A stretch of 64,000 nt of DNA from the NCBI RefSeq assembly GCF_002082015.1, contig NZ_CP015109.1, positions 3,005,001 through 3,069,000 on the forward strand, written 5' to 3'. A model generated the notes under the pieces. The model ran no database searches and was not told where the DNA came from. It saw only the letters and a program-made list of their open reading frames with translations. Source of the DNA: Sporosarcina ureae (GTDB taxonomy: Bacteria > Bacillota > Bacilli > Bacillales_A > Planococcaceae). Positions 1-64,000 of the stretch are shown here, piece after piece. Within the stretch, counting starts at the first letter, position 1. Each line of letters starts with the position of its first letter. Both the position numbers and the translations under genes were made by a program.

Positions 1-603
1 CAAAATGGAATTGGACATCTATCGTTGATTGAGCAGTATCCACTCGGGCATGTGTCGTTCGCTACAGTTGAGCATGGGGCAGTTAGAATAGATGACCGAA
101 CAGTCTCACATAACGGTATCGGGCCTATTAACATTGTAGAAAATGATCAAATTGCTCCAATCATACAGTGGTTGCAAGAAATAGATCCTCAGAACTTTCC
201 GATTACTACGCAACAGAATGCTAAACAGTTATTGTTTCGTAAAGTACTGATCAATTGTGCGATCAACCCACTAACGGCATTGTTGGAAATTAGGAATGGA
301 CTGTTGTTAGAAAACCCTTACTTCCAGGTGTTATTCCGCCAGCTATGCGAAGAGTTACTCAGTAATTTTGAAGAGTATAGTGATCTACTGAGCTATGATG
401 ATATAGAAGAAGTATGCCGAAAAACAGCCTCTAATCAATCATCTATGCTTGTAGATAGAATAAAAGGACGGAATATGGAAATTGAGACTATTTTAACAGC
501 AGTGTTGAAAGAAATTCATCAAAAAGGTGGCAGTGCTCCTTTTTTACGAACGCTTGAGACTGCACTGCTTGGAATAAACAGGAGTGAATGTGGCGGATGT
601 TAA
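1..603 (+). CDS. panE: 2-dehydropantoate 2-reductase, C-terminal part (partial)
   Basis: The gene enters the window from the left; the frame is open from base 1 and reads QNGIGHLSLIEQ, which contains the NGIGH motif of ketopantoate reductases. About 200 residues remain: the end of the nucleotide-binding domain and the all-helical C-terminal domain with KVLINCAINPLTALL, a segment that carries the catalytic Lys and substrate-binding Asn in this family. The enzyme reduces ketopantoate to pantoate with NADPH in pantothenate/CoA synthesis and is cytosolic. The TTG at 25 is internal and not the start. The 3' end overlaps the next gene by about 15 bases. The neighbour order panE - DUF3397 - bshC is usual for Bacillales. 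Confidence 0.9.
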   Translation, partial: QNGIGHLSLIEQYPLGHVSFATVEHGAVRIDDRTVSHNGIGPINIVENDQIAPIIQWLQEIDPQNFPITTQQNAKQLLFRKVLINCAINPLTALLEIRNGLLLENPYFQVLFRQLCEELLSNFEEYSDLLSYDDIEEVCRKTASNQSSMLVDRIKGRNMEIETILTAVLKEIHQKGGSAPFLRTLETALLGINRSECGGC

Positions 604-977
604 CGAATATACTTGGAGCGTTATTATTGTTCCCTTTTATAATTTTAGTCGTATTAATTATTGTGGCGAAGAAAATAGGATTACCTAAAAAGAAGAGGAT
701 CGGATGGGCGGTAGATTGGACGACACCGTTTATGGTATTGACCGTTTTAATTTTGATTCGTTCGATTTGGGATGTTTGGTTGCCCATACTGTTAATCGGA
801 GTATTGTGTTTGATTGCGATCGGATTTGCAGTTATAGAACGGTCCAGGGAAAAAGAGTTTCGGTCATCTTGGGTGTTACGTAGAACATGGCGAGCGTATT
901 TTCTACTCTTAACAGTGGCTTACTTTTTACTGTTCATTATTGGAATTACGGTGCAGATCATCCGCAACTTGAACTAG
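588..977 (+). CDS. DUF3397 family membrane protein
   Basis: A 129-residue, very hydrophobic protein with about four predicted membrane segments (roughly residues 6-28, 45-60, 64-82 and 103-124) separated by short basic loops. Length, topology and position between panE and bshC match the DUF3397 family of Bacillales; no function is established. The start is uncertain: ATG 588 lies only a few bases after the AGGAG at 580-584, whereas ATG 597 (three codons later) is about 12 bases away. It overlaps the end of panE, so the two are probably co-transcribed. Confidence 0.75.
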   Translation: MWRMLTNILGALLLFPFIILVVLIIVAKKIGLPKKKRIGWAVDWTTPFMVLTVLILIRSIWDVWLPILLIGVLCLIAIGFAVIERSREKEFRSSWVLRRTWRAYFLLLTVAYFLLFIIGITVQIIRNLN

Positions 978-999
978 GGAGTACTCGTAAGCGTATCAA

Positions 1000-1028
1000 T
1001 TCAACCTGGTCAGGTGAGATGATATACT
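1000..1028 (+). promoter_or_regulatory. Possible extended -10 SigA promoter for bshC
   Basis: TGATATACT at 1020-1028 is an extended -10 (TGn plus TATACT). The -35 region, TTCAAC at 1000-1005 with 17 bases of spacing, is poor, as is common for extended -10 promoters. The predicted transcript would start about 30 bases before the bshC start. Confidence 0.45.
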
Positions 1029-1061
1029 TGCGTTAGTATGGTACATAAAGGAGTTTGTGTA

Positions 1062-2678
1062 ATGGACTTGGACACAATGGAGTTGCCGAAAAAGAATAAA
1101 TTGATGGAATCGTATCGTCACGATCCGCAATTTCTCCATAAATATTTTGAATATGAAATGACACCAGTAGGGTTTGAAGATAGAGCAGAAGAATTGCATC
1201 AACGCTCTTTTCAAAGAGAAAAACTAGCTGCTGCGGTAGAAAGTTATATGGAGCCCTTTGGAATATCAGATGTGGCTGCTCAGTATATACAAGAGCTTTC
1301 GGAAGGTGCGTTAGTAGTGATTGGCGGACAGCAAGCGGGGGTTTTGACAGGTCCTTTATATTCTGTTCACAAAGCGATATCTGTGATTTTATTGGCACAA
1401 AAACAACGAAAAACACTAGAAAAACCTGTAGTTCCTGTTTTTTGGATTGCAGGAGAAGATCATGATATCAATGAAATCAATCATACATACACTGCGAAGG
1501 CAGGAAAAGCGATCAAACGGCAGTTTAAACAGCAAACCATTTTAAAAACGATGGCTTCAGACACACAGTATGATCAAAAAGAAATGACAGCATATATTAA
1601 GAAGATTTTTAAAAGCTACGGAGAGACGTCTTATACGCAAAAGTTATTGCATGATGTGTTGCAAACTGTAGAGCAAGAACAGAATTTCACAGCTTTCTTC
1701 ACCTCGCTGATGAATGAACTATTTACTGCACATGGATTGTTATTTATAGACGCAGCTTATAAACCATTGCGTCAATTGGAATCGCCTTACTTCTCACAAA
1801 TGATTGAAAATACTGAGGCCATGGCAAAGAGCATTTACTATACAGAACAACAACTCCACGCAGATGGGTTTGCAAAGCCAATCGAATCAGAAGAGCAAGA
1901 CGCTAATCTATTTTATGTTCATGATACAGGGAGGGTATTGCTCCGAAGAAAAGATGGAAAGTTCGTCAATGAACAAGCGGGGATTACCTATACAGAACAA
2001 GAAATGCATCATCTTGCAAAAAATGAGCCTTGGTTGCTAAGTAACAATGTAGCCACAAGACCTATTATGCAAGACCTCGTATTTCCTGTATTGGCATTCG
2101 TCGGCGGTCCTGGCGAAATTGCCTACTGGTCCTTACTGAAAGAGGCTTTTCATCTTATGGGAATCAAAATGCCGGTAATTGTACCAAGACTTTCTATTAC
2201 TTTGGTCAACAGACAAGTCCAGGAAGCTTTAAAACTTACGGACATTACGATGACTCAAGTAATGAATCACGAACTACCTGATCTTCTTGAAAAATGGCTA
2301 GAGCAACAGCGAGATGAGCAATTTGACCGTTTGTTGATGGAAACGCAGAGTCAATTACAAACGCAGTATAAACAGTTACATTCACATCTAGAAACGTCAG
2401 ATCCGGGACTACTACAATTACTTGATAAAAATTTACAGTTCCATAAGAGCCAGTTTGACTATTTACAGAAGAAAAAAGAGCAGTCTATTTTGCTGAAACA
2501 TCACGTACAATATGAGCGCTATCAGGTTATTTCGGAACAGCTATTTCCTGAAGGTTCCCTTCAAGAGCGTCTCTATTCACCATACTTTTACATGAACCAG
2601 TTCGGTAAAGGATTGATTGATGAGTTACTAAAACAACCTTATACATTTAATGGATCACACCAACTAGTCTATTTATAA
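1062..2678 (+). CDS. bshC: Bacillithiol biosynthesis cysteine-adding enzyme BshC
   Basis: A protein of 538 residues, the usual BshC length. It catalyses, or is genetically required for, the last step of bacillithiol synthesis, the addition of cysteine to GlcN-malate. Visible features are the conserved VIGGQQAGVLTGPLYS segment near residue 95, VFWIAGEDHDINEINH near residue 130, a central VFPVLAFVGGPGEIAYW stretch and a long C-terminal coiled-coil region (roughly residues 385-480). ATG 1062 is chosen over the in-frame ATG 1038 because AAAGGAG at 1047-1053 sits eight bases before it. Bacillithiol is the low-molecular-weight thiol of Bacillales and relatives, so this gene supports the taxonomic placement. 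Confidence 0.93.
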   Translation: MDLDTMELPKKNKLMESYRHDPQFLHKYFEYEMTPVGFEDRAEELHQRSFQREKLAAAVESYMEPFGISDVAAQYIQELSEGALVVIGGQQAGVLTGPLYSVHKAISVILLAQKQRKTLEKPVVPVFWIAGEDHDINEINHTYTAKAGKAIKRQFKQQTILKTMASDTQYDQKEMTAYIKKIFKSYGETSYTQKLLHDVLQTVEQEQNFTAFFTSLMNELFTAHGLLFIDAAYKPLRQLESPYFSQMIENTEAMAKSIYYTEQQLHADGFAKPIESEEQDANLFYVHDTGRVLLRRKDGKFVNEQAGITYTEQEMHHLAKNEPWLLSNNVATRPIMQDLVFPVLAFVGGPGEIAYWSLLKEAFHLMGIKMPVIVPRLSITLVNRQVQEALKLTDITMTQVMNHELPDLLEKWLEQQRDEQFDRLLMETQSQLQTQYKQLHSHLETSDPGLLQLLDKNLQFHKSQFDYLQKKKEQSILLKHHVQYERYQVISEQLFPEGSLQERLYSPYFYMNQFGKGLIDELLKQPYTFNGSHQLVYL

Positions 2679-2688
2679 GAAACTACTT

Positions 2689-2721
2689 AAACCCGCCATT
2701 CGTTCTATGAATGGCGGGTTT
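2689..2721 (+). terminator. Intrinsic terminator after bshC
   Basis: A perfect 13-bp stem (2689-2701 with 2709-2721, arm AAACCCGCCATTC) and a 7-base loop directly after the bshC stop. The U-tract is short (TTTAAT), but the stem ends in A-T pairs. Confidence 0.8.
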
Positions 2722-3262
2722 AATCTGCGTGTAGAAAATTGAGAATTCGTTGTAGTGAGAGTTGTTACTTTAGAAGAGCCGCATGTTGGATTTGCAGAGA
2801 ATAGATATTCTGAGATCCATACGTAGTATGTTTCGGTTCCTGTATAACAAATGGTAGTCACTCGATGTTGTGAATTGAAGTAGTAGTAGTTGAAATCTTT
2901 TATGGATGAATTAAATCTAAACTTGAAATTAAAAAAGTTTAAATGTAACACTATGTCCCATACTAATTTTATATATGATTTATTGCCCATCCCACTTTTT
3001 TTAGCATGCTTTAAGCTTCTCTAATGAGAGCTGCTAAATCTTCTTACTCACTAAACAAGTCCCGATTGAAACTAGAAAAATTTTAAGGGTAACGGCGTAA
3101 GAAAATTGCGAAAAAAGTAGTTTTATCGGGATACGGGGAGGAATGTAAATCAGAAAGAAGTACTATTGACACATTTTAATAATTATGCGAAGAAAAACGG
3201 CATAGTGGGTGGAGGAAAGTGGGGGGATGTGGTACATTATTTCATACAGTGGGGTGAATTAT
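2722..3262 (+). other. Long AT-rich intergenic region before the division cluster
   Basis: About 540 bases without a credible gene. A 105-codon minus-strand frame at 2673-2990 has no recognisable protein character. Structures seen: a hairpin-forming stretch TTAGCA...TGCTAA at 3001-3037 with an inner AGCTTCTC/GAGAGCT stem; an inverted repeat TCCCGAT (3060-3066) / ATCGGGA (3125-3131) with further AACT/AGTT pairing; an isolated TTGACA at 3166-3171 with no good -10 at 16-18 bases; and GTGGG runs at 3205, 3219 and 3249, just before mraZ. The promoter of the cluster probably lies in the last 150 bases, but I cannot fix it. Confidence 0.6.
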
Positions 3263-3694
3263 ATGTTCATGGGTGAGTATCAGCATTCAATTGATATGAA
3301 AGGTCGACTGATCGTTCCTTCGAAATTTCGGGAGCTACTAGCAGAAGGCTTTATTTTAACCCGTGGACTGGATAATTGCTTGTTTGGATATCCACTGGAC
3401 GAATGGCAAAAGCTTGAAGAAAAGTTGAAAGCGTTGCCGGTAACAAAAAGAGATGCTCGTGCATTCACTCGTTTTTTCTTTTCAGGAGCAAGCGAAGCAA
3501 GTCTAGATAAGCAGGGGAGAGTAAATATACCTGCAAACTTACGGGAATTCGCGAAGATTGAAAAGGACTGTATGATTATCGGTGTATCCAGCCGGATTGA
3601 GATCTGGTCTGCAGAACTATGGGAAGCGTACTACGAGGAATCTGAGGAATCATTCAATGACATTGCAGAAAACCTTATTGATTTTGAATTTTGA
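3263..3694 (+). CDS. mraZ: Transcriptional regulator MraZ
   Basis: A 143-residue protein beginning [19 protein letters not shown], the hallmark of MraZ, with two AbrB-like SpoVT/MraZ half-domains ([13 protein letters not shown] near residue 10 and [13 protein letters not shown] near residue 85). MraZ forms a ring-shaped oligomer, binds repeats in front of its own gene and controls the division and cell-wall cluster. ATG 3263 is chosen because GGGGTGA at 3251-3257 precedes it; the frame stays open upstream to GTG 3209, but those codons do not resemble MraZ. It is the first gene of the cluster; rsmH follows after 17 bases. Confidence 0.95.
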
Positions 3695-3711
3695 AAGCAG
3701 GCGGAATAACC

Positions 3712-4644
3712 ATGTTTAACCACACAACAGTATTACTGCATGAAGCCGTCGAAGGCTTGAATGTAAAAGAAGATGGCATTTACGTGGATTGCACACTTGG
3801 TGGTGCAGGTCACAGTGAAGAAATTGTCAAACTTCTATCATCTGAAGGACAACTAATCTGCTTCGACCAAGATATGACGGCCATTGAAGCAGCGCAAAAA
3901 AAGTTATCGAACTATACAGCACAAGTGCACTTCGTTCATGCAAACTTTAAAGACTTAAAAAATGAATTAGCAAAATTGGGAATCTCTCATGTTGATGGGA
4001 TTTTATATGACCTAGGAGTTTCTTCTCCGCAATTGGATACACCTGAACGAGGCTTCAGTTACCATCATGACGCTCCCTTGGACATGCGTATGGATACGTC
4101 TGCGCCATTGACAGCATATGAAGTGGTCAATGAATGGTCGTATTCAGATTTGGTCAGAATAATCTTCCGCTATGGTGAAGAGAAGTTCTCCAAGCAAATC
4201 GTTCGTAAAATTGAAGAAGCACGCGCTAATGCGCCTATACGTACAACAGGAGAACTGGCTGAACTTATTAAAACAGGTATACCAGCAGCCGCTAGAAGAA
4301 CCGGTGGCCATCCTGCAAAACGTGTTTTCCAAGCTATACGAATTGCGGTCAATGATGAGCTAGGAGCAGCTGAACAATCTATAACCGATGCCCTTACGTT
4401 ATTACGTAAAGATGGCCGAATCAGCGTAATTACCTTCCATTCACTTGAAGACCGCCTATGTAAAACTATTTTTAAGGAAGCTTCTTCCATGCCGGAGTTG
4501 CCGCCAAACTTACCTATTATACCTGAAGGGATGGATCCGGATTTCCGTCTTATTACGCGAAAGCCAATCATTCCCACAGATGAAGAAATAAAACATAATA
4601 AACGTGCCAGATCAGCAAAATTACGAGTTATAGAGAAAAAATAG
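3712..4644 (+). CDS. rsmH: 16S rRNA (cytosine1402-N4)-methyltransferase
   Basis: A 310-residue SAM-dependent methyltransferase that methylates N4 of C1402 in 16S rRNA (also called MraW). Motifs are [13 protein letters not shown] at the N-terminus, the SAM-binding [15 protein letters not shown] near residue 25, [13 protein letters not shown] near residue 98, AFQAIR-type [13 protein letters not shown] near residue 205 and [12 protein letters not shown] near residue 240. ATG 3712 follows AGGCGGA; the frame extends upstream to TTG 3691, which is not needed. It lies between mraZ and ftsL, the normal place. Confidence 0.96.
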
Positions 4645-4661
4645 AAAAGGGGAATTGAGCC

Positions 4662-5033
4662 ATGGGACTAGAACAACGGAACTTAAATACGTTACAGACA
4701 CCAGAGGTAGAACCACATACAGACCAAAATCAGCCACAGGTTGTCCGCCGTGTAAAAAAGCGTTTTTCTAAGGGCGAAAAGATATTGTTCACTTTATTTG
4801 CAGCATTTACAATCGGATCATCTTCCATGCTTTTACAGACGCATTCTGATATAAACGCTATAAATAAAGAAGTACAGTTAATGAACTCTGAAATTGAAAA
4901 TACTACAAAACAAAATATTGAATTGTCCATTCAAGTGAGTGACAAATCCACTTACGAACGTATTTGGAAAAAAGCACAAGAGAGTGGTTTGAACCTTAAC
5001 GAAGGCAACGTAAAGGTCGTACCAGGACGATGA
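4662..5033 (+). CDS. ftsL: Cell division protein FtsL
   Basis: A small bitopic membrane protein of 123 residues: a basic cytoplasmic N-terminus (KKRFSKGEK before the membrane), one transmembrane helix at about residues 41-59 and an extracellular leucine-zipper-like coiled coil at about residues 62-105. FtsL joins DivIC and DivIB in the divisome and activates septal wall synthesis by FtsW and PBP2B. Sequence conservation is low in this family, so the call rests on topology, length and position between rsmH and pbpB. It overlaps the next gene by ATGA (5030-5033), which implies translational coupling. Confidence 0.88.
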   Translation: MGLEQRNLNTLQTPEVEPHTDQNQPQVVRRVKKRFSKGEKILFTLFAAFTIGSSSMLLQTHSDINAINKEVQLMNSEIENTTKQNIELSIQVSDKSTYERIWKKAQESGLNLNEGNVKVVPGR

Positions 5034-7255
5034 AGAAGTTTCGCTTTCAATGGGGAGCCTTTCTAATGTTTGTAGTATTCGGAGGGCTCTTTTTCATATT
5101 ATTCGGCAGAATTCTTTTTATTCAAATGACGGGCCAAGTAGATGGGAAAGAGTTAGCGAAAATCGCTTCAAACCAATATGAAAAAAACGCCGTCTTACAA
5201 GCAAGCCGCGGGGCAATCGTCGATCGAAATGATGTGCCGATTGCATCAGATACATTAAGTTATCATGTAGTGGCTGTCCTTAATGAAGCTGCTAGTAAAA
5301 ACAGCAAAAGAAAATATCATGTGGTGGATTATAAGGAGACGGCTAAAGTACTGGCCAAATATTTACCGCTAAAAGAACGTGAAATTTACGATAAAATGAA
5401 AAACGCTAGAGAAGGCGCTTGGCAAATTGAGTTTGGGCGTGCGGGCAAAGATCTGAACCGCGAAACGATGATGAAAATGAAAGAAGAACTCGATAGAAAA
5501 AAATTATCGGGTATTTTGTTTGTAGAAGGTAAAAAACGATTTTATCCTAATGGTCGCTTCGCTTCTTACTTAGTGGGCTTTGCTCAAAAAGAAGAATTAG
5601 AAAACAATCAAACTGTTACCAAAGGGAAAATGGGGCTTGAAAAAATATATAACAAGCAACTAACAGGTGTCGATGGAAAAGTGAATTATCAATCTGACGG
5701 TTGGGGATATTTATTGCCTACTGCTAGCAAGCAAATTGAAGAACCACAGGATGGACAGACGATTAAACTAACATTGGATAAGACAATTAGTAATTTCGTA
5801 GAAGAAGCGATGGATCAAGTAGAAGAAGAGTATTCTCCGAAAAAGATGCTAGTTCTCGTATCTAATCCAAAAACGGGTGAAATCCTGGCAATGAGTCAAC
5901 GACCGACGTTTAATCCGATGACGAGAGAGGGATTGACAGAAAACTGGTTGAATGATGCAGTGGAGCAGACGATTGAACCAGGTTCTCCAATGAAAATGTT
6001 CACATTGGCAGCGGCGGTAGAAGAAGGTAAATGGGAGCCGGATGACTATTTTAAATCTGGATCTTACCGCATCTATGACAGAGTGATAAGTGATGTGAAC
6101 GTGAAAGGCTGGGGTACGATTACTTTTATGGAAGGATTGCAACGTTCCTCCAACGTGGGAATGGCCTACTTACTCGAAAGAATCGGTGATCAGAAATTCA
6201 TTGAATACGTTCACAAATTTGGATTTGGTAAAAAAACTGGAATCGATTTGCCGAATGAAGCGTCGGGCGTTGTACTAGATAATTATCCAGCAGAACGATT
6301 GACAACTTCTTATGGGCAAGGTTCTACCGTTACACCACTGCAAATGATACAAGCTGCTTCTGCCATTGCGAATAACGGTGTCATGATGAAACCATATGTA
6401 ATTGACCAAATTATAGACCCGAATACGAAAGAAGTGCTAGAGAATCACGAACCTGAAGAAAGTGGAACACCCATTTCCGCAGCTACAGCTAAAGAAGTGC
6501 GTGAAATCCTTGCAACAACAGTAACTTCAGAAAAAGGTACTGCACAAAAGTACCATCTGGAAAATTATGCAGTAGGAGGTAAAACGGGTACAGCAGAACT
6601 TCCTAAAACAGATGGAAAAGGATATATGTCTGGCTATGGGAACTACCTATACTCTTTCCTTGGAATGGCACCGATTGATGACCCGCAACTTCTGATTTAT
6701 GTAACGGTTCAGCAACCTAAGTTAAAAGCAGGCGAACAAGGGTCTGATCCTGTATCGAAAGTATTTAACCCGATTATGGAAAACAGCTTGAAATACTTAA
6801 ACATTGCTCCAGAGGAGGAACAACAGATTCCTGTGAAAAAGGTTGGGGATTATGAAGGAAAAGATGCAGAAACAGCAGCATCTTCGGTAGCAGAGGATGG
6901 CTTCCAAACTGTATTAATCGGAGAAGGTGGTAAGGTAACTAAACAAATACCAAAAGCGGATACGAAATTAACAGAGAACTCAATGGTATTGTTGGAAACA
7001 AAAGGGGATACGACATTTCCAGACATGACGGGTTGGTCCAAAAAGATGGTGCTTTCATTTACGAACCTTTCAAAGTTGGATATTCGGATCAACGGTGAAG
7101 GCTACGTAGTTGGACAAAGCGTTACGGAAGGAACGTTAGTAAACAAGAGAGATCCTATCGTCGTTGAGCTTCGGACGCCTGAGCAACAGTATAATAAAAA
7201 GAAAAGTAATGAAGACAAAGAGGCAAAAGAAGAGGAGCAAATCATGGGTGGCTAA
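5030..7255 (+). CDS. pbpB: Septal penicillin-binding protein 2B (FtsI type)
   Basis: A 741-residue class B penicillin-binding protein, the septal transpeptidase of the divisome. One membrane anchor lies at about residues 10-32, followed by the dimerisation/pedestal domain (RGAIVDRNDVPIA near residue 60), then the transpeptidase domain with the SxxK motif at S319-K322 (GSPMK), SSN at 373-375 and KTGT at 518-521. Two PASTA domains follow from about residue 605 to 725, and the C-terminus is a charged tail. The protein is slightly longer than the B. subtilis enzyme. ATGA overlap with ftsL. Confidence 0.94.
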   Translation: MKKFRFQWGAFLMFVVFGGLFFILFGRILFIQMTGQVDGKELAKIASNQYEKNAVLQASRGAIVDRNDVPIASDTLSYHVVAVLNEAASKNSKRKYHVVDYKETAKVLAKYLPLKEREIYDKMKNAREGAWQIEFGRAGKDLNRETMMKMKEELDRKKLSGILFVEGKKRFYPNGRFASYLVGFAQKEELENNQTVTKGKMGLEKIYNKQLTGVDGKVNYQSDGWGYLLPTASKQIEEPQDGQTIKLTLDKTISNFVEEAMDQVEEEYSPKKMLVLVSNPKTGEILAMSQRPTFNPMTREGLTENWLNDAVEQTIEPGSPMKMFTLAAAVEEGKWEPDDYFKSGSYRIYDRVISDVNVKGWGTITFMEGLQRSSNVGMAYLLERIGDQKFIEYVHKFGFGKKTGIDLPNEASGVVLDNYPAERLTTSYGQGSTVTPLQMIQAASAIANNGVMMKPYVIDQIIDPNTKEVLENHEPEESGTPISAATAKEVREILATTVTSEKGTAQKYHLENYAVGGKTGTAELPKTDGKGYMSGYGNYLYSFLGMAPIDDPQLLIYVTVQQPKLKAGEQGSDPVSKVFNPIMENSLKYLNIAPEEEQQIPVKKVGDYEGKDAETAASSVAEDGFQTVLIGEGGKVTKQIPKADTKLTENSMVLLETKGDTTFPDMTGWSKKMVLSFTNLSKLDIRINGEGYVVGQSVTEGTLVNKRDPIVVELRTPEQQYNKKKSNEDKEAKEEEQIMGG

Positions 7256-7256
7256 T

Positions 7257-7285
7257 GAATAGCGTGCGATTTCACAGCATACCTT
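7257..7285 (+). promoter_or_regulatory. Possible SigE-type promoter before the spoVD-like gene
   Basis: GAATA at 7257-7261 and CATACCTT at 7278-7285 are spaced by 16 bases and resemble the mother-cell SigE pattern (ATA in the -35, CATAYAHT in the -10). The site lies about 25 bases before the gene, and spoVD is SigE-dependent in B. subtilis. The match is partial. Confidence 0.35.
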
Positions 7286-7309
7286 AATAGAAAAAAAGGT
7301 AGTGAGTCA

Positions 7310-9223
7310 TTGCGTTCATTTATTGATATGCAGTCCAAAAAACGTTTACGTGCAGCCTTCTTATGCTTTCTTATCTGTCTATTACTCGTAATCGGCAAAC
7401 TATTTCATGTTCAAATTATCAAGCATGAGTGGTTGAAAGAAAAGGCAGAAGAAAATTGGGATATTGAAATTCCTTTCGGTGCTATGCGTGGAGATATTAC
7501 GGACCGAAGCGGTAAGTTGATTGTAGGTAATAAACTAGCCCCTACATTGTATTTCATGCCAGCTCAAAATCCTGACATTTCTAGCGACATACCTGCAATT
7601 GCAAAAATCCTTAACATGCCGCCAGAAGCTTTGGAAGAAAAGCTGAAGAAAAAAACGTATATGGTGAAATTAGCTCCCGAAGGAAAAAATATTACGAAGG
7701 AGCAAGGGGACGAGATTACTAAACTACAAGTAGCCGGATTGTATGTGGGAGTAGACTTCGTCCGATACTATCCATATGACGATCTATTAGCGCGGTTGAT
7801 TGGTTTTACGGGCTATGATGGTGATGGTTTAGCAGGTATTGAGTATGCTTATGATGAAATTTTAAACGGAACAGGAGACAAAGTACGACTGTTCACGGAT
7901 GCTAAAGGAATTGCATTGCCCCATGTAGAAGATAGTTTCGAACATGGAAAAGACGGCTCAACCTTGGAGCTGACCATCGATCTGAAAATGCATCAAATTG
8001 TGGAACGCGAACTGAAACAAGCAATGGAAAAGTATGATGCGACACAGGCGCTGGCTATCATTATGAATCCTAAAACAGGAGAATTATTGTCACTGGCATC
8101 TGTACCTGGCTTTGACCCGCGAGAATACCAATCAGCCGATTCCACTATCTATAATCGGAACTTACCCGTATGGATGACGTACGAGCCAGGTTCCACGTTT
8201 AAAATTCTTACACTGGCAGCTAGCTTGGAAGAAGATGTTATCGATTTAGAGAACGAAAATTTTTATGACCCTGGTTATAAAGTCGTTGCAAACGCTAGAT
8301 TACGATGTTGGAAGCGAGAAGGTCATAAAGATCAAACATTTTTAGAAGTTGTAGAAAACTCGTGTAACCCGGGATTCATTACGATGGGGCAGCGGCTTGG
8401 AAGTGAAAGACTAGATCGCTATATTCGTGAATTCGGTTTCGGTAGCTCGACAGAATCAGGCATTGCTGGAGAATCGAAAGGTATTCTGTTTTCCAAAGAA
8501 GCATTTGGACCGGTAGAACAGGCAACTACTTCGTTCGGCCAAGGGATCTCTGTCACCCCCATCCAACAAGTGCAAGCAGTTGCCGCAGCTATTAATGGCG
8601 GTAAACTTTATAAGCCTTATATTGTCAAATCAATAAAGGACTCTGAAGGTAAGACATTAAAAGAATTTGAACCCGAATTAAAAAGACAAGTAATCAGTGA
8701 AGAAACATCGGCTAAAGTGCGGCATGCGCTTGAATCTGTTGTGGCTAACGGATCGGGTCGTAATGCGTTTGCAGATGGACTTCGAATAGGTGGTAAAACA
8801 GGGACGGCACAGAAAGTAGAGAATGGTCGTTATAAAGATGGCGATTATATCGTCTCCTTCATTGGTTTCGCGCCTGCAGACGACCCTGAATTACTCGTGT
8901 ACCTAGCTATTGATAGTCCAAAGAACTCCATTCAGTTCGGTGGAGTAATCGCTGCACCCATCGTGGGACGCATCATTGAAGAAATTGCCCCGATTGCTAA
9001 TATTGAAAGAAGAAAAGAGCAATTAGAAAAAGAATACCGATGGGGAGACGCGATCACATTCCGTTCACCTGATTTACTTGGAATGAATGAAAAAGAATTG
9101 CTGTCTCAAAATTACACGTTTAAAGTTAAATGGCATGGAAAAGGTAAGAAAGTGATTCGACAGTTACCCGCTCCCCATACTTTAATGACCGTAGAAGACA
9201 CGATTCATTTGTATACAGAATAA
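7310..9223 (+). CDS. spoVD: SpoVD-type penicillin-binding protein (stage V sporulation protein D)
   Basis: A 637-residue class B penicillin-binding protein. It has one N-terminal membrane anchor (about residues 12-32), a pedestal domain with FGAMRGDITDRSGKLIV near residue 55, a transpeptidase domain with SxxK at S295-K298 (GSTFK), SCN at 351-353 and KTGT at 496-499, and a single C-terminal PASTA domain (about 580-637). SpoVD makes spore cortex peptidoglycan in B. subtilis with SpoVE, whose homologue lies downstream here. The start TTG 7310 follows AAAAAGGTAG; ATG 7328 is an alternative. The 54-base gap from pbpB may hold its own promoter. Confidence 0.88.
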   Translation: MRSFIDMQSKKRLRAAFLCFLICLLLVIGKLFHVQIIKHEWLKEKAEENWDIEIPFGAMRGDITDRSGKLIVGNKLAPTLYFMPAQNPDISSDIPAIAKILNMPPEALEEKLKKKTYMVKLAPEGKNITKEQGDEITKLQVAGLYVGVDFVRYYPYDDLLARLIGFTGYDGDGLAGIEYAYDEILNGTGDKVRLFTDAKGIALPHVEDSFEHGKDGSTLELTIDLKMHQIVERELKQAMEKYDATQALAIIMNPKTGELLSLASVPGFDPREYQSADSTIYNRNLPVWMTYEPGSTFKILTLAASLEEDVIDLENENFYDPGYKVVANARLRCWKREGHKDQTFLEVVENSCNPGFITMGQRLGSERLDRYIREFGFGSSTESGIAGESKGILFSKEAFGPVEQATTSFGQGISVTPIQQVQAVAAAINGGKLYKPYIVKSIKDSEGKTLKEFEPELKRQVISEETSAKVRHALESVVANGSGRNAFADGLRIGGKTGTAQKVENGRYKDGDYIVSFIGFAPADDPELLVYLAIDSPKNSIQFGGVIAAPIVGRIIEEIAPIANIERRKEQLEKEYRWGDAITFRSPDLLGMNEKELLSQNYTFKVKWHGKGKKVIRQLPAPHTLMTVEDTIHLYTE

Positions 9224-9269
9224 GCAGTGCTTCACTGACAGGCAATTGATAGTAGAAGGAGAACTTAAC

Positions 9270-10241
9270 ATGACACTCGGCACCACAGTTACGATCATCG
9301 CTGTCGCATTTTTCGTATCAGCGATGATCGGGGTGATCATCATCCCATTACTTAGAAGGTTGAAATTTGGTCAAAGCATACGGGAAGAGGGTCCGAAAGC
9401 ACATTTGAAGAAAGCGGGCACGCCCACAATGGGCGGGCTCATCTTTCTTCTTTCCATATCGATTTCAACACTCGCTTTATCTTACATAAACGACACATTA
9501 ACTACTCATACGATTGTGTTATTGATCGTGCTGATTGGTTTCGGAATCATCGGCTTCCTGGATGACTTTATCATCATCGTAGCGAAGCGTAACTTAGGAT
9601 TGACATCACTTCAGAAATTAATAGGCCAGATCATCATTGCGATCGTTGCCTTTTTCTTGCTGAAACTCGGACCATTCGAAACTACAGTCATGATTCCTTT
9701 CACGAAACTAGGAATAGATCTCGGTGTATTTTATGTGGCATTTTTGGTCTTTTGGCTCGTAGGTTTTTCTAACGCAGTCAACTTAACAGATGGATTGGAT
9801 GGTCTCGTCGGTGGTACATCGACTATAGCATTCACTGCATTTGGTGTATTGGCGTTAGTGTATGAACAGAACGATATCGCATTATTTGCATTCGTCGTAG
9901 CAGGTGCGATGCTTGGATTTTTATTATTCAATATCAAACCAGCGAAAGTATTCATGGGAGACACGGGTTCATTGGCATTAGGGGGCGTACTCGCTATGAT
10001 TTCCGTATTGATCAAACAGGAACTATTATTGTTGATCATCGGAATTGTATTCGTAGTAGAAACGCTTTCCGTCATCATTCAAGTCATTAGTTTTAAAATG
10101 ACTGGAAGACGCGTCTTTAAAATGAGTCCTATCCATCATCACTTTGAATTATCGGGTTGGTCTGAATGGAAAGTAGTGATTGTGTTCTGGGGAGTGGCAT
10201 TGCTTGCGGCCCTTGTACCGGTCTTCTTGGAGGTCATGTAG
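9270..10241 (+). CDS. mraY: Phospho-N-acetylmuramoyl-pentapeptide transferase
   Basis: A 323-residue polytopic membrane enzyme with about ten membrane segments. It transfers phospho-MurNAc-pentapeptide from UDP to undecaprenyl phosphate, giving lipid I on the cytoplasmic face. Motifs are TPTMGGLIFL near residue 48, the Mg-binding AVNLTDGLDGLVGG near residue 170, KVFMGDTGSLALG near residue 227 and MSPIHHHFEL near residue 287. ATG 9270 follows AAGGAGA; the frame extends to TTG 9246 without need. Confidence 0.96.
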   Translation: MTLGTTVTIIAVAFFVSAMIGVIIIPLLRRLKFGQSIREEGPKAHLKKAGTPTMGGLIFLLSISISTLALSYINDTLTTHTIVLLIVLIGFGIIGFLDDFIIIVAKRNLGLTSLQKLIGQIIIAIVAFFLLKLGPFETTVMIPFTKLGIDLGVFYVAFLVFWLVGFSNAVNLTDGLDGLVGGTSTIAFTAFGVLALVYEQNDIALFAFVVAGAMLGFLLFNIKPAKVFMGDTGSLALGGVLAMISVLIKQELLLLIIGIVFVVETLSVIIQVISFKMTGRRVFKMSPIHHHFELSGWSEWKVVIVFWGVALLAALVPVFLEVM

Positions 10242-11591
10242 ATGAAGAATACAGAACAATTCATAGGAAAAAGAGTACTTGTAGTTGGTCTAGCCAAAAG
10301 TGGAATGGCAGCAGCAGGTTTACTCTATCGTCTAGGAGCAGAAGTTGTAGTCAATGACTCTAAGCCGTTAGAAGGGAATGAAGAGGCGATAGAGCTTCAA
10401 ACTCAAGGAATTGAAGTCATTGGCGGGGGGCACCCAAGTAATTTGCTGGAACGAAATTTCGACTTCATCGTGAAAAATCCAGGGATTCCTTATAGTAATT
10501 CATTGATAGCTAGTGCTGTTAAGCAAAAAATCCCGATTTGGACCGAAGTGGAGTTAGCAGGTATTCTCAGTGAAGCACCGATCATCGCCATTACGGGTTC
10601 AAATGGTAAAACGACTACTACGACATTGCTATATCACATGCTTAATATGGCAAAGAAAAACCCGTTGATTGCCGGCAATATTGGAACTGTTTCTTGTACA
10701 GTGGCGGAAAAAGCTCAGGAGAATGAAGTGATTGTACTTGAGGCCTCTTCATTCCAATTAGCTGGAACAGAAAATTTCACTCCGCATATAGCGATTTTCA
10801 CGAATTTATATGAAGCGCATTTGGATTATCATGGGTCCATGCAAGAGTACTTGGATGCCAAGTTACAAGTGGCCCGCAATCAAACTTCAGAAGAATACTT
10901 GATATATAACGCTGATCAAAGGGTAATCCAAGAAGCAATAGAATCACTTGAATCTCAAAAAGTTCCATTCTCGGTACTTGGAAAAACTAGAGAAGGTATT
11001 TCAGCAGATGGGCAATGGATTTATTGGCAAGGTGAACCTTTCATAGAAATGAAGCATATTAAATTGCCGGGCCAGCACAACTTAGAAAATATCTTATCTG
11101 CAACAGCTGCAGCCATATTGTCAGGGTGTGAAAAAACTGCAATAGAAAATGTCTTAAGTTCTTTCACCGGTGTTCGCCACCGCATGCAGTTTGTTCGCGA
11201 AGCGAATAGCCGAACCATATACAATGATTCAAAAGCGACCAATACGTTAGCGACAAAAAGTGCGCTTTCCTCATTTAAGATGCCAATCGTCTTGATTGCC
11301 GGTGGACTTGACAGAGGTCATTCATTTGAAGAATTACGACCTTACATGAAAAATGTCCGTGCTGTCGTGACGATAGGGGAGACAGCAGAGCGTTTTGAAG
11401 AGTTTGCTAAATCTTGTGGTGTGACAAATACGGCCCGGGCATCTACTATGGACGAGGCTGTTGAGAAGGCATATGCATGTAGCTGTGAAGACGATGTGAT
11501 TTTATTGTCGCCAAGCTGTGCAAGTTGGGATCAATACAAAAGCTTTGAAAACCGTGGTGACCAATTTGTTGACGCGGTAATGAGGTTGTAA
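10242..11591 (+). CDS. murD: UDP-N-acetylmuramoyl-L-alanine--D-glutamate ligase
   Basis: A 449-residue Mur ligase that adds D-glutamate to UDP-MurNAc-L-Ala using ATP. Visible are the N-terminal Rossmann-like domain (VLVVGLAKSGMAAA), the ATP-binding ITGSNGKTTTTTLL around residues 116-129, the central NLYEAHLDYHGS motif and the C-terminal domain with YNDSKATNTLAT and LLSPSCASWD. The ATG abuts the mraY stop, and its GGAGGT lies inside the mraY end (about 10228-10233). In B. subtilis murG follows near here; in this window it does not. Confidence 0.96.
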   Translation: MKNTEQFIGKRVLVVGLAKSGMAAAGLLYRLGAEVVVNDSKPLEGNEEAIELQTQGIEVIGGGHPSNLLERNFDFIVKNPGIPYSNSLIASAVKQKIPIWTEVELAGILSEAPIIAITGSNGKTTTTTLLYHMLNMAKKNPLIAGNIGTVSCTVAEKAQENEVIVLEASSFQLAGTENFTPHIAIFTNLYEAHLDYHGSMQEYLDAKLQVARNQTSEEYLIYNADQRVIQEAIESLESQKVPFSVLGKTREGISADGQWIYWQGEPFIEMKHIKLPGQHNLENILSATAAAILSGCEKTAIENVLSSFTGVRHRMQFVREANSRTIYNDSKATNTLATKSALSSFKMPIVLIAGGLDRGHSFEELRPYMKNVRAVVTIGETAERFEEFAKSCGVTNTARASTMDEAVEKAYACSCEDDVILLSPSCASWDQYKSFENRGDQFVDAVMRL

Positions 11592-11648
11592 AACCATTGT
11601 AAGAGTTGGAGAGTAAGTCGAAGAAGTGATTGATTAATTTGAGGAAGG

Positions 11649-12737
11649 ATGCGAACGCTGGAAAGAACCTACCGAATAATCTTTTTGACAACCGCCTTAC
11701 TACTATCGCTGATTGGATTAGTATTTGTGCAATCAGCGGGATCTTATTGGGGAGAAGTGCATTACCAAGATTCTTCTCCATTTATCGTCAAGCAAGGTGT
11801 TTACATGGTGATTTCCTTAGCTGTTGCGTATGTACTGGTCAAAAGCCCACTAACATCTCATCCTAAATTTTGGACCTATTGTTATATCGCTTCGACTTTA
11901 ATGTTGGTGGCAGTATTAATACCAGGCATTGGAGTGGTGCGAAATGGCTCTCAAAGTTGGATCGCTCTTGGTCCCATCAGTTTGCAACCAGCGGAATTCG
12001 TGAAGGTGGCTTTACTAGGGAAGTTAGCCAGCGGTATGAAGAAACATAAAGAAAAGTCTTGGCAATGGCAACACTTTGCATGGATTTTATTACCTGCAAC
12101 GTTGATCATGTTGCAACCTGACCTTGGCTCTGCCGTCATTATGATAGTGTCCGCGTTTGTTATCCTTTTCTTAGCGGGCTATCCATTGTCATTCTTTATT
12201 TTTCTTTTCGTCTCAGGGCTCGGTGCTTTTATTGCGCTCATTCTAGCTGCACCATATCGTTTAGATCGAATTAAATCCTATATTGATCCGTGGAATGATC
12301 CTCTCGGTACGGGGTTTCAAAGTATACAATCTTTATTCGCAATTGCCCCTGGTGGATTATTTGGCCATGGTTTCGGGAATAGTCGTCAAAAGTTTTTGTA
12401 CTTGCCTGAACCACAAAATGATTTTATCTTTTCCATCATTGCAGAAGAAATCGGGTTTATCGGTGCAGCCTTTATCGTGGTGCTGTTTATCTTGTTATTC
12501 GCTTCTGCATTCGGCATAGCGATACGACTGAACAACTGGAATTCGTTTTTAATTGTTACCGGTATGGTGTCCATGATCACTTTCCAAACGTTTTTAAATA
12601 TGGGAGTCGTCTCAGGTTTGCTACCCGTGACAGGCGTGACGTTGCCTTTCATTAGTTATGGAGGTTCCTCGCTGTTGACTACGTGGCTTGCTGTCGGAAC
12701 GATTCTACACTACTCTGCGAATAAAAAGGCAGGATGA
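11649..12737 (+). CDS. spoVE: SpoVE/FtsW/RodA-family lipid II polymerase (SEDS protein)
   Basis: A 362-residue SEDS protein with about ten membrane helices. Family landmarks are GIGVVRNGSQSWIALG near residue 95, LQPAEFVKVALLGKLA, LQPDLGSAVIM near residue 155 and the C-terminal GLLPVTGVTLPFISYGGSS. SEDS proteins polymerise peptidoglycan from lipid II with a partner class B PBP. Position after murD matches spoVE of B. subtilis, whose partner SpoVD also lies in this cluster. Whether it serves sporulation only, or division too, cannot be read from sequence. A GAGGAAGG stands directly against the ATG, a short spacing. It overlaps divIB by ATGA (12734-12737). Confidence 0.88.
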   Translation: MRTLERTYRIIFLTTALLLSLIGLVFVQSAGSYWGEVHYQDSSPFIVKQGVYMVISLAVAYVLVKSPLTSHPKFWTYCYIASTLMLVAVLIPGIGVVRNGSQSWIALGPISLQPAEFVKVALLGKLASGMKKHKEKSWQWQHFAWILLPATLIMLQPDLGSAVIMIVSAFVILFLAGYPLSFFIFLFVSGLGAFIALILAAPYRLDRIKSYIDPWNDPLGTGFQSIQSLFAIAPGGLFGHGFGNSRQKFLYLPEPQNDFIFSIIAEEIGFIGAAFIVVLFILLFASAFGIAIRLNNWNSFLIVTGMVSMITFQTFLNMGVVSGLLPVTGVTLPFISYGGSSLLTTWLAVGTILHYSANKKAG

Positions 12738-13606
12738 AGGGAGAACAGGATGTGGAAAAAGTAATAGATATTGAAGATCGGATTCCATCCATGCGTAAAA
12801 AACGCAGAAGAAGAGCCAACATGAGTTTTCTTCTGCTCGTCGTGATATTCGTCCTTGTTCTTCTTGCCTTATTGTATTTCCAATCTTCATTAAGCGATGT
12901 TTCGAAAATATCCATTAATGAGACTGTTTTACAAGATAGTGAGGTCTATAAGGATCAGAGTGGTTTGTATAAGGGGCAATCATTGTGGGGATTTCGTGCT
13001 AAAGATATAGAAAATAATATTCAAAAAATTCCTGGCGTGAAAGATGCAAAAGTAAAACGTGATTTTTATAACGACGTTTCGATACATGTCACGGAATGGG
13101 AACCGGTTGCTTATATAGAGAATCAAACTCAATATGATCTATTGTTGGAAAATGGTGATCGCTTAGAAGCAACTGATCCTGACATTCTTTCACATGCACC
13201 CATCCTATCGGGTTTTACCGAACCTGATGTGACAGAACGAATGATCAATCAACTCCAAGAGATGGATAGTACAGTTTTTGAACTCCTCTCCGAGCTTCGT
13301 TATGAAGGAGAGGATAAAATTGACGTATTTATGAGTGATGGATATGAAGTACATGCGTTAATTTTAGGCTTTGCTGATAAAATGTCCTACTACCCCGATA
13401 TTATCGCACAATTGCCTAAAGAAGAAAAAGGTGTGTTGGATATTGAAATTGGTGTGTACTTTAAAACATATACAGATTTCTACAAAGAACCAGTACCGGT
13501 AGATGTGGAGATTCCGCAGCCAGTTGAAGAGCCAAACGTAACAAAAGGTAAACCGGCAGATGTAGAAACGACTAAGGAGGAAAAGAGTGAGCAAGAAACT
13601 GAATAA
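12734..13606 (+). CDS. divIB: Cell division protein DivIB/FtsQ
   Basis: A 290-residue bitopic protein with a basic cytoplasmic N-terminus (KKRRRRANM), a transmembrane helix at about residues 31-49, an extracellular POTRA domain (about 53-120) and a beta domain. The acidic, proline-containing tail (about 255-290) is probably disordered. DivIB binds FtsL and DivIC at the septum. The N-terminus aligns with B. subtilis DivIB from the ATG (EKVIDIEDRIP), so ATG 12734 is kept, although GTG 12752 has a better spaced AAGGGAG. murG and murB, which precede divIB in B. subtilis, are absent. Confidence 0.9.
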   Translation: MKGEQDVEKVIDIEDRIPSMRKKRRRRANMSFLLLVVIFVLVLLALLYFQSSLSDVSKISINETVLQDSEVYKDQSGLYKGQSLWGFRAKDIENNIQKIPGVKDAKVKRDFYNDVSIHVTEWEPVAYIENQTQYDLLLENGDRLEATDPDILSHAPILSGFTEPDVTERMINQLQEMDSTVFELLSELRYEGEDKIDVFMSDGYEVHALILGFADKMSYYPDIIAQLPKEEKGVLDIEIGVYFKTYTDFYKEPVPVDVEIPQPVEEPNVTKGKPADVETTKEEKSEQETE

Positions 13607-14312
13607 AACTAGAGAGAAACGCGGCAAGCAATTAGTGCTGTCTATCGTATTTCTAGTATTGGGCTTCATGCTTGCGTTTTCCTATAGAACAATTGGTAGT
13701 AAGCAACAGGAGCTAGATCCAGAGCAAACCAATTTATTTCAGCAAGAAGAACAGTATCGTGCAGAGCTGATCGACCAGCAAGAAAGAAACAAGGAATTGA
13801 CAAATGAGTTACTCAAGAAACAACAACAAGTACATTCGTTTGAACAAGATTTCTCCGATAAAGAAAAAAATCATGCGGTTCTTGTAGAAAAAGCACGGGA
13901 TTTACGATTATTGCTTGGAGATATACCGTCAAAAGGTGCGGGAGTCAAAGTAACGCTGGAAGATGCAGATTATGATCCTTCGGTACAGAATCCAAATGAT
14001 TATATCGTCCATGAAAGTCATGTTTTACGTGTAATCAATGAATTGAAAATCGCAGGTGCGCAAGGAATGACGATCAACGGGCAACGAATTAATTCGAATT
14101 CGTATATAAAATGTACAGGCCCTGTTATTATGGTTGATGGTAGAACGTTTCCGGCACCTTTTATAATAGAAGCAGTAGGAGATCCGAAAGTGCTATCTCC
14201 GGCATTGCATTTAAAAGGCAGTGTCATAGATGGCTTGTTGCGAGATAATATTGTCGTCACACTAGAAGAAATGAAGGAAGTTCAACTGCCTGCGATTCGT
14301 GACGAAGTATGA
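13587..14312 (+). CDS. ylxW: DUF881 family protein (YlxW-like)
   Basis: A 241-residue protein with an N-terminal membrane anchor (about residues 14-32), a coiled coil rich in Gln and Glu (about 38-95) and a globular DUF881 domain containing DYIVHESHVLRVINELKIAGA and ITINGQRI-type residues. Function is unknown; the family sits between divIB and ftsA in Bacillales. GTG 13587 follows AGGAGG with good spacing and lies 20 bases inside divIB. The next gene is a paralogue. Confidence 0.85.
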   Translation: MSKKLNKTREKRGKQLVLSIVFLVLGFMLAFSYRTIGSKQQELDPEQTNLFQQEEQYRAELIDQQERNKELTNELLKKQQQVHSFEQDFSDKEKNHAVLVEKARDLRLLLGDIPSKGAGVKVTLEDADYDPSVQNPNDYIVHESHVLRVINELKIAGAQGMTINGQRINSNSYIKCTGPVIMVDGRTFPAPFIIEAVGDPKVLSPALHLKGSVIDGLLRDNIVVTLEEMKEVQLPAIRDEV

Positions 14313-14331
14313 TGGATTGTGGGGGGGTAGT

Positions 14332-15051
14332 GTGAAACGAAAAACACACTGGAAGTTCACGTTGATTCTCGGTATAGTGGGGTTTGTATTGGCTTTGCAA
14401 TATAACTCGATGAATACTACATCTCCACGAGACACACGAGATTTATGGGCTATTCGTAAAGAGTTATCGAGTGAAAAGAAAATTCACTCTGAACTCTTAG
14501 AAGAGATCAGGGGGATTGACCAAACACTTGCTGCGTATAATGCATCACCTGAAGCCAATGCGGCAAGTGTGTTACAGGACACGTTAGATAAATTGTATAA
14601 ACAAGCGGGATTCATGCCGACCACTGGTCCAGGATTTGTAATAGAGGTTGCTCCATCACCAGAAAGTATTGCGTTAGGTTATGAAATAGAGCCAGTCTCA
14701 TCTGAACTGCTAGCTTGGTTTATTAATGTGGTGAATCAACAACAAGGCAACGAATTGGAGATTGACGGCAAGCGCTTTACTACTTTGAGTTGGATTCGGG
14801 ATATTAACGGGAATCTAACTGTCAGTGGAGAAGTGGTTTCCACACCACCGTTCGATATTAAAGTCGTTTCTCCTTCAAAAGAGGCAAGTGAAAAATTGTA
14901 TAATCAATTATTGACTACTGCCATCCAAGATGAATTTTACTTGGACGACTTAATTTTGACAATTAGTGAACCAGCGGATCGCATTACGTTACAAGGCTGG
15001 ACGGGTGGTTTTGAAAATCGGTTTTTAAAAGAACAAACAAAGGAGGAATGA
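14332..15051 (+). CDS. ylxX: DUF881 family protein (YlxX-like), paralogue of the preceding gene
   Basis: A 239-residue protein with a basic N-terminus, one membrane helix (about residues 8-25), a short coiled coil and a DUF881 domain (TGPGFVIEVAPSPE, GNELEIDGKRFTTLSWI). GTG 14332 is chosen because a run of seven G residues at 14321-14327 lies just before it and the family starts with a short basic stretch; the frame is open further upstream to GTG 14299. The function is unknown. The tandem DUF881 pair resembles ylxW-ylxX of B. subtilis. Confidence 0.82.
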   Translation: MKRKTHWKFTLILGIVGFVLALQYNSMNTTSPRDTRDLWAIRKELSSEKKIHSELLEEIRGIDQTLAAYNASPEANAASVLQDTLDKLYKQAGFMPTTGPGFVIEVAPSPESIALGYEIEPVSSELLAWFINVVNQQQGNELEIDGKRFTTLSWIRDINGNLTVSGEVVSTPPFDIKVVSPSKEASEKLYNQLLTTAIQDEFYLDDLILTISEPADRITLQGWTGGFENRFLKEQTKEE

Positions 15052-15055
15052 CAAT

Positions 15056-15421
15056 ATGTGGCTACCCTTACTTGGGCTCCTCCTTGGCGTTTCACTAGGT
15101 TTGCTCTCGGATATACAAATCCCGCAAGTATATAATAACTATTTAACTATTGCGATTCTCGCTGCATTTGATACACTATTTGGTGGAATCAGAGCCTATC
15201 TTCAGCAAGTGTATGACGACAGAATATTCGTCAGTGGATTTTTCTTCAACATACTATTAGCAGCAGCACTCGCGTTTATCGGTGTACACCTAGGTGTAGA
15301 TTTATACTTGGCAGCAGTTTTCGCATTTGGCGTACGATTGTTCCAAAATATAGCGATTATTAGAAGAATCTTGCTTGCAAAATGGACAAGTAGAAACAAA
15401 AATCCTGATACAAATGCGTAA
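15056..15421 (+). CDS. sbp: Small basic protein Sbp (DUF1290)
   Basis: A 121-residue membrane protein with about four hydrophobic helices covering most of its length and a short basic tail (KWTSRNKN). The stretches LGLLSDIQIPQVYNNYL and FDTLFGGIRAYL are typical of the DUF1290 family called small basic protein, found directly before ftsA in Bacillales. Its role is unknown. AGGAGG within the previous gene's end (15041-15046) precedes ATG 15056. Confidence 0.87.
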   Translation: MWLPLLGLLLGVSLGLLSDIQIPQVYNNYLTIAILAAFDTLFGGIRAYLQQVYDDRIFVSGFFFNILLAAALAFIGVHLGVDLYLAAVFAFGVRLFQNIAIIRRILLAKWTSRNKNPDTNA

Positions 15422-15446
15422 TATTAAATGTTTTTAGAAGAGGGTG

Positions 15447-15476
15447 TTGAAAATATTTAGACAAAGCAGTCATAAT
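15447..15476 (+). promoter_or_regulatory. Likely SigA promoter for ftsA-ftsZ
   Basis: TTGAAA at 15447-15452 and CATAAT at 15471-15476, spacing 18, in the 100-base gap between sbp and ftsA. The division gene pair has its own promoters at this place in B. subtilis. No clear SigH site was found. Confidence 0.55.
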
Positions 15477-15521
15477 ACAATAGAATGGAAGTTACTAGTT
15501 ACATTAAGGAGGTGTCAATAA

Positions 15522-16808
15522 TTGAGTAAATCAAATCATTACGTATCACTTGATATAGGATCATCTACAATTAAAGTCTTAATTGGAGAGATGGATCAAA
15601 ATGCCCTGCATGTAATCGGTGTAGGAAATGTACAATCTGCTGGAATTCGCAAAGGAACAATTATTGATATTGATGCCACTGTCCAATCAATCCGTAAGGC
15701 GATTGAACAGGCTGAAAGAATGACAGGCTTGAAAATTGAAGAAGTAGTTCTTGGCATCCCTGCAAATGGTGTCCAGTTCCAAAACGTCAAAGGCGTTGTG
15801 GCAGTGAACTCTGAAAATCGTGAAATCACCGATGACGATCTTGAAAGAGTAATGAAATCATCACAAGTTATGAATGTCCCACCCGAAAGAGAATTCGTCA
15901 ATTTAGTGCCGAAACAATTTATTGTCGATGATTATGATGAAATCACCGACCCCCGTGGTATGATGGGAGTAAGATTGGAAATGGACGCAACGTTAATTAC
16001 GACGTCCAAAACTCAACTACATAACATTTTACGCTGTGTAGAAAAAGCTGGTTTACAAATTCGCGAAATTTATTTGCAACCATTGGCGGCAGGTACATTC
16101 GCGTTATCCGAAGATGAAATGTATCATGGAACTGCCTTCATCGATATTGGCGGAGGGTCAACTACGGTTTCGGTATTTGCTGAAAATCGTCTGATCAGCA
16201 CGTCCGTATTACCTGTTGGTGGAGACCATATTACAAAAGATTTATCAATTGTCTTAAAGACACCTACAGAGCAAGCAAGAATGATTAAGCATCAGTATGG
16301 ACATGCCTATTATGATGATGCTTCAGATGAAGAATTATTTGAAGTACCCGTAGTGGGCTCGGATGCAAAAGATCAATACAGCCAACGGTATATCTCTGAC
16401 GTGATCGGTTCACGTCTTGAAGAATTATTCGAATTAATTCTCGAAGATTTGTACGCAACAGGTATTCGTGACTTGCCTGGCGGTATCGTGATCACTGGCG
16501 GTACAGCTAAGCTAGATGGAATATTACAATTAGCTCGTGATGTCTTTAAAACAAGAGCTAGATTATACACACCAGAATATATTGGTGTCCGTGAGCCGAT
16601 GTATTCTACTGCGGTTGGCTTGATTCGCTATGCGTATATGGAGGATGTGTTCTTTGGCTATGAAGAAGAGCCGGTTGGTTCACCTCAATCATCAGAATCC
16701 ATTTATGAAGTCGTGGAACCTTCAGCTAGACCAGTTAAACCGAAAAAAGAAAAAGGTCAAGGATTCATGAAACGCGCTAAAAAAGTATTCGACAATTTCT
16801 TTGAGTAA
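15522..16808 (+). CDS. ftsA: Cell division protein FtsA
   Basis: A 428-residue actin-fold ATPase that anchors FtsZ to the membrane. It opens with YVSLDIGSSTIKVLIGE (phosphate 1), has the FtsA-specific 1C domain (about residues 85-160), phosphate 2 TAFIDIGGGSTTVSVF near residue 205 and the adenosine motif GGIVITGGTAKLDGI near residue 322. The C-terminal KGQGFMKRAKKVFDNFFE is the amphipathic membrane-targeting helix after a disordered linker. TTG 15522 is used because AAGGAGGTG lies just before it. It pairs with ftsZ, 49 bases downstream. Confidence 0.95.
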   Translation: MSKSNHYVSLDIGSSTIKVLIGEMDQNALHVIGVGNVQSAGIRKGTIIDIDATVQSIRKAIEQAERMTGLKIEEVVLGIPANGVQFQNVKGVVAVNSENREITDDDLERVMKSSQVMNVPPEREFVNLVPKQFIVDDYDEITDPRGMMGVRLEMDATLITTSKTQLHNILRCVEKAGLQIREIYLQPLAAGTFALSEDEMYHGTAFIDIGGGSTTVSVFAENRLISTSVLPVGGDHITKDLSIVLKTPTEQARMIKHQYGHAYYDDASDEELFEVPVVGSDAKDQYSQRYISDVIGSRLEELFELILEDLYATGIRDLPGGIVITGGTAKLDGILQLARDVFKTRARLYTPEYIGVREPMYSTAVGLIRYAYMEDVFFGYEEEPVGSPQSSESIYEVVEPSARPVKPKKEKGQGFMKRAKKVFDNFFE

Positions 16809-16857
16809 AACATCGTGTTGGATGGGGAATTGCAGATAATTTAGAGGAGGAAAATCA

Positions 16858-18027
16858 ATGCTTGAATTTGAGACGAACATAGATGCATTAGCGGTAATTA
16901 AAGTTATTGGAGTGGGCGGCGGCGGAAACAATGCGGTCAACCGTATGATTGAACATGGAGTGCAAGGCGTAGAGTTTATCGCAGTAAACACGGATGCTCA
17001 AGCATTGCAATTATCATCAGCTGAAATCAAACTACAAATCGGTGAGAAGCTCACTAGAGGACTAGGTGCAGGCGCAAACCCTGAAGTAGGTAAAAAAGCA
17101 GCTGAAGAAAGTAAAGAGCAGATCGAAGAAGCTTTACGTGGGGCAGACATGGTATTCGTTACAGCTGGAATGGGCGGCGGAACTGGTACAGGTGCAGCAC
17201 CGGTTATTGCGCAAATCGCTAAAGATATTGGCGCATTGACTGTAGGGGTAGTTACACGTCCGTTTACATTCGAAGGTAGAAAGAGATCTACTTCAGCAGC
17301 TGGCGGTATCGCAAGCATGAAAGAAGCAATCGATACGCTAATTGTGATTCCAAATGATAAACTGCTTGAGATTGTAGACAAAAACACTCCAATGCTGGAA
17401 GCGTTTAGAGAAGCAGACAATGTATTGCGTCAAGGTGTCCAAGGTATCTCTGATCTAATCGCAGTACCTGGATTGATTAACCTCGACTTTGCTGACGTGA
17501 AAACCATCATGTATAACAAAGGTTCTGCATTGATGGGTATCGGTATGTCTACTGGTGAAAATCGTGCTGCAGAAGCAGCGAAAAAAGCGATTTCTAGTCC
17601 ATTGCTTGAAACATCCATCGATGGAGCAAAAGGTGTCTTGATGAACATTACAGGCGGCTCAAACTTGAGCTTGTTTGAAGTACAAGAAGCAGCTGACATT
17701 GTTGCTACTGCGTCAGACGAAAACGTCAACATGATCTTCGGTTCTGTCATCAACGACGACTTAAAAGATGAAATCATCGTTACGGTAATCGCGACAGGAT
17801 TTAACGAAGAACAATTAGCTCCGTCAAGACAAAGAGGTGCTGGTGTAACGGGTGGCGTTCGTCCACAACGACCTGCTCAGCAGCAACCACCGACACAAAG
17901 CAGATATGAAGAACAACCACGTTACGAGCAACAATCTGAGCCGAGACAACCACAGGTTAATCAGCATCAGCATGAAGAACAATTGGACATTCCAACGTTC
18001 TTACGTAATCGTACGCGTCGTAAATAA
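16858..18027 (+). CDS. ftsZ: Cell division protein FtsZ
   Basis: A 389-residue tubulin-like GTPase that forms the division ring. [17 protein letters not shown] stands near residue 18, the GTP-binding signature GGGTGTG at about 106-112, and the T7 loop region around [11 protein letters not shown] near residue 205. A disordered Gln- and Pro-rich linker (about 318-370) leads to the conserved C-terminal peptide [12 protein letters not shown] that binds FtsA, SepF and other partners; SepF is encoded 4 kb downstream. GAGGAGG precedes ATG 16858. Confidence 0.98.
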
Positions 18028-18037
18028 GAAATAGAAC

Positions 18038-18086
18038 AAGCTTCCCCTCTGAGATCAGTTTCTCAGAGGGGAAGCTTTTTGTTTTT
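18038..18086 (+). terminator. Strong intrinsic terminator after ftsZ
   Basis: A perfect 17-bp stem (18038-18054 with 18061-18077), loop TCAGTT, followed by a T-rich tract TTTGTTTTT. It closes the division cluster and separates it from spoIIGA. Confidence 0.93.
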
Positions 18087-18118
18087 GTACTAGCAATTAC
18101 TCTACGCACTTAAAAATA

Positions 18119-18125
18119 TGTCGAA
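18119..18125 (+). promoter_or_regulatory. Spo0A box upstream of spoIIGA
   Basis: TGTCGAA, a perfect core 0A box, lies 85 bases before the spoIIGA start. A second weaker candidate is the CCGACAG at 18151-18157 (opposite strand). -10 candidates are TATACT at 18167-18172 and GATAAT at 18176-18181. spoIIG is a classic Spo0A~P-activated, SigA-dependent operon, which makes this site credible. A single 7-mer match is weak by itself. Confidence 0.6.
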
Positions 18126-18203
18126 GCTTTTATCCGAAACCATCCAAAGCCCGACAGGTTTTTCAGTATACTCGTGATAATCTGTTTGTAAGGAGGCCGG
18201 CAT

Positions 18204-19052
18204 ATGTATGGAGAACTGATGATAGGGATCAACATGCTCTTTAACTACGCCATCCTATCATTCACTAATAAAGTTGGAAATCATCAAACGAACAGGAGGA
18301 GGTTATGGAGTGCAGCATTTCTCGGTGCCTTCTTTATTACGTTGTTCCCGTATTCTGTGCCAGCGATGATCTTTACTTTCTTAGGAATGACGTATATTGC
18401 ATTTGGACAAACGTTTGGTAGTTGGAAAAATTCTATTCTCGCTGTACTGATCGCGTCTTTCTTCGCAGGAGGAATGTTGACGTTGGTCTATGCGCATATT
18501 AGTAGCAGCGTAAATCAGAGTTTTTTATTCGTAGCGATCGGTCTAACTTATCTGTCGTTATACATCGTGAAACATAAATGGATTGATACACGCATGATGA
18601 ATAAGTTAATGAGTTTTACGCTCGATTCAGAATTGAGTTTATGGGGGATATCCATTCCGCTAAAAGTATTCATCGACACGGGTAATCATTGTGTAGAGCC
18701 TTTGTCAGGAGATCCTGTACATTTTATTGGTTATTCAGCAGTTAAAGAACAGCTGCCCGTCGACTTCGCTTCAGCACTAGAGTCTTGGAATCCTGAAAAG
18801 TCCCCGGACTTGGCGGTTTTCCCTGCCACATATCAAAGAAGTCTTCGGTTAATACGATTACAGACTGTTCAAGGATCTTCATGGGCCGTCGGGATCAAGT
18901 ATGAAAATTGGTTGCTCGAGGGCGAATTATTGCCTGTGGGGTATATTGTATTGACGAAAGAACAACGTCAATACCCTCAAGGTGCAGCAGCCATATTACA
19001 AATGAGTGCGATGGATGTACTAAAAGAAGAAGGGAGAACAGCTATATGTTAA
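18204..19052 (+). CDS. spoIIGA: Sporulation sigma-E factor-processing peptidase SpoIIGA
   Basis: A 282-residue protein with five or so membrane helices in its first half (about residues 5-135) and a cytosolic aspartic-protease domain. The catalytic motif is [12 protein letters not shown] with D158. It dimerises and cleaves the pro-sequence of SigE in the mother cell after a SpoIIR signal. It is somewhat shorter than the 309-residue B. subtilis protein. AAGGAGG precedes ATG 18204. The stop overlaps the sigE start, so protease and substrate are translationally coupled. Confidence 0.93.
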
Positions 19053-19756
19053 TAGAAGTAAAAAAATGGGTTTCATATATTGCGGGATTCTTCAGACGAA
19101 AAGGCGGAATATTTTATATTGGAGGACATGAATCACTTCCTAAACCTCTCGATAAGGAGCAAGAAGCCAAAACGATTGCGGCATTAATGAAGGGAGATCC
19201 TGCTGCTCGTGATACATTGATCGAAAAGAACCTACGTCTTGTCGTCTATATCGCAAGACGCTTCGATAATACGAATACGAATATTGAAGATCTCATTAGT
19301 ATTGGAACTATTGGATTGATCAAAGCAATTGAAACTTTTAAAGCAGATAAAAACATTAAGCTGGCAACATACGCTTCTCGTTGTATTGAAAATGAAATTT
19401 TAATGCACTTACGCAAAACGAATCGAATTCGTTCAGAAATTTCATTCGATGAACCGTTGAATTCAGATGCAGATGGTAATGAGTTGCTACTGTCGGATAT
19501 CTTAGGTACAGATGAAGATATTATTACAGACGATGTAGAGAAAAAGCTGGAGCGTCAATATATGATCGATGCCATTTCCGTTTTAGATGAAAGAGAACGT
19601 TATATTATGGAGCAGCGATTTGGATTAATGGGAACAAATGAAATGACACAAAAAGAAGTAGCGGATCTTCTTGGCATTTCACAGTCTTATATATCTAGAT
19701 TAGAAAAGAAAATAATCTCTGAGCTACGTGATCGGCTAAATCAACCCATTTCATAA
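19046..19756 (+). CDS. sigE: RNA polymerase sporulation sigma factor SigE (pro-sigma E)
   Basis: A 236-residue sigma-70 family factor. The first ~22 residues ([17 protein letters not shown]) form the membrane-associating pro-sequence, and the mature protein begins near [13 protein letters not shown] by comparison with B. subtilis pro-SigE. Region 2 has [14 protein letters not shown] and [18 protein letters not shown]; region 4 has [21 protein letters not shown]. It directs early mother-cell transcription. ATG 19046 follows GGGAGAA and overlaps spoIIGA by seven bases; the longer frame from 18908 lies within spoIIGA and is not used. Confidence 0.96.
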
Positions 19757-19793
19757 CTGGACTTATCGGTAGAAATTGGCGATTAGTGAATTC

Positions 19794-19822
19794 GCATATT
19801 CTAAAGAGTTGAGGACAGACTA
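19794..19822 (+). promoter_or_regulatory. SigF/SigG-type forespore promoter for sigG
   Basis: GCATA at 19794-19798 followed by GGACAGACTA at 19813-19822. The pattern fits the SigF layout (GYATA, then GGnnAnAnTA; 14 bases here against the usual 15) and also SigG (GCATA, 17 bases, CAGACTA against CATNNTA). In B. subtilis sigG is transcribed by SigF and then by SigG itself. The site lies about 40 bases before the gene. Confidence 0.75.
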
Positions 19823-19860
19823 CTCTGTACACTCACCTATAGAATGCGGAGGAAGAGCCA

Positions 19861-20649
19861 ATGGTACGTACAAGAGTAGAAATTTGTGGGATCAATACGT
19901 CCGAGCTGCCTTTATTAACTGCAGATGTGATGAAAGAGACATTCATCCGTTTGCAAAGCGGTGACGAATTTGCCAGAGATGAATTGGTATTTGCGAATTT
20001 GCGTCTCGTACTTAGCCTTGTTCAGCGCTTTAACTATCGTGGAGAGCAGGCTGATGATTTGTTCCAGGTTGGTTGTATTGGGTTGTTGAAAGCCATAGAC
20101 AATTTCGATCTAAAACATAATGTCCGGTTTTCCACCTATGCTGTGCCGATGATCATTGGAGAAATTAAGCGACATCTTCGTGATCATCATGCTGTTCGTG
20201 TATCTCGATCTTTACGTGATATCGCGTATAAGGCGATTAGAGCAAAAGAACAATATGTCAACGAACATCAACACGAACCAAAAATTTCAGATCTAGAGAA
20301 GATTACCGGCATACCGGAAGAAGATATACTATTCGCCCTCGATGCCATACAGGATCCTATGTCATTACATGAGCCAATGAACAGCGATGGTGGAGATCCA
20401 ATTTATATGATGGATCAGCTACATGACCAAAGAGTATCAGAAGACCGCTGGATGAACTACGTATCCATTAAAGATAAGATGGGCGAGCTAGATGAACGAC
20501 AGCAGCTCATCGTCTCCAAACGATTTTATCTCGGTCAGACGCAAACCGAGATCGCTAAGGAGCTCGGGATTTCACAAGCGCAAATCTCGAGAATTGAAAA
20601 GCATGCGATGGAACAGATTCGGCACGGAATTGAACAGAAGAAATACTAA
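19861..20649 (+). CDS. sigG: RNA polymerase sporulation sigma factor SigG
   Basis: A 262-residue sigma-70 family factor that directs late forespore transcription. It begins RTRVEICGINTSELPLL, the SigG-type N-terminus, followed by region 2 (NLRLVLSLVQRFNYRGEQADDLFQVG), region 3 (IKRHLRDHHAVRVSRSLRD) and region 4 (QTQTEIAKELGISQAQISRIEK). GGAGGAAG precedes ATG 19861. The order spoIIGA-sigE-sigG is conserved in Bacillales. Confidence 0.96.
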   Translation: MVRTRVEICGINTSELPLLTADVMKETFIRLQSGDEFARDELVFANLRLVLSLVQRFNYRGEQADDLFQVGCIGLLKAIDNFDLKHNVRFSTYAVPMIIGEIKRHLRDHHAVRVSRSLRDIAYKAIRAKEQYVNEHQHEPKISDLEKITGIPEEDILFALDAIQDPMSLHEPMNSDGGDPIYMMDQLHDQRVSEDRWMNYVSIKDKMGELDERQQLIVSKRFYLGQTQTEIAKELGISQAQISRIEKHAMEQIRHGIEQKKY

Positions 20650-20670
20650 ATATCGTCTGATGTCTCTAAG

Positions 20671-20707
20671 ACTGTCCTTCACACTTAAGTTGTGAAGGGC
20701 AGTTTTT
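20671..20707 (+). terminator. Intrinsic terminator after sigG
   Basis: A 13-bp stem, 20671-20683 with 20691-20703, one U-G wobble, 7-base loop CTTAAGT, then TTTTT. It ends the sigE-sigG transcript. Confidence 0.88.
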
Positions 20708-20796
20708 ATGTTGATAGTGGATTAAATGGCCGATGAAAAAAACATCCATTCTCAGCGTTCCATTTTTGTATTGTTTTGGACATTTGTGAGCTAATG

Positions 20797-20802
20797 TATA
20801 AT
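20797..20802 (+). promoter_or_regulatory. Isolated TATAAT upstream of the repeat array
   Basis: TATAAT at 20797-20802 has only poor -35 candidates (TTTGGA at 16 bases, TTGGAC at 15). If it is a promoter, its transcript would begin just before the 21-bp repeat array and run toward ylmC. Confidence 0.35.
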
Positions 20803-20823
20803 CGAACCCTAAGCTCCATATGC

Positions 20824-20969
20824 AAGCGCTCATACAATTCATCTAAGTGATCATAGTAGCGGCACACCCGCTCATTAATTACCGCAAGCGATCATTGTCA
20901 ACGGGTGAACGCTCTTGAACAGCATGTAAGCGCTCATACTTGCTCTATAACCGCTCATCAAGCTATAAA
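20824..20969 (+). repeat. Array of seven CGCTCAT-like motifs at 21-bp period
   Basis: Seven copies of a 10-base motif, consensus A-A-S-C-G-M-T-C-A-T, start at 20824, 20845, 20866, 20886, 20907, 20928 and 20949. The steps are 21, 21, 20, 21, 21 and 21 bases. Copies read AAGCGCTCAT, AAGTGATCAT, ACCCGCTCAT, AAGCGATCAT, GAACGCTCTT, AAGCGCTCAT and AACCGCTCAT. The 11 bases between motifs are not conserved. A decayed eighth unit may begin at 20970. Two helical turns per unit put all motifs on one face of the helix. No coding sense is apparent. Confidence 0.85.
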
Positions 20970-21176
20970 CCTCGATAGATCACGAACGTAAAAAAGCGAA
21001 ATGTCGATACCAGTCCATACTTACTTCAAGAATTCCTTAATTCCCACAAGTAAAACAGTAATTCTGATCCACTTTCTAACTCAATACTTTAACACGCACT
21101 ATTTCACGTTGAAGTCAGTCTCCTTACGTTCTCATTAAAACTCACTATGCATAGTATGAAAGAAGGAGGGGAAACT
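20970..21176 (+). other. Intergenic region before ylmC
   Basis: About 200 AT-rich bases between the repeat array and ylmC. I see no gene, terminator or convincing promoter here. Confidence 0.5.
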
Positions 21177-21422
21177 ATGCGTTTTTCCAGCTTGCAGAAA
21201 AAAGAAGTGATTGAGCTGAAAAAAGGAGCGTTCCTAGGTTTTGTTCAAGATGCTACAATCGACATCGAAAAAGGTGAAATCGCGCAACTTCATATAGGTG
21301 AACTTGAGCGATCCTTTTTCTCAGACAGCAAGTCAAAAGGTGTCCAAAAAATCCATTACAGAGACGTCATGACGATTGGAAAAGATATTATCTTGATCGA
21401 CAATAAACGGCTCAATAAATGA
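21177..21422 (+). CDS. ylmC: YlmC/YmxH family PRC-barrel protein
   Basis: An 81-residue protein with a PRC-barrel-like fold: MRFSSLQKKEVIELKKGAFLG at the start, then short beta strands ending in MTIGKDIILID. The YlmC/YmxH family is linked to sporulation by annotation only; no precise function is known. ATG 21177 has AAGGAGGGG at 21163-21171; the longer frame from 21147 is not needed. It sits after sigG as in B. subtilis, but ylmA before it and ylmD after it are missing. Confidence 0.85.
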   Translation: MRFSSLQKKEVIELKKGAFLGFVQDATIDIEKGEIAQLHIGELERSFFSDSKSKGVQKIHYRDVMTIGKDIILIDNKRLNK

Positions 21423-21429
21423 CTTATCG

Positions 21430-21458
21430 TTGATATATAGTGCTCTAATTGATACAAT
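21430..21458 (+). promoter_or_regulatory. SigA promoter for ylmE-sepF
   Basis: TTGATA at 21430-21435 and TACAAT at 21453-21458 with the optimal 17-base spacer. The transcript would begin near 21465. This argues against ATG 21468 as the start of the next gene, because no leader would be left. Confidence 0.75.
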
Positions 21459-21488
21459 GAAATAAAGATGATGAAAAGTAGTGATAAT

Positions 21489-22181
21489 ATGGAACGAGTA
21501 GAACAACGACTAGTAACTATACAAAAACAAATACATGAAGCATGTGAAACAGTAAATCGTAGCCCGGACGACATCACGTTAATTGCTGTCACAAAGCAAG
21601 TCTCGTCCGCTAGAGCGCAATCCTTACTGGACGTTGGGATCAAGGATTTAGGAGAAAATCGGCTTGAAGGATTGCTGAAAAAGCAGGAAACGATTGAGGA
21701 TCCGGTAAATTGGCACTTCATTGGTAACTTGCAGACACGCAAAGTGAAAGAATTAGTCGACACCATTGACTGCCTTCATTCGCTTGACCGTATGAGCCTT
21801 GCGAAAGAAGTGAATAAGCGGGCAACTAAGCCGCTGGATTGTTTTGTACAAGTCAATGTGTCAGGTGAAGAATCCAAGTCAGGCATTACTCCTGAGGAGG
21901 TAGATGTATTTTTTGAGCAATTGGCAGCTTACGAAAACGTTCATGTAATAGGGCTCATGACGATGGCGCCAAATACAGATGATGAATCCGTTGTTCGCGA
22001 AACATTCCGTTCTTTACGTGAACTACGAGACAAAATCGCAGCAAAGAAGCTATCTTACGCACCGTGTACAAAATTGTCTATGGGTATGTCCAATGACTTT
22101 ACAATCGCAATAGAAGAAGGTGCAACTCATATACGCATCGGCACTGCATTGGCCGGTTCAGAAAGCGGGGAAACTGAATGA
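21489..22181 (+). CDS. ylmE: YggS/YlmE family pyridoxal phosphate homeostasis protein
   Basis: A 230-residue, alanine-racemase-fold, PLP-binding protein without known catalytic activity that affects PLP and amino-acid balance. Motifs are [10 protein letters not shown] with the PLP-binding Lys, [41 protein letters not shown] and LSMGMSNDF. The frame opens at ATG 21468, but ATG 21489 (MERVEQRL) is chosen: it matches the length of B. subtilis YlmE and leaves a leader after the predicted promoter. The ribosome binding site is weak for either start. ATGA overlap with sepF. Confidence 0.88.
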
Positions 22182-22675
22182 GCCTAAAAAAACGATTGGA
22201 AAAAATGTTTTGGGTACAGGAAGAAGACTTAGTTCAACAACCAAAACCTCAAAGTAAACTAACAAAAGGTGAACAAACAACAGCTCGTAAAGGGATGAAG
22301 AAGCTAGGGGGTAAGAAACGAGCTGTCAATAGTCGTCTTCAAGCCCCCCAGCAACATGCTTCTTCCACACAAGCTCCAGTGATTAGCTTACAAAGTCTGC
22401 AAAAATCTTCAAAAGTTATTTTACTAGAGCCGCGTTCTTATGCAGAAGTAGAGGACATCGCGGAACATTTAAAGAATCGCCGTTCCGTCGTAGTGAACTT
22501 ACAGCAGATAGAACGAGATCAAGGATTTCGTATTATTGATTTCCTAAGTGGTACAGTATATGCCCTCGGTGGCGACATTCAACGAATTGGCGCAGATATA
22601 TTTTTATGTGCACCCGACAACGTGGAAGTAGCCGGTAAAATTACGGAATTTCTATCTGAGCAAAACGAACGATAG
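22178..22675 (+). CDS. sepF: Cell division protein SepF
   Basis: A 165-residue protein with an amphipathic N-terminal membrane-binding helix ([13 protein letters not shown]), a Gln-, Lys- and Pro-rich linker (about residues 18-85) and a C-terminal SepF domain ([53 protein letters not shown]). SepF polymerises into arcs, tethers FtsZ to the membrane and partly replaces FtsA. Coupled to ylmE through ATGA. Confidence 0.94.
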
Positions 22676-22740
22676 GCTACACAATTTAGAACTTTCACTT
22701 AATGAAAGTCGAACAATTTGAATGAGGTGTACATGTAATT

Positions 22741-23031
22741 ATGATCGCATTATTAAATAATTCTTATTTATTAATCTCTGGAGCCTTACAATTATATTCT
22801 ATTCTGTTAGTCATTTATATTTTAATGTCATGGGTTCCATCTACTAGAGAAACAAAATTTGGTCAGCTTATAGCCAAAATAGCAGAGCCATACTTAGGGT
22901 TTTTCCGTAAGTTCATACCACCGTTTGGAATGATTGATTTTTCACCGATTGTCGCATTACTGTCATTACAATTAATCAGCAGAGGAATAGGTCAGATTTA
23001 CTTGATGATTTTCCAAGCATTAGTATATTAA
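22741..23031 (+). CDS. ylmG: YggT family membrane protein (YlmG)
   Basis: A 96-residue protein with two membrane segments (about residues 12-32 and 66-92) separated by a polar stretch containing SWVPSTRETKFGQ and PYLGFFRKFIPPFGMIDFSP, the YggT family signature. The function is unclear; in bacteria and plastids it has been tied to division or membrane protein distribution. GAGGTG lies 11 or more bases before ATG 22741. It lies between sepF and ylmH as in other Bacillales. Confidence 0.88.
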   Translation: MIALLNNSYLLISGALQLYSILLVIYILMSWVPSTRETKFGQLIAKIAEPYLGFFRKFIPPFGMIDFSPIVALLSLQLISRGIGQIYLMIFQALVY

Positions 23032-23053
23032 GTATAACCTTAGCTTGAATTGG

Positions 23054-23080
23054 AAATCCTCACAAGGTGAGGATTTTTTT
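23054..23080 (+). terminator. Intrinsic terminator after ylmG
   Basis: A perfect 10-bp stem AAATCCTCAC / GTGAGGATTT (23054-23063 with 23067-23076), 3-base loop, followed by T residues. ylmH begins only 20 bases later, so this may attenuate rather than fully end transcription. Confidence 0.7.
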
Positions 23081-23100
23081 ATATAAGGAGAAGAACTAGA

Positions 23101-23877
23101 ATGGATTCAATATTTCAACATTTTCGTAAAGAAGAACAACCGTTTATTGAAAAGGTGAATAGTTGGGTGAAGGACGTAGAAGATACATATGCCCCCAAGC
23201 TAACGGAGTTTATGGACCCGCGTCAGCGTTTTATAACGGAATCTATCGTGAGGAATTCAGATCTTGGATTAACCGCTGACGGTGGCTTCCACGACGCAGA
23301 ACGTCAGCGTGTGCTAATCTATCCTGATTATTACATCCCGACAAAAGAGGATTTTCAAATCAGTATTTATAATGTGAACTATCCTAAAAAATTCGTTACT
23401 ATGAAACATTCACAATTACTTGGGTCTCTTTTGTCTGTTGGAATTGAGCGTTCACGATTTGGTGATATTCAACTAACTGATGAAGCAGTACAATTTGCGG
23501 TTGCGGAGGAAGTGTCTGAATATATCCACGTCCATTTCACGCAAGTTGGAAAAGTGAAAGTTTCTGTAGAGCCAGTACAAAACACGGAAGATTTTATAGA
23601 TGTAAAAAATGAATGGACAGAAGAACTCCATATTGTTAGTTCATTGCGTCTGGATGTAGTGATTGCAGCATTAACAAACAGTTCAAGAGCCAAAGCTTCG
23701 TCGCTTATTAAAGCGGAGAAAGTAAAAGTGAATTGGGCAATGATTGATAAACAGGCATTTGAAGTAGAAGAATATGATGTTCTATCAATTAGAGGGTATG
23801 GTCGCTTCAGAATCATGAGTATTGAAGGACGCACAAAGAAAGATAAGATCCGCGTGATGATCGGTACACTTGTCTAA
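23101..23877 (+). CDS. ylmH: S4-domain RNA-binding protein YlmH
   Basis: A 258-residue protein with an N-terminal YlmH-specific domain (PRQRFITESIVRNSDLGLTADGG, RVLIYPDYY) and a C-terminal S4 RNA-binding domain (about residues 183-240: LRLDVVIAALTNSSRAKASSLI). YlmH binds ribosomes and has been reported as a ribosome-associated quality-control factor in B. subtilis that can act alongside RqcH, whose gene also lies in this window. AAGGAGAAG precedes ATG 23101. Confidence 0.9.
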   Translation: MDSIFQHFRKEEQPFIEKVNSWVKDVEDTYAPKLTEFMDPRQRFITESIVRNSDLGLTADGGFHDAERQRVLIYPDYYIPTKEDFQISIYNVNYPKKFVTMKHSQLLGSLLSVGIERSRFGDIQLTDEAVQFAVAEEVSEYIHVHFTQVGKVKVSVEPVQNTEDFIDVKNEWTEELHIVSSLRLDVVIAALTNSSRAKASSLIKAEKVKVNWAMIDKQAFEVEEYDVLSIRGYGRFRIMSIEGRTKKDKIRVMIGTLV

Positions 23878-23976
23878 ATTGAATCCTTGATAAATTAAGA
23901 AAAGTAGTGTTTAATCAAGTAGTAAACATCATCACACTGTAAACTATGTAAGCATACTGAAAGGAGAAAGCGTATT

Positions 23977-24543
23977 ATGGCTTTAACCCCTACGGATATA
24001 CATAACAAAACGTTTAATACGAAATTTCGTGGCTATGATGAAGATGAAGTAAATGGATTTTTAGAACAGCTGATGAAAGACTATGAAAACGTCCTGAAGA
24101 AAAATGAAGAGCTTGAAAAAACGGTTTCTGATAATCAAGCAAAGATTACTCACTTTAATTTAATAGAAGAAACGATGCAAAAATCTATTCTAATCGCACA
24201 AGAAGCTGCGGAAGATGTTCGAAAAAATGCTGTTCAAGAATCGAAGTTAATCATTTCGGAAGCAGAAAAGAATGCAGACCGCCTTGTGAATGACGCACTC
24301 GCGCAGGCTAGAAAGATAGCGCTCGAAGTAGAAGTGTTAAAGAAACAGTCAAAAGTATTCAAAAGCCGCTTTAAGATGATGGTAGAAGCACAGCTCGACA
24401 TGATCAATACGGAAGACTGGGATGACCTGTTGAAGTATGAGTTGGATACATCCAGCGTGGAAAGTGTAGCTGAAAAGGAATTAGATATTCCAAATGTAGA
24501 TAGTTTAGATGAAGAACTAGTTAAGAAGCCGGAAGAAGCTTGA
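23977..24543 (+). CDS. divIVA: Cell division initiation protein DivIVA
   Basis: A 188-residue coiled-coil protein that senses negative membrane curvature at poles and septa. The N-terminus MALTPTDIHNKTFNTKFRGY carries the lipid-binding F17-R18 pair at the same positions as in B. subtilis. Coiled coils run from about residues 32 to 65 and 75 to 135; the tail is acidic. AAAGGAGAA precedes ATG 23977. The stop codon overlaps the -35 box of the downstream ileS promoter. Confidence 0.95.
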   Translation: MALTPTDIHNKTFNTKFRGYDEDEVNGFLEQLMKDYENVLKKNEELEKTVSDNQAKITHFNLIEETMQKSILIAQEAAEDVRKNAVQESKLIISEAEKNADRLVNDALAQARKIALEVEVLKKQSKVFKSRFKMMVEAQLDMINTEDWDDLLKYELDTSSVESVAEKELDIPNVDSLDEELVKKPEEA

Positions 24544-24568
24544 CAACATTCGAACACATTTTTATAAT
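24540..24568 (+). promoter_or_regulatory. Perfect consensus SigA promoter for the ileS T-box leader
   Basis: TTGACA at 24540-24545 and TATAAT at 24563-24568 with a 17-base spacer: a full consensus promoter. The -35 box contains the divIVA stop codon. Transcription would start near 24575 and produce the T-box leader. A maximal promoter suits a gene whose output is set by downstream attenuation. Confidence 0.93.
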
Positions 24569-24579
24569 GAAAAGTAAAA

Positions 24580-24820
24580 TGAAAAAGAAGCGTTGAAGGA
24601 AAGAGTACTTTCTAATTTCACCTATAGCGAGCCAGGGGCGGTGTAAGCCTGGTGGTAAATCAGAAACGAAAATCACTCCTGAGCTAGAACCTTTATGTAA
24701 ATCTAGGTTCTCGGTCTCACACTGCCGTTATTAGTGTCTAAGCGGCAATTGCTATATGCAATTGCAAGTAGGGTGGTACCGCGAGAACAAACCTCGTCCC
24801 TTTTTGGGATGGGGTTTTTT
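24580..24820 (+). promoter_or_regulatory. T-box riboswitch (Ile) controlling ileS
   Basis: A tRNA-sensing leader. Stem I elements include the GAGTA bulge motif near 24603-24607 and the specifier loop GAAAATCAC with ATC (Ile) at 24672-24674. The conserved T-box sequence AGGGTGGTACCGCG is at 24770-24783. The terminator hairpin is 24791-24800 with 24806-24815 (10 bp with two G-U wobbles), then a U-tract. Uncharged tRNA-Ile would pair with TGG in the T-box bulge and form the antiterminator. The specifier matches the gene downstream. Confidence 0.95.
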
Positions 24821-24825
24821 ATATT

Positions 24826-24877
24826 CAAAAGCGGAAACAGCCTGACGCTTGTAGCTAGCTGGATCCAAAAGCGGAAA
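24826..24877 (+). repeat. Direct repeat CAAAAGCGGAAA in the ileS leader
   Basis: Two identical copies of CAAAAGCGGAAA at 24826-24837 and 24866-24877, 40 bases apart, between the T-box terminator and the ileS ribosome binding site. The surroundings (CAGCCTGACGCTTGTAGC, then GCACCGTTAAGGCC) look like remnants of an interspersed repeat of the kind common in Bacillales intergenic regions. Confidence 0.65.
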
Positions 24878-24951
24878 GCACCGTTAAGGCCTAAAAGTGT
24901 TCCTATCAATACACTACAAACGATGTACACATATTTTAAGGAGGAATTATA

Positions 24952-27711
24952 ATGGACTATAAAGATACATTGCTAATGCCGAAAACTGATTTCCCTATGC
25001 GTGGTAATCTGCCAAACAATGAACCCAAAATGCAAGAAGAGTGGAATGAAAAGAATATTTATCAGCAAGTTCAGGAACGTACTGCAGATCGTCCGTTGTT
25101 CATATTGCATGATGGACCACCCTATGCAAACGGTGATTTACACATGGGGCACGCTCTTAACAAAGTACTAAAAGACTTTATCGTTCGTTATAAATCGATG
25201 TCTGGTTTCCATGCGCCTTACGTACCAGGTTGGGATACACACGGTTTGCCGATTGAGCAAGCACTTGTAAATAAAAAAGTTGATCGCAAGAAAATGAGTA
25301 CGGCTGAATTCCGTAAAATGTGTGAAGAGTATGCACTACAACAAATTGATAATCAGCGTACGCAATTCAAGCGTCTCGGAGTTCGCGGAGATTGGGAAAA
25401 TCCGTACATCACGCTTAAACCTGAATTCGAATCACGTCAAATCCAAGTGTTTGGCGAGATGGCGAGAAAAGGATATATCTATAAAGGGTTGAAGCCTGTC
25501 TACTGGTCTCCTTCGAGTGAAACTGCTTTGGCAGAAGCGGAAATTGAATATCAGGATAAAAAATCTCCATCCATATATGTAAGTTTCCCTATCAAAGATG
25601 GGAAAGGTGTACTAGATCATGATGTGAAATTCTTGATCTGGACAACAACACCTTGGACAATTCCAGCAAACCTGGGGATTTCTGTTCATCCTAAATTTAC
25701 GTATGCAGTAGTAAAAGTACAAGATGAGAAATTTGTAGTAGCAAAAGACTTAGTGGAGTTCTTGGCGAATGAATTGGAGTGGGAAGAGTATTCAATCGAA
25801 AAAGAAATTCAAGGTGTAGATCTTGATCGGATCGTGGCTAGCCATCCAATTTATGATCGTGATTCATTAGTTATGCTAGGGGAACATGTGACGGCAGATG
25901 CTGGTACCGGTTGTGTTCATACAGCACCAGGTCATGGTGAAGATGACTTCTACGTGAGTAAGCAATATGGAATCGATGCATTATCTCCAATTGATGACCG
26001 TGGTGTGATGACAGAAGAAGCACCGCTTTTCGCTGGTTTGTTCTACGAAGATGCGAATAAAGCAGTGACTGAAAAATTAGAAGAAGTTGGAGCTCTTCAA
26101 AAGTTGTCGTTTATTACTCACTCGTACCCGCATGATTGGCGCACGAAAAAGCCAGTCATTTACCGTGCGACTTCGCAATGGTTCGCTTCTATTGAATCTT
26201 TTAGAAATGAGCTACTCGAAGCAATCCGTACCACTACATTCACACCGTCTTGGGGTGAAACACGTTTGTTCAATATGGTTCGTGATCGTGGCGACTGGTG
26301 TATTTCCCGTCAGCGCGTATGGGGCGTTCCGATTCCAGTTTTCTATGCGGAAAATGGAGAAGTAATTCTTACGGGCGAAACCGTCAGCCATGTAGCAGAT
26401 TTATTCCGTGAGAATGGATCGAATGTTTGGTTCGAACGTTCTGCAAAAGACTTATTGCCAGAAGGCTTCACGCATGAAGGAAGTCCAAATGGTGAATTCA
26501 CGAAAGAAACGGACATTATGGATGTTTGGTTTGATTCCGGTACAACGCATCAGGGGGTTCTTGAAGAGCGTGATGATCTTCGGTACCCAGCGGACTTGTA
26601 CCTTGAAGGTTCCGATCAATATCGCGGTTGGTTCAACTCTTCATTGACAACTAGCGTAGCTATCAACGGTATTGCACCGTACAAAGGCATTTTGAGTCAT
26701 GGTTTCACACTGGACAAAAATGGCCGTAAGATGAGTAAGTCGTTAGGGAATGTTATCGTCCCTTCGAAAGTCATCAATCAACTAGGTGCAGACATCGTAC
26801 GTCTATGGGTGTCATCTGTAGATTATACAGCCGACGTTCGTGTGTCTGATTCAAACTTTAAGCAAGTTTCAGAAGTCTACCGCAAGATTCGTAATACGAT
26901 TCGTTTCTTGCATGGTAACGTAGCTGACTTTAATCCAGCTACAGATCGTGTAGCATTTGATGATATGCGTGCAGTAGATCAGTACGTCTATGTGAAGTTG
27001 CAGGATTTAATTGAGGAAGTCCTTACAGCTTATGAGCAGTATGCATTCCCTACTGTCTACCATGCAATCAATAATTTCTGTACGGGTGTACTGAGCTCGC
27101 TCTACTTGGATATTGCGAAAGATGTGGTCTACATCGAAGCTGCGAATCATCCAGATCGCCGGGCAATGCAGACAGTGATGCATGATACATTGATCACATT
27201 GGTTAAGCTGATCACGCCAATTTTGCCACACACTGCAGATGAAATGTGGAAAAATATTCAGTACGTTGAAGAAGATAGTGTACAATTAACGGATATGCCT
27301 GAAGCAGATCATAAAGGTGAAGCAGCAGACAAACTTCGTGAGCGCTTTGATAATTTGATGGATGTCCGCGATGATGTCTTGAAAGCTCTTGAAGAAGCTA
27401 GAAACGCGAAAGTAATCGGAAAATCTTTGGAGGCAAAAGTGACTGTTGTGTTGCCTGAAGCTCAACGTGGCATCTTGCAAGCAGAGGATATTGATTTTGC
27501 ACAATTCTTCATCGTCTCGGACTTTGAAGAGGGTACAAATGCAGAGTTGCCGAATGCATTGAAATTAGAGCATGCAACGGTTTTGGTGGAGCCCGCTGAA
27601 GGTGAAAAATGTGAGCGATGCTGGACAATTTCTCAAACAGTTGGAGAAGACGCAGAACATTCGACACTATGTACACGATGCGCGACTGTTGTGAAAGAAA
27701 ACTATGCGTAA
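24952..27711 (+). CDS. ileS: Isoleucyl-tRNA synthetase
   Basis: A 919-residue class I aminoacyl-tRNA synthetase that charges tRNA-Ile, close to the 921 residues in B. subtilis. The HIGH-type motif is H64-M-G-H67 in [12 protein letters not shown], the editing (CP1) domain lies at about residues 190-400 ([22 protein letters not shown]), and KMSKS starts at K593. The C-terminal zinc site has C887, C890, C907 and C910. AAGGAGG precedes ATG 24952. Expression is controlled by the upstream Ile T-box. Confidence 0.98.
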
Positions 27712-27727
27712 GCAATTTTGATGTCAC

Positions 27728-27766
27728 AGCCATCATCATTCATTCGTGGATGATGATGGCTTTTTT
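27728..27766 (+). terminator. Intrinsic terminator after ileS
   Basis: A 12-bp perfect stem AGCCATCATCAT / ATGATGATGGCT (27728-27739 with 27750-27761) and then a run of T residues. It ends the ileS transcript before the lspA promoter. Confidence 0.9.
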
Positions 27767-27807
27767 ACATAGTGGAATTAACAAACGTAATGGAGACCGT
27801 GTTTTTA

Positions 27808-27816
27808 TGGTAAACT
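27808..27816 (+). promoter_or_regulatory. Possible extended -10 promoter for lspA
   Basis: TGGTAAACT at 27808-27816 is an extended -10 without a good -35. It lies after the ileS terminator and 34 bases before the lspA start. The same TGGTAAACT occurs before recG. Confidence 0.45.
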
Positions 27817-27849
27817 AAAGAAGAAATTAGCTGGACGGAGGGTAATGAA

Positions 27850-28326
27850 GTGATATTTTATTATGCAATCGCTGCACTGGTCATTGGATTGGATCAGTTG
27901 ACGAAATGGCTAATCGTAAAAAATATGGAGTTAGGTGAACATATTTCTATTATGGATCCTTATATTGCATTGCTATCTCATCGTAATCGTGGAGCGGCAT
28001 GGGGTATGCTAGAGGGAAAGATGTGGCTATTTTTTATTGTGACCATTGTAGTCGTAATAGCTATTATTTATTTCTTCCATACAGAAGGTAAAAAGGATCG
28101 GCTCTTAGGTGTGAGTCTAATGCTGTTGCTAGGCGGTGCAATTGGGAACTTCATCGACCGACTAGTAAGAGGAGAAGTAGTAGATTTTATTAGTGTCTTG
28201 ATACCTGTTATACAATATGATTTTCCAATATTTAATGTGGCGGATGCCGCACTAACAATTGCTGTCGTACTAATTTTGCTACACGTAGTGTTTGATGAAA
28301 AAAAGAAAAAGAAAAAGGTGTCGTAA
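27850..28326 (+). CDS. lspA: Lipoprotein signal peptidase II
   Basis: A 158-residue membrane aspartyl protease with four transmembrane helices (about residues 2-20, 55-75, 83-103, 125-148) that cleaves signal peptides of prolipoproteins after diacylglyceryl transfer. The catalytic aspartates are D103 in GNFIDRLVRGEVVDFI and D132 in FNVADAALT. GTG 27850 is the start, with GGAGG before it. The Lys-rich C-terminus is cytoplasmic. The stop overlaps the next ATG. In B. subtilis a ylyA gene precedes lspA; it is not here. Confidence 0.95.
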   Translation: MIFYYAIAALVIGLDQLTKWLIVKNMELGEHISIMDPYIALLSHRNRGAAWGMLEGKMWLFFIVTIVVVIAIIYFFHTEGKKDRLLGVSLMLLLGGAIGNFIDRLVRGEVVDFISVLIPVIQYDFPIFNVADAALTIAVVLILLHVVFDEKKKKKKVS

Positions 28327-29234
28327 TGGAAAGAATAGAATTTGAAATAACAGAAGAACTTTCAGGGAGTCGAATAGACAAAGCATTGGCTACACTTCAA
28401 CCGGACTGGTCACGCACGCAAATCCAGCAATGGGTAAAAGAGGAACATGTTAAGGTAAACGACAGTTTAGTTAAGCAGAACTATAAAGTCAAGACAGATG
28501 ATAAGATTACTGTCGAGCAACCGGAAACGGAAGAATACGATGTGGAAGCTGAAAATCTCCACCTTGATATAGTCTATGAAGACCAAGACGTATTGGTTGT
28601 CAACAAACCGGTCGGGATGGTTGTACATCCATCAGTCGGTCATGTAAGTGGAACTTTAGTCAACGGCTTAATGTATCAAGTGACGGATCTATCAGGCATC
28701 AATGGTGTCATGCGACCTGGTATCGTGCACCGTATTGATAAAGACACTTCAGGGTTATTGATGGTTGCCAAAAATGATAAAGCACATGTGTCATTAGTTA
28801 ATCAGCTCGTCGCTAAATCAGTTAATCGTGTGTATACGGCATTAGTTCATGGACATATACCACATGATAATGGCACAATAGATGCGCCAATTGGGCGCGA
28901 CAAGCGGGATCGTCAACGGATGGCAGTTGTGGATGAAGGAAAAAATGCTGTTACACACTTTAAGGTCCTTGAACGTTTTGGCGCTTATACATTAGTTGAG
29001 TGCCGGCTGGAGACAGGAAGAACTCACCAGATTCGTGTGCATATGAAATATATTGGTTATCCCCTTGTAGGAGATCCTAAATACGGTCAGAGAAAAACCA
29101 TCGATTTTGGCGGTCAAGTACTTCATGCAGGCACTATTGGTTTTGAGCATCCTACAACAGATGAATATATGGAGTTTACTGCACCGTTGCCTGAAAATTT
29201 CCAACAATTACTCAATGAATTACGTATGGAATAA
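28326..29234 (+). CDS. ylyB: RluD/RluA-family 23S rRNA pseudouridine synthase (YlyB-like)
   Basis: A 302-residue pseudouridine synthase with an N-terminal S4 domain (about residues 14-72; GSRIDKALATLQPDWSR) and a catalytic RluA domain. The catalytic aspartate is D138 in HRIDKDTSGLL; RTHQIRVHM and GDPKYGQR are further family motifs. It probably modifies 23S rRNA positions like RluD, but the exact target cannot be read from sequence. The ATG overlaps the lspA stop (TAATG). The pyr operon promoter begins four bases after its stop. Confidence 0.92.
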   Translation: MERIEFEITEELSGSRIDKALATLQPDWSRTQIQQWVKEEHVKVNDSLVKQNYKVKTDDKITVEQPETEEYDVEAENLHLDIVYEDQDVLVVNKPVGMVVHPSVGHVSGTLVNGLMYQVTDLSGINGVMRPGIVHRIDKDTSGLLMVAKNDKAHVSLVNQLVAKSVNRVYTALVHGHIPHDNGTIDAPIGRDKRDRQRMAVVDEGKNAVTHFKVLERFGAYTLVECRLETGRTHQIRVHMKYIGYPLVGDPKYGQRKTIDFGGQVLHAGTIGFEHPTTDEYMEFTAPLPENFQQLLNELRME

Positions 29235-29237
29235 GCG

Positions 29238-29267
29238 TTGACAAACGCTAATCATGAGTTGTATACT
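29238..29267 (+). promoter_or_regulatory. SigA promoter of the pyr operon
   Basis: TTGACA at 29238-29243 and TATACT at 29262-29267, spacing 18. It produces the attenuator leader and the ten-gene pyrimidine transcript. Confidence 0.85.
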
Positions 29268-29290
29268 CTATTAAGCAATTGAATAGCGAT

Positions 29291-29422
29291 ACCTTTAACG
29301 TCAGTCCTGTGAGGCTGGGAAGGTTGCACGGAATTACATGATAGCTTACTGCGGTAAGCATCGATGTATGCTTTTTTCTGCACATCTGCCCTCCAGTCTA
29401 CTCTGACTGGAGGGCTTTTTTT
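29291..29422 (+). promoter_or_regulatory. PyrR-responsive attenuator of the pyr operon
   Basis: The PyrR-binding loop CAGTCCTGTGAGGCTGGGAAGG (core AGTCCTGTGAGGCT at about 29303-29316) is closed by ACCTT/AAGGT and forms the anti-antiterminator at 29291-29325. The terminator is an 11-bp perfect stem GCCCTCCAGTC / GACTGGAGGGC (29388-29398 with 29405-29415) followed by seven T residues. An additional 6-bp hairpin with T-tract lies at 29356-29376. With UMP bound, PyrR stabilises the first loop, so the terminator forms. Confidence 0.93.
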
Positions 29423-29437
29423 ATAGACAACAGATGA

Positions 29438-30007
<570 letters not shown>

Positions 30008-30027
30008 GCAGCTGGGGGAAATCATAA

Positions 30028-31314
30028 ATGAACGTAAAAGTATTGGATGTACATGAAAAGCCGCAACCTATTCGCTGGCTTGCACTCAGCTTACAACATA
30101 TGTTCGCCATGTTTGGCGCAACAATCTTAGTACCGCAATTAGTAGGCTTAAGCCCAGCTATCGCGCTATTAACGAGTGGGATCGCAACGATCGTATTTAT
30201 TATCGTGACGAAGTTCCAAGTACCAGCTTATCTAGGCTCTTCATTCGCTTTTATTGTACCGATTCAGATGGCGACACAATCAGGCGGTATCGGCAGCGCA
30301 ATGATAGGTAGTATGTTCGTAGCATTGGTCTATGCGATCGTATCGTTAGTAATTTATAAAACCGGTTATAACTGGATAATGAAAATATTACCGCCTATCG
30401 TAGTAGGACCCGTCATTATGGTAATCGGATTAGCACTTGCACCGACAGCTATTGATATGGCGAGCACGATCAATGTGGATGGAGCGGATGTTTACAGCGG
30501 CTTACACTTTTCCGCGGCTCTAGTTACACTTGCTTCTGCAGTATTTTGCTTGATGTTCTTTAAAGGGATTATCAGTTTGATGCCCGTACTTATTGGTATC
30601 GTAGTGGGGTATATCTACTCTGCTTTCATCGGTATTCTAGATTTCAGCGAAGTGGTAGAAGCCAAGTGGTTTGCGGTACCCGAAATGCTCATCCCAGGTG
30701 TTGATTACGAATTCATCGTCACACCGACACTACTAATTATTATGGTGCCAATCGCGATCGTCACGATCTCTGAGCATATAGGACACCAACTTGTATTAGG
30801 CAAAGTAGTAGATAGGAATTATATTGAAAGTCCTGGATTACACAGATCATTGCTTGGTGATGGACTAGGAACCCTCATGAGTGGACTAGTCGGAGGACCA
30901 CCTAAAACTACATACGGAGAAAACATTGGCGTACTTGCTATCACTCGAGTCTACAGTGTATATGTGATCATGGGGGCTGCAGTATTTGCGATACTCTTCT
31001 CCTTCATCGGTAAAATTACGGCGTTGATTGCTACAATTCCATCGGCAGTACTTGGTGGAATATCTATTCTGTTGTTTGGCATCATCGCTTCATCAGGAAT
31101 ACGCATGCTCATTGACCATAAAATCGACTTTGATAATCAACGGAATCTAGTCATCGCATCCATCATTTTAGTAATTGGAATTGGTGGGGCGACGATTAAT
31201 ATAAGCGAAACATTCCAAATCGGTGGCATGGCACTGGCTGCAATTGTCGGTGTTCTGTTGAACCTAGTATTGCCAGGTAAAACAGACGAAACTTTGATGG
31301 ATAAGGAAGAATAG
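30028..31314 (+). CDS. pyrP: Uracil permease
   Basis: A 428-residue nucleobase/cation symporter of the NCS2 family with about 12-14 membrane segments. Characteristic pieces are LALSLQHMFAMFGATILVP at the N-terminus, AYLGSSFAFIVPI, ISEHIGHQLVLGK with the conserved Glu-His, and GGPPKTTYGENIGV near residue 290. It imports uracil. Only 20 bases separate it from pyrR, so the second attenuator that B. subtilis has at this place cannot exist here. Confidence 0.94.
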   Translation: MNVKVLDVHEKPQPIRWLALSLQHMFAMFGATILVPQLVGLSPAIALLTSGIATIVFIIVTKFQVPAYLGSSFAFIVPIQMATQSGGIGSAMIGSMFVALVYAIVSLVIYKTGYNWIMKILPPIVVGPVIMVIGLALAPTAIDMASTINVDGADVYSGLHFSAALVTLASAVFCLMFFKGIISLMPVLIGIVVGYIYSAFIGILDFSEVVEAKWFAVPEMLIPGVDYEFIVTPTLLIIMVPIAIVTISEHIGHQLVLGKVVDRNYIESPGLHRSLLGDGLGTLMSGLVGGPPKTTYGENIGVLAITRVYSVYVIMGAAVFAILFSFIGKITALIATIPSAVLGGISILLFGIIASSGIRMLIDHKIDFDNQRNLVIASIILVIGIGGATINISETFQIGGMALAAIVGVLLNLVLPGKTDETLMDKEE

Positions 31315-31371
31315 AAAACCAAAAGCAGTTCATGCATGACGTACTTGCATTTCGCGGAGGAGGAATATCTG

Positions 31372-32250
31372 ATGGAACATTTAGTTTCAATGAAAGACCT
31401 GACAGTGGATGAAATCATGCTCATACTCGAACGGGCAGCGATTTTTAAGCGACTAGGGTTCAGGGAATTGCCTGGAACATATACCGTCAGCAACTTGTTT
31501 TTTGAACCTAGTACGAGAACGAAAACGAGTTTTGAGATGGCGGAACGTAAAGTAGGCGCGCAAATTATCCCCTTTGAAACGAGTTTCTCGAGTACCTTAA
31601 AAGGTGAATCTTTGTATGATACGATTAGGACGCTGGAGGCAATAGGTTTGGATGCCTTAGTCATTCGTCATCCGGCTGATGGTTTTTATGAGGAATTAGT
31701 AAAGAGAACGAATGTGGCAATCATTAATGCAGGCGATGGATCGGGTCAGCATCCGACGCAATCCCTGCTCGATATCTTCACGATTCAAGAGGAGTTTGGT
31801 CATTTTGATGGGGTAAAAGTATTGATTGCGGGAGATATCGCCCACAGTCGGGTAGCTCGCTCCAATGCGGAAGCTTTGCGGAAGCTGGGAGCTGAGGTCA
31901 CGTTCCTTTGCCCACCTGAATGGGCGGGGGAATTCGACAGTGTCGACAACTGGGATGATGTGATTGAAACGAGTGATGTGGTCATGCTCCTTCGAGTACA
32001 ACACGAACGTCATAATACAGAGATGGCCTATACGAAAGCTGCTTATCATGAGCAATACGGTCTGACTATAGAGCGAGCGGCTAGAATGAAAAAAGATGCA
32101 ATCATCATGCATCCAGCTCCAGTAAACCGTGATGTAGAAATAGCAGACAGTTTAATAGAAAGTCCACAATCACGAATTTTTAAGCAGGTAGAAAATGGCG
32201 TCTATATTCGAGCAGCTGTTCTAGAACTTATATTGAAGGGGCGGAAGTAA
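31372..32250 (+). CDS. pyrB: Aspartate carbamoyltransferase catalytic subunit
   Basis: A 292-residue transcarbamoylase that joins carbamoyl phosphate to aspartate. The carbamoyl-phosphate motif is [17 protein letters not shown] near residue 45, [10 protein letters not shown] lies near residue 128, and the substrate motif [13 protein letters not shown] near residue 246. ATG 31372 follows GGAGGAGG; the frame opens at 31336 without need. The gap to pyrP is 57 bases with no attenuator. No pyrI gene is present, as usual in Bacillales. Confidence 0.96.
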
Positions 32251-32251
32251 T

Positions 32252-33529
32252 ATGAACACGTTAATTCAACAAGTGCAAATGGTAAATGAAGAAGGCAAGA
32301 TCATCGAAACAGATATTAAAATTGCAGATGGAAAGATTGCGGAAATAGGTACTCAACTAGTAGCAGACGGGTATGAAATTATAGAAGGTAAAGGACTACT
32401 CGTATCACCTGGCTTCATTGATGTACACGTACATTTGCGTGAGCCGGGCGGAGAGCATAAAGAAACCATTGAAACAGGTACACACGCGGCAGCAAAAGGC
32501 GGATATACAACTATTTGTCCAATGCCGAATACGCGTCCAGTACCTGATACAAAAGAAAACCTTGAAAAGATCAACACATTAATTAAAGAGAATGCTAAAA
32601 TTCGTGTGCTTCCTTATGCGTCCATCACGATTAGAGAAGCGGGAAAAGAACGCACAAATCTTTCAGAATTAAAAGAACATGGCGCATTCGCGTTCACGGA
32701 TGATGGTGTAGGAGTTCAAGAAGCAGGCATGATGTACGAGGCGATGAAAGATGCAGCGAAGATCGATATGGCCATTGTGGCGCACTGCGAAGACAATACA
32801 TTAATCTATGGTGGCGCAATGCACGAAGGAAAACGTAATAAGGAACTTGGCTTACCAGGGATTCCTTCCATTGCGGAATCTGTACATATTGCACGGGATG
32901 TTTTACTCGCGGAAGCCGCGGGCGCACATTATCACGTTTGTCACGTCAGCACGAAAGAATCGGTTCGCGTAATCCGTGACGCTAAAAAAGCCGGTATTCA
33001 TGTAACAGGAGAGGTCAGCCCTCACCACTTGTTATTGACAGAGGATGATGTGCCTGGAGATGATGCAGACTGGAAAATGAACCCTCCGCTACGTGCTATC
33101 GAAGATCGCGAGGCATTGCGCGAAGGTTTGATGGATGGGACATTGGATTGTATCGCAACAGACCACGCACCGCATACAGCAGATGAAAAGGCTGTAGGTA
33201 TTGCAAAAGCACCATTTGGCATCACAGGATTTGAAACGGCATTTCCTTTACTGTATACAAACTTCGTCAAACCAGGACATTGGACACTGAAACAACTTCT
33301 TGACTGGATGACAGTAAAGCCTGCGGAAGTCTTCAACTTGCCTTACGGTAGGCTTGAAGTAGGTGCTGAAGCAGATTTAGTACTACTTGATCTAGAAAAG
33401 CAACAAACAATCGACCGTACCACATTTGTTTCAAAAGGTAAGAACACGCCATTTGACGGAGTGGAATGCACAGGATGGCCTGTAATGACAATTTTCGATG
33501 GAAACATCGTATGGAAGGATGGTCAATGA
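32252..33529 (+). CDS. pyrC: Dihydroorotase
   Basis: A 425-residue amidohydrolase of the bacterial class I dihydroorotase type, converting carbamoyl aspartate to dihydroorotate. The metal-binding motif is [10 protein letters not shown] with H59 and H61; further markers are [40 protein letters not shown] and ATDHAPH. It starts one base after the pyrB stop, with GGGGCGGAA as ribosome binding site, and overlaps carA by ATGA. Confidence 0.96.
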
Positions 33530-34629
33530 TGACAAAAAGATACTTAGTATTAGAAGACGGATCTATTTTTGAAGGAAAAGCATTCGGAGCAGAGAATGCT
33601 TCAATAGGAGAAGCTGTGTTTGCAACAGGTATGACAGGATATCAGGAGACAATTTCAAATCCTTCAGGTTGTGGACAAATTGTTGTGATGACCTATCCGC
33701 TAATCGGTAACTACGGTATTAACCGAGACGATTATGAATCCATCGACTTGGCGATTAACGGCTTAGTTGTTAGAGAATTAGCAGACGAGCCTTCAAACTT
33801 TCGTAGCGGCATGTCACTAGGAGATTTGCTTATTTTAAAAGGTATTCCAGGTATTCAGGAGATTGATACTCGCAAACTAACACGTCTATTACGCGATAAA
33901 GGTTCATTACGAGGTAAATTGACTGCTGCTGGCGAAGGGATCGATACCGATGCAATAGTTGCGGAACTTCAACAATATGAATTGCCAACAGATTTAGTAG
34001 CGAAAGTATCTACCAAGCGTCCCTATCCAAGCCCAGGCTTAGGCAAACGTGTTGTCGTCATCGACTATGGCATTAAACATGGCATTTTACGTGAATTAAA
34101 TAAAAAGGACTGCGATGTGATAGTCGTACCTTATGATACATCAGCGAAAGAAATTTTGGCGTTGTTCCCCGACGGTATCCTATTATCGAACGGACCAGGA
34201 AATCCCGAAGACCTACAAGGTGCAGTAGAAACAATAAAGGAATTAATGGGGAAGAAACCTATCTTCGGTATCGGACTTGGCCATCAATTATTCGCGCTCG
34301 CATGCGGTGCTAAAACAGCAAAGATGAAGAACAGCCATATTGGTGGGAATTATCCGGTTAAAGACTTGAATACAAACCGTACCGATCTGACTTCACAAAG
34401 TCATGGATATGAAGTACTGGAAGACTCTTTAGCAGGGACAGGTCTTGAAGTGACACATATCGCGTTGAATGACAATTGTATTGAAGGGCTTCAATGTGAG
34501 AAGTTGGAAGCATTCACTGTTCAGTTCCACCCAGAAGCATCACCAGGACCACAAGATTCAAGCTATATATTCGAACGTTTCATTCAATTGATGACTGCAA
34601 GCAACAGAAAGGAGAATACTAATGCCTAA
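33526..34629 (+). CDS. carA: Carbamoyl-phosphate synthetase small subunit with altered glutaminase site
   Basis: A 367-residue small subunit of carbamoyl-phosphate synthetase. The N-terminal domain is normal ([38 protein letters not shown]), and the C-terminal half is a class I glutamine amidotransferase. The active site is not normal: the nucleophile motif GICLGHQ reads GIGLGHQ, so the catalytic Cys is Gly250 (codon GGA at 34273-34275). The glutamine-binding Asn of QNHG is Ser292 (QSHG). The following MKFGHRGxNHP block reads [11 protein letters not shown]. His335 and Glu337 of the triad (FHPEASPG) are kept. Reading frame and length are intact. Glutamine hydrolysis should be lost, while the subunit may still support CarB with free ammonia. 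The start may also be ATG 33529. The end overlaps carB by eight bases. Confidence 0.92.
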
Positions 34630-37600
34630 ACGTACTGACATAAAATCCATCCTCGTAATTGGTTCAGGTCCTATTGTAATTGGACAAGCAGCAGAATTTG
34701 ACTATGCAGGTACACAAGCCTGTTTATCTCTTAAAGAAGAAGGGTACCGAGTTATTTTGATCAACTCAAACCCTGCAACTATTATGACGGATACGGAGAT
34801 GGCAGATAAAGTGTATATCGAACCCATCACACTTGAATTCGTTAGCCGCATTATTCGCAAAGAACGCCCAGATGCTCTACTTGCGACATTAGGCGGACAA
34901 ACTGGTTTAAACATGGCGATTGAGTTGCATGAATCAGGGATATTAGATGAATTAGGAATCGAGATTTTGGGTACAAAGCTCGATGCAATTCACAAGGCAG
35001 AAGACCGCGACTTATTCCGAACATTAATGAATGAAATGGGTGAGCCTGTTCCAGAGAGTGATATCATTCATAATATTGATGAAGCCTATGCGTTCGTCCA
35101 TAAGATTGGGTATCCAGTTATCGTCCGTCCTGCGTTCACACTAGGTGGAACAGGTGGCGGAATTTGCCACAATGATGAAGACTTAGAAGAAATCGTAGCA
35201 AGTGGTTTGAAATACAGCCCCGTTACACAGTGTCTTCTAGAGAAATCTATCGCAGGTTTTAAAGAAATTGAATATGAAGTAATGCGTGACTCTGCCGATA
35301 ACGCGATTGTCGTGTGTAATATGGAAAACGTGGATGCTGTAGGGATCCATACAGGTGACTCTATCGTAACAGCACCATGCCAAACATTGACCGACCGCGA
35401 AAATCAGATGCTTCGTAATGTTTCATTGAACATCATTCGTGAGTTGCAAATCGAAGGTGGCTGTAACGTGCAGCTAGCACTTGATCCGCATAGCTTTGAT
35501 TACTACATCATTGAAGTAAATCCGCGTGTCAGTCGTTCATCTGCACTAGCTTCCAAAGCAACTGGTTATCCAATCGCGAAACTTGCTGCGAAAATTGCTG
35601 TCGGTTTGACGCTGGATGAAATGATGAATCCGGTAACGGGTAATACGTATGCTTGCTTCGAACCGACACTGGACTATGTAGTAACGAAAATTCCACGTTG
35701 GCCTTTTGATAAGTTCGAATCAGCGAAGCGGAACTTGGGTACCCAAATGAAAGCAACAGGTGAAGTCATGGCGATGGGCCGGACATTCGAAGAATCCATC
35801 ATGAAAGCAGTCCGTTCATTGGAAACAGGGCAATTCGATTTGTCACTTTCCGGTGGTGGTGAAATGTCTGACGAGTGGATTGAAAAACGTATTCGCAAGG
35901 CAGGCGATGAGCGACTGTTCTTCATCGGAGAAGCCCTGCGTCGTGGTGTAACAATCGAAACTTTACACGAATGGAGCGCTATTGATTTATTCTTCTTGCG
36001 CAAATTTGAAAATATCGTTCGGTATGAAGAAACATTGAGAGATCATCCATATGACAAAGCAATTGGTTATAAAGCGAAACGACTTGGGTTCCCGGATGCT
36101 ACGATTGCACAACTATGGAATACAACCGATCGTGAAGTATACAAGTGGAGACAAGAGCAAGGATTGGTTCCGGTGTATAAGAAAGTAGATACGTGTGCAG
36201 GTGAATATGAATCCGATACTCCATACTTCTATGGTACGTACGAAGAGGAAAATGAATCGGTAAGAACGGATAAAAAGAGTGTGATCGTCTTAGGTTCAGG
36301 CCCAATCCGTATTGGACAAGGGGTTGAATTCGATTATGCGACAGTGCACTGTGTATGGGCTATACAACAATCAGGATATGAAGCGATCATCGTCAATAAC
36401 AATCCTGAAACAGTTTCGACTGACTTCTCCATCTCGGATAAGTTGTACTTCGAACCGTTAACCATTGAAGATGTGATGCATATCGTGGATCTTGAGCAAC
36501 CTGAAGGTGTGATCGTCCAGTTTGGTGGCCAAACAGCAATCAACTTGGCGGATGAATTAGAAGCACGTGGAGTAAAAATTCTAGGTACATCACTTGAAGA
36601 TATCGACCGTGCAGAAAATCGTGATAAATTTGAGAGTGCTTTGCATGAAATCGGCGTACCACAACCGCTTGGCAAGACCGCTTTGTCAGTTCCGGAAGCA
36701 GTTGCAATCGCAACAGAAATTGGCTATCCAGTTCTAGTTCGACCGTCGTATGTCTTAGGTGGCCGTGCAATGGAAATTGTCTACTATGAAGAGGAATTAC
36801 TGCAATACATGGAGAACGCGGTAAAAGCTAGCCCTGAACATCCAGTATTGATCGACCGGTACTTAACAGGTACGGAAATCGAAGTCGATGCAATTTGTGA
36901 CGGGGAAACTGTATTAATACCTGGCATCATGGAGCATATCGAACGTGCAGGTGTTCACTCGGGTGACTCGATCGCAGTGTATCCTCCACAAAACCTGTCA
37001 CAGTCTATGATTGAAACGATTGCGGACTATACGAAACGTTTGGCTCTCGGGCTCAAAATACGCGGGCTAATGAATATCCAGTTCGTTATTTCAGAAGGAC
37101 AAGTTTACGTAATCGAAGTAAACCCACGTTCAAGCCGTACGGTACCATTCTTGAGCAAAATTACGAATATCCCGATGGCAAATGTGGCAACTCAAGCGAT
37201 CTTAGGTACATCTATTTTAGAACAAGGCTACACCGATGGACTTGCAGAAGCACCAGCAGGCGTCTATGTCAAAGTGCCGGTATTCTCTTTCGCCAAGCTT
37301 CGTCGTGTAGATATTACACTCGGACCTGAGATGAAATCAACCGGTGAAGTAATGGGTAAAGACGTAACATTGGAAAAAGCCTTGTACAAAGGCCTAGTAG
37401 CAGCGGGAATGGAAGTTAAAGAATACGGTACTGTGTTAATGACAGTTTCCAATAAAGATAAAGAAGAAATTGTGGATATCGCAAAACGTTTCATTGAAAC
37501 CGGTTATCACATTATGGCAACAGAAGGTACGGCTAAAGCACTCGAAGCAGAAAATATCGAAGTGAAAACAGTAGGTAAAATTGGCACAGAAGGTCCAACG

Positions 37601-37815
37601 TTGATCGATGTTATCCAAAAAGGACAAGCGCAATTGGTGATCAACACATTGACTAAAGGAAAACAACCGGCACGTGACGGCTTTAGAATTCGTCGTGAAA
37701 CAGTGGAGAATGGAGTTCCTTGCTTTACCTCTATAGATACAGCTGCTGCTATGTTATCCGTCATCGAGTCCATGACATTCCAGACGGATGCTATGCCGCA
37801 ACCGCAGGTGGTAAA

Positions 37816-37819
<4 letters not shown>
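34622..37819 (+). CDS. carB: Carbamoyl-phosphate synthetase large subunit
   Basis: A 1065-residue synthetase built from two homologous halves, each with a pre-ATP-grasp and ATP-grasp domain ([19 protein letters not shown] near residue 12; [18 protein letters not shown] near residue 556; [19 protein letters not shown] and [18 protein letters not shown]). An oligomerisation domain lies between them and an MGS-like allosteric domain at the C-terminus (about 930-1060). It makes carbamoyl phosphate from bicarbonate, ammonia and two ATP. Nothing in this subunit looks degenerate, unlike its glutaminase partner. The stop overlaps the pyrK start. Confidence 0.97.
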
Positions 37820-40212
<2,393 letters not shown>

Positions 40213-40216
<4 letters not shown>

Positions 40217-40842
40217 CTAGAGAAAAAGAAGTGGCACAGATCCTATTAAATGTAGGAGCGGTAGCGATTAATCCGGAAGAGCCGTTCACATGGGCTTCAG
40301 GAATCGAGTCGCCTATTTACTGTGATAACCGCTTAACCATGGCGGATCCGGTTGGGCGTAAGGAAATTGCTGAAGGACTTGCGGCTTTGATTCGCGTTCA
40401 TTATCCTGAGACTACAGTCATTGCAGGAACTGCGACAGCAGGCATCCCACACGCAGCATGGGTTGCGGATATTCTGAAGTTGCCGATGGTCTATATCCGA
40501 TCTACTGCTAAAGCACACGGTAAGAGCCGTCAAATTGAGGGCAAAATCGAGCCGAATGCAAAAGCGGTCATTATTGAAGATTTAATTTCGACAGGCGGAA
40601 GCAGCTTGAATGCAGCGAACGCGTTGATTGCAGAGGACGTGGAAGTATGCGGAATCGTCTCGATCTTTACATATGAGTTACAAAAAGCGGACGAGAAATT
40701 TGCTGAGGCGAATCTTTCTTACCATAGCTTGACGAACTTTGAGGCGCTTGCTGAAGTCGCGAAGGAAGAAGGCGCGGTTAAAGAAGAGTCTATGAATGAA
40801 TTGATGGAATGGCATACGAAGTTGAAACAAGGCACGCTATAA
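40213..40842 (+). CDS. pyrE: Orotate phosphoribosyltransferase
   Basis: A 209-residue PRTase that forms OMP from orotate and PRPP. WASGIESPIYCDNR lies near residue 24 and the PRPP-binding motif AVIIEDLISTGGSSLNA near residue 118. ATG 40213 follows GGGAGGG and overlaps pyrF by ATGA; the six-codon longer frame is not needed. It is the last gene of the pyrimidine operon. Confidence 0.96.
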
Positions 40843-40848
40843 ATATGT

Positions 40849-40878
40849 AACGGTTCCCAACTTCGGGGACCGTTTTTT
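40849..40878 (+). terminator. Intrinsic terminator of the pyr operon
   Basis: A 10-bp stem with one wobble, AACGGTTCCC / GGGGACCGTT (40849-40858 with 40865-40874), 6-base loop, followed by T residues. Confidence 0.9.
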
Positions 40879-40971
40879 ATTTTGAAAAAGAAACGAGAGC
40901 AGAGTACCGTTGATCCACTTTCCACATAGTGAGCCAACCGTTGTTTTTTACTTCTGTTGAATATTTAGTAG

Positions 40972-41020
40972 GAAAACAGCTGACGACCTTTATTGGTAAA
41001 GAAGGTTGTCAGCTGTTTTC
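40972..41020 (-). terminator. Long inverted repeat, terminator between pyr operon and rqcH
   Basis: A 19-bp stem with one wobble, 40972-40990 with 41002-41020, arm GAAAACAGCTGACGACCTT. It lies 15 bases beyond the rqcH stop on the minus strand, so it most likely ends that gene. Both arms end in A/T runs, so it may work in both directions as a second barrier to pyr read-through. Confidence 0.75.
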
Positions 41021-41034
41021 AAGAGTTACCTATT

Positions 41035-42720
41035 TTATTTCCGAAGCTTACGTACTAAATCTTCTTCAGGTGTAACGAATACAGTCTTCTGCTCAAAGTA
41101 GATGACGAAGCCTGGTTTTGCGCCTGAAGGCTTTTTTACGTGACGAATTTCTGTGTAATCAACTGGTACGGAAGATGATTCACGGGCTTTGCTGAAGTAG
41201 GCGGAGAGGCCGGCTGCTTCTTCGATTGTTTGAGCGTCTGGATCGGCATCGTGAATGACGACGTGTGAACCTGGTATGTCTTTTGTGTGAAGCCATACGT
41301 GATCCCGAGCTGCCAGTTTGAATGTCAAGTAATCATTTTGCTTATTGTTTTTACCTACTGAGATCGGAATCCCTGTGGAAGATACAAATGCCTCCGGTTT
41401 AGGCTTCTTCAGTTTTACTTTCTTTTTCCCTCTACGGGCACGCATGAATCCTAGTTCTACTAATTCTTGACGTATTTCTTCTATATCGATTGGAGAAGCT
41501 TGGTATACTTGCTGTCTAACCATTTCGAAATATTCGATGTCATCTTTGGTTTTTTCAAGTTGTTCCGCAATCCGAATAAGAGCTGTTTTTGCTTTTGAGT
41601 AACGAGAGAAATAGTGTTGCGCGTTATCAATTGGTGATTTTCTTGGATCGAGTGGAATGGTGACGGTTGTGCCTTGTTCGTAATAGTTTTCTACAGTTAC
41701 TTCTTTATCGCCTTTATGCAACATGTAGCTGTTCGCGGTTAATAGTTCACCGTATAATTTCAATGTATCCAAGTCTTGCGCTGTCTCTTGTTCTCTTCGC
41801 AATTTCTTTGTTTTGTTTTCCAATTTAGCGATCTCATTTGACAACCAACGTTCTAGATCGATGGCCTGGGATTTCACGCGTTCCCGTTCTGCTCTGGCAA
41901 AATAGACTTTGTCGAGTAAATCACCTAATGTAGAAAACGACTGTGTTGTTCCTTGTGCATGTGTTAATTCAATTGCGGAGAATACAGTTTTTTTATCATT
42001 TTCCACGACGGTCGGTTTCATTGCATCTCGAGTGAAACTCTCAAGAAATGTTCTCCACACGGTAAATGCCAGGTGGTTGCCTTCTAAACGGTATACTAAT
42101 TCTGCAGCTGTTACTGGAGAAAAGCCTGCAAATTGTTTTACTATATCTTTCGGTTCTTGCAGTGCCCCTACTAGTGTATTGAATTCAGTTTCAGTTACAT
42201 TGAATGGATCCAATTTATCTTGTGGTGGCGCCGGAATATACGGTTGTCCAGGTAAAACAGTACGGTAACTGTTAACGGAAGGCGGTAAATGTTTCATGCT
42301 GTCAATAATCATATCACGTGAAGCATCGAGTAAAATCAAGTTACTATGTCGCCCCATGATTTCAATGACTAGTTTCCGTTCAATCTGGTCACCCAATTCA
42401 TTTCGAGCTTGGACATGGAGATTCACAATCCGATCATTTTCATGCTGTTCAATCGACGTAATCATTCCGCCCTCCAGTTGTTTGCGTAATACCATACAAA
42501 ATAGCGGCGGCTCCGGCGGGTTTGTTAACACTTCATCAGTCAATTGTAATCTGGAAAATGAAGGATGTAGCGATACTAATAATTTGTGATTTTTATTACT
42601 AGCACGGATTTGAAAAATAATTTCTTGTGAATTCGGCTGATGAATTTTCGAAATCCGACCAGTCTTCAGTTGTTGCAGTTCGCTTACTATTGCTTTCGTA
42701 AATAAACCATCAAATGCCAT
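41035..42720 (-). CDS. rqcH: Ribosome-associated quality control protein RqcH (NFACT family)
   Basis: A 561-residue NFACT protein (YloA in B. subtilis, FbpA-like in other Firmicutes). Order: NFACT-N domain with the functionally important Asp-Arg pair at D96-R97 (ENDRIV), helix-hairpin-helix segment, long coiled coils (about residues 285-330 and 385-430) and NFACT-R domain (DHVWLHTKDIPGSHVVI near residue 472). RqcH binds stalled 50S-peptidyl-tRNA complexes and recruits tRNA-Ala to add C-terminal alanine tails. Minus-strand orientation, convergent to the pyr operon and divergent from gmk. Confidence 0.93.
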   Translation of the reverse strand: MAFDGLFTKAIVSELQQLKTGRISKIHQPNSQEIIFQIRASNKNHKLLVSLHPSFSRLQLTDEVLTNPPEPPLFCMVLRKQLEGGMITSIEQHENDRIVNLHVQARNELGDQIERKLVIEIMGRHSNLILLDASRDMIIDSMKHLPPSVNSYRTVLPGQPYIPAPPQDKLDPFNVTETEFNTLVGALQEPKDIVKQFAGFSPVTAAELVYRLEGNHLAFTVWRTFLESFTRDAMKPTVVENDKKTVFSAIELTHAQGTTQSFSTLGDLLDKVYFARAERERVKSQAIDLERWLSNEIAKLENKTKKLRREQETAQDLDTLKLYGELLTANSYMLHKGDKEVTVENYYEQGTTVTIPLDPRKSPIDNAQHYFSRYSKAKTALIRIAEQLEKTKDDIEYFEMVRQQVYQASPIDIEEIRQELVELGFMRARRGKKKVKLKKPKPEAFVSSTGIPISVGKNNKQNDYLTFKLAARDHVWLHTKDIPGSHVVIHDADPDAQTIEEAAGLSAYFSKARESSSVPVDYTEIRHVKKPSGAKPGFVIYFEQKTVFVTPEEDLVRKLRK

Positions 42721-42753
42721 ACGGATTCCTCTTTCATTTCGTTTTGTTCCATT

Positions 42754-42783
42754 TTAGCACTCATCGTATGATTATGGTATAAT
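42754..42783 (+). promoter_or_regulatory. Likely extended -10 promoter for gmk-rpoZ
   Basis: TGGTATAAT at 42775-42783 is a consensus extended -10; the -35 TTAGCA at 42754-42759 (18-base spacing) is weak. It diverges from rqcH and would give a leader of about 225 bases before gmk. Confidence 0.6.
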
Positions 42784-42881
42784 ATGAACAGATTGCACAC
42801 ATGGGCCTATTCAGTTTAACGATAAAATTCTAGTATCTTTTGGACTTTCTTGTTAAAGTTAAATATTAGGAAGCGTTACTA

Positions 42882-42964
42882 GTTGATTGAAGCGTAAAGC
42901 GACTCTTAGGGAAACAGCAATCTTCTTTGCCCCTAGAAATCGTTCGTCATAAGCAAAAATCAAC
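42882..42964 (+). repeat. Degenerate palindromic element with GTTGATT ends in the gmk leader
   Basis: An 83-base segment bounded by GTTGATT (42882-42888) and AATCAAC (42958-42964), a perfect 7-bp terminal inverted repeat. Inside are AAGCGTAAAGCGACTC after the left end and an inner hairpin GCAA/TTGC with TAGGG/CCCTA. From memory it resembles the GTTGATTGGAGCG...AATCAAC palindromic repeats spread through Bacillales genomes, in shortened and decayed form. No protein is encoded. Nothing else is recognised in the gap between rqcH and gmk. Confidence 0.55.
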
Positions 42965-42982
42965 GGTGCGTAACAGGTATGA

Positions 42983-43633
<651 letters not shown>

Positions 43634-43636
43634 ACT

Positions 43637-43861
43637 ATGTTATATCCATCAGTTGATTCACTAAAAGGAAAAGTTGATTCTAAATACACACTGGTTACAC
43701 TGGCAGCTAAGCGTGCACGTGAACTACAAGAAAAACAAGACGAAACTCTACATTCATATCGTTCAGTAAAAAGTGTTGGTAGAGCTCTTGAAGAAGTGGC
43801 GGCAGGCGTCTTGATCAACGCGGCAGCAGATGAATCAATTATTTACGAAGACGAAGTTTGA
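43637..43861 (+). CDS. rpoZ: DNA-directed RNA polymerase omega subunit
   Basis: A 74-residue protein of the omega family. [19 protein letters not shown] at the N-terminus and [10 protein letters not shown] correspond to the conserved helix that clamps the beta' subunit; the tail is acidic. GGAGGGA within the gmk end (43620-43626) precedes ATG 43637. The position after gmk is standard. Confidence 0.94.
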
Positions 43862-43872
43862 TTTGAAATAAA

Positions 43873-43920
43873 AAACAACTCCCTTGGAATTCAAACGTTC
43901 TCAGGGAGTTTGTTATTTTT
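43873..43920 (+). terminator. Intrinsic terminator after rpoZ
   Basis: A hairpin with arms AACAACTCCCT and AGGGAGTTTGTT (about 43874-43884 with 43903-43914, one bulge), a loop of about 18 bases, then ATTTTT. coaBC begins 19 bases later, so it may be a partial stop. Confidence 0.75.
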
Positions 43921-43938
43921 GGAAAGGAAGAGGGCTCC

Positions 43939-45159
43939 ATGAAGATAGATAATAAAAATATATTACTCTGCGTCACAGGTGGTATCGCGGTGTATAAAGC
44001 TGTTGCGTTGGTCAGCAAGTTAAGTCAGGCAGGCGCGAATGTAAAAGTCGTAATGACTGATTCTGCGAAAGAGTTCGTTCAACCGTTATCCTTCCAAGTG
44101 ATGTCACGCAATGATGTATATTTTGATACATTTGATGAAAAAGATTCTCGCGTCATCGCGCATATTGATTTAGCAGACTGGGCCGATTTAGTAGTCGTAG
44201 CGCCTGCTACAGCTAATGTAATCGGCAAGCTTGCAAACGGAATTGCTGACAATATGGTGACCACTATTTTACTTGCAACACAAGCAGACGTTTGGATTGC
44301 GCCTGCAATGAACGTACATATGTATGCCCACCCCGCTGTTATGCGCAATATTGATCAATTACATGTGGATGGTTATCAGTTTATTGAACCGTCAGAAGGT
44401 TTTTTGGCTTGTGGTTATGTAGGTAAAGGTCGCTTGGAAGAGCCTGAAAAAATTACTGAATTAATTAGCCATCACTTTACTGAAGTATCCCATCAACCTT
44501 TACGTGGGAAAAAAGTTGTCATTACAGCTGGTCCGACTCGCGAACGTATAGATCCTGTCCGTTATGTATCGAATTTCTCAAGTGGCAAGATGGGGTACGC
44601 GATGGCGGAAGCGGCACAGAAGCTGGGGGCTCATACTGTATTAATTTCAGGGCCTGTCGAGCTACCGGTTCCGACAGGCGTTCAAGTGATGCATGTGGAA
44701 AGTGCAGCTGAAATGCTCGATGCTGTAGTCAGTCAGTATGATGATGCCTCCATTGTAGTGAAATCGGCAGCTGTTGCAGACTATCGACCGAAAAACATAC
44801 ATGGCCAGAAAATGAAGAAGAAAGATGGCGATGATGTACTTGAATTGGAACGGACGACCGACATCTTACAGACACTTGGAAAGCGTAAAGAGAATCAATT
44901 GCTCATTGGTTTTGCAGCAGAAACGACAGATGCGATTGCTTACGGACAGAAGAAATTAGAATCTAAAAATCTGGATTATATCATCGTCAATGATGTTACC
45001 GACCCTGGTGGCGGTTTTGGTAGTGACACAAATGTTGTGACCTTGCTTTCTAGAGAAGGAGAAGTAATTCCTTTTTCCGCTATGCCGAAAGTGCAACTGG
45101 CCAAACAGTTATTTGAAACCATTCTTCAGCAAGAAAGTAGTCCATTGCATGATCGCTGA
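43939..45159 (+). CDS. coaBC: Bifunctional phosphopantothenoylcysteine decarboxylase / phosphopantothenate--cysteine ligase
   Basis: A 406-residue fusion enzyme of CoA synthesis. The CoaC half (residues 1-180) is an FMN flavoprotein with CVTGGIAVYKA, the catalytic His in AHIDLADWAD and the PAMNVHMYAHP loop. The CoaB half starts at GKKVVITAGPTRERIDPVRY near residue 192 and has KSAAVADYRPK and GFAAET. With panE at the other end of the window it belongs to the same pathway. It overlaps priA by 11 bases. Confidence 0.95.
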   Translation: MKIDNKNILLCVTGGIAVYKAVALVSKLSQAGANVKVVMTDSAKEFVQPLSFQVMSRNDVYFDTFDEKDSRVIAHIDLADWADLVVVAPATANVIGKLANGIADNMVTTILLATQADVWIAPAMNVHMYAHPAVMRNIDQLHVDGYQFIEPSEGFLACGYVGKGRLEEPEKITELISHHFTEVSHQPLRGKKVVITAGPTRERIDPVRYVSNFSSGKMGYAMAEAAQKLGAHTVLISGPVELPVPTGVQVMHVESAAEMLDAVVSQYDDASIVVKSAAVADYRPKNIHGQKMKKKDGDDVLELERTTDILQTLGKRKENQLLIGFAAETTDAIAYGQKKLESKNLDYIIVNDVTDPGGGFGSDTNVVTLLSREGEVIPFSAMPKVQLAKQLFETILQQESSPLHDR

Positions 45160-47557
45160 AGTCATTGTAGATGTAGCAGCTTATCCAATTGACCGGCCGT
45201 TTGATTATGCGGTTCCTATTGATTGGGAACATGTAATGGAGCCAGGGTTACGGGTCAAAGTTCCTTTTGGTCCACGAAAAGTTGCTGGCTATGTGACGGG
45301 TATTAAAGAGGAAAGCGAACTGGATCATAATAAAATCAAATCGATAGCCGAAATTATAGATTTGGAGCCGGTGCTATCTACTGAATTATTAGCATTGTCG
45401 AAATGGATGGCAACGGAAACAATTGCTTATGAAATCGATGCACTACAAGTCATGTTGCCAGCGGCTATGCGTGCTAAATACGAAAAGGTCATGACTGTGG
45501 TCAAACCAGAGGAGCTTGATGACTCGTTCCGCTCATTTTTGGGCAATCGCCAGCAAGTCACATTGAAAGTACTTCAAGATGCGAATTTATTAAATGAAGT
45601 GAAGAAATACAATAAACTAGGGGTTGTCGAAATTGATACGGCAATCCAACAGAAAACTAAAATGAAAAAAGTACGCATGATTCATGTGCCAGATGCGAAA
45701 CAACTGGAAACAGCGTTGGAAGAAGTACATCCAAATGCCAAAAAACAACAAGAACTACTTCGTTGGCTGTTGTTGCATCCGACAGAATCAGTAGAAGCGA
45801 GCAAAATCCTCGATGAATCCGGCGTTACAGCTACTGTTTTGAAATCACTTGTGGATAAAAAGATAGTAGAACAATCACAAGTTGAAGTGTACCGTGAATT
45901 AGAATCACCCAAAATGCTTGATAGCGGTAAACCAGAACAACTAACAGACGAACAGCAAGTAGCCCTTTCCGCTATTGAACAGTCAAGTGACAAGAACATT
46001 CAAGAAACATTTTTACTTCATGGAATTACGGGTAGTGGCAAGACGGAAGTGTACTTACAGGCTATCGATCATGTGTTAAAGCAAGGGAAAGAAGCGATTG
46101 TGTTAGTACCTGAGATCGCTTTAACACCTCAAATGACAGCCCGATTTAAAGGCCGATTCGGAGAATTAGTTGCAGTCTTGCATAGTGGTTTATCCGCTGG
46201 TGAAAAATATGATGAATGGCGTAGAATTCATCGTGGTGAAGTGAAAGTTGCGATTGGTGCACGTTCAGCAGTCTTTGCTCCTTTCTCGAATTTGGGATTA
46301 CTAATTCTGGATGAAGAACATGAGACCACCTATAAACAAGAAGAATCTCCGCGATACCATGCACGAGATGTAGCTATTTGGCGCGCTGAATACTATCAGT
46401 GTCCTGTTATATTAGGAAGTGCGACACCTTCATTGGAGACTTATGCTCGAGCTTCCAAAGGTGTGTATTCATTATTAACTCTATCAAAACGAGCGAAAAA
46501 TCAAGCATTGCCGAGTGTTGAAGTAGTGGATATGCGCGAAGAACTCAAATCAGGAAATCGTTCGATGTTTTCTTTGGCGCTTGCCGAAGGGATTCGTGAA
46601 CGATTGGCACGAAAAGAACAAATTGTCCTACTGCTTAATAAACGTGGATTTTCGAGTTTCGTGCTCTGTCGTGATTGCGGGACGGTTGTTGAATGTCCAA
46701 ATTGCGATATTTCATTGACATACCACCGCGCAAGTGAGAGTTTGAAATGTCATTATTGCGGTCATGAAGAACGAGTACCTACCGAATGTCCAGAATGTAC
46801 AAGTGAGCATATTCGGTTCTTCGGAACAGGAACACAAAAAGCGCAAGAGGAATTATATAAATTAGTCCCTGAAGCCCGTGTAATTCGGATGGATATTGAT
46901 ACGACGAATACAAAAGGCGCTCATGAACGTTTGCTATATGATTTTGGTGAAGGAAAAGCAGACATTTTACTTGGAACTCAAATGATAGCCAAGGGACTGG
47001 ATTTTCCACGTATCACGTTAGTTGGCGTATTGGCGGCTGACACATCGCTTCATTTAGCAGACTTCCGTGCTGCCGAGAAAACATTCCAATTATTGACGCA
47101 GGTGAGCGGAAGAGCGGGACGTGATCATCTACCAGGTGAAGTAGTTATTCAGACGTATGACCCTGAGCATTACGCGATTGAATTATCCAAAACGCAGAAT
47201 TATGTTCCTTTTTATGAAATGGAGATGGATCGACGAAGGCAACTCGGTTATCCTCCATATTATTTTGTAACGGTTATCCAGTTCAGTCATGAAGATGTAT
47301 TAAAAGCCGCTGACTATGCACATAAAGGCACTGAATTTATCGCGGAGCGTCTATCTCAAGGTACAGTTATCATTGGACCGACAGCCGCCGCTATCAGTCG
47401 CCTCAACAATAGATATCGCTATCAAAGTTTGATAAAATACAAACATGAACCCGCACTTATACCGGTTCTGCAACAACTTTTGAAACACTATAAAACAAGT
47501 TGGGCAAAAGACGGCTTGGTCATGTCGATTAACCGTGAACCAACATCGATCTTTTAA
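45149..47557 (+). CDS. priA: Primosomal replication protein N' (replication restart helicase)
   Basis: An 802-residue superfamily 2 helicase that restarts replication at stalled forks. After the 3' DNA-binding domain (DYAVPIDWEHVMEPGLRVKVPFG) come Walker A HGITGSGKTEVYLQ near residue 292, LILDEEHE, and a zinc region with eight cysteines (CRDCGTVVECPNC and CHYCGHEERVPTECPEC, about residues 508-552). GRAGRDHLPGE belongs to the second helicase lobe. ATG 45149 lies inside the coaBC end; the 12 codons upstream in frame do not resemble PriA. Confidence 0.95.
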   Translation: MIAEVIVDVAAYPIDRPFDYAVPIDWEHVMEPGLRVKVPFGPRKVAGYVTGIKEESELDHNKIKSIAEIIDLEPVLSTELLALSKWMATETIAYEIDALQVMLPAAMRAKYEKVMTVVKPEELDDSFRSFLGNRQQVTLKVLQDANLLNEVKKYNKLGVVEIDTAIQQKTKMKKVRMIHVPDAKQLETALEEVHPNAKKQQELLRWLLLHPTESVEASKILDESGVTATVLKSLVDKKIVEQSQVEVYRELESPKMLDSGKPEQLTDEQQVALSAIEQSSDKNIQETFLLHGITGSGKTEVYLQAIDHVLKQGKEAIVLVPEIALTPQMTARFKGRFGELVAVLHSGLSAGEKYDEWRRIHRGEVKVAIGARSAVFAPFSNLGLLILDEEHETTYKQEESPRYHARDVAIWRAEYYQCPVILGSATPSLETYARASKGVYSLLTLSKRAKNQALPSVEVVDMREELKSGNRSMFSLALAEGIRERLARKEQIVLLLNKRGFSSFVLCRDCGTVVECPNCDISLTYHRASESLKCHYCGHEERVPTECPECTSEHIRFFGTGTQKAQEELYKLVPEARVIRMDIDTTNTKGAHERLLYDFGEGKADILLGTQMIAKGLDFPRITLVGVLAADTSLHLADFRAAEKTFQLLTQVSGRAGRDHLPGEVVIQTYDPEHYAIELSKTQNYVPFYEMEMDRRRQLGYPPYYFVTVIQFSHEDVLKAADYAHKGTEFIAERLSQGTVIIGPTAAAISRLNNRYRYQSLIKYKHEPALIPVLQQLLKHYKTSWAKDGLVMSINREPTSIF

Positions 47558-47586
47558 CCTCCCTTCGAAGAAATGAGGAAATTATT

Positions 47587-48078
47587 TTGACTATATTAAA
47601 AATTATACAGCACCCATCACCTATTCTCACAACACCATGTGAGGAAGTGACCGTTTTTGACGATGAATTGGGTGTCTTACTTGATAATATGCATGAAACG
47701 ATGATTGAACATGATGGCGTTGGCATAGCAGCTCCACAAGTTGGTAAATCTATTCGTGTGGCGATTGTAGACTTCGACGAAGAACAAGATATTATCGAAA
47801 TGATCAATCCAGTCGTCACAGCGACTGGAGGGTCCGAAGTAGAAGTAGAAGGATGCTTAAGTTTTCCTGGATTATTCGGAGAAGTAGAGCGTCCTTTCCA
47901 TGTGCGCATTGAGGCACAAGAACGTGATGGTAAGCTATATGAATTAGAAGCGGAAGGCTATGAAGCGCGTGCAATCCTGCATGAAATCGACCATTTGAAT
48001 GGAATTTTATTCGACAAGAAGATTCAACGTGTCGTGGATCCATCTGAATTCGAAGATGAAGAGGAGGATGACGAATGA
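47587..48078 (+). CDS. def: Peptide deformylase
   Basis: A 163-residue metallohydrolase that removes the formyl group from nascent proteins. The three family motifs are present: [12 protein letters not shown] near residue 46, EGCLSFPG near residue 91 (metal Cys) and the [11 protein letters not shown] helix near residue 134 (metal His residues and catalytic Glu). TTG 47587 is the start, with GAGGAAA before it. It is coupled to fmt by ATGA, so enzymes adding and removing the formyl group are produced together. Confidence 0.96.
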
Positions 48079-49013
48079 CAAAAATCGTATTCATGGGAAC
48101 GCCTGAATTTTCTGTAGGTGTTTTGACGATGCTATATAACGAAGGATATGAAATCCTGGCTGTCGTGACCCAACCGGATCGTCCAGTCGGCCGTAAGCGC
48201 GTATTGACACCACCTCCTGTCAAGGAAGAAGCAATGCGTTTAGGGTTGCCTGTCATTCAGCCTGAGAAGCTAAAAGGCTCTGCAGAGTTGCAGGAAATCC
48301 TCGAACTGAAGCCGGACTTAATAGTGACAGCTGCATTCGGACAATTGCTTCCGAATGAACTGCTCGAAGCACCGAAACTCGGTTGTATAAATGTTCATGC
48401 TTCTTTACTTCCTAACTATCGTGGCGGTGCACCGATTCATCAGGCAGTTATGGATGGCCAGAAAGAAACGGGCGTTACGATTATGTACATGGCGGAGAAA
48501 CTGGATGCAGGTGATATCATCTCACAAGTCACCACTCCAATTGAAAAAACAGACGATACGGGAACGATGTTTACCAAATTGTCTATAGCAGGAACTACAT
48601 TATTAAAAGAAACGTTACCTTCCATTATTGATGGCACGAACGAGCGTATAGTACAAGATGAGACACAAGTGACGTTTGCTAGAAATATCTCGAGAGAACA
48701 GGAACGAATTGACTGGACAAGTCCAGCTCGTTCGATCTATAACCAAGTACGGGGGCTACACCCGTGGCCTGTCGCTTATACAAAATTTGCTGGTGATCAA
48801 GTAAAAATTTGGTGGACACAGGTGGAGGAGCAAGTATCAGATGCAACGCCTGGAGAAATCATCGGTCTGGAAAAAGACCGTATTATTGTTCAGACAGGTG
48901 AGGGCGCGTTAGCCATTACCGATTTACAACCAGCTGGAAAAAAACGCATGACAGCTACCGTATTCTTAAATGGAATCGGGTCAAAATGGCAAGTGGGAGA
49001 CAAATTTGAATGA
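48075..49013 (+). CDS. fmt: Methionyl-tRNA formyltransferase
   Basis: A 312-residue transferase that formylates initiator Met-t[16 protein letters not shown] starts the Rossmann domain, the folate/catalytic region reads [19 protein letters not shown] near residue 109, and the C-terminal OB-like domain starts near residue 205. ATGA overlaps with def and rsmB. Confidence 0.97.
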
Positions 49014-50350
49014 CAAATTATAAAAAGAAAATTTGGCGCGGCAATGTACGTGACGCAGCTTTATCTATGTTGATGCAAATAGAAGAAGAGCAAGCGTATA
49101 GTAATTTACTGCTTCATAAAACCATTGACATCTATGATCTTCAGCCAAAAGACCGTGCATTATTGACGGAATTAACGTATGGTACATTACAACAACAAAT
49201 GACACTGGATTATTATTTAGCACCATTTGTTAGAGGGAAGCTACAACCATGGGTACGTCAGTTACTTCGACTATCCGTTTATCAAATCATTTACTTATCT
49301 AAAATCCCCGAGCATGCCGTTGTCAATGAAGCAGTAAAAATTGCCAATAAGCGAGGACATAAAGGTGTTTCATCCATGGTCAATGGAATTTTGCGTTCGA
49401 TTTTGCGTGAAGGTGTACCTTCTTTGGATGAAATTGAAGATCCTGTCACTCGATTGTCTATAGAGACAAGTCACCCTGAATGGTTGATTCGAAGATGGAT
49501 TGAGCAATACGGCATGGAAGAAGCTACGGCTGCGGCAGTTGTCAATAATCAACCGCCCATCACAACTGCGCGAATCAATAGAACGAAAACCAATATTGGC
49601 GAAGTAATTGGCTTGCTGAAGAAAGAAGGGATTACAGCAATAGCTGGTACTCTATCTGACAGTAGTATCCAAGTGGAGTCAGGCAACCTCGCTTCTACAG
49701 AAGTGTTTAAACAAGGCTTGCTGACAATTCAGGATGAGAGCTCCATGCTTCCAGCTATCGCATTACAAGTGGAACCAGGTATGCGTGTACTGGATATGTG
49801 TGCGGCTCCTGGTGGTAAAACCACACATATCGCAGAACGTATGAAAAATGAAGGAGAAATTCAAGCACATGATCTGCACCCTCATAAATTACGTTTAATT
49901 GACCAAAATGCAGAGCGTCTTGGATTGACTACCATCCATACAAATAGTGGGGATAGTCGAGAGTTATTGAAAACATATGAACCTCAATCTTTCGACCGAG
50001 TGTTAGTGGATGCACCGTGTAGTGGATTAGGGGTTATTCGTAGAAAGCCTGAAATTAAATATAAAAAAACTATACAAGACATTGAAAAACTAACAGTCAT
50101 TCAAAAAGAATTACTTGAAGTTGCCTGTCAGTTGGTGAAAAAAGACGGTCTCTTAGTTTATAGTACATGTACGATTGATAAATCGGAGAACGAAGAAATT
50201 GTTGAATGGTTCTTGAGAGAACAGCCAGACTTCACACTCGTTCCGCTTCCTATTCTAGAAAATGACAGTGAACACCGCCACTTGCAAATATTACCGCACG
50301 ACTATCAAAGTGACGGATTTTTTGTAGCGACTTTACAAAGAATCAACTAA
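49010..50350 (+). CDS. rsmB: 16S rRNA (cytosine967-C5)-methyltransferase
   Basis: A 446-residue enzyme with an N-terminal NusB-like RNA-binding domain (about residues 8-135; [28 protein letters not shown]) and a C-terminal SAM-dependent methyltransferase domain ([17 protein letters not shown] near residue 262). The two catalytic cysteines lie in DAPCSGLG and YSTCTID. In B. subtilis rlmN stands between this gene and prpC; here it is missing. ATGA overlap with fmt. Confidence 0.95.
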
Positions 50351-50378
50351 CCTGACCAATTGGAATGGAGGGTAGCCT

Positions 50379-51137
50379 ATGGAATATGAAATACGCTCAG
50401 ATACAGGACGGAAACGTACGGTGAATGAAGATGACGCCGCCGTTTTCGTTCATGCAAAAAAGCATACGATACTCGCAGTCATTGCAGACGGAATGGGCGG
50501 TCATAAGGGCGGAGATTATGCTAGTGCCACAGCAGTGCGTATGATAGGCGAGCAATTCATGTCCGCGGACGATGAAGTAGTAACGGAGCAAGATTGGATT
50601 GACTTGCTGTATGATGCAGTGGTAGATATTAACCAGTTTTTGTACACAACTGCGCAGGAAGATGACGCGTATAAAGGTATGGGGACTACGCTAGACGTCG
50701 CGCTACTATTGAATGATCACTGCGTAGTTTTTCATGTGGGAGACAGTCGGATTTATCAAGTGACAGGCAAAGCGATTCGTCAAATAACAAAAGACCATTC
50801 ATTTGTTAATGTGTTGCTAGATAGCGGTGAAATTACGGAACAGGAAGCTGAAGTGCACCCGCAGCGTAATTGGATTATGAAGGCGGTAGGCTCAGAGAAA
50901 TCGATCGTACCTGACCGCTATTCATTTCCGTTACTATCACACTCGTTTCTATTACTTTGTACGGATGGGTTAAGCAATAAGATCGAAAAGGAAACCATGC
51001 TTGATATTATATTGAATGAAAATTCATTAGCAAACAAAGCGGATGAATTTATAGACTTGGCGAACCAGCGTGGTGGGGAAGACAATATTACCGTAATACT
51101 ACTGGCTATTCCCGAAATTGAGGTGACTCCCGTATGA
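50379..51137 (+). CDS. prpC: PP2C-family protein phosphatase PrpC
   Basis: A 252-residue metal-dependent Ser/Thr phosphatase that reverses PrkC phosphorylation. Motifs are SDTGRKRTVNEDD, AVIADGMGGHKGGDYAS with metal-binding Asp, VFHVGDSRIYQ, LLLCTDGLSN and GGEDNITVILL. GGAGGG precedes ATG 50379. It is coupled to prkC by ATGA. Confidence 0.95.
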   Translation: MEYEIRSDTGRKRTVNEDDAAVFVHAKKHTILAVIADGMGGHKGGDYASATAVRMIGEQFMSADDEVVTEQDWIDLLYDAVVDINQFLYTTAQEDDAYKGMGTTLDVALLLNDHCVVFHVGDSRIYQVTGKAIRQITKDHSFVNVLLDSGEITEQEAEVHPQRNWIMKAVGSEKSIVPDRYSFPLLSHSFLLLCTDGLSNKIEKETMLDIILNENSLANKADEFIDLANQRGGEDNITVILLAIPEIEVTPV

Positions 51138-53137
51138 TTGGAAAACGAATCGGTAAACGATACGAAATTATTCGGGTGATTGGCGACGGGGGTATGTCCA
51201 GAGTTTACTTGGCGCACGATATTATTCTTGACCGTGATGTAGCGATCAAAGTTCTGCATTATGACTTTAGTAATGAAGAGGAATTAAAAAAACGTTTTCA
51301 GCGAGAAGCACTTTCAGCTACGAGCTTAACACATCCTCATATTGTAAATATTTTTGATGTCGGCCAGGAAAATGAACTCCATTACTTGGTGATGGAATAC
51401 ATAGCCGGTAAAACATTAAAAGACTATATTCATACGTATGGTGCATTGTCTGCAGAACACGCTGTATCTATTATGAAACAGCTTGTATCCGCCATATCAC
51501 ACGCTCATCATAATGGTATTATTCATCGTGATATTAAACCTCAAAATGTTTTGATGAACGGTGGGGAAGATGTCAAGATAACGGATTTTGGAATTGCGAT
51601 GGCTTTAAATTCTACCGCACATACAAAGACGAACTCTGTTATTGGAACTGTTCATTATTTATCACCTGAGCAAGCTAGAGGCGGTATGGCGACAAAACGA
51701 TCAGATATCTATTCACTCGGTATCGTATTTTATGAATTACTGACAGGGGAGTTACCATTTTCAGCGGAGACGGCAGTAGCGATTGCGTTAAAGCACTTAC
51801 AGGAAGAAACGCCATCTGTCCGTGAACAGTATCCTGACATACCTCAAAGTGTAGAAAATGTCATTTTAAAAGCAACAGCTAAAGATTCAACCTATCGCTA
51901 TGCGACTACAGATGATATGTATGATGATTTACTAACTGTTTTATCTCCTGATCGTTTGAATGAAAGTAAATTCACTTTACCATTTGATGATGATAAGACC
52001 ATGGCTATCCCCGCTATTAAAGACGTCCCAAATTCTACTGTTGCGGAAGAAACTATGAAAATCGCTCCTGTAAAACCCGAACCAGTAGCACCATTGAAAA
52101 AGAAAAAGAAGAAATGGCCGTTTGTAGTAGCAGGTAGCATATTGCTTCTCGCGTTTCTGACATTTTTATTAGTAATGATGATGAAACCGAAAGAGATCAT
52201 TGTACCTGAAGTAGTGGGAGAAGAAGAACTTGTCGCTACAGAGATACTTGAAAAAGAGGGCTTTGTCATAGATGAGCGTTTTGAAGAAACGTCAGATGAA
52301 TACACAGTAGGGCAAGTAATTAAAACAGTCCCTCAAGCGGGAAAGAAACGTAAAGAAGGAGACGGCGTAAAATTATTTATCAGCGCAGGGAAAGATCCGA
52401 TGGTGCTTAGTGAGTATACGGGGCGTAATTTTGAAGCAACTAAACGCTTTTTAAATGGCTACGGCTTTTTATCCATTGAATCAGTAGAAGTCTTTTCTGA
52501 CGAGCCAAAAGGAACTATTCTTAGCCAACAGCCTGAAGCAGATCAATCTGTCATTCCTGAAGAAACGGAGTTGATCTTCACTGTAAGTAAAGGCAAAGAG
52601 TTGCAATCACTTGATGATTTATCGGGCATGTCTGCCAAACAATTAGAGGACTATGCGAAAAAATCCGGCCTGAAAATCCACATTGTCAGGGAAGAACATT
52701 CGGATAAAGTCGATAAAGGATATGTGATTTCTCAGAAACCTTCTAAAGGAGAAGAATTGGAAAAAGGGGCACGAGTGGACGTTGTCATTTCGAAAGGTCC
52801 TGCTTCCAAGCCGATTAAGTTGTTAGTGAAGACTGTGACCATTCCGTATAACTATCCCGACGAACCAGAAGCTGAACATGAAGATGATGAGGAAGACGAA
52901 ATAGATGCAGAAAAAGACCCGAAACCTCATCCGGAACTCGTTCCTCAGAACGTCCAGATTTATGTGCAGGATCGCACGCACACAATGAATGACCCTATTG
53001 AGGAGTTCGAGATTACTGAAGATACGACACGCAAGATTACGATCGAACTTCAAGAAGGAGAGCGCGGGGGATATAAAATTATGCGTGATCAAACCGTGAT
53101 AGAGGAAGATAAGTTCAACTACACAGATTTGGAATAG
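51134..53137 (+). CDS. prkC: PASTA-domain Ser/Thr protein kinase PrkC
   Basis: A 667-residue membrane kinase. The cytosolic kinase domain occupies about residues 10-270 (GDGGMSRVYLAHD, VAIKVL with the ATP Lys, HRDIKPQNVL and ITDFGIA); the activation loop has several Thr residues. A Lys-rich juxtamembrane stretch leads to one transmembrane helix (about residues 330-350). Three extracellular PASTA domains (about 353-560) bind muropeptides or lipid II, and a C-terminal domain follows an acidic linker. It links wall state to growth, spore germination and translation GTPases; rsgA is adjacent. Confidence 0.95.
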   Translation: MIGKRIGKRYEIIRVIGDGGMSRVYLAHDIILDRDVAIKVLHYDFSNEEELKKRFQREALSATSLTHPHIVNIFDVGQENELHYLVMEYIAGKTLKDYIHTYGALSAEHAVSIMKQLVSAISHAHHNGIIHRDIKPQNVLMNGGEDVKITDFGIAMALNSTAHTKTNSVIGTVHYLSPEQARGGMATKRSDIYSLGIVFYELLTGELPFSAETAVAIALKHLQEETPSVREQYPDIPQSVENVILKATAKDSTYRYATTDDMYDDLLTVLSPDRLNESKFTLPFDDDKTMAIPAIKDVPNSTVAEETMKIAPVKPEPVAPLKKKKKKWPFVVAGSILLLAFLTFLLVMMMKPKEIIVPEVVGEEELVATEILEKEGFVIDERFEETSDEYTVGQVIKTVPQAGKKRKEGDGVKLFISAGKDPMVLSEYTGRNFEATKRFLNGYGFLSIESVEVFSDEPKGTILSQQPEADQSVIPEETELIFTVSKGKELQSLDDLSGMSAKQLEDYAKKSGLKIHIVREEHSDKVDKGYVISQKPSKGEELEKGARVDVVISKGPASKPIKLLVKTVTIPYNYPDEPEAEHEDDEEDEIDAEKDPKPHPELVPQNVQIYVQDRTHTMNDPIEEFEITEDTTRKITIELQEGERGGYKIMRDQTVIEEDKFNYTDLE

Positions 53138-53149
53138 AGGAGGAGTTCG

Positions 53150-54031
53150 ATGGCTGAAGGCCAAATTCGTAAAGCAATCAGTGGGTTCTATTACGTAGAG
53201 CATAATGGGGAATTAATTCAATGTAAAAGCCGTGGTGTTTTTCGTTTAAAGAAAATTAGTCCCTTGGTGGGGGACTTCGTTACGTATGTTCCTGACGGAG
53301 CCAATGATGCGACGATTACAGATGTTCATCATAGGAAGAGCGAGTTAGTGAGACCGCCCATTGCCAATGTAGATCAAGTGTTGCTGGTCTTTTCGGTCGT
53401 GGAACCCAATATGAGTCTTCGTTTACTAGACCGTTTCTTAACGGTCATAGAATCACATCAGTTGGAACCGATCTTATACATTTCTAAAGAAGATCTCGCC
53501 AATCCCGAAATACTAGAAGAGAATGAAAAAAACCTTGCATATTATCGACGTATCGGATATACGATTCTGCGCAATGTAGAGAATAAGCATTCATTGCTTG
53601 AAACTCTTCGCCCGTATTTCAGTGATAAAACTACCGTACTTGCAGGTCAGTCAGGTGTGGGGAAATCTACATTATTGAACACACTATTACCTGAACTGCA
53701 ACTAAAAACCGGTGTGATATCAGATGCGCTTGGACGAGGGAAACATACTACACGTCATGTAGAGTTACTGGAAGTGGCGGGCGGTTTGGTAGCAGATACG
53801 CCTGGGTTCAGTTCCTTAGATTTCGAACATATTGAAAAAGAAGAACTACGGGATTATTTCGTAGAGATTTCAGAAGCGGGAGCAAATTGTAAATTTAGAG
53901 GATGTCTCCACATGAAAGAACCAGGTTGTGCAGTGAAAGCACAAGTGGAAGAAGGAATGATTTCAGAAAATCGCTATAAGAATTACTTGCTGTTCTTGCA
54001 AGAAATTACGGATAGAAAGCCGAGGTATTGA
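53150..54031 (+). CDS. rsgA: Ribosome small subunit-dependent GTPase RsgA
   Basis: A 293-residue circularly permuted GTPase for late 30S assembly (CpgA in B. subtilis). An N-terminal OB fold (about residues 5-65) is followed by the G domain in order G4-G5-G1-G2-G3: [12 protein letters not shown] near residue 167 is the P-loop and DTPGFSS near residue 215 is G3. The C-terminal zinc motif is [20 protein letters not shown] precedes ATG 53150. In B. subtilis PrkC phosphorylates this GTPase, which fits the gene order. Confidence 0.95.
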
Positions 54032-54033
54032 TT

Positions 54034-54702
54034 ATGATTAAAATTGCACCATCTATTTTAGCTGCAGACTTTGCAAGACTTGGTGAAGAAGTGAATGAAG
54101 TAGAAAAAGCAGGAGCCGAACTAATTCACATCGATGTAATGGACGGACATTTCGTACCGAATATTACAATGGGTCCCATCGTTGTCGAGGCGTTGCGTCC
54201 ATTGACAAAGTTACCGCTTGATGTCCATTTGATGATTGAAAATCCGGACGCTTACATTGAGGATTTTGCGACAGCTGGCGCGGACTATATTACTGTGCAC
54301 GTAGAAGCATGTCCTCACCTGCATAGAACATTGCAATTGATCAAATCGACAGGTGCAAAACCAGGCGTTGTGTTGAATCCACACACGCCGGTTGAACAAA
54401 TCATACATGTCCTTGAAGATATTGACATGGTATTGTTCATGACAGTCAATCCAGGTTTTGGCGGACAATCGTTTATTTATTCCGTCTTACCAAAAGTGAA
54501 GCAACTCTCTGAAATCATCAACGAACGAAATCTATCTATTGAAATTGAGATTGATGGCGGTATTAACGAAGAAACCATCAAACCTTGTGTAGAAGCGGGT
54601 GCGACTATTTTTGTTGCAGGTTCTGCAATTTACGGAAAAGAAGATCGTGCACAAGCTCTCCAAGCTATTAAATCAGCAGGTGAAAGTGTGATGGCGAAAT
54701 GA
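54034..54702 (+). CDS. rpe: Ribulose-phosphate 3-epimerase
   Basis: A 222-residue TIM-barrel enzyme of the pentose phosphate pathway that interconverts ribulose 5-phosphate and xylulose 5-phosphate. [17 protein letters not shown] opens the protein, [17 protein letters not shown] carries metal-binding His and catalytic Asp, and [11 protein letters not shown] and [11 protein letters not shown] follow. ATG 54034 is preferred over TTG 54028 by spacing to GAGGT and by family start. Confidence 0.95.
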
Positions 54703-55352
54703 AGTATGCCATCGTGTGTGCAGCAGGACCTAAAGAAGAAGTGGTTGACTTAGCTGAATACGATCAAGAAGATACTGTGTATATCGGTGTAGACCGTGGT
54801 GCATTGTATTTATTGGAAAAAGGAATTCAGCCCAATGAAGCAGTTGGCGACTTTGACTCTGTGACGCAAGAGCAGTTTGATAAGATTAACTCGAATGTAG
54901 AAATTGTCCATCGCGCGAATGAGGATAAAGATGAGACAGACACAGAACTGGCTGTACAGCGAGCACTTGCATATGAACCTGATTATATTATCTTAACTGG
55001 CGTGACGGGTGGTCGCTTGGATCACTTACAGTCTGCTTTGCATTTATTGTATCGTATGCAAGCGGAAAATCGGAAAGTGAAATTCAAGATACACAACACT
55101 ACAAATGATATCCGTGTCATGCTACCTGGCGTGAGACGTGTAAAGAAAGATTCACGCTATCCGTATACTTCCTTTTTCTCGTTTGGCCCCGTCGTCACAG
55201 GGCTGACGTTGACAGGTTTTAAATACGAAACGGTGAATGAACGATTAGAAATGGGTGTAACTCGTTTTACAAGTAACGAAACAGTGGCGGATGTTTGTAC
55301 TATCTCTTTCCGTGAGGGCATATGCTTAATGGTAAGGAGTTCAGATTCCTGA
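54699..55352 (+). CDS. thiN: Thiamine pyrophosphokinase
   Basis: A 217-residue enzyme that converts thiamine to thiamine diphosphate with ATP. The family motif [12 protein letters not shown] lies near residue 48, [15 protein letters not shown] near residue 75, and [17 protein letters not shown] near residue 105; the C-terminal half is the beta-rich substrate-binding domain. ATGA overlap with rpe. spoVM follows 15 bases after the stop. Confidence 0.94.
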
Positions 55353-55367
55353 AAGGAGTTGGGGGAT

Positions 55368-55529
55368 TTGCGAGTATACACATTCACGCTTCCGAAGTTT
55401 GTCAGTAACATCGTGAGAAAGTGCGCAGTAGCTTTCCAAAAGGACAGCCGTACTAAATCGACCGTTGCTGCCAATCCAAAAGCCGCCAAGACAAAAAAAC
55501 GCAAAAAAGAAAAATCACAAAGCGCCTAA
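55368..55529 (+). CDS. spoVM: Stage V sporulation protein M, long form
   Basis: A 53-residue protein starting at TTG 55368, nine bases after AAAGGAG (55352-55358). The first 26 residues, MRVYTFTLPKF then VSNIVRKCAVAFQKD, align without gaps with the 26-residue SpoVM of B. subtilis, including Pro9 that bends the curvature-sensing helix. SpoVM marks the forespore surface and anchors SpoIVA at coat assembly. Unlike the B. subtilis protein it continues for 27 residues rich in Lys, Ala and Ser (KAAKTKKRKKEK). The final codons and stop lie in the left arm of the terminator. The position after thiN is conserved. Confidence 0.82.
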   Translation: MRVYTFTLPKFVSNIVRKCAVAFQKDSRTKSTVAANPKAAKTKKRKKEKSQSA

Positions 55530-55549
55530 GAAGGTGCTTTGTGTTTTTT
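55516..55549 (+). terminator. Bidirectional-looking terminator overlapping the end of spoVM
   Basis: A 12-bp stem with one wobble, CACAAAGCGCCT / AGGTGCTTTGTG (55516-55527 with 55532-55543), then T6CT6. On the other strand the flank is also T-rich (AAAAAAGAAAAAT at 55503-55515 read in reverse), so it may also stop transcription coming from rpmB. It overlaps the last codons and stop of spoVM. Confidence 0.88.
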
Positions 55550-55562
55550 CTTTTTTAGGGAA

Positions 55563-55747
55563 GCAAAAAAGCGCCTTTATGGTAATTCCTCCAACATCAG
55601 TCGAGGCTACCCGGCGCTTTCAGCATTACATCATATCCAGCTTCAGACGGCAGCCGCTCGGGACACTTCAGTCTTGAAGATAAAGGCAAAAAACGCCTTT
55701 ATATTCAAGCCCTCCAGTGCCTGTCGCAGCTAAACGCCGTCTTCAGC
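55563..55747. repeat. Composite palindromic repeat: three half-elements between spoVM and rpmB
   Basis: Three related ~50-bp half-elements: plus orientation at about 55571-55624 (GCGCCTTTAT...TTTCAGC), minus orientation at about 55639-55687 (GCTTCAGACGGC...ATAAAGGC) and plus orientation at about 55694-55747 (CGCCTTTAT...GTCTTCAGC). The second and third face each other and would fold into a long imperfect hairpin tipped by ATAAAGGC/GCCTTTAT. The first and third are diverged direct repeats 123 bases apart. No gene is present in this gap. Confidence 0.75.
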
Positions 55748-55753
55748 TTTTGA

Positions 55754-55942
55754 TTATACTCGTTGTACTTTGCCTGATTTTAAAGCTCTTGCAGATACCC
55801 AAACGCGTTTAGGTTTTCCGTCGATTAGGATTCTAACTTTTTGAAGGTTAGCGCCCCAAGTGCGCTTGCTAGAGTTCAGAGCGTGAGAACGAGTGTTTCC
55901 AGAACGAGCTTTACGTCCAGTAATAACACATTGTTTAGCCAT
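55754..55942 (-). CDS. rpmB: 50S ribosomal protein L28
   Basis: A 62-residue basic ribosomal protein: [20 protein letters not shown], then [23 protein letters not shown] and [11 protein letters not shown] are the L28 signature. It lies alone on the minus strand between spoVM and the Asp23-family gene, as in B. subtilis. GAGGAGG precedes its ATG at 55942. No cysteine pairs of the zinc-binding L28 form are seen. Confidence 0.97.
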
Positions 55943-56088
55943 TTTAGTTCCTCCTCGTGAATTATTTAGCGATTCACGTTACAATTCGCATACCATAGTA
56001 CTTTATCATAAGCGTCGGATCGATGCAACATTTTATTTTGGTACTCTCAAGGTTTTTTCCTTTACACTATATTTTAACGGTTTCAATA

Positions 56089-56117
56089 CTTTCATTCCTG
56101 ATGAATTCCCGTATAAT
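56089..56117 (+). promoter_or_regulatory. Possible SigA promoter for the Asp23-fakA transcript
   Basis: TATAAT at 56112-56117 is perfect; CTTTCA at 56089-56094 (17 bases) is a poor -35. It lies 40 bases before the gene and diverges from rpmB. Confidence 0.5.
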
Positions 56118-56156
56118 GTACGTATGATGTGTCTAGAGATGGGGAGGAGAAGAGGA

Positions 56157-56519
56157 ATGTCAATCGAACTGAAAAATGAGCATGGTACGATCGATATTAC
56201 AAATGATGTAATTGCGCAAGTAGTCGGAGAGGCTGCGGTCGAGTGTTATGGAATTGTAGGGATGGCTTCCCAGCATCAAATTCGTGATGGACTTACAGAA
56301 ATTCTTCGCAAAGAAAATTATTCTCGCGGCGTAATTGTGCGTAACGAGGGCGATGCATTCCATATCGATATCTACGTCATCATGAGCTATGGCACGAAAA
56401 TCACTGAAGTGGCCTATCAAGTACAATCTAAAGTGCAATATATAGTGAAAACGACGTTAGGGCTATCAGTAAGTTCTATAAATATTTTTGTTCAGGGAGT
56501 TCGTGTAACGAACGTGTAA
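56157..56519 (+). CDS. yloU: Asp23/Gls24 family envelope stress response protein (YloU-like)
   Basis: A 120-residue Asp23-family protein: GTIDITNDVIAQVVGEAAVECYGIVGM at the N-terminus and VNIFVQGV-type residues at the C-terminus (SINIFVQGVRV). The molecular function is unclear; relatives respond to alkaline or envelope stress. Position directly before the fakA-type gene is the usual one and suggests a shared role. ATG 56157 follows GGGGAGGAG at 56141-56149; the longer frame from 55893 crosses rpmB and is rejected. Confidence 0.9.
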   Translation: MSIELKNEHGTIDITNDVIAQVVGEAAVECYGIVGMASQHQIRDGLTEILRKENYSRGVIVRNEGDAFHIDIYVIMSYGTKITEVAYQVQSKVQYIVKTTLGLSVSSINIFVQGVRVTNV

Positions 56520-56537
56520 AAGGAGGCCTTTAAGTCA

Positions 56538-58193
56538 ATGACTTCAATCAATGGATTGCAATTTGCGAAGATGGTAGAAATGGGTTCGCATCATCTTAGT
56601 CAAAATGCGGATTATGTGGATTCTTTAAATGTATTCCCGGTGCCTGATGGTGATACGGGAACGAATATGAATTTATCCATGACATCGGGTGCAAAAGAAA
56701 CAGAAAGAAATGCGCAGGAACATATCGGTTTGACGGCACAAGCATTTTCAAAAGGGTTGCTTATGGGTGCTCGTGGAAATTCTGGTGTAATACTATCCCA
56801 GTTATTCAGAGGATTCAGCAAGCAAATTGAGAATGAAGCGGAAGTCAACGTCAAGCAATTTGCAGAAGCACTTCAATACGGTGTGGATACAGCTTACAAA
56901 GCCGTTATGAAACCTGTAGAAGGAACCATTTTGACTGTTGCTAAAGATGCAGCTAACGCGGCAGTTGAGCATATAGAAGATTCATCGGATTTAACTGCAT
57001 TACTAGAAATTATTGTGAAAGAAGCCAAAGCTTCATTGGAACGAACGCCGGATCTATTGCCTGTGTTAAAAGAGGTAGGGGTAGTAGACAGTGGTGGACA
57101 AGGTCTAGTGTATGTGTATGAAGGGTTTTTGGCATGCCTAAAAGGTGAAGACTTACCTAAGAAGGTAGTGATGCACTCAATGGATGACCTAGTTATGACA
57201 GAGCATCATCGCAGTATACAAGGTTTCATGAATTCAGAAGACATTGAGTTCGGCTACTGTACGGAGTTTATGGTCAAATTGGATTCTGCTAAGTTGCTCG
57301 ATCAGCCATTTGATGAAGCCATGTTCCGTCAAGATTTAAGTGAACTTGGCGACTCACTGCTTGTCATTTCAGATGATGAAGTAGTAAAAGTACATATTCA
57401 CACTGAAGAACCTGGAGATGCCTTGTCTTACGGACAGAGGTATGGTTCATTAACGAAGATGAAGATCGATAATATGCGTGAGCAACATAGTGATATTATG
57501 GATCGAGATGACGCATCAACATCGAAGCCGGTTCAGCATAAATATGCGATTGTAACGGTTTCGATGGGCGAAGGTATCGCTGAACTTCTAAAAAGTATCG
57601 GGGCATCAGCCGTGATCGAGGGTGGACAGACGATGAATCCTTCTACGGAGGATATCGTTAAAGCGATTCAAGAAATCGGTGCAGAAAAAGTGTTAATCTT
57701 GCCCAATAATAAAAACATCATCATGGCTGCTGAGCAAGCAGCTGAAGTATTGGAGATTGAAGCGGCAGTTGTGGCGACGAAATCCGTTCCAGAAGGCTTA
57801 GCGGCTATTTTAGCATTTAATCCTGAAGCAACTGTAGAGAATAACGCGAAAGCGATGTTACAAGCGTCTTCTGCTATTAAAACTGGTCAGGTCACTTACG
57901 CTGTTCGTGATACATCCATTGATGGTGTAACGATCCAAAAGGATGACTTTATGGGAATCGCCCAAGGCAAAATCACTAGTTCAGATTCTTCATTGGAAGA
58001 TGTGACGAAAAATCTCATTTCTTCCATGATTGATGAAGAAGATGAAATTGTCACGATCATTTATGGTGAAGATGTGACAACTGAAGAAGCAGAAAAGATT
58101 AGTGGTTATATTGAAGATCAATTTGAGCATGTGGATATAGAATTGTACGCTGGAAAACAACCGCTCTATCCATATATTATCTCTGTTGAATAA
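56538..58193 (+). CDS. fakA: DAK1/DegV-like kinase, probable fatty acid kinase FakA (YloV)
   Basis: A 551-residue protein with an N-terminal DhaL-type nucleotide-binding domain (NVFPVPDGDTGTNMNLSMTSG near residue 31; GARGNSGVILSQLFRG near residue 75), a middle domain (GYCTEFMVKL near residue 235) and a C-terminal DAK-phosphatase-like domain with EGGQTMNPSTEDI near residue 355. FakA phosphorylates fatty acids bound to FakB for incorporation of exogenous fatty acids via PlsX/PlsY. plsX is 3 kb downstream. AAAGGAGG precedes ATG 56538. Confidence 0.9.
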   Translation: MTSINGLQFAKMVEMGSHHLSQNADYVDSLNVFPVPDGDTGTNMNLSMTSGAKETERNAQEHIGLTAQAFSKGLLMGARGNSGVILSQLFRGFSKQIENEAEVNVKQFAEALQYGVDTAYKAVMKPVEGTILTVAKDAANAAVEHIEDSSDLTALLEIIVKEAKASLERTPDLLPVLKEVGVVDSGGQGLVYVYEGFLACLKGEDLPKKVVMHSMDDLVMTEHHRSIQGFMNSEDIEFGYCTEFMVKLDSAKLLDQPFDEAMFRQDLSELGDSLLVISDDEVVKVHIHTEEPGDALSYGQRYGSLTKMKIDNMREQHSDIMDRDDASTSKPVQHKYAIVTVSMGEGIAELLKSIGASAVIEGGQTMNPSTEDIVKAIQEIGAEKVLILPNNKNIIMAAEQAAEVLEIEAAVVATKSVPEGLAAILAFNPEATVENNAKAMLQASSAIKTGQVTYAVRDTSIDGVTIQKDDFMGIAQGKITSSDSSLEDVTKNLISSMIDEEDEIVTIIYGEDVTTEEAEKISGYIEDQFEHVDIELYAGKQPLYPYIISVE

Positions 58194-58200
58194 ATACATT

Positions 58201-58231
58201 ACGTTGTCCTGTAAGTAGGGGCAACGTTTTT
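58201..58231 (+). terminator. Intrinsic terminator after fakA
   Basis: A 9-bp stem with one wobble, ACGTTGTCC / GGGCAACGT (58201-58209 with 58218-58226), then TTTTTA. Confidence 0.75.
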
Positions 58232-58248
58232 ATTTTCCTGTCTTTTCA

Positions 58249-58257
58249 TGGTAAACT
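58249..58257 (+). promoter_or_regulatory. Possible extended -10 promoter for recG
   Basis: TGGTAAACT, the same extended -10 as before lspA, lies after the fakA terminator and 54 bases before recG. There is no clear -35. Confidence 0.42.
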
Positions 58258-58310
58258 GAAAAGAAGAACACTCGTTTTCTAACCAAGTATGGAAAGGAGG
58301 TAGTTTTCAT

Positions 58311-60350
58311 ATGGAGAACATCTTGAAGAACAGTGTAGGAACAGTAAAAGGAATTGGCAAAGCAACAACTGAACAATTTGAAAAGTTGGGGATTTTGACG
58401 ATTGAGGATTTATTGTATACTTTCCCGTATCGCCATGAAGATTTTCGGATGAGGGATTTGACTGAAACACCACATGGCGAACGTGTCACCGTAGAAGGTC
58501 GGGTAGAGTCTGAACCGACCGTCTTTTATTCGGGAAAAAACCGGTCAAGAATGCAAGTTCGTTTATTGGTCGGCCATCATTTAGTGAAAGCGGTATTTTT
58601 CAATCAGCACTATTTAAAAGACCGTCTATTCACGGGAATGCAAATAAATGTTACTGGTGCATGGGATCGAGGACGCCAGACGATTACGGTGAATCGTCTA
58701 CATACCGGTGGGCAGACTGATTTTGAGCCGGTCTATAGTTTGAAGGGAATTATGCATCAGAAAACGTTTCGGCGTTATATGCGCACTGTAATAGACTTAA
58801 CAGCTGAATCTATAGAAGAGACATTGCCGCAGGAAATGCTTGAAGTATACAAGCTACCTTCTATAGCACAAGCCCTAGAGATGGTTCATTTCCCAACTGA
58901 GGCAGAAGACGTCAAGCATGCTCGCAGACGTTTTGTTTATGAAGAATTATTGCTGTTTCAATTGAAAATTCAAGGGATGAAAAAACTGCGTAAGGAACAG
59001 GAAAAAGGGCTCGTTATTCAATATGACTTGGACTTGCTGAAAAAATTCATCAATACGTTGCCATTTGAATTAACAAATGCGCAAAAGCGTGTGGTGAATG
59101 AATTATGTGCAGAGTTGAAATCGCCACTTCGTATGAACCGTTTGCTGCAAGGAGATGTGGGATCAGGCAAGACAGCTGTGGCGGCCATCGCTCTGTATGC
59201 AGCGGTGACAGCAGGATTCCAAGGAGCGTTGATGGCACCAACGGAAATATTGGCTGAACAACATGCTGAATTATTAGCCAATTGGTTTGAACCATTCGGT
59301 GTGACTGTCGCATTTCTCGCTGGATCTACAAAAGCGAAAGCGAGAAGAGAGTTATTGGAACGCCTGGAGCTTGGGGAGATTGACTTGCTGGTCGGAACGC
59401 ACGCGCTGATCCAACCTGAAGTACAATTTCATAAACTGGGCTTTGTCGTGACGGATGAACAACACCGTTTCGGCGTGCAACAACGTCGTGTATTGCGAGA
59501 TAAAGGCTTAAACCCGGATGTATTATTCATGACTGCAACCCCTATTCCAAGAACACTAGCCATTACGGTATTTGGCGAAATGGACGTTTCAGTCTTAGAC
59601 GAATTACCGGCAGGGCGGAAAGAAATTGAAACTCATTGGTTGAAAGAAGAATCCTTAATACCTGTGTTACAGAAGATGGAGAAAGAATTACGTGCAGGAA
59701 GGCAGGCGTACGTCATTTGTCCATTGATCGAGGAATCCGATAAATTGGATGTCCAAAACGCAGTGGAAGTACATGCGGAATTGAGCAATTATTTCGCTGG
59801 TCGCTATACGATAGGTTTGATGCACGGTCGATTGCCTTCAGCTGAAAAGGATCAGGTCATGCGGGAGTTCAGTGAAGGACAGTTACATGTCCTAGTTTCC
59901 ACTACAGTTGTAGAAGTAGGTGTCAATGTACCAAACGCGACTTTCATGCTGATTTATGATGCAACAAGATTCGGTCTAGCACAGTTACATCAATTAAGGG
60001 GACGTGTTGGGCGAGGATCCGATCAATCATATTGTGTATTGCTCGCTAATCCGTCTACAGAAGAAGGAAAGATGCGGATGCAGTCGATGACAGAAACGAA
60101 CGATGGATTTATTTTAGCTGAAAAGGATTTGGAGCTGCGCGGATCGGGAGATATTTTTGGCAAGAAGCAAAGTGGAATGCCAGAATTTAAAATGGCAGAC
60201 TTGGTTCATGATTTCAAAGCACTCTCTATAGCGCGCGAGGATGCGGAGCGCTTGTTGAATTCAGGTGCGTTTTGGACAAATGATGAATATGCTACGCTAC
60301 GCGGACGTTTAGAACAGTCAGGTGCACTCACTGATAAGCGTATAGATTGA
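58311..60350 (+). CDS. recG: ATP-dependent DNA helicase RecG
   Basis: A 679-residue superfamily 2 helicase that remodels stalled forks and branched DNA. The N-terminal wedge domain has an OB fold (about residues 55-140). Helicase motifs are GDVGSGKTAVAAI near residue 283, MAPTEILAEQH, VTDEQHRFGV (DEQH box) near residue 384, MTATPIPRTLA and STTVVEVGVNVPNA; GRVGRGSDQSYC lies near residue 570. AAAGGAGG precedes ATG 58311. In B. subtilis sdaAB and sdaAA lie between the fakA-type gene and recG; they are absent here. Confidence 0.96.
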   Translation: MENILKNSVGTVKGIGKATTEQFEKLGILTIEDLLYTFPYRHEDFRMRDLTETPHGERVTVEGRVESEPTVFYSGKNRSRMQVRLLVGHHLVKAVFFNQHYLKDRLFTGMQINVTGAWDRGRQTITVNRLHTGGQTDFEPVYSLKGIMHQKTFRRYMRTVIDLTAESIEETLPQEMLEVYKLPSIAQALEMVHFPTEAEDVKHARRRFVYEELLLFQLKIQGMKKLRKEQEKGLVIQYDLDLLKKFINTLPFELTNAQKRVVNELCAELKSPLRMNRLLQGDVGSGKTAVAAIALYAAVTAGFQGALMAPTEILAEQHAELLANWFEPFGVTVAFLAGSTKAKARRELLERLELGEIDLLVGTHALIQPEVQFHKLGFVVTDEQHRFGVQQRRVLRDKGLNPDVLFMTATPIPRTLAITVFGEMDVSVLDELPAGRKEIETHWLKEESLIPVLQKMEKELRAGRQAYVICPLIEESDKLDVQNAVEVHAELSNYFAGRYTIGLMHGRLPSAEKDQVMREFSEGQLHVLVSTTVVEVGVNVPNATFMLIYDATRFGLAQLHQLRGRVGRGSDQSYCVLLANPSTEEGKMRMQSMTETNDGFILAEKDLELRGSGDIFGKKQSGMPEFKMADLVHDFKALSIAREDAERLLNSGAFWTNDEYATLRGRLEQSGALTDKRID

Positions 60351-60381
60351 TAGAAGTGCAACGTAGTAAATTGATAACCGC

Positions 60382-60410
60382 TTGCAATCTGATTTACCTC
60401 TTTATATACT
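60382..60410 (+). promoter_or_regulatory. SigA promoter of the fapR operon
   Basis: TTGCAA at 60382-60387 and TATACT at 60405-60410 with a 17-base spacer. The FapR operator begins six bases after the -10 box, so bound FapR would block initiation. Confidence 0.85.
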
Positions 60411-60415
60411 TAGTA

Positions 60416-60433
60416 TTAATACCAAGTGCTAAT
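60416..60433 (+). promoter_or_regulatory. FapR operator
   Basis: TTAATACCAAGTGCTAAT matches about 14 of 18 positions of the FapR site as I recall it (TTAGTACCTAGTCTTAAT). It sits just downstream of the -10 box of the fapR promoter, which matches the autoregulated arrangement in B. subtilis. Confidence 0.75.
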
Positions 60434-60450
60434 CTGAAGGGGTGTAGTAA

Positions 60451-61023
60451 TTGAGAGTTCCGAAACAGGAGAGGCAACAATTACTCGTAAAGCTGCTTAA
60501 AGAAGATCCTTTTCTAACAGATGAAGACATTGCCAGGCATTTTTCTGTCAGCATTCAAACCGTGCGGCTAGATCGTTTAGAGTGTCATATTCCCGAATTA
60601 CGAGAGCGGTTGAAATCCGTAGCGTCACAACAAATGTCAGGTACAGTGAAGTCTATGCAAGCAGAAGAAATATTTGGAGAAATTATTGATGTGGAATTGG
60701 ACGATAAAGCAATTTCGATCTTTGACGTACAGGATGTGCATGTGTTTAAACGAAATGGCATTGCCAGAGGTCATCATTTATTTGCGCAGGCGAACTCATT
60801 AGCTGTAGCAGTCTTGGATGATGATTTGGCTTTGACAGTCCGTTCTTCACTGCACTTTCAAAAGCCGGTGAGAGCTGGTGATCGTGTAGTGTCTCGTGCT
60901 ACTGTGCGCAAAGAAACCTTGAAAAATAAAAGTACGGTCGTCGATGTCCTGTCAACAGTGGAAAGTGAGCCTGTTTTTTCAGGAGAGTTTCAGATGTACC
61001 GTACCACAAAAAAAGGCGGGTAA
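60451..61023 (+). CDS. fapR: Fatty acid and phospholipid biosynthesis repressor FapR
   Basis: A 190-residue repressor with an N-terminal helix-turn-helix (LTDEDIARHFSVSIQTVRLDR, about residues 23-45) and a hot-dog domain that binds malonyl-CoA (GHHLFAQANSLAVAVLDD near residue 108). When malonyl-CoA rises the repressor leaves DNA and lipid synthesis increases. TTG 60451 follows AAGGGGTG. It heads the operon fapR-plsX-fabD-fabG. Confidence 0.95.
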   Translation: MRVPKQERQQLLVKLLKEDPFLTDEDIARHFSVSIQTVRLDRLECHIPELRERLKSVASQQMSGTVKSMQAEEIFGEIIDVELDDKAISIFDVQDVHVFKRNGIARGHHLFAQANSLAVAVLDDDLALTVRSSLHFQKPVRAGDRVVSRATVRKETLKNKSTVVDVLSTVESEPVFSGEFQMYRTTKKGG

Positions 61024-61029
61024 TTACAT

Positions 61030-62022
61030 ATGATTATTGCAGTAGATGCAATGGGTGGAGATAACGCACCCGGAGAAATTGTTAAGGGAGTATTGCAGAG
61101 CCTTCATGCATTTGATGACATAACGATACATATATTTGGTGATGAGCAAAAAATGGCACCATTCCTTGAAACACATCCGCGCCTTCAAGTAGTACACTGC
61201 TCTGAAGTCATTGAACCTGATGATGAGCCCGTGCGTGCAATTCGAAAGAAAAAAGATGCATCTATGGTCCGTATGGCGCAAGCGGTGAAAGATGGAAAGG
61301 CTCAGGCATGTGTGTCAGCTGGTAATACAGGTGCTCTCATGTCGGCAGGACTCTTTATTGTAGGTCGCTTAGATGGTATCCAAAGACCCGCACTGGCACC
61401 GACGTTACCGACGATCAACGGCAGTGGTTTTGTGTTGTTAGATGTAGGAGCGAACTCAGATAGCAAACCTACACAGTTAGCACAGTTTGCTGTCATGGGC
61501 AGTATCTATGCGGAAAAAGTGCGCGGAATCGACAAGCCGCGTGTAGGGCTATTGAATATTGGAACAGAACCCGGAAAAGGTAATGAGCTGACAAAACACG
61601 CCTATGAAGAGTTGCAAGCTGCACCTATTAATTTCGTTGGTAATGTGGAGTCGCGTGATTTGTTGAATGGTGTGGCAGATGTCGTTGTCACAGACGGTTT
61701 TACAGGAAACATGGTGTTGAAAACTATTGAAGGTACTGCGATGAATGTATTCTCCATGATTAAAGATGTGTTTATGTCTTCAATGAAAACCAAGCTTGCC
61801 GCTGGATTAGTGAAAGATGATCTCAAAGGTTTGAAGAAGAAAATGGATTACTCGGAGTATGGCGGAGCGGGTTTATTTGGCTTGAATCATCCTGTCATCA
61901 AAGCGCATGGTTCATCAAATGCCAACGCGCTTTTTAATGCAGTTCGCCAAGCAAGAACCATGGTACAATACCAAGTATGCGAAACGATTAAAAAAACAAT
62001 CGGAGAGGAAGAGGAATCTTGA
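61030..62022 (+). CDS. plsX: Phosphate acyltransferase PlsX
   Basis: A 330-residue enzyme that converts acyl-ACP to acyl-phosphate for phosphatidic acid synthesis. [18 protein letters not shown] opens the protein; [15 protein letters not shown] near residue 95, [15 protein letters not shown] near residue 137 and [17 protein letters not shown] near residue 218 are family motifs. The stop overlaps the fabD start. Confidence 0.96.
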
Positions 62023-62963
62023 GTAAACTGGCATTTGTTTTCCCGGGACAAGGCTCACAAGCAGTAGGGATGGGGAAAGTATTCACAGAGAAGAACGAAA
62101 CGTGTAATGAATTCATGCAAAAAGCCGATAAAGCTCTTGGTTTTGAACTGAGCACTTTGATGCTCGAAGGCCCTCAAGATGAATTGACGTTAACTTATAA
62201 TGCTCAACCAGCTCTACTTACAGTGGGTGCGATGATCGCAGCACGTTTGGAAGAAGAAGGCATTACGCCAGACTATACAGCAGGACATAGTCTAGGCGAG
62301 TATACAGCTCTAGTTGAATCCAAAGTTCTTTCATTCGAAGATGCGGTAGTGGCTGTTCATAAAAGAGGTCTGTACATGAATGATGCCGTACCAGCAGGTA
62401 AAGGTGCCATGGCGGCCATACTAGGAATGGATCGTGACGTATTGGAGTCGATTACAGCGAACATTACAGAGTCGGGACATCCTGTACAACCAGCCAACTT
62501 AAACTGCCCTGGCCAAATCGTTATTTCGGGTGCAAAAGAAGGTGTGGACAAAGCATGTACTGCCTTGAAGGAGGCGGGTGCGAAACGTGCATTGCCATTG
62601 AATGTAAGTGGACCTTTCCATTCTGTTCTCATGCAACCAGCAGCAGGAGAATTACAAAAGACGCTTGAAGGCATTGATATGAAAGATGCGAAAATCCCTG
62701 TTATTGCAAACGTCACAGCAGACGAAGTAACAAAGCAGGACGAAATAAAGAAATTACTAGTTGAACAATTGTACTCACCCGTACGCTGGGAAGAGTCTAT
62801 TGAAAAACTACTTGAATTGGGTGTTACTCGTTTCATAGAATGTGGACCTGGAAAGGTATTGAGCGGATTAATCCGTAAAATAGACCGTACAGCTAAAGTG
62901 TACCCAGTATACGATGAAGAAACACTTGAGAAGTTGCTTGAAGAAGCGAAAGGATGGTCATGA
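62019..62963 (+). CDS. fabD: Malonyl-CoA--ACP transacylase
   Basis: A 314-residue transferase that loads malonyl onto acyl carrier protein. [16 protein letters not shown] is at the N-terminus, and the catalytic Ser is in [14 protein letters not shown] near residue 90; the partner His is in GPFHSVLM near residue 200. TTG 62019 overlaps the plsX stop, with GAGAGGAAGAGG before it. Confidence 0.96.
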
Positions 62964-63709
62964 TGGGAAGATTCGATGGAAAAACGGCAGTAGTTACAGG
63001 AGCATCCAGAGGGATTGGGCGCACTGTTGCTTTACGCTTAGCTTCAGAAGGTGCTAAGGTAGTCGTTAATTATAGCGGTAGCCAAGATCGAGCAGAAACG
63101 GTCGCAGAGGAAATTCGATCTGCGGGTGGAGAAGCACTCGTCTTTCAAGCGAATGTTTCTGACGCTGATCAAGTGAAAGCTATGATGGATGAGACAATTA
63201 AACAATTTGGTAGTATTGACATCCTCGTGAATAACGCTGGCATCACACGAGATAATTTATTGATGCGCATGAAGGAAGACGAGTGGGATGATGTATTATC
63301 GATTAACTTAAAAGGTGTATTCCTATGCACAAAAGCTGTTACGCGCCAAATGATGCGTCAGCGTGCAGGAAGAATCGTGAATATGGCTTCGGTTGTAGGT
63401 GTTGCAGGAAATGCAGGGCAAGCAAATTATGTGGCAGCAAAAGCGGGCGTTATTGGTTTGACAAAAACAACTGCAAAAGAATTGGCAGCGCGTAATATTT
63501 TAGTGAATGCTGTTGCTCCAGGATTCATTACAACTGATATGACGGATGAATTGGGCGATGATATGAAAGAGCAATTATTGTCAACGATTCCTTTAGGCAA
63601 GCTTGGAAGTGCGGAAGATGTAGCGAGCGTCGTCGCATTCTTACTATCCGATGAAGCGAAATATATTACCGGTCAGACTATCAATGTAGACGGCGGTATG
63701 GTGATGTAA
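62963..63709 (+). CDS. fabG: 3-oxoacyl-[acyl-carrier-protein] reductase
   Basis: A short-chain dehydrogenase of about 248 residues that reduces beta-ketoacyl-ACP with NADPH. The cofactor motif is [13 protein letters not shown] near residue 13, the catalytic tetrad includes NNAG, Ser in VNMASVVG and YVAAK, and the C-terminus has [12 protein letters not shown]. Three in-frame ATGs (62954, 62960, 62963) compete; 62963 has the best spacing to AAAGGA. It overlaps the fabD stop. Confidence 0.95.
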
Positions 63710-63741
63710 ATGTACTACTTCTTTTAAAGCGCCGTTTATGG

Positions 63742-63771
63742 TTGCGTAACGAGGGGACTACCCTCTATAAT
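63742..63771 (+). promoter_or_regulatory. Likely SigA promoter for acpP
   Basis: TTGCGT at 63742-63747 and TATAAT at 63766-63771, spacing 18, in the 108-base gap before acpP. The spacer contains a small inverted repeat GAGGG/CCCTC. A separate promoter would allow more acyl carrier protein than the enzymes upstream. Confidence 0.6.
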
Positions 63772-63817
63772 TCAATAGTAGCTAATGAGCTGACTTTGGC
63801 CTTGAGAGGAGGTGACT

Positions 63818-64000
63818 ATGTTGTCAACAGTACTTGAGCGCGTAACAAAAGTAGTTGTCGACCGTCTAGGTGTCGATGAAAGCGAAGTAAAACCTGAAGC
63901 TTCTTTCCGTGAGGATCTTGGAGCTGATTCACTAGATGTAGTAGAACTTGTTATGGAATTTGAAGATGAGTTTGAAACGGAAATTTCTGATGACGATGCA
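63818..64000 (+). CDS. acpP: Acyl carrier protein (partial)
   Basis: The first 61 residues of an acyl carrier protein; the end lies beyond the window. [19 protein letters not shown] is typical, and the phosphopantetheine attachment site is [12 protein letters not shown] with Ser38 (counted from ATG 63818). The acidic composition fits. AGGAGGTGA lies so close that TTG 63821 could be the true start instead of ATG 63818. It completes the fapR-plsX-fabD-fabG-acpP gene set. Confidence 0.95.

Follow-up and report, generated by a model that had tools for sequence, protein, structure and literature searches.

Dispersed intergenic arrays of a motif in 21-bp phase on a Sporosarcina chromosome

R6K gamma, of a Rep_3 plasmid, carries seven 22-bp iterons with the string TGAGnG. 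Operators of the LytTR and AraC/XylS types are built from asymmetric half-sites ~21 bp apart, usually two at a promoter, and the Chi sequence of Bacillus subtilis is AGCGG. STAR elements of staphylococci are 14-bp repeats, T(G/A/T)TGTTG(G/T)GGCCC(C/A), whose copies are separated by 40 bp or more; they occupy different loci in each species, and the authors saw no sign of frequent exchange between loci (PMC3532100). For RemA, AT-rich repeats at promoters are described, with 7 protected bp at 3-bp intervals, a region of 107–159 bp that is required at one promoter, and one variant of the protein that makes 7- and 14-mers (PMC8481266). For the element described below we found no published description in the literature searched.

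The array at the studied locus and its family in the genome

Within the window (the whole 64,000-nucleotide stretch of Sporosarcina ureae DNA that was analyzed, positions 3005001–3069000 of the genome), seven motifs start at positions 20824, 20845, 20866, 20886, 20907, 20928 and 20949, giving steps of 21, 21, 20, 21, 21 and 21 bp, exactly as a sequence-only reading had reported. In the order of these starts the 10-mers are AAGCGCTCAT, AAGTGATCAT, ACCCGCTCAT, AAGCGATCAT, GAACGCTCTT, AAGCGCTCAT and AACCGCTCAT, although the minus strand gives the better reading of the unit, WWDGAGCGSWTR followed by ~9 free bases (Table 1). The array lies 3′ of a terminator-like hairpin and ~190–220 bp ahead of the next ORF, between genes that the sequence-only reading named sigG and ylmC. 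The closest relatives of the downstream ORF are encoded on contigs of organisms that point to the genus Sporosarcina, in the vicinity of S. ureae. Using a matrix built from the other 51 arrays of the genome, with this array left out, its minus-strand chain scored 66.9, compared with a top score of 18.9 when the window was dinucleotide-shuffled 25 times and a maximum of 15.4 in the remainder of the window. A cruder test was weaker: TGAGCG pairs with at most two mismatches occurred at 9 places in the window, whereas shuffles averaged 3.8 and reached 9 in 1 of 100 cases. Tandem Repeats Finder did not report the array at a score of 30, and the spacers inside it are mutually unrelated, which agrees with the earlier statement that this is not a slipped microsatellite. 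Elsewhere in the window, a T-box leader (24584–24804) and a PyrR binding site (29288–29422) appear ordinary.

Table 1. Features of the studied locus, in window coordinates.
Feature	Position	Strand	Remark
Seven-unit array (12-base motif windows)	20823..20959	-	read from 20959 to 20823
Unit 1 GATGAGCGGTTA	20948..20959	-	
Unit 2 TATGAGCGCTTA	20927..20938	-	standard core here; GATC-type core in the other three strains (P32b, P2, DSM 2281)
Unit 3 CAAGAGCGTTCA	20906..20917	-	
Unit 4 AATGATCGCTTG	20885..20896	-	deviating core, kept in 4/4 array-bearing strains
Unit 5 AATGAGCGGGTG	20865..20876	-	comes after the sole 20-bp step
Unit 6 TATGATCACTTA	20844..20855	-	deviating core, kept in 4/4 strains
Unit 7 TATGAGCGCTTG	20823..20834	-	
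Terminator-like hairpin and T run, 3′ of upstream gene	20669..20707	+	by eye in the sequence; neighbour, outside the array

The sequence-only reading had suspected a dispersed family, and had made its case depend on a second array or on conservation in relatives; both are present. The chromosome of this soil bacterium (3.41 Mb, one contig) contains at least 52 intergenic arrays, and arrays also occur in relatives. The 52 arrays, obtained by merging the listed matches of a three-unit sequence model with pattern hits in stretches L073–L114, are a lower bound, as 150 of 899 candidates were scored and the matches taken were those listed. The three-unit model matched the genome 184 times, and TGAGCG pairs spaced 20–22 bp apart numbered 264, compared with 1 for a reversed-pattern control, although the TGAGCG pattern overlooks other dialects (in the relative G230 it found 15 pairs, compared with 146 hits of the model). 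Over ~930 units GAGCG is nearly invariant, GAGCGG is present in about half of the units, and the spacer columns carry low information (unit matrix ATTGAGCGGTTA). The claimed two-turn phase held throughout the genome, in that 779 of 842 decoded steps of 19–23 bp were 21 bp (with 52 of 20, 8 of 22 and 3 of 23 bp), as called by a decoder, used for this genome and G230, that gives 21-bp steps a mild bonus.

A decayed or small coding repeat was considered as an alternative. When read as GAG CGN, the units encode amphipathic heptads (IERLxxx, YERIxxx), some open for more than 100 codons, and frames of 60–309 codons overlap many arrays. However, GAG occurred 753 times and GAA 0 times, in-frame stops were at chance level (93 versus 103 expected, sd 8.9), only 3 of the 52 arrays were open throughout, and the 20-bp steps break the frame. 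We therefore reject this origin, which the sequence-only reading had named as fatal to its case and which we regard as extremely improbable, and we treated the overlapping frames as spurious.

The search for carriers elsewhere gave no counterpart. One long array had no blastn match in plasmid or phage records. The three-unit pattern did occur in 73 viral stretches, with 48 of 81 chains inside frames of more than 200 codons, and the 22 longest viral chains, when inspected, were coding-like repeats with near-identical spacers or microsatellites. On these results we reject carriage by phages or plasmids.

Conservation at the locus and across the family

Among 21 fetched relatives, the array at the studied locus was detected in three: P32b, P2 and S. 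ureae DSM 2281. In the four strains that bear it (including this genome), 33 of 35 core columns are invariant (pairwise identity 0.967), as are 34 of 49 outer motif columns (0.847) but only 16 of 53 spacer columns (0.587), with 11 of 60 invariant in the left flank (0.547) and 19 of 60 in the right (0.618). The difference between core and spacer is significant when columns are treated as independent (p = 7e-10). No other observation speaks as strongly for function as this conservation of cores over spacers, which comes from one locus. In strain P2 a CCCAAAC-type repeat run adjoins the orthologous array (L045).

Cooperative protein binding, predicted from the sequence, is our best reading of the array. 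With slightly better than even confidence, we propose that each array is a putative docking platform, itself non-coding, for a DNA-binding protein that recognises its sequence, formed by asymmetric head-to-tail motifs with a near-invariant GAGCG set two helical turns apart. One protein subunit would contact each motif on the same DNA face, and neighbouring subunits would touch, so that about seven would make one saturated complex; protein and motif would drift together, giving rise to lineage dialects. The phased asymmetric motifs, the preferred number, the conservation at one locus, and a geometry that stays constant while the letters change all fit a head-to-tail row of protein. Against the docking platform stand the detection of the array in just 3 of 21 fetched relatives, the derivation of per-site selection from a single locus, and the core of unit 2, which differs there between this genome and the other three.

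The chief alternative is a dispersed minisatellite, selfish or neutral, which would spread by copying or gene conversion, grow by unequal exchange and owe the constancy of its motif to copying. We consider it unlikely, though by no means negligible. It does not readily explain why, at the studied locus, the four strains kept the cores while spacers and flanks diverged, with units 4 and 6 retaining their own variants.

The relative G230 (complete, one contig) made it possible to compare loci more widely. We picked 20 of its stretches from ~30 array positions, some of them for spacing like that of our genome, and 16 matched one of our array loci on both sides, with ~76–92% nucleotide identity (99% in rRNA parts); of the exceptions, L194 and L201 were unmapped, L211 mapped on one side, and L212 mapped via distant short segments. 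Exactly seven units were present in 9 of 21 decoded G230 arrays, and eight of these nine (among them L211, with its one-sided mapping) correspond to arrays of 7, 7, 11, 16, 17, 18, 35 and 38 units in our genome. The dialect is shifted, with A as the third motif base in 75% of G230 units versus T in 65% of ours. In two orthologous pairs the cores were identical at 31/35 and 34/35 positions and the spacers at 13/45 and 22/52. Because a non-orthologous pair used as the null, L093/L201, gave 27/35 for the core and 22/54 for the spacers, the orthologous pairs show retention of the arrays more than selection at individual sites, and the values of the null pair count against the docking platform. Between the species, array spacers were 29% and 42% identical in L076/L193 and L081/L196, whereas the adjoining flanks were 65% and 70% identical, which might reflect faster turnover or replacement of spacers. 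That these two pairs kept their arrays at the same loci despite such spacers weighs against the minisatellite.

Beyond these close relatives, at least one TGAGCG pair was found in 195 of 261 genomes of the family, many of them no higher than the reversed control. Pair counts in 68 genomes of the genus ranged from 0 to 658, a wide difference that suits a minisatellite and is odd for a vital function of a docking platform, though the pattern misses dialects. The three-unit pattern matched 13 of 348 genomes of the class, comprising 12 family members and G476, where the match is an 11-bp microsatellite, and the reversed control in that search also matched outside the family (G419, 7; G466, 5; G540, 4; G493, 1). 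The 21-bp period was constant across lineage-specific dialects, which included TTGAGCGAATTT, TGAGCGATAAATC, TTTGAGCGCG, CTATGAGCGCTT, GGTTGAGCGACTT and GTTGAGCGGTTT. A period of 21 with the core CCGCGAGTATT was seen in many arrays of genomes having a high reversed control; some GCGAGT arrays lie in long open frames (L289, 523 codons; L299, 312 codons), and the GCGAGT arrays need not all be the same element. With a cruder detector, units per array numbered 5–6 in g2, 4–5 in G067 and G073, 4–6 in G179, 6–20 in g8, and 7 and 14 in G198. Thus, seven is not universal, another point against the docking platform. Between genera, 2 of 16 stretches shared a flanking gene with one of our arrays, one of them with the array turned the opposite way, which by a rough estimate is about chance level.

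Two further observations concern array structure in other genomes. The g2 arrays L119, L120, L121, L123 and L125 have an inverted motif in their first unit (5′ end), and these first units form or nearly form a hairpin, AGCGCTCATAGA-TTT-CTATGAGCGCT, ahead of the direct repeats. At G057:C1:1353292-1353633, about sixteen successive 21-bp units are almost identical (GCGAGTATTCCAACCCCTTCC); this array is homogenised, whereas the units in our genome diverge.

Blocks, placement and flanks of the arrays

Exactly seven units (~146 bp) make up 12 of the 52 arrays, counting L073 after setting aside an isolated match 102 bp upstream. When all arrays were divided into blocks, 47 of the 121 blocks had seven units, 14 had eight and 10 had six. 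Many long arrays consist of ~7-unit blocks with linkers between them (for example, 7,7,7,7 in L107 and L111), and other long arrays run for 11–27 units without linkers. The 12 single arrays share position-specific features over units 1–6, amounting to 51.8 bits versus 45.8 after permutation (sd 0.93, maximum 49.0), and their spacers alone give 17.8 versus 13.8 bits (sd 0.87), with none of 500 permutations reaching either observed value. This likeness may reflect common descent rather than function. Array-to-array blastn returned 324 pairs, many of which may stem from the shared motif alone. Some arrays are nevertheless alike beyond the motif (for example, L083/L087, L078a/L078b and L105/L106), including some that face opposite ways, and the resemblance of several aligned pairs dies away towards the ends of the array; blocks have therefore probably been copied between loci. 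Both this likeness and the block amplification favour the minisatellite, whereas the single arrays, which hold seven units despite unrelated spacers, speak against it.

All 52 arrays lie between ORFs taken as flanking genes: 17 in convergent gaps, 18 in tandem gaps facing the opposite way, 11 in tandem gaps facing the same way and 6 in divergent gaps. The 73 array-free control gaps (120–700 bp, chosen with ORF criteria slightly stricter than those for arrays) comprised 10 convergent, 38 tandem and 25 divergent gaps, so that arrays show an excess in convergent gaps (p = 0.015) and a deficit in divergent ones (p = 0.006). Convergent gaps are where insertions do little harm, as the minisatellite would have it. 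Location near gene ends would also suit a transcribed RNA element, structured or protein-binding, as would folding z scores of -3 or lower in L073, L086, L101 and L105. The mean z was, however, just -0.43 and -0.49 on the two strands (52 arrays, range -3.6 to +3.2; first 280 bases of each array, 20 shuffles each), Rfam gave no match at the window array, and the flanking genes are oriented in mixed ways, leading us to reject structured RNA and to regard an RNA element of either kind as very unlikely.

With respect to replication, 38 of the 52 arrays have GAGCG directed against the leading strand (p = 0.0012), taking dnaA at 1.955 Mb and assuming the terminus at the opposite point. This applies to 32 of 40 arrays of more than eight units versus 6 of 12 others, a difference of borderline significance (p = 0.063). 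Because the bias is carried by the arrays longer than eight units, it may be a bias of amplification, a point against the docking platform. Arrays farther from the origin tend to have fewer units (rho -0.34, p = 0.013). In G183, which belongs to the same genus and has another dialect (dnaA at 3.48 Mb), 12 of the listed right-arm arrays oppose the leading strand and 5 run with it, and no array falls between 0.85 and 2.57 Mb among the matches listed, which reach 2.57 Mb. The DnaA model used here also matched four equal-scoring frames of 243 amino acids (G000:C1 1158635, 1162177, 2306816 and 2831741), which are probably IstB-like transposon proteins.

Three of our arrays (L089, L095 and L096) come after 5S rRNA genes or rRNA operons. 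The draft genome G195 has six listed arrays no farther than ~320 bp from the start of a contig, which would be expected if arrays follow its rRNA operons too. No regulator gene recurs beside the arrays among the 40 of 103 listed flanking proteins that were compared with Pfam; these were mostly metabolic or without a family, with single cases of an HTH protein (L096), a CggR-like regulator (L086), a sigma-70 family protein (L112), SSB (L106) and a methylguanine-methyltransferase-type DNA-binding domain (L092).

Given the excess in convergent gaps, the deficit in divergent ones and the mostly single replication orientation, the protein complex on a docking platform may, on weaker grounds, be chromosomal rather than gene-specific, and would then probably be an anchor or a polar nucleoprotein block where genes end. 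The cooperative contacts, the co-evolution and the chromosome-organising role are inferred.

The sequences around the arrays are also polarised. Mean GC skew is +0.51 in the 60 bp before an array and -0.36 after it, with spacers averaging +0.27 in the first half and ~0 in the second, and in 44 of the 52 arrays the skew has the expected sign both before and after. The pattern is invariant to reverse complementation, the strand that enters the array being G/T-rich on both sides; on average it holds in every gene-orientation class and, for the long arrays, in either replication orientation. It is absent from the 73 control gaps. Single strands that run inward once the DNA has been broken or resected would be a fitting cause, as expected of a recombination or break hot spot in which recurrent breaks or stalled forks, resection and repair copy blocks and leave inward G/T-rich strands. 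Such a hot spot draws further support from the presence of the gradient in G230, g2, G067, G073, G179 and G196, from the replication-orientation bias, and from Chi, AGCGG being contained in the GAGCGG of about half of the units (this is the B. subtilis sequence and may not be that of the genus). We nonetheless judge it improbable, since the gradient is weak in g8, lacking before G198 arrays and not seen at GCGAGT arrays, other dialects lack AGCGG, and the prevailing array orientation is opposite to that expected for Chi. Together, the orientation bias and the symmetric G/T-to-C/A gradient of the flanks hint at a role linked to replication or recombination.

A more far-reaching version of the docking platform is speculative, and we hold it to be doubtful as a whole: a family-specific chromosomal system in which a putative protein would form a seven-site complex (~146 bp, with two turns for each site) at dozens of loci where genes end, acting as a polar boundary for replication or transcription, the dialect of protein and motif drifting under a constant 21-bp geometry while collisions at the complex amplify blocks and give the flanks their symmetric G/T skew. 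If the docking reading holds, a bacterial family would possess an element that is abundant on the chromosome and follows a design rule that can be counted (seven sites, 21 bp), and its constant geometry with changing letters would make protein–DNA co-evolution measurable. Orthologous loci with seven versus many more units would offer natural length variants for tests of function, and the arrays would provide a defined case in which to ask why satellites in bacteria amplify in a single orientation to replication.

Comparison with described systems

The sequence-only reading had called the array iteron-like, which stands as a description of its layout but not of a plasmid replication system. The arrays share with R6K gamma the number, the period and the string TGAG.G, and they are phased asymmetric direct repeats within the 17–22 bp of Rep_3 iterons. 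Unlike those iterons, they are chromosomal, lie at dozens of loci of a one-contig 3.4-Mb genome rather than on a replicating plasmid, and, for the one long array compared, match no plasmid record; the Rep_3 initiator family (PF01051) had no match in this genome, and we reject this identity. PF01051 was found in 41 of 261 family genomes, including G224 (114 pairs), and had no match in the array-rich genomes G193, G194, G198, G210 and G216.

LytTR and AraC/XylS operators, compared by description, resemble the arrays in having asymmetric half-sites ~21 bp apart, and differ in having other sequences and usually two sites at a promoter. As in a cooperative multi-site operator, the motifs here are in helical phase and are conserved beyond the spacers, the conservation being that of one locus.

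RemA offers a likeness in kind, a multi-subunit ring protein on periodic DNA repeats, with repeats of another type and a location at promoters (PMC8481266). We reject RemA itself, as PF04025 had 0 matches in this genome at E 0.001 and the B. subtilis control was positive. The missing matches for both Rep_3 and RemA-like candidates count against the docking platform.

Among named elements, STAR elements come closest in kind (PMC3532100). The arrays differ from them in their 21-bp phase, preferred seven-unit block, motif and dialects, in sharing loci with a related species and in showing likeness between loci; two defining features of STAR elements are lacking, as the 14-bp consensus is not matched by our unit matrix, and 779 steps of 21 bp leave no room for spacers of at least 40 bp. 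Like STAR elements, the arrays are dispersed intergenic direct repeats of variable copy number, with spacers particular to each locus, growth and shrinkage of the repeat at a given locus, very different copy numbers between species and, in both cases, no assigned function (PMC3532100).
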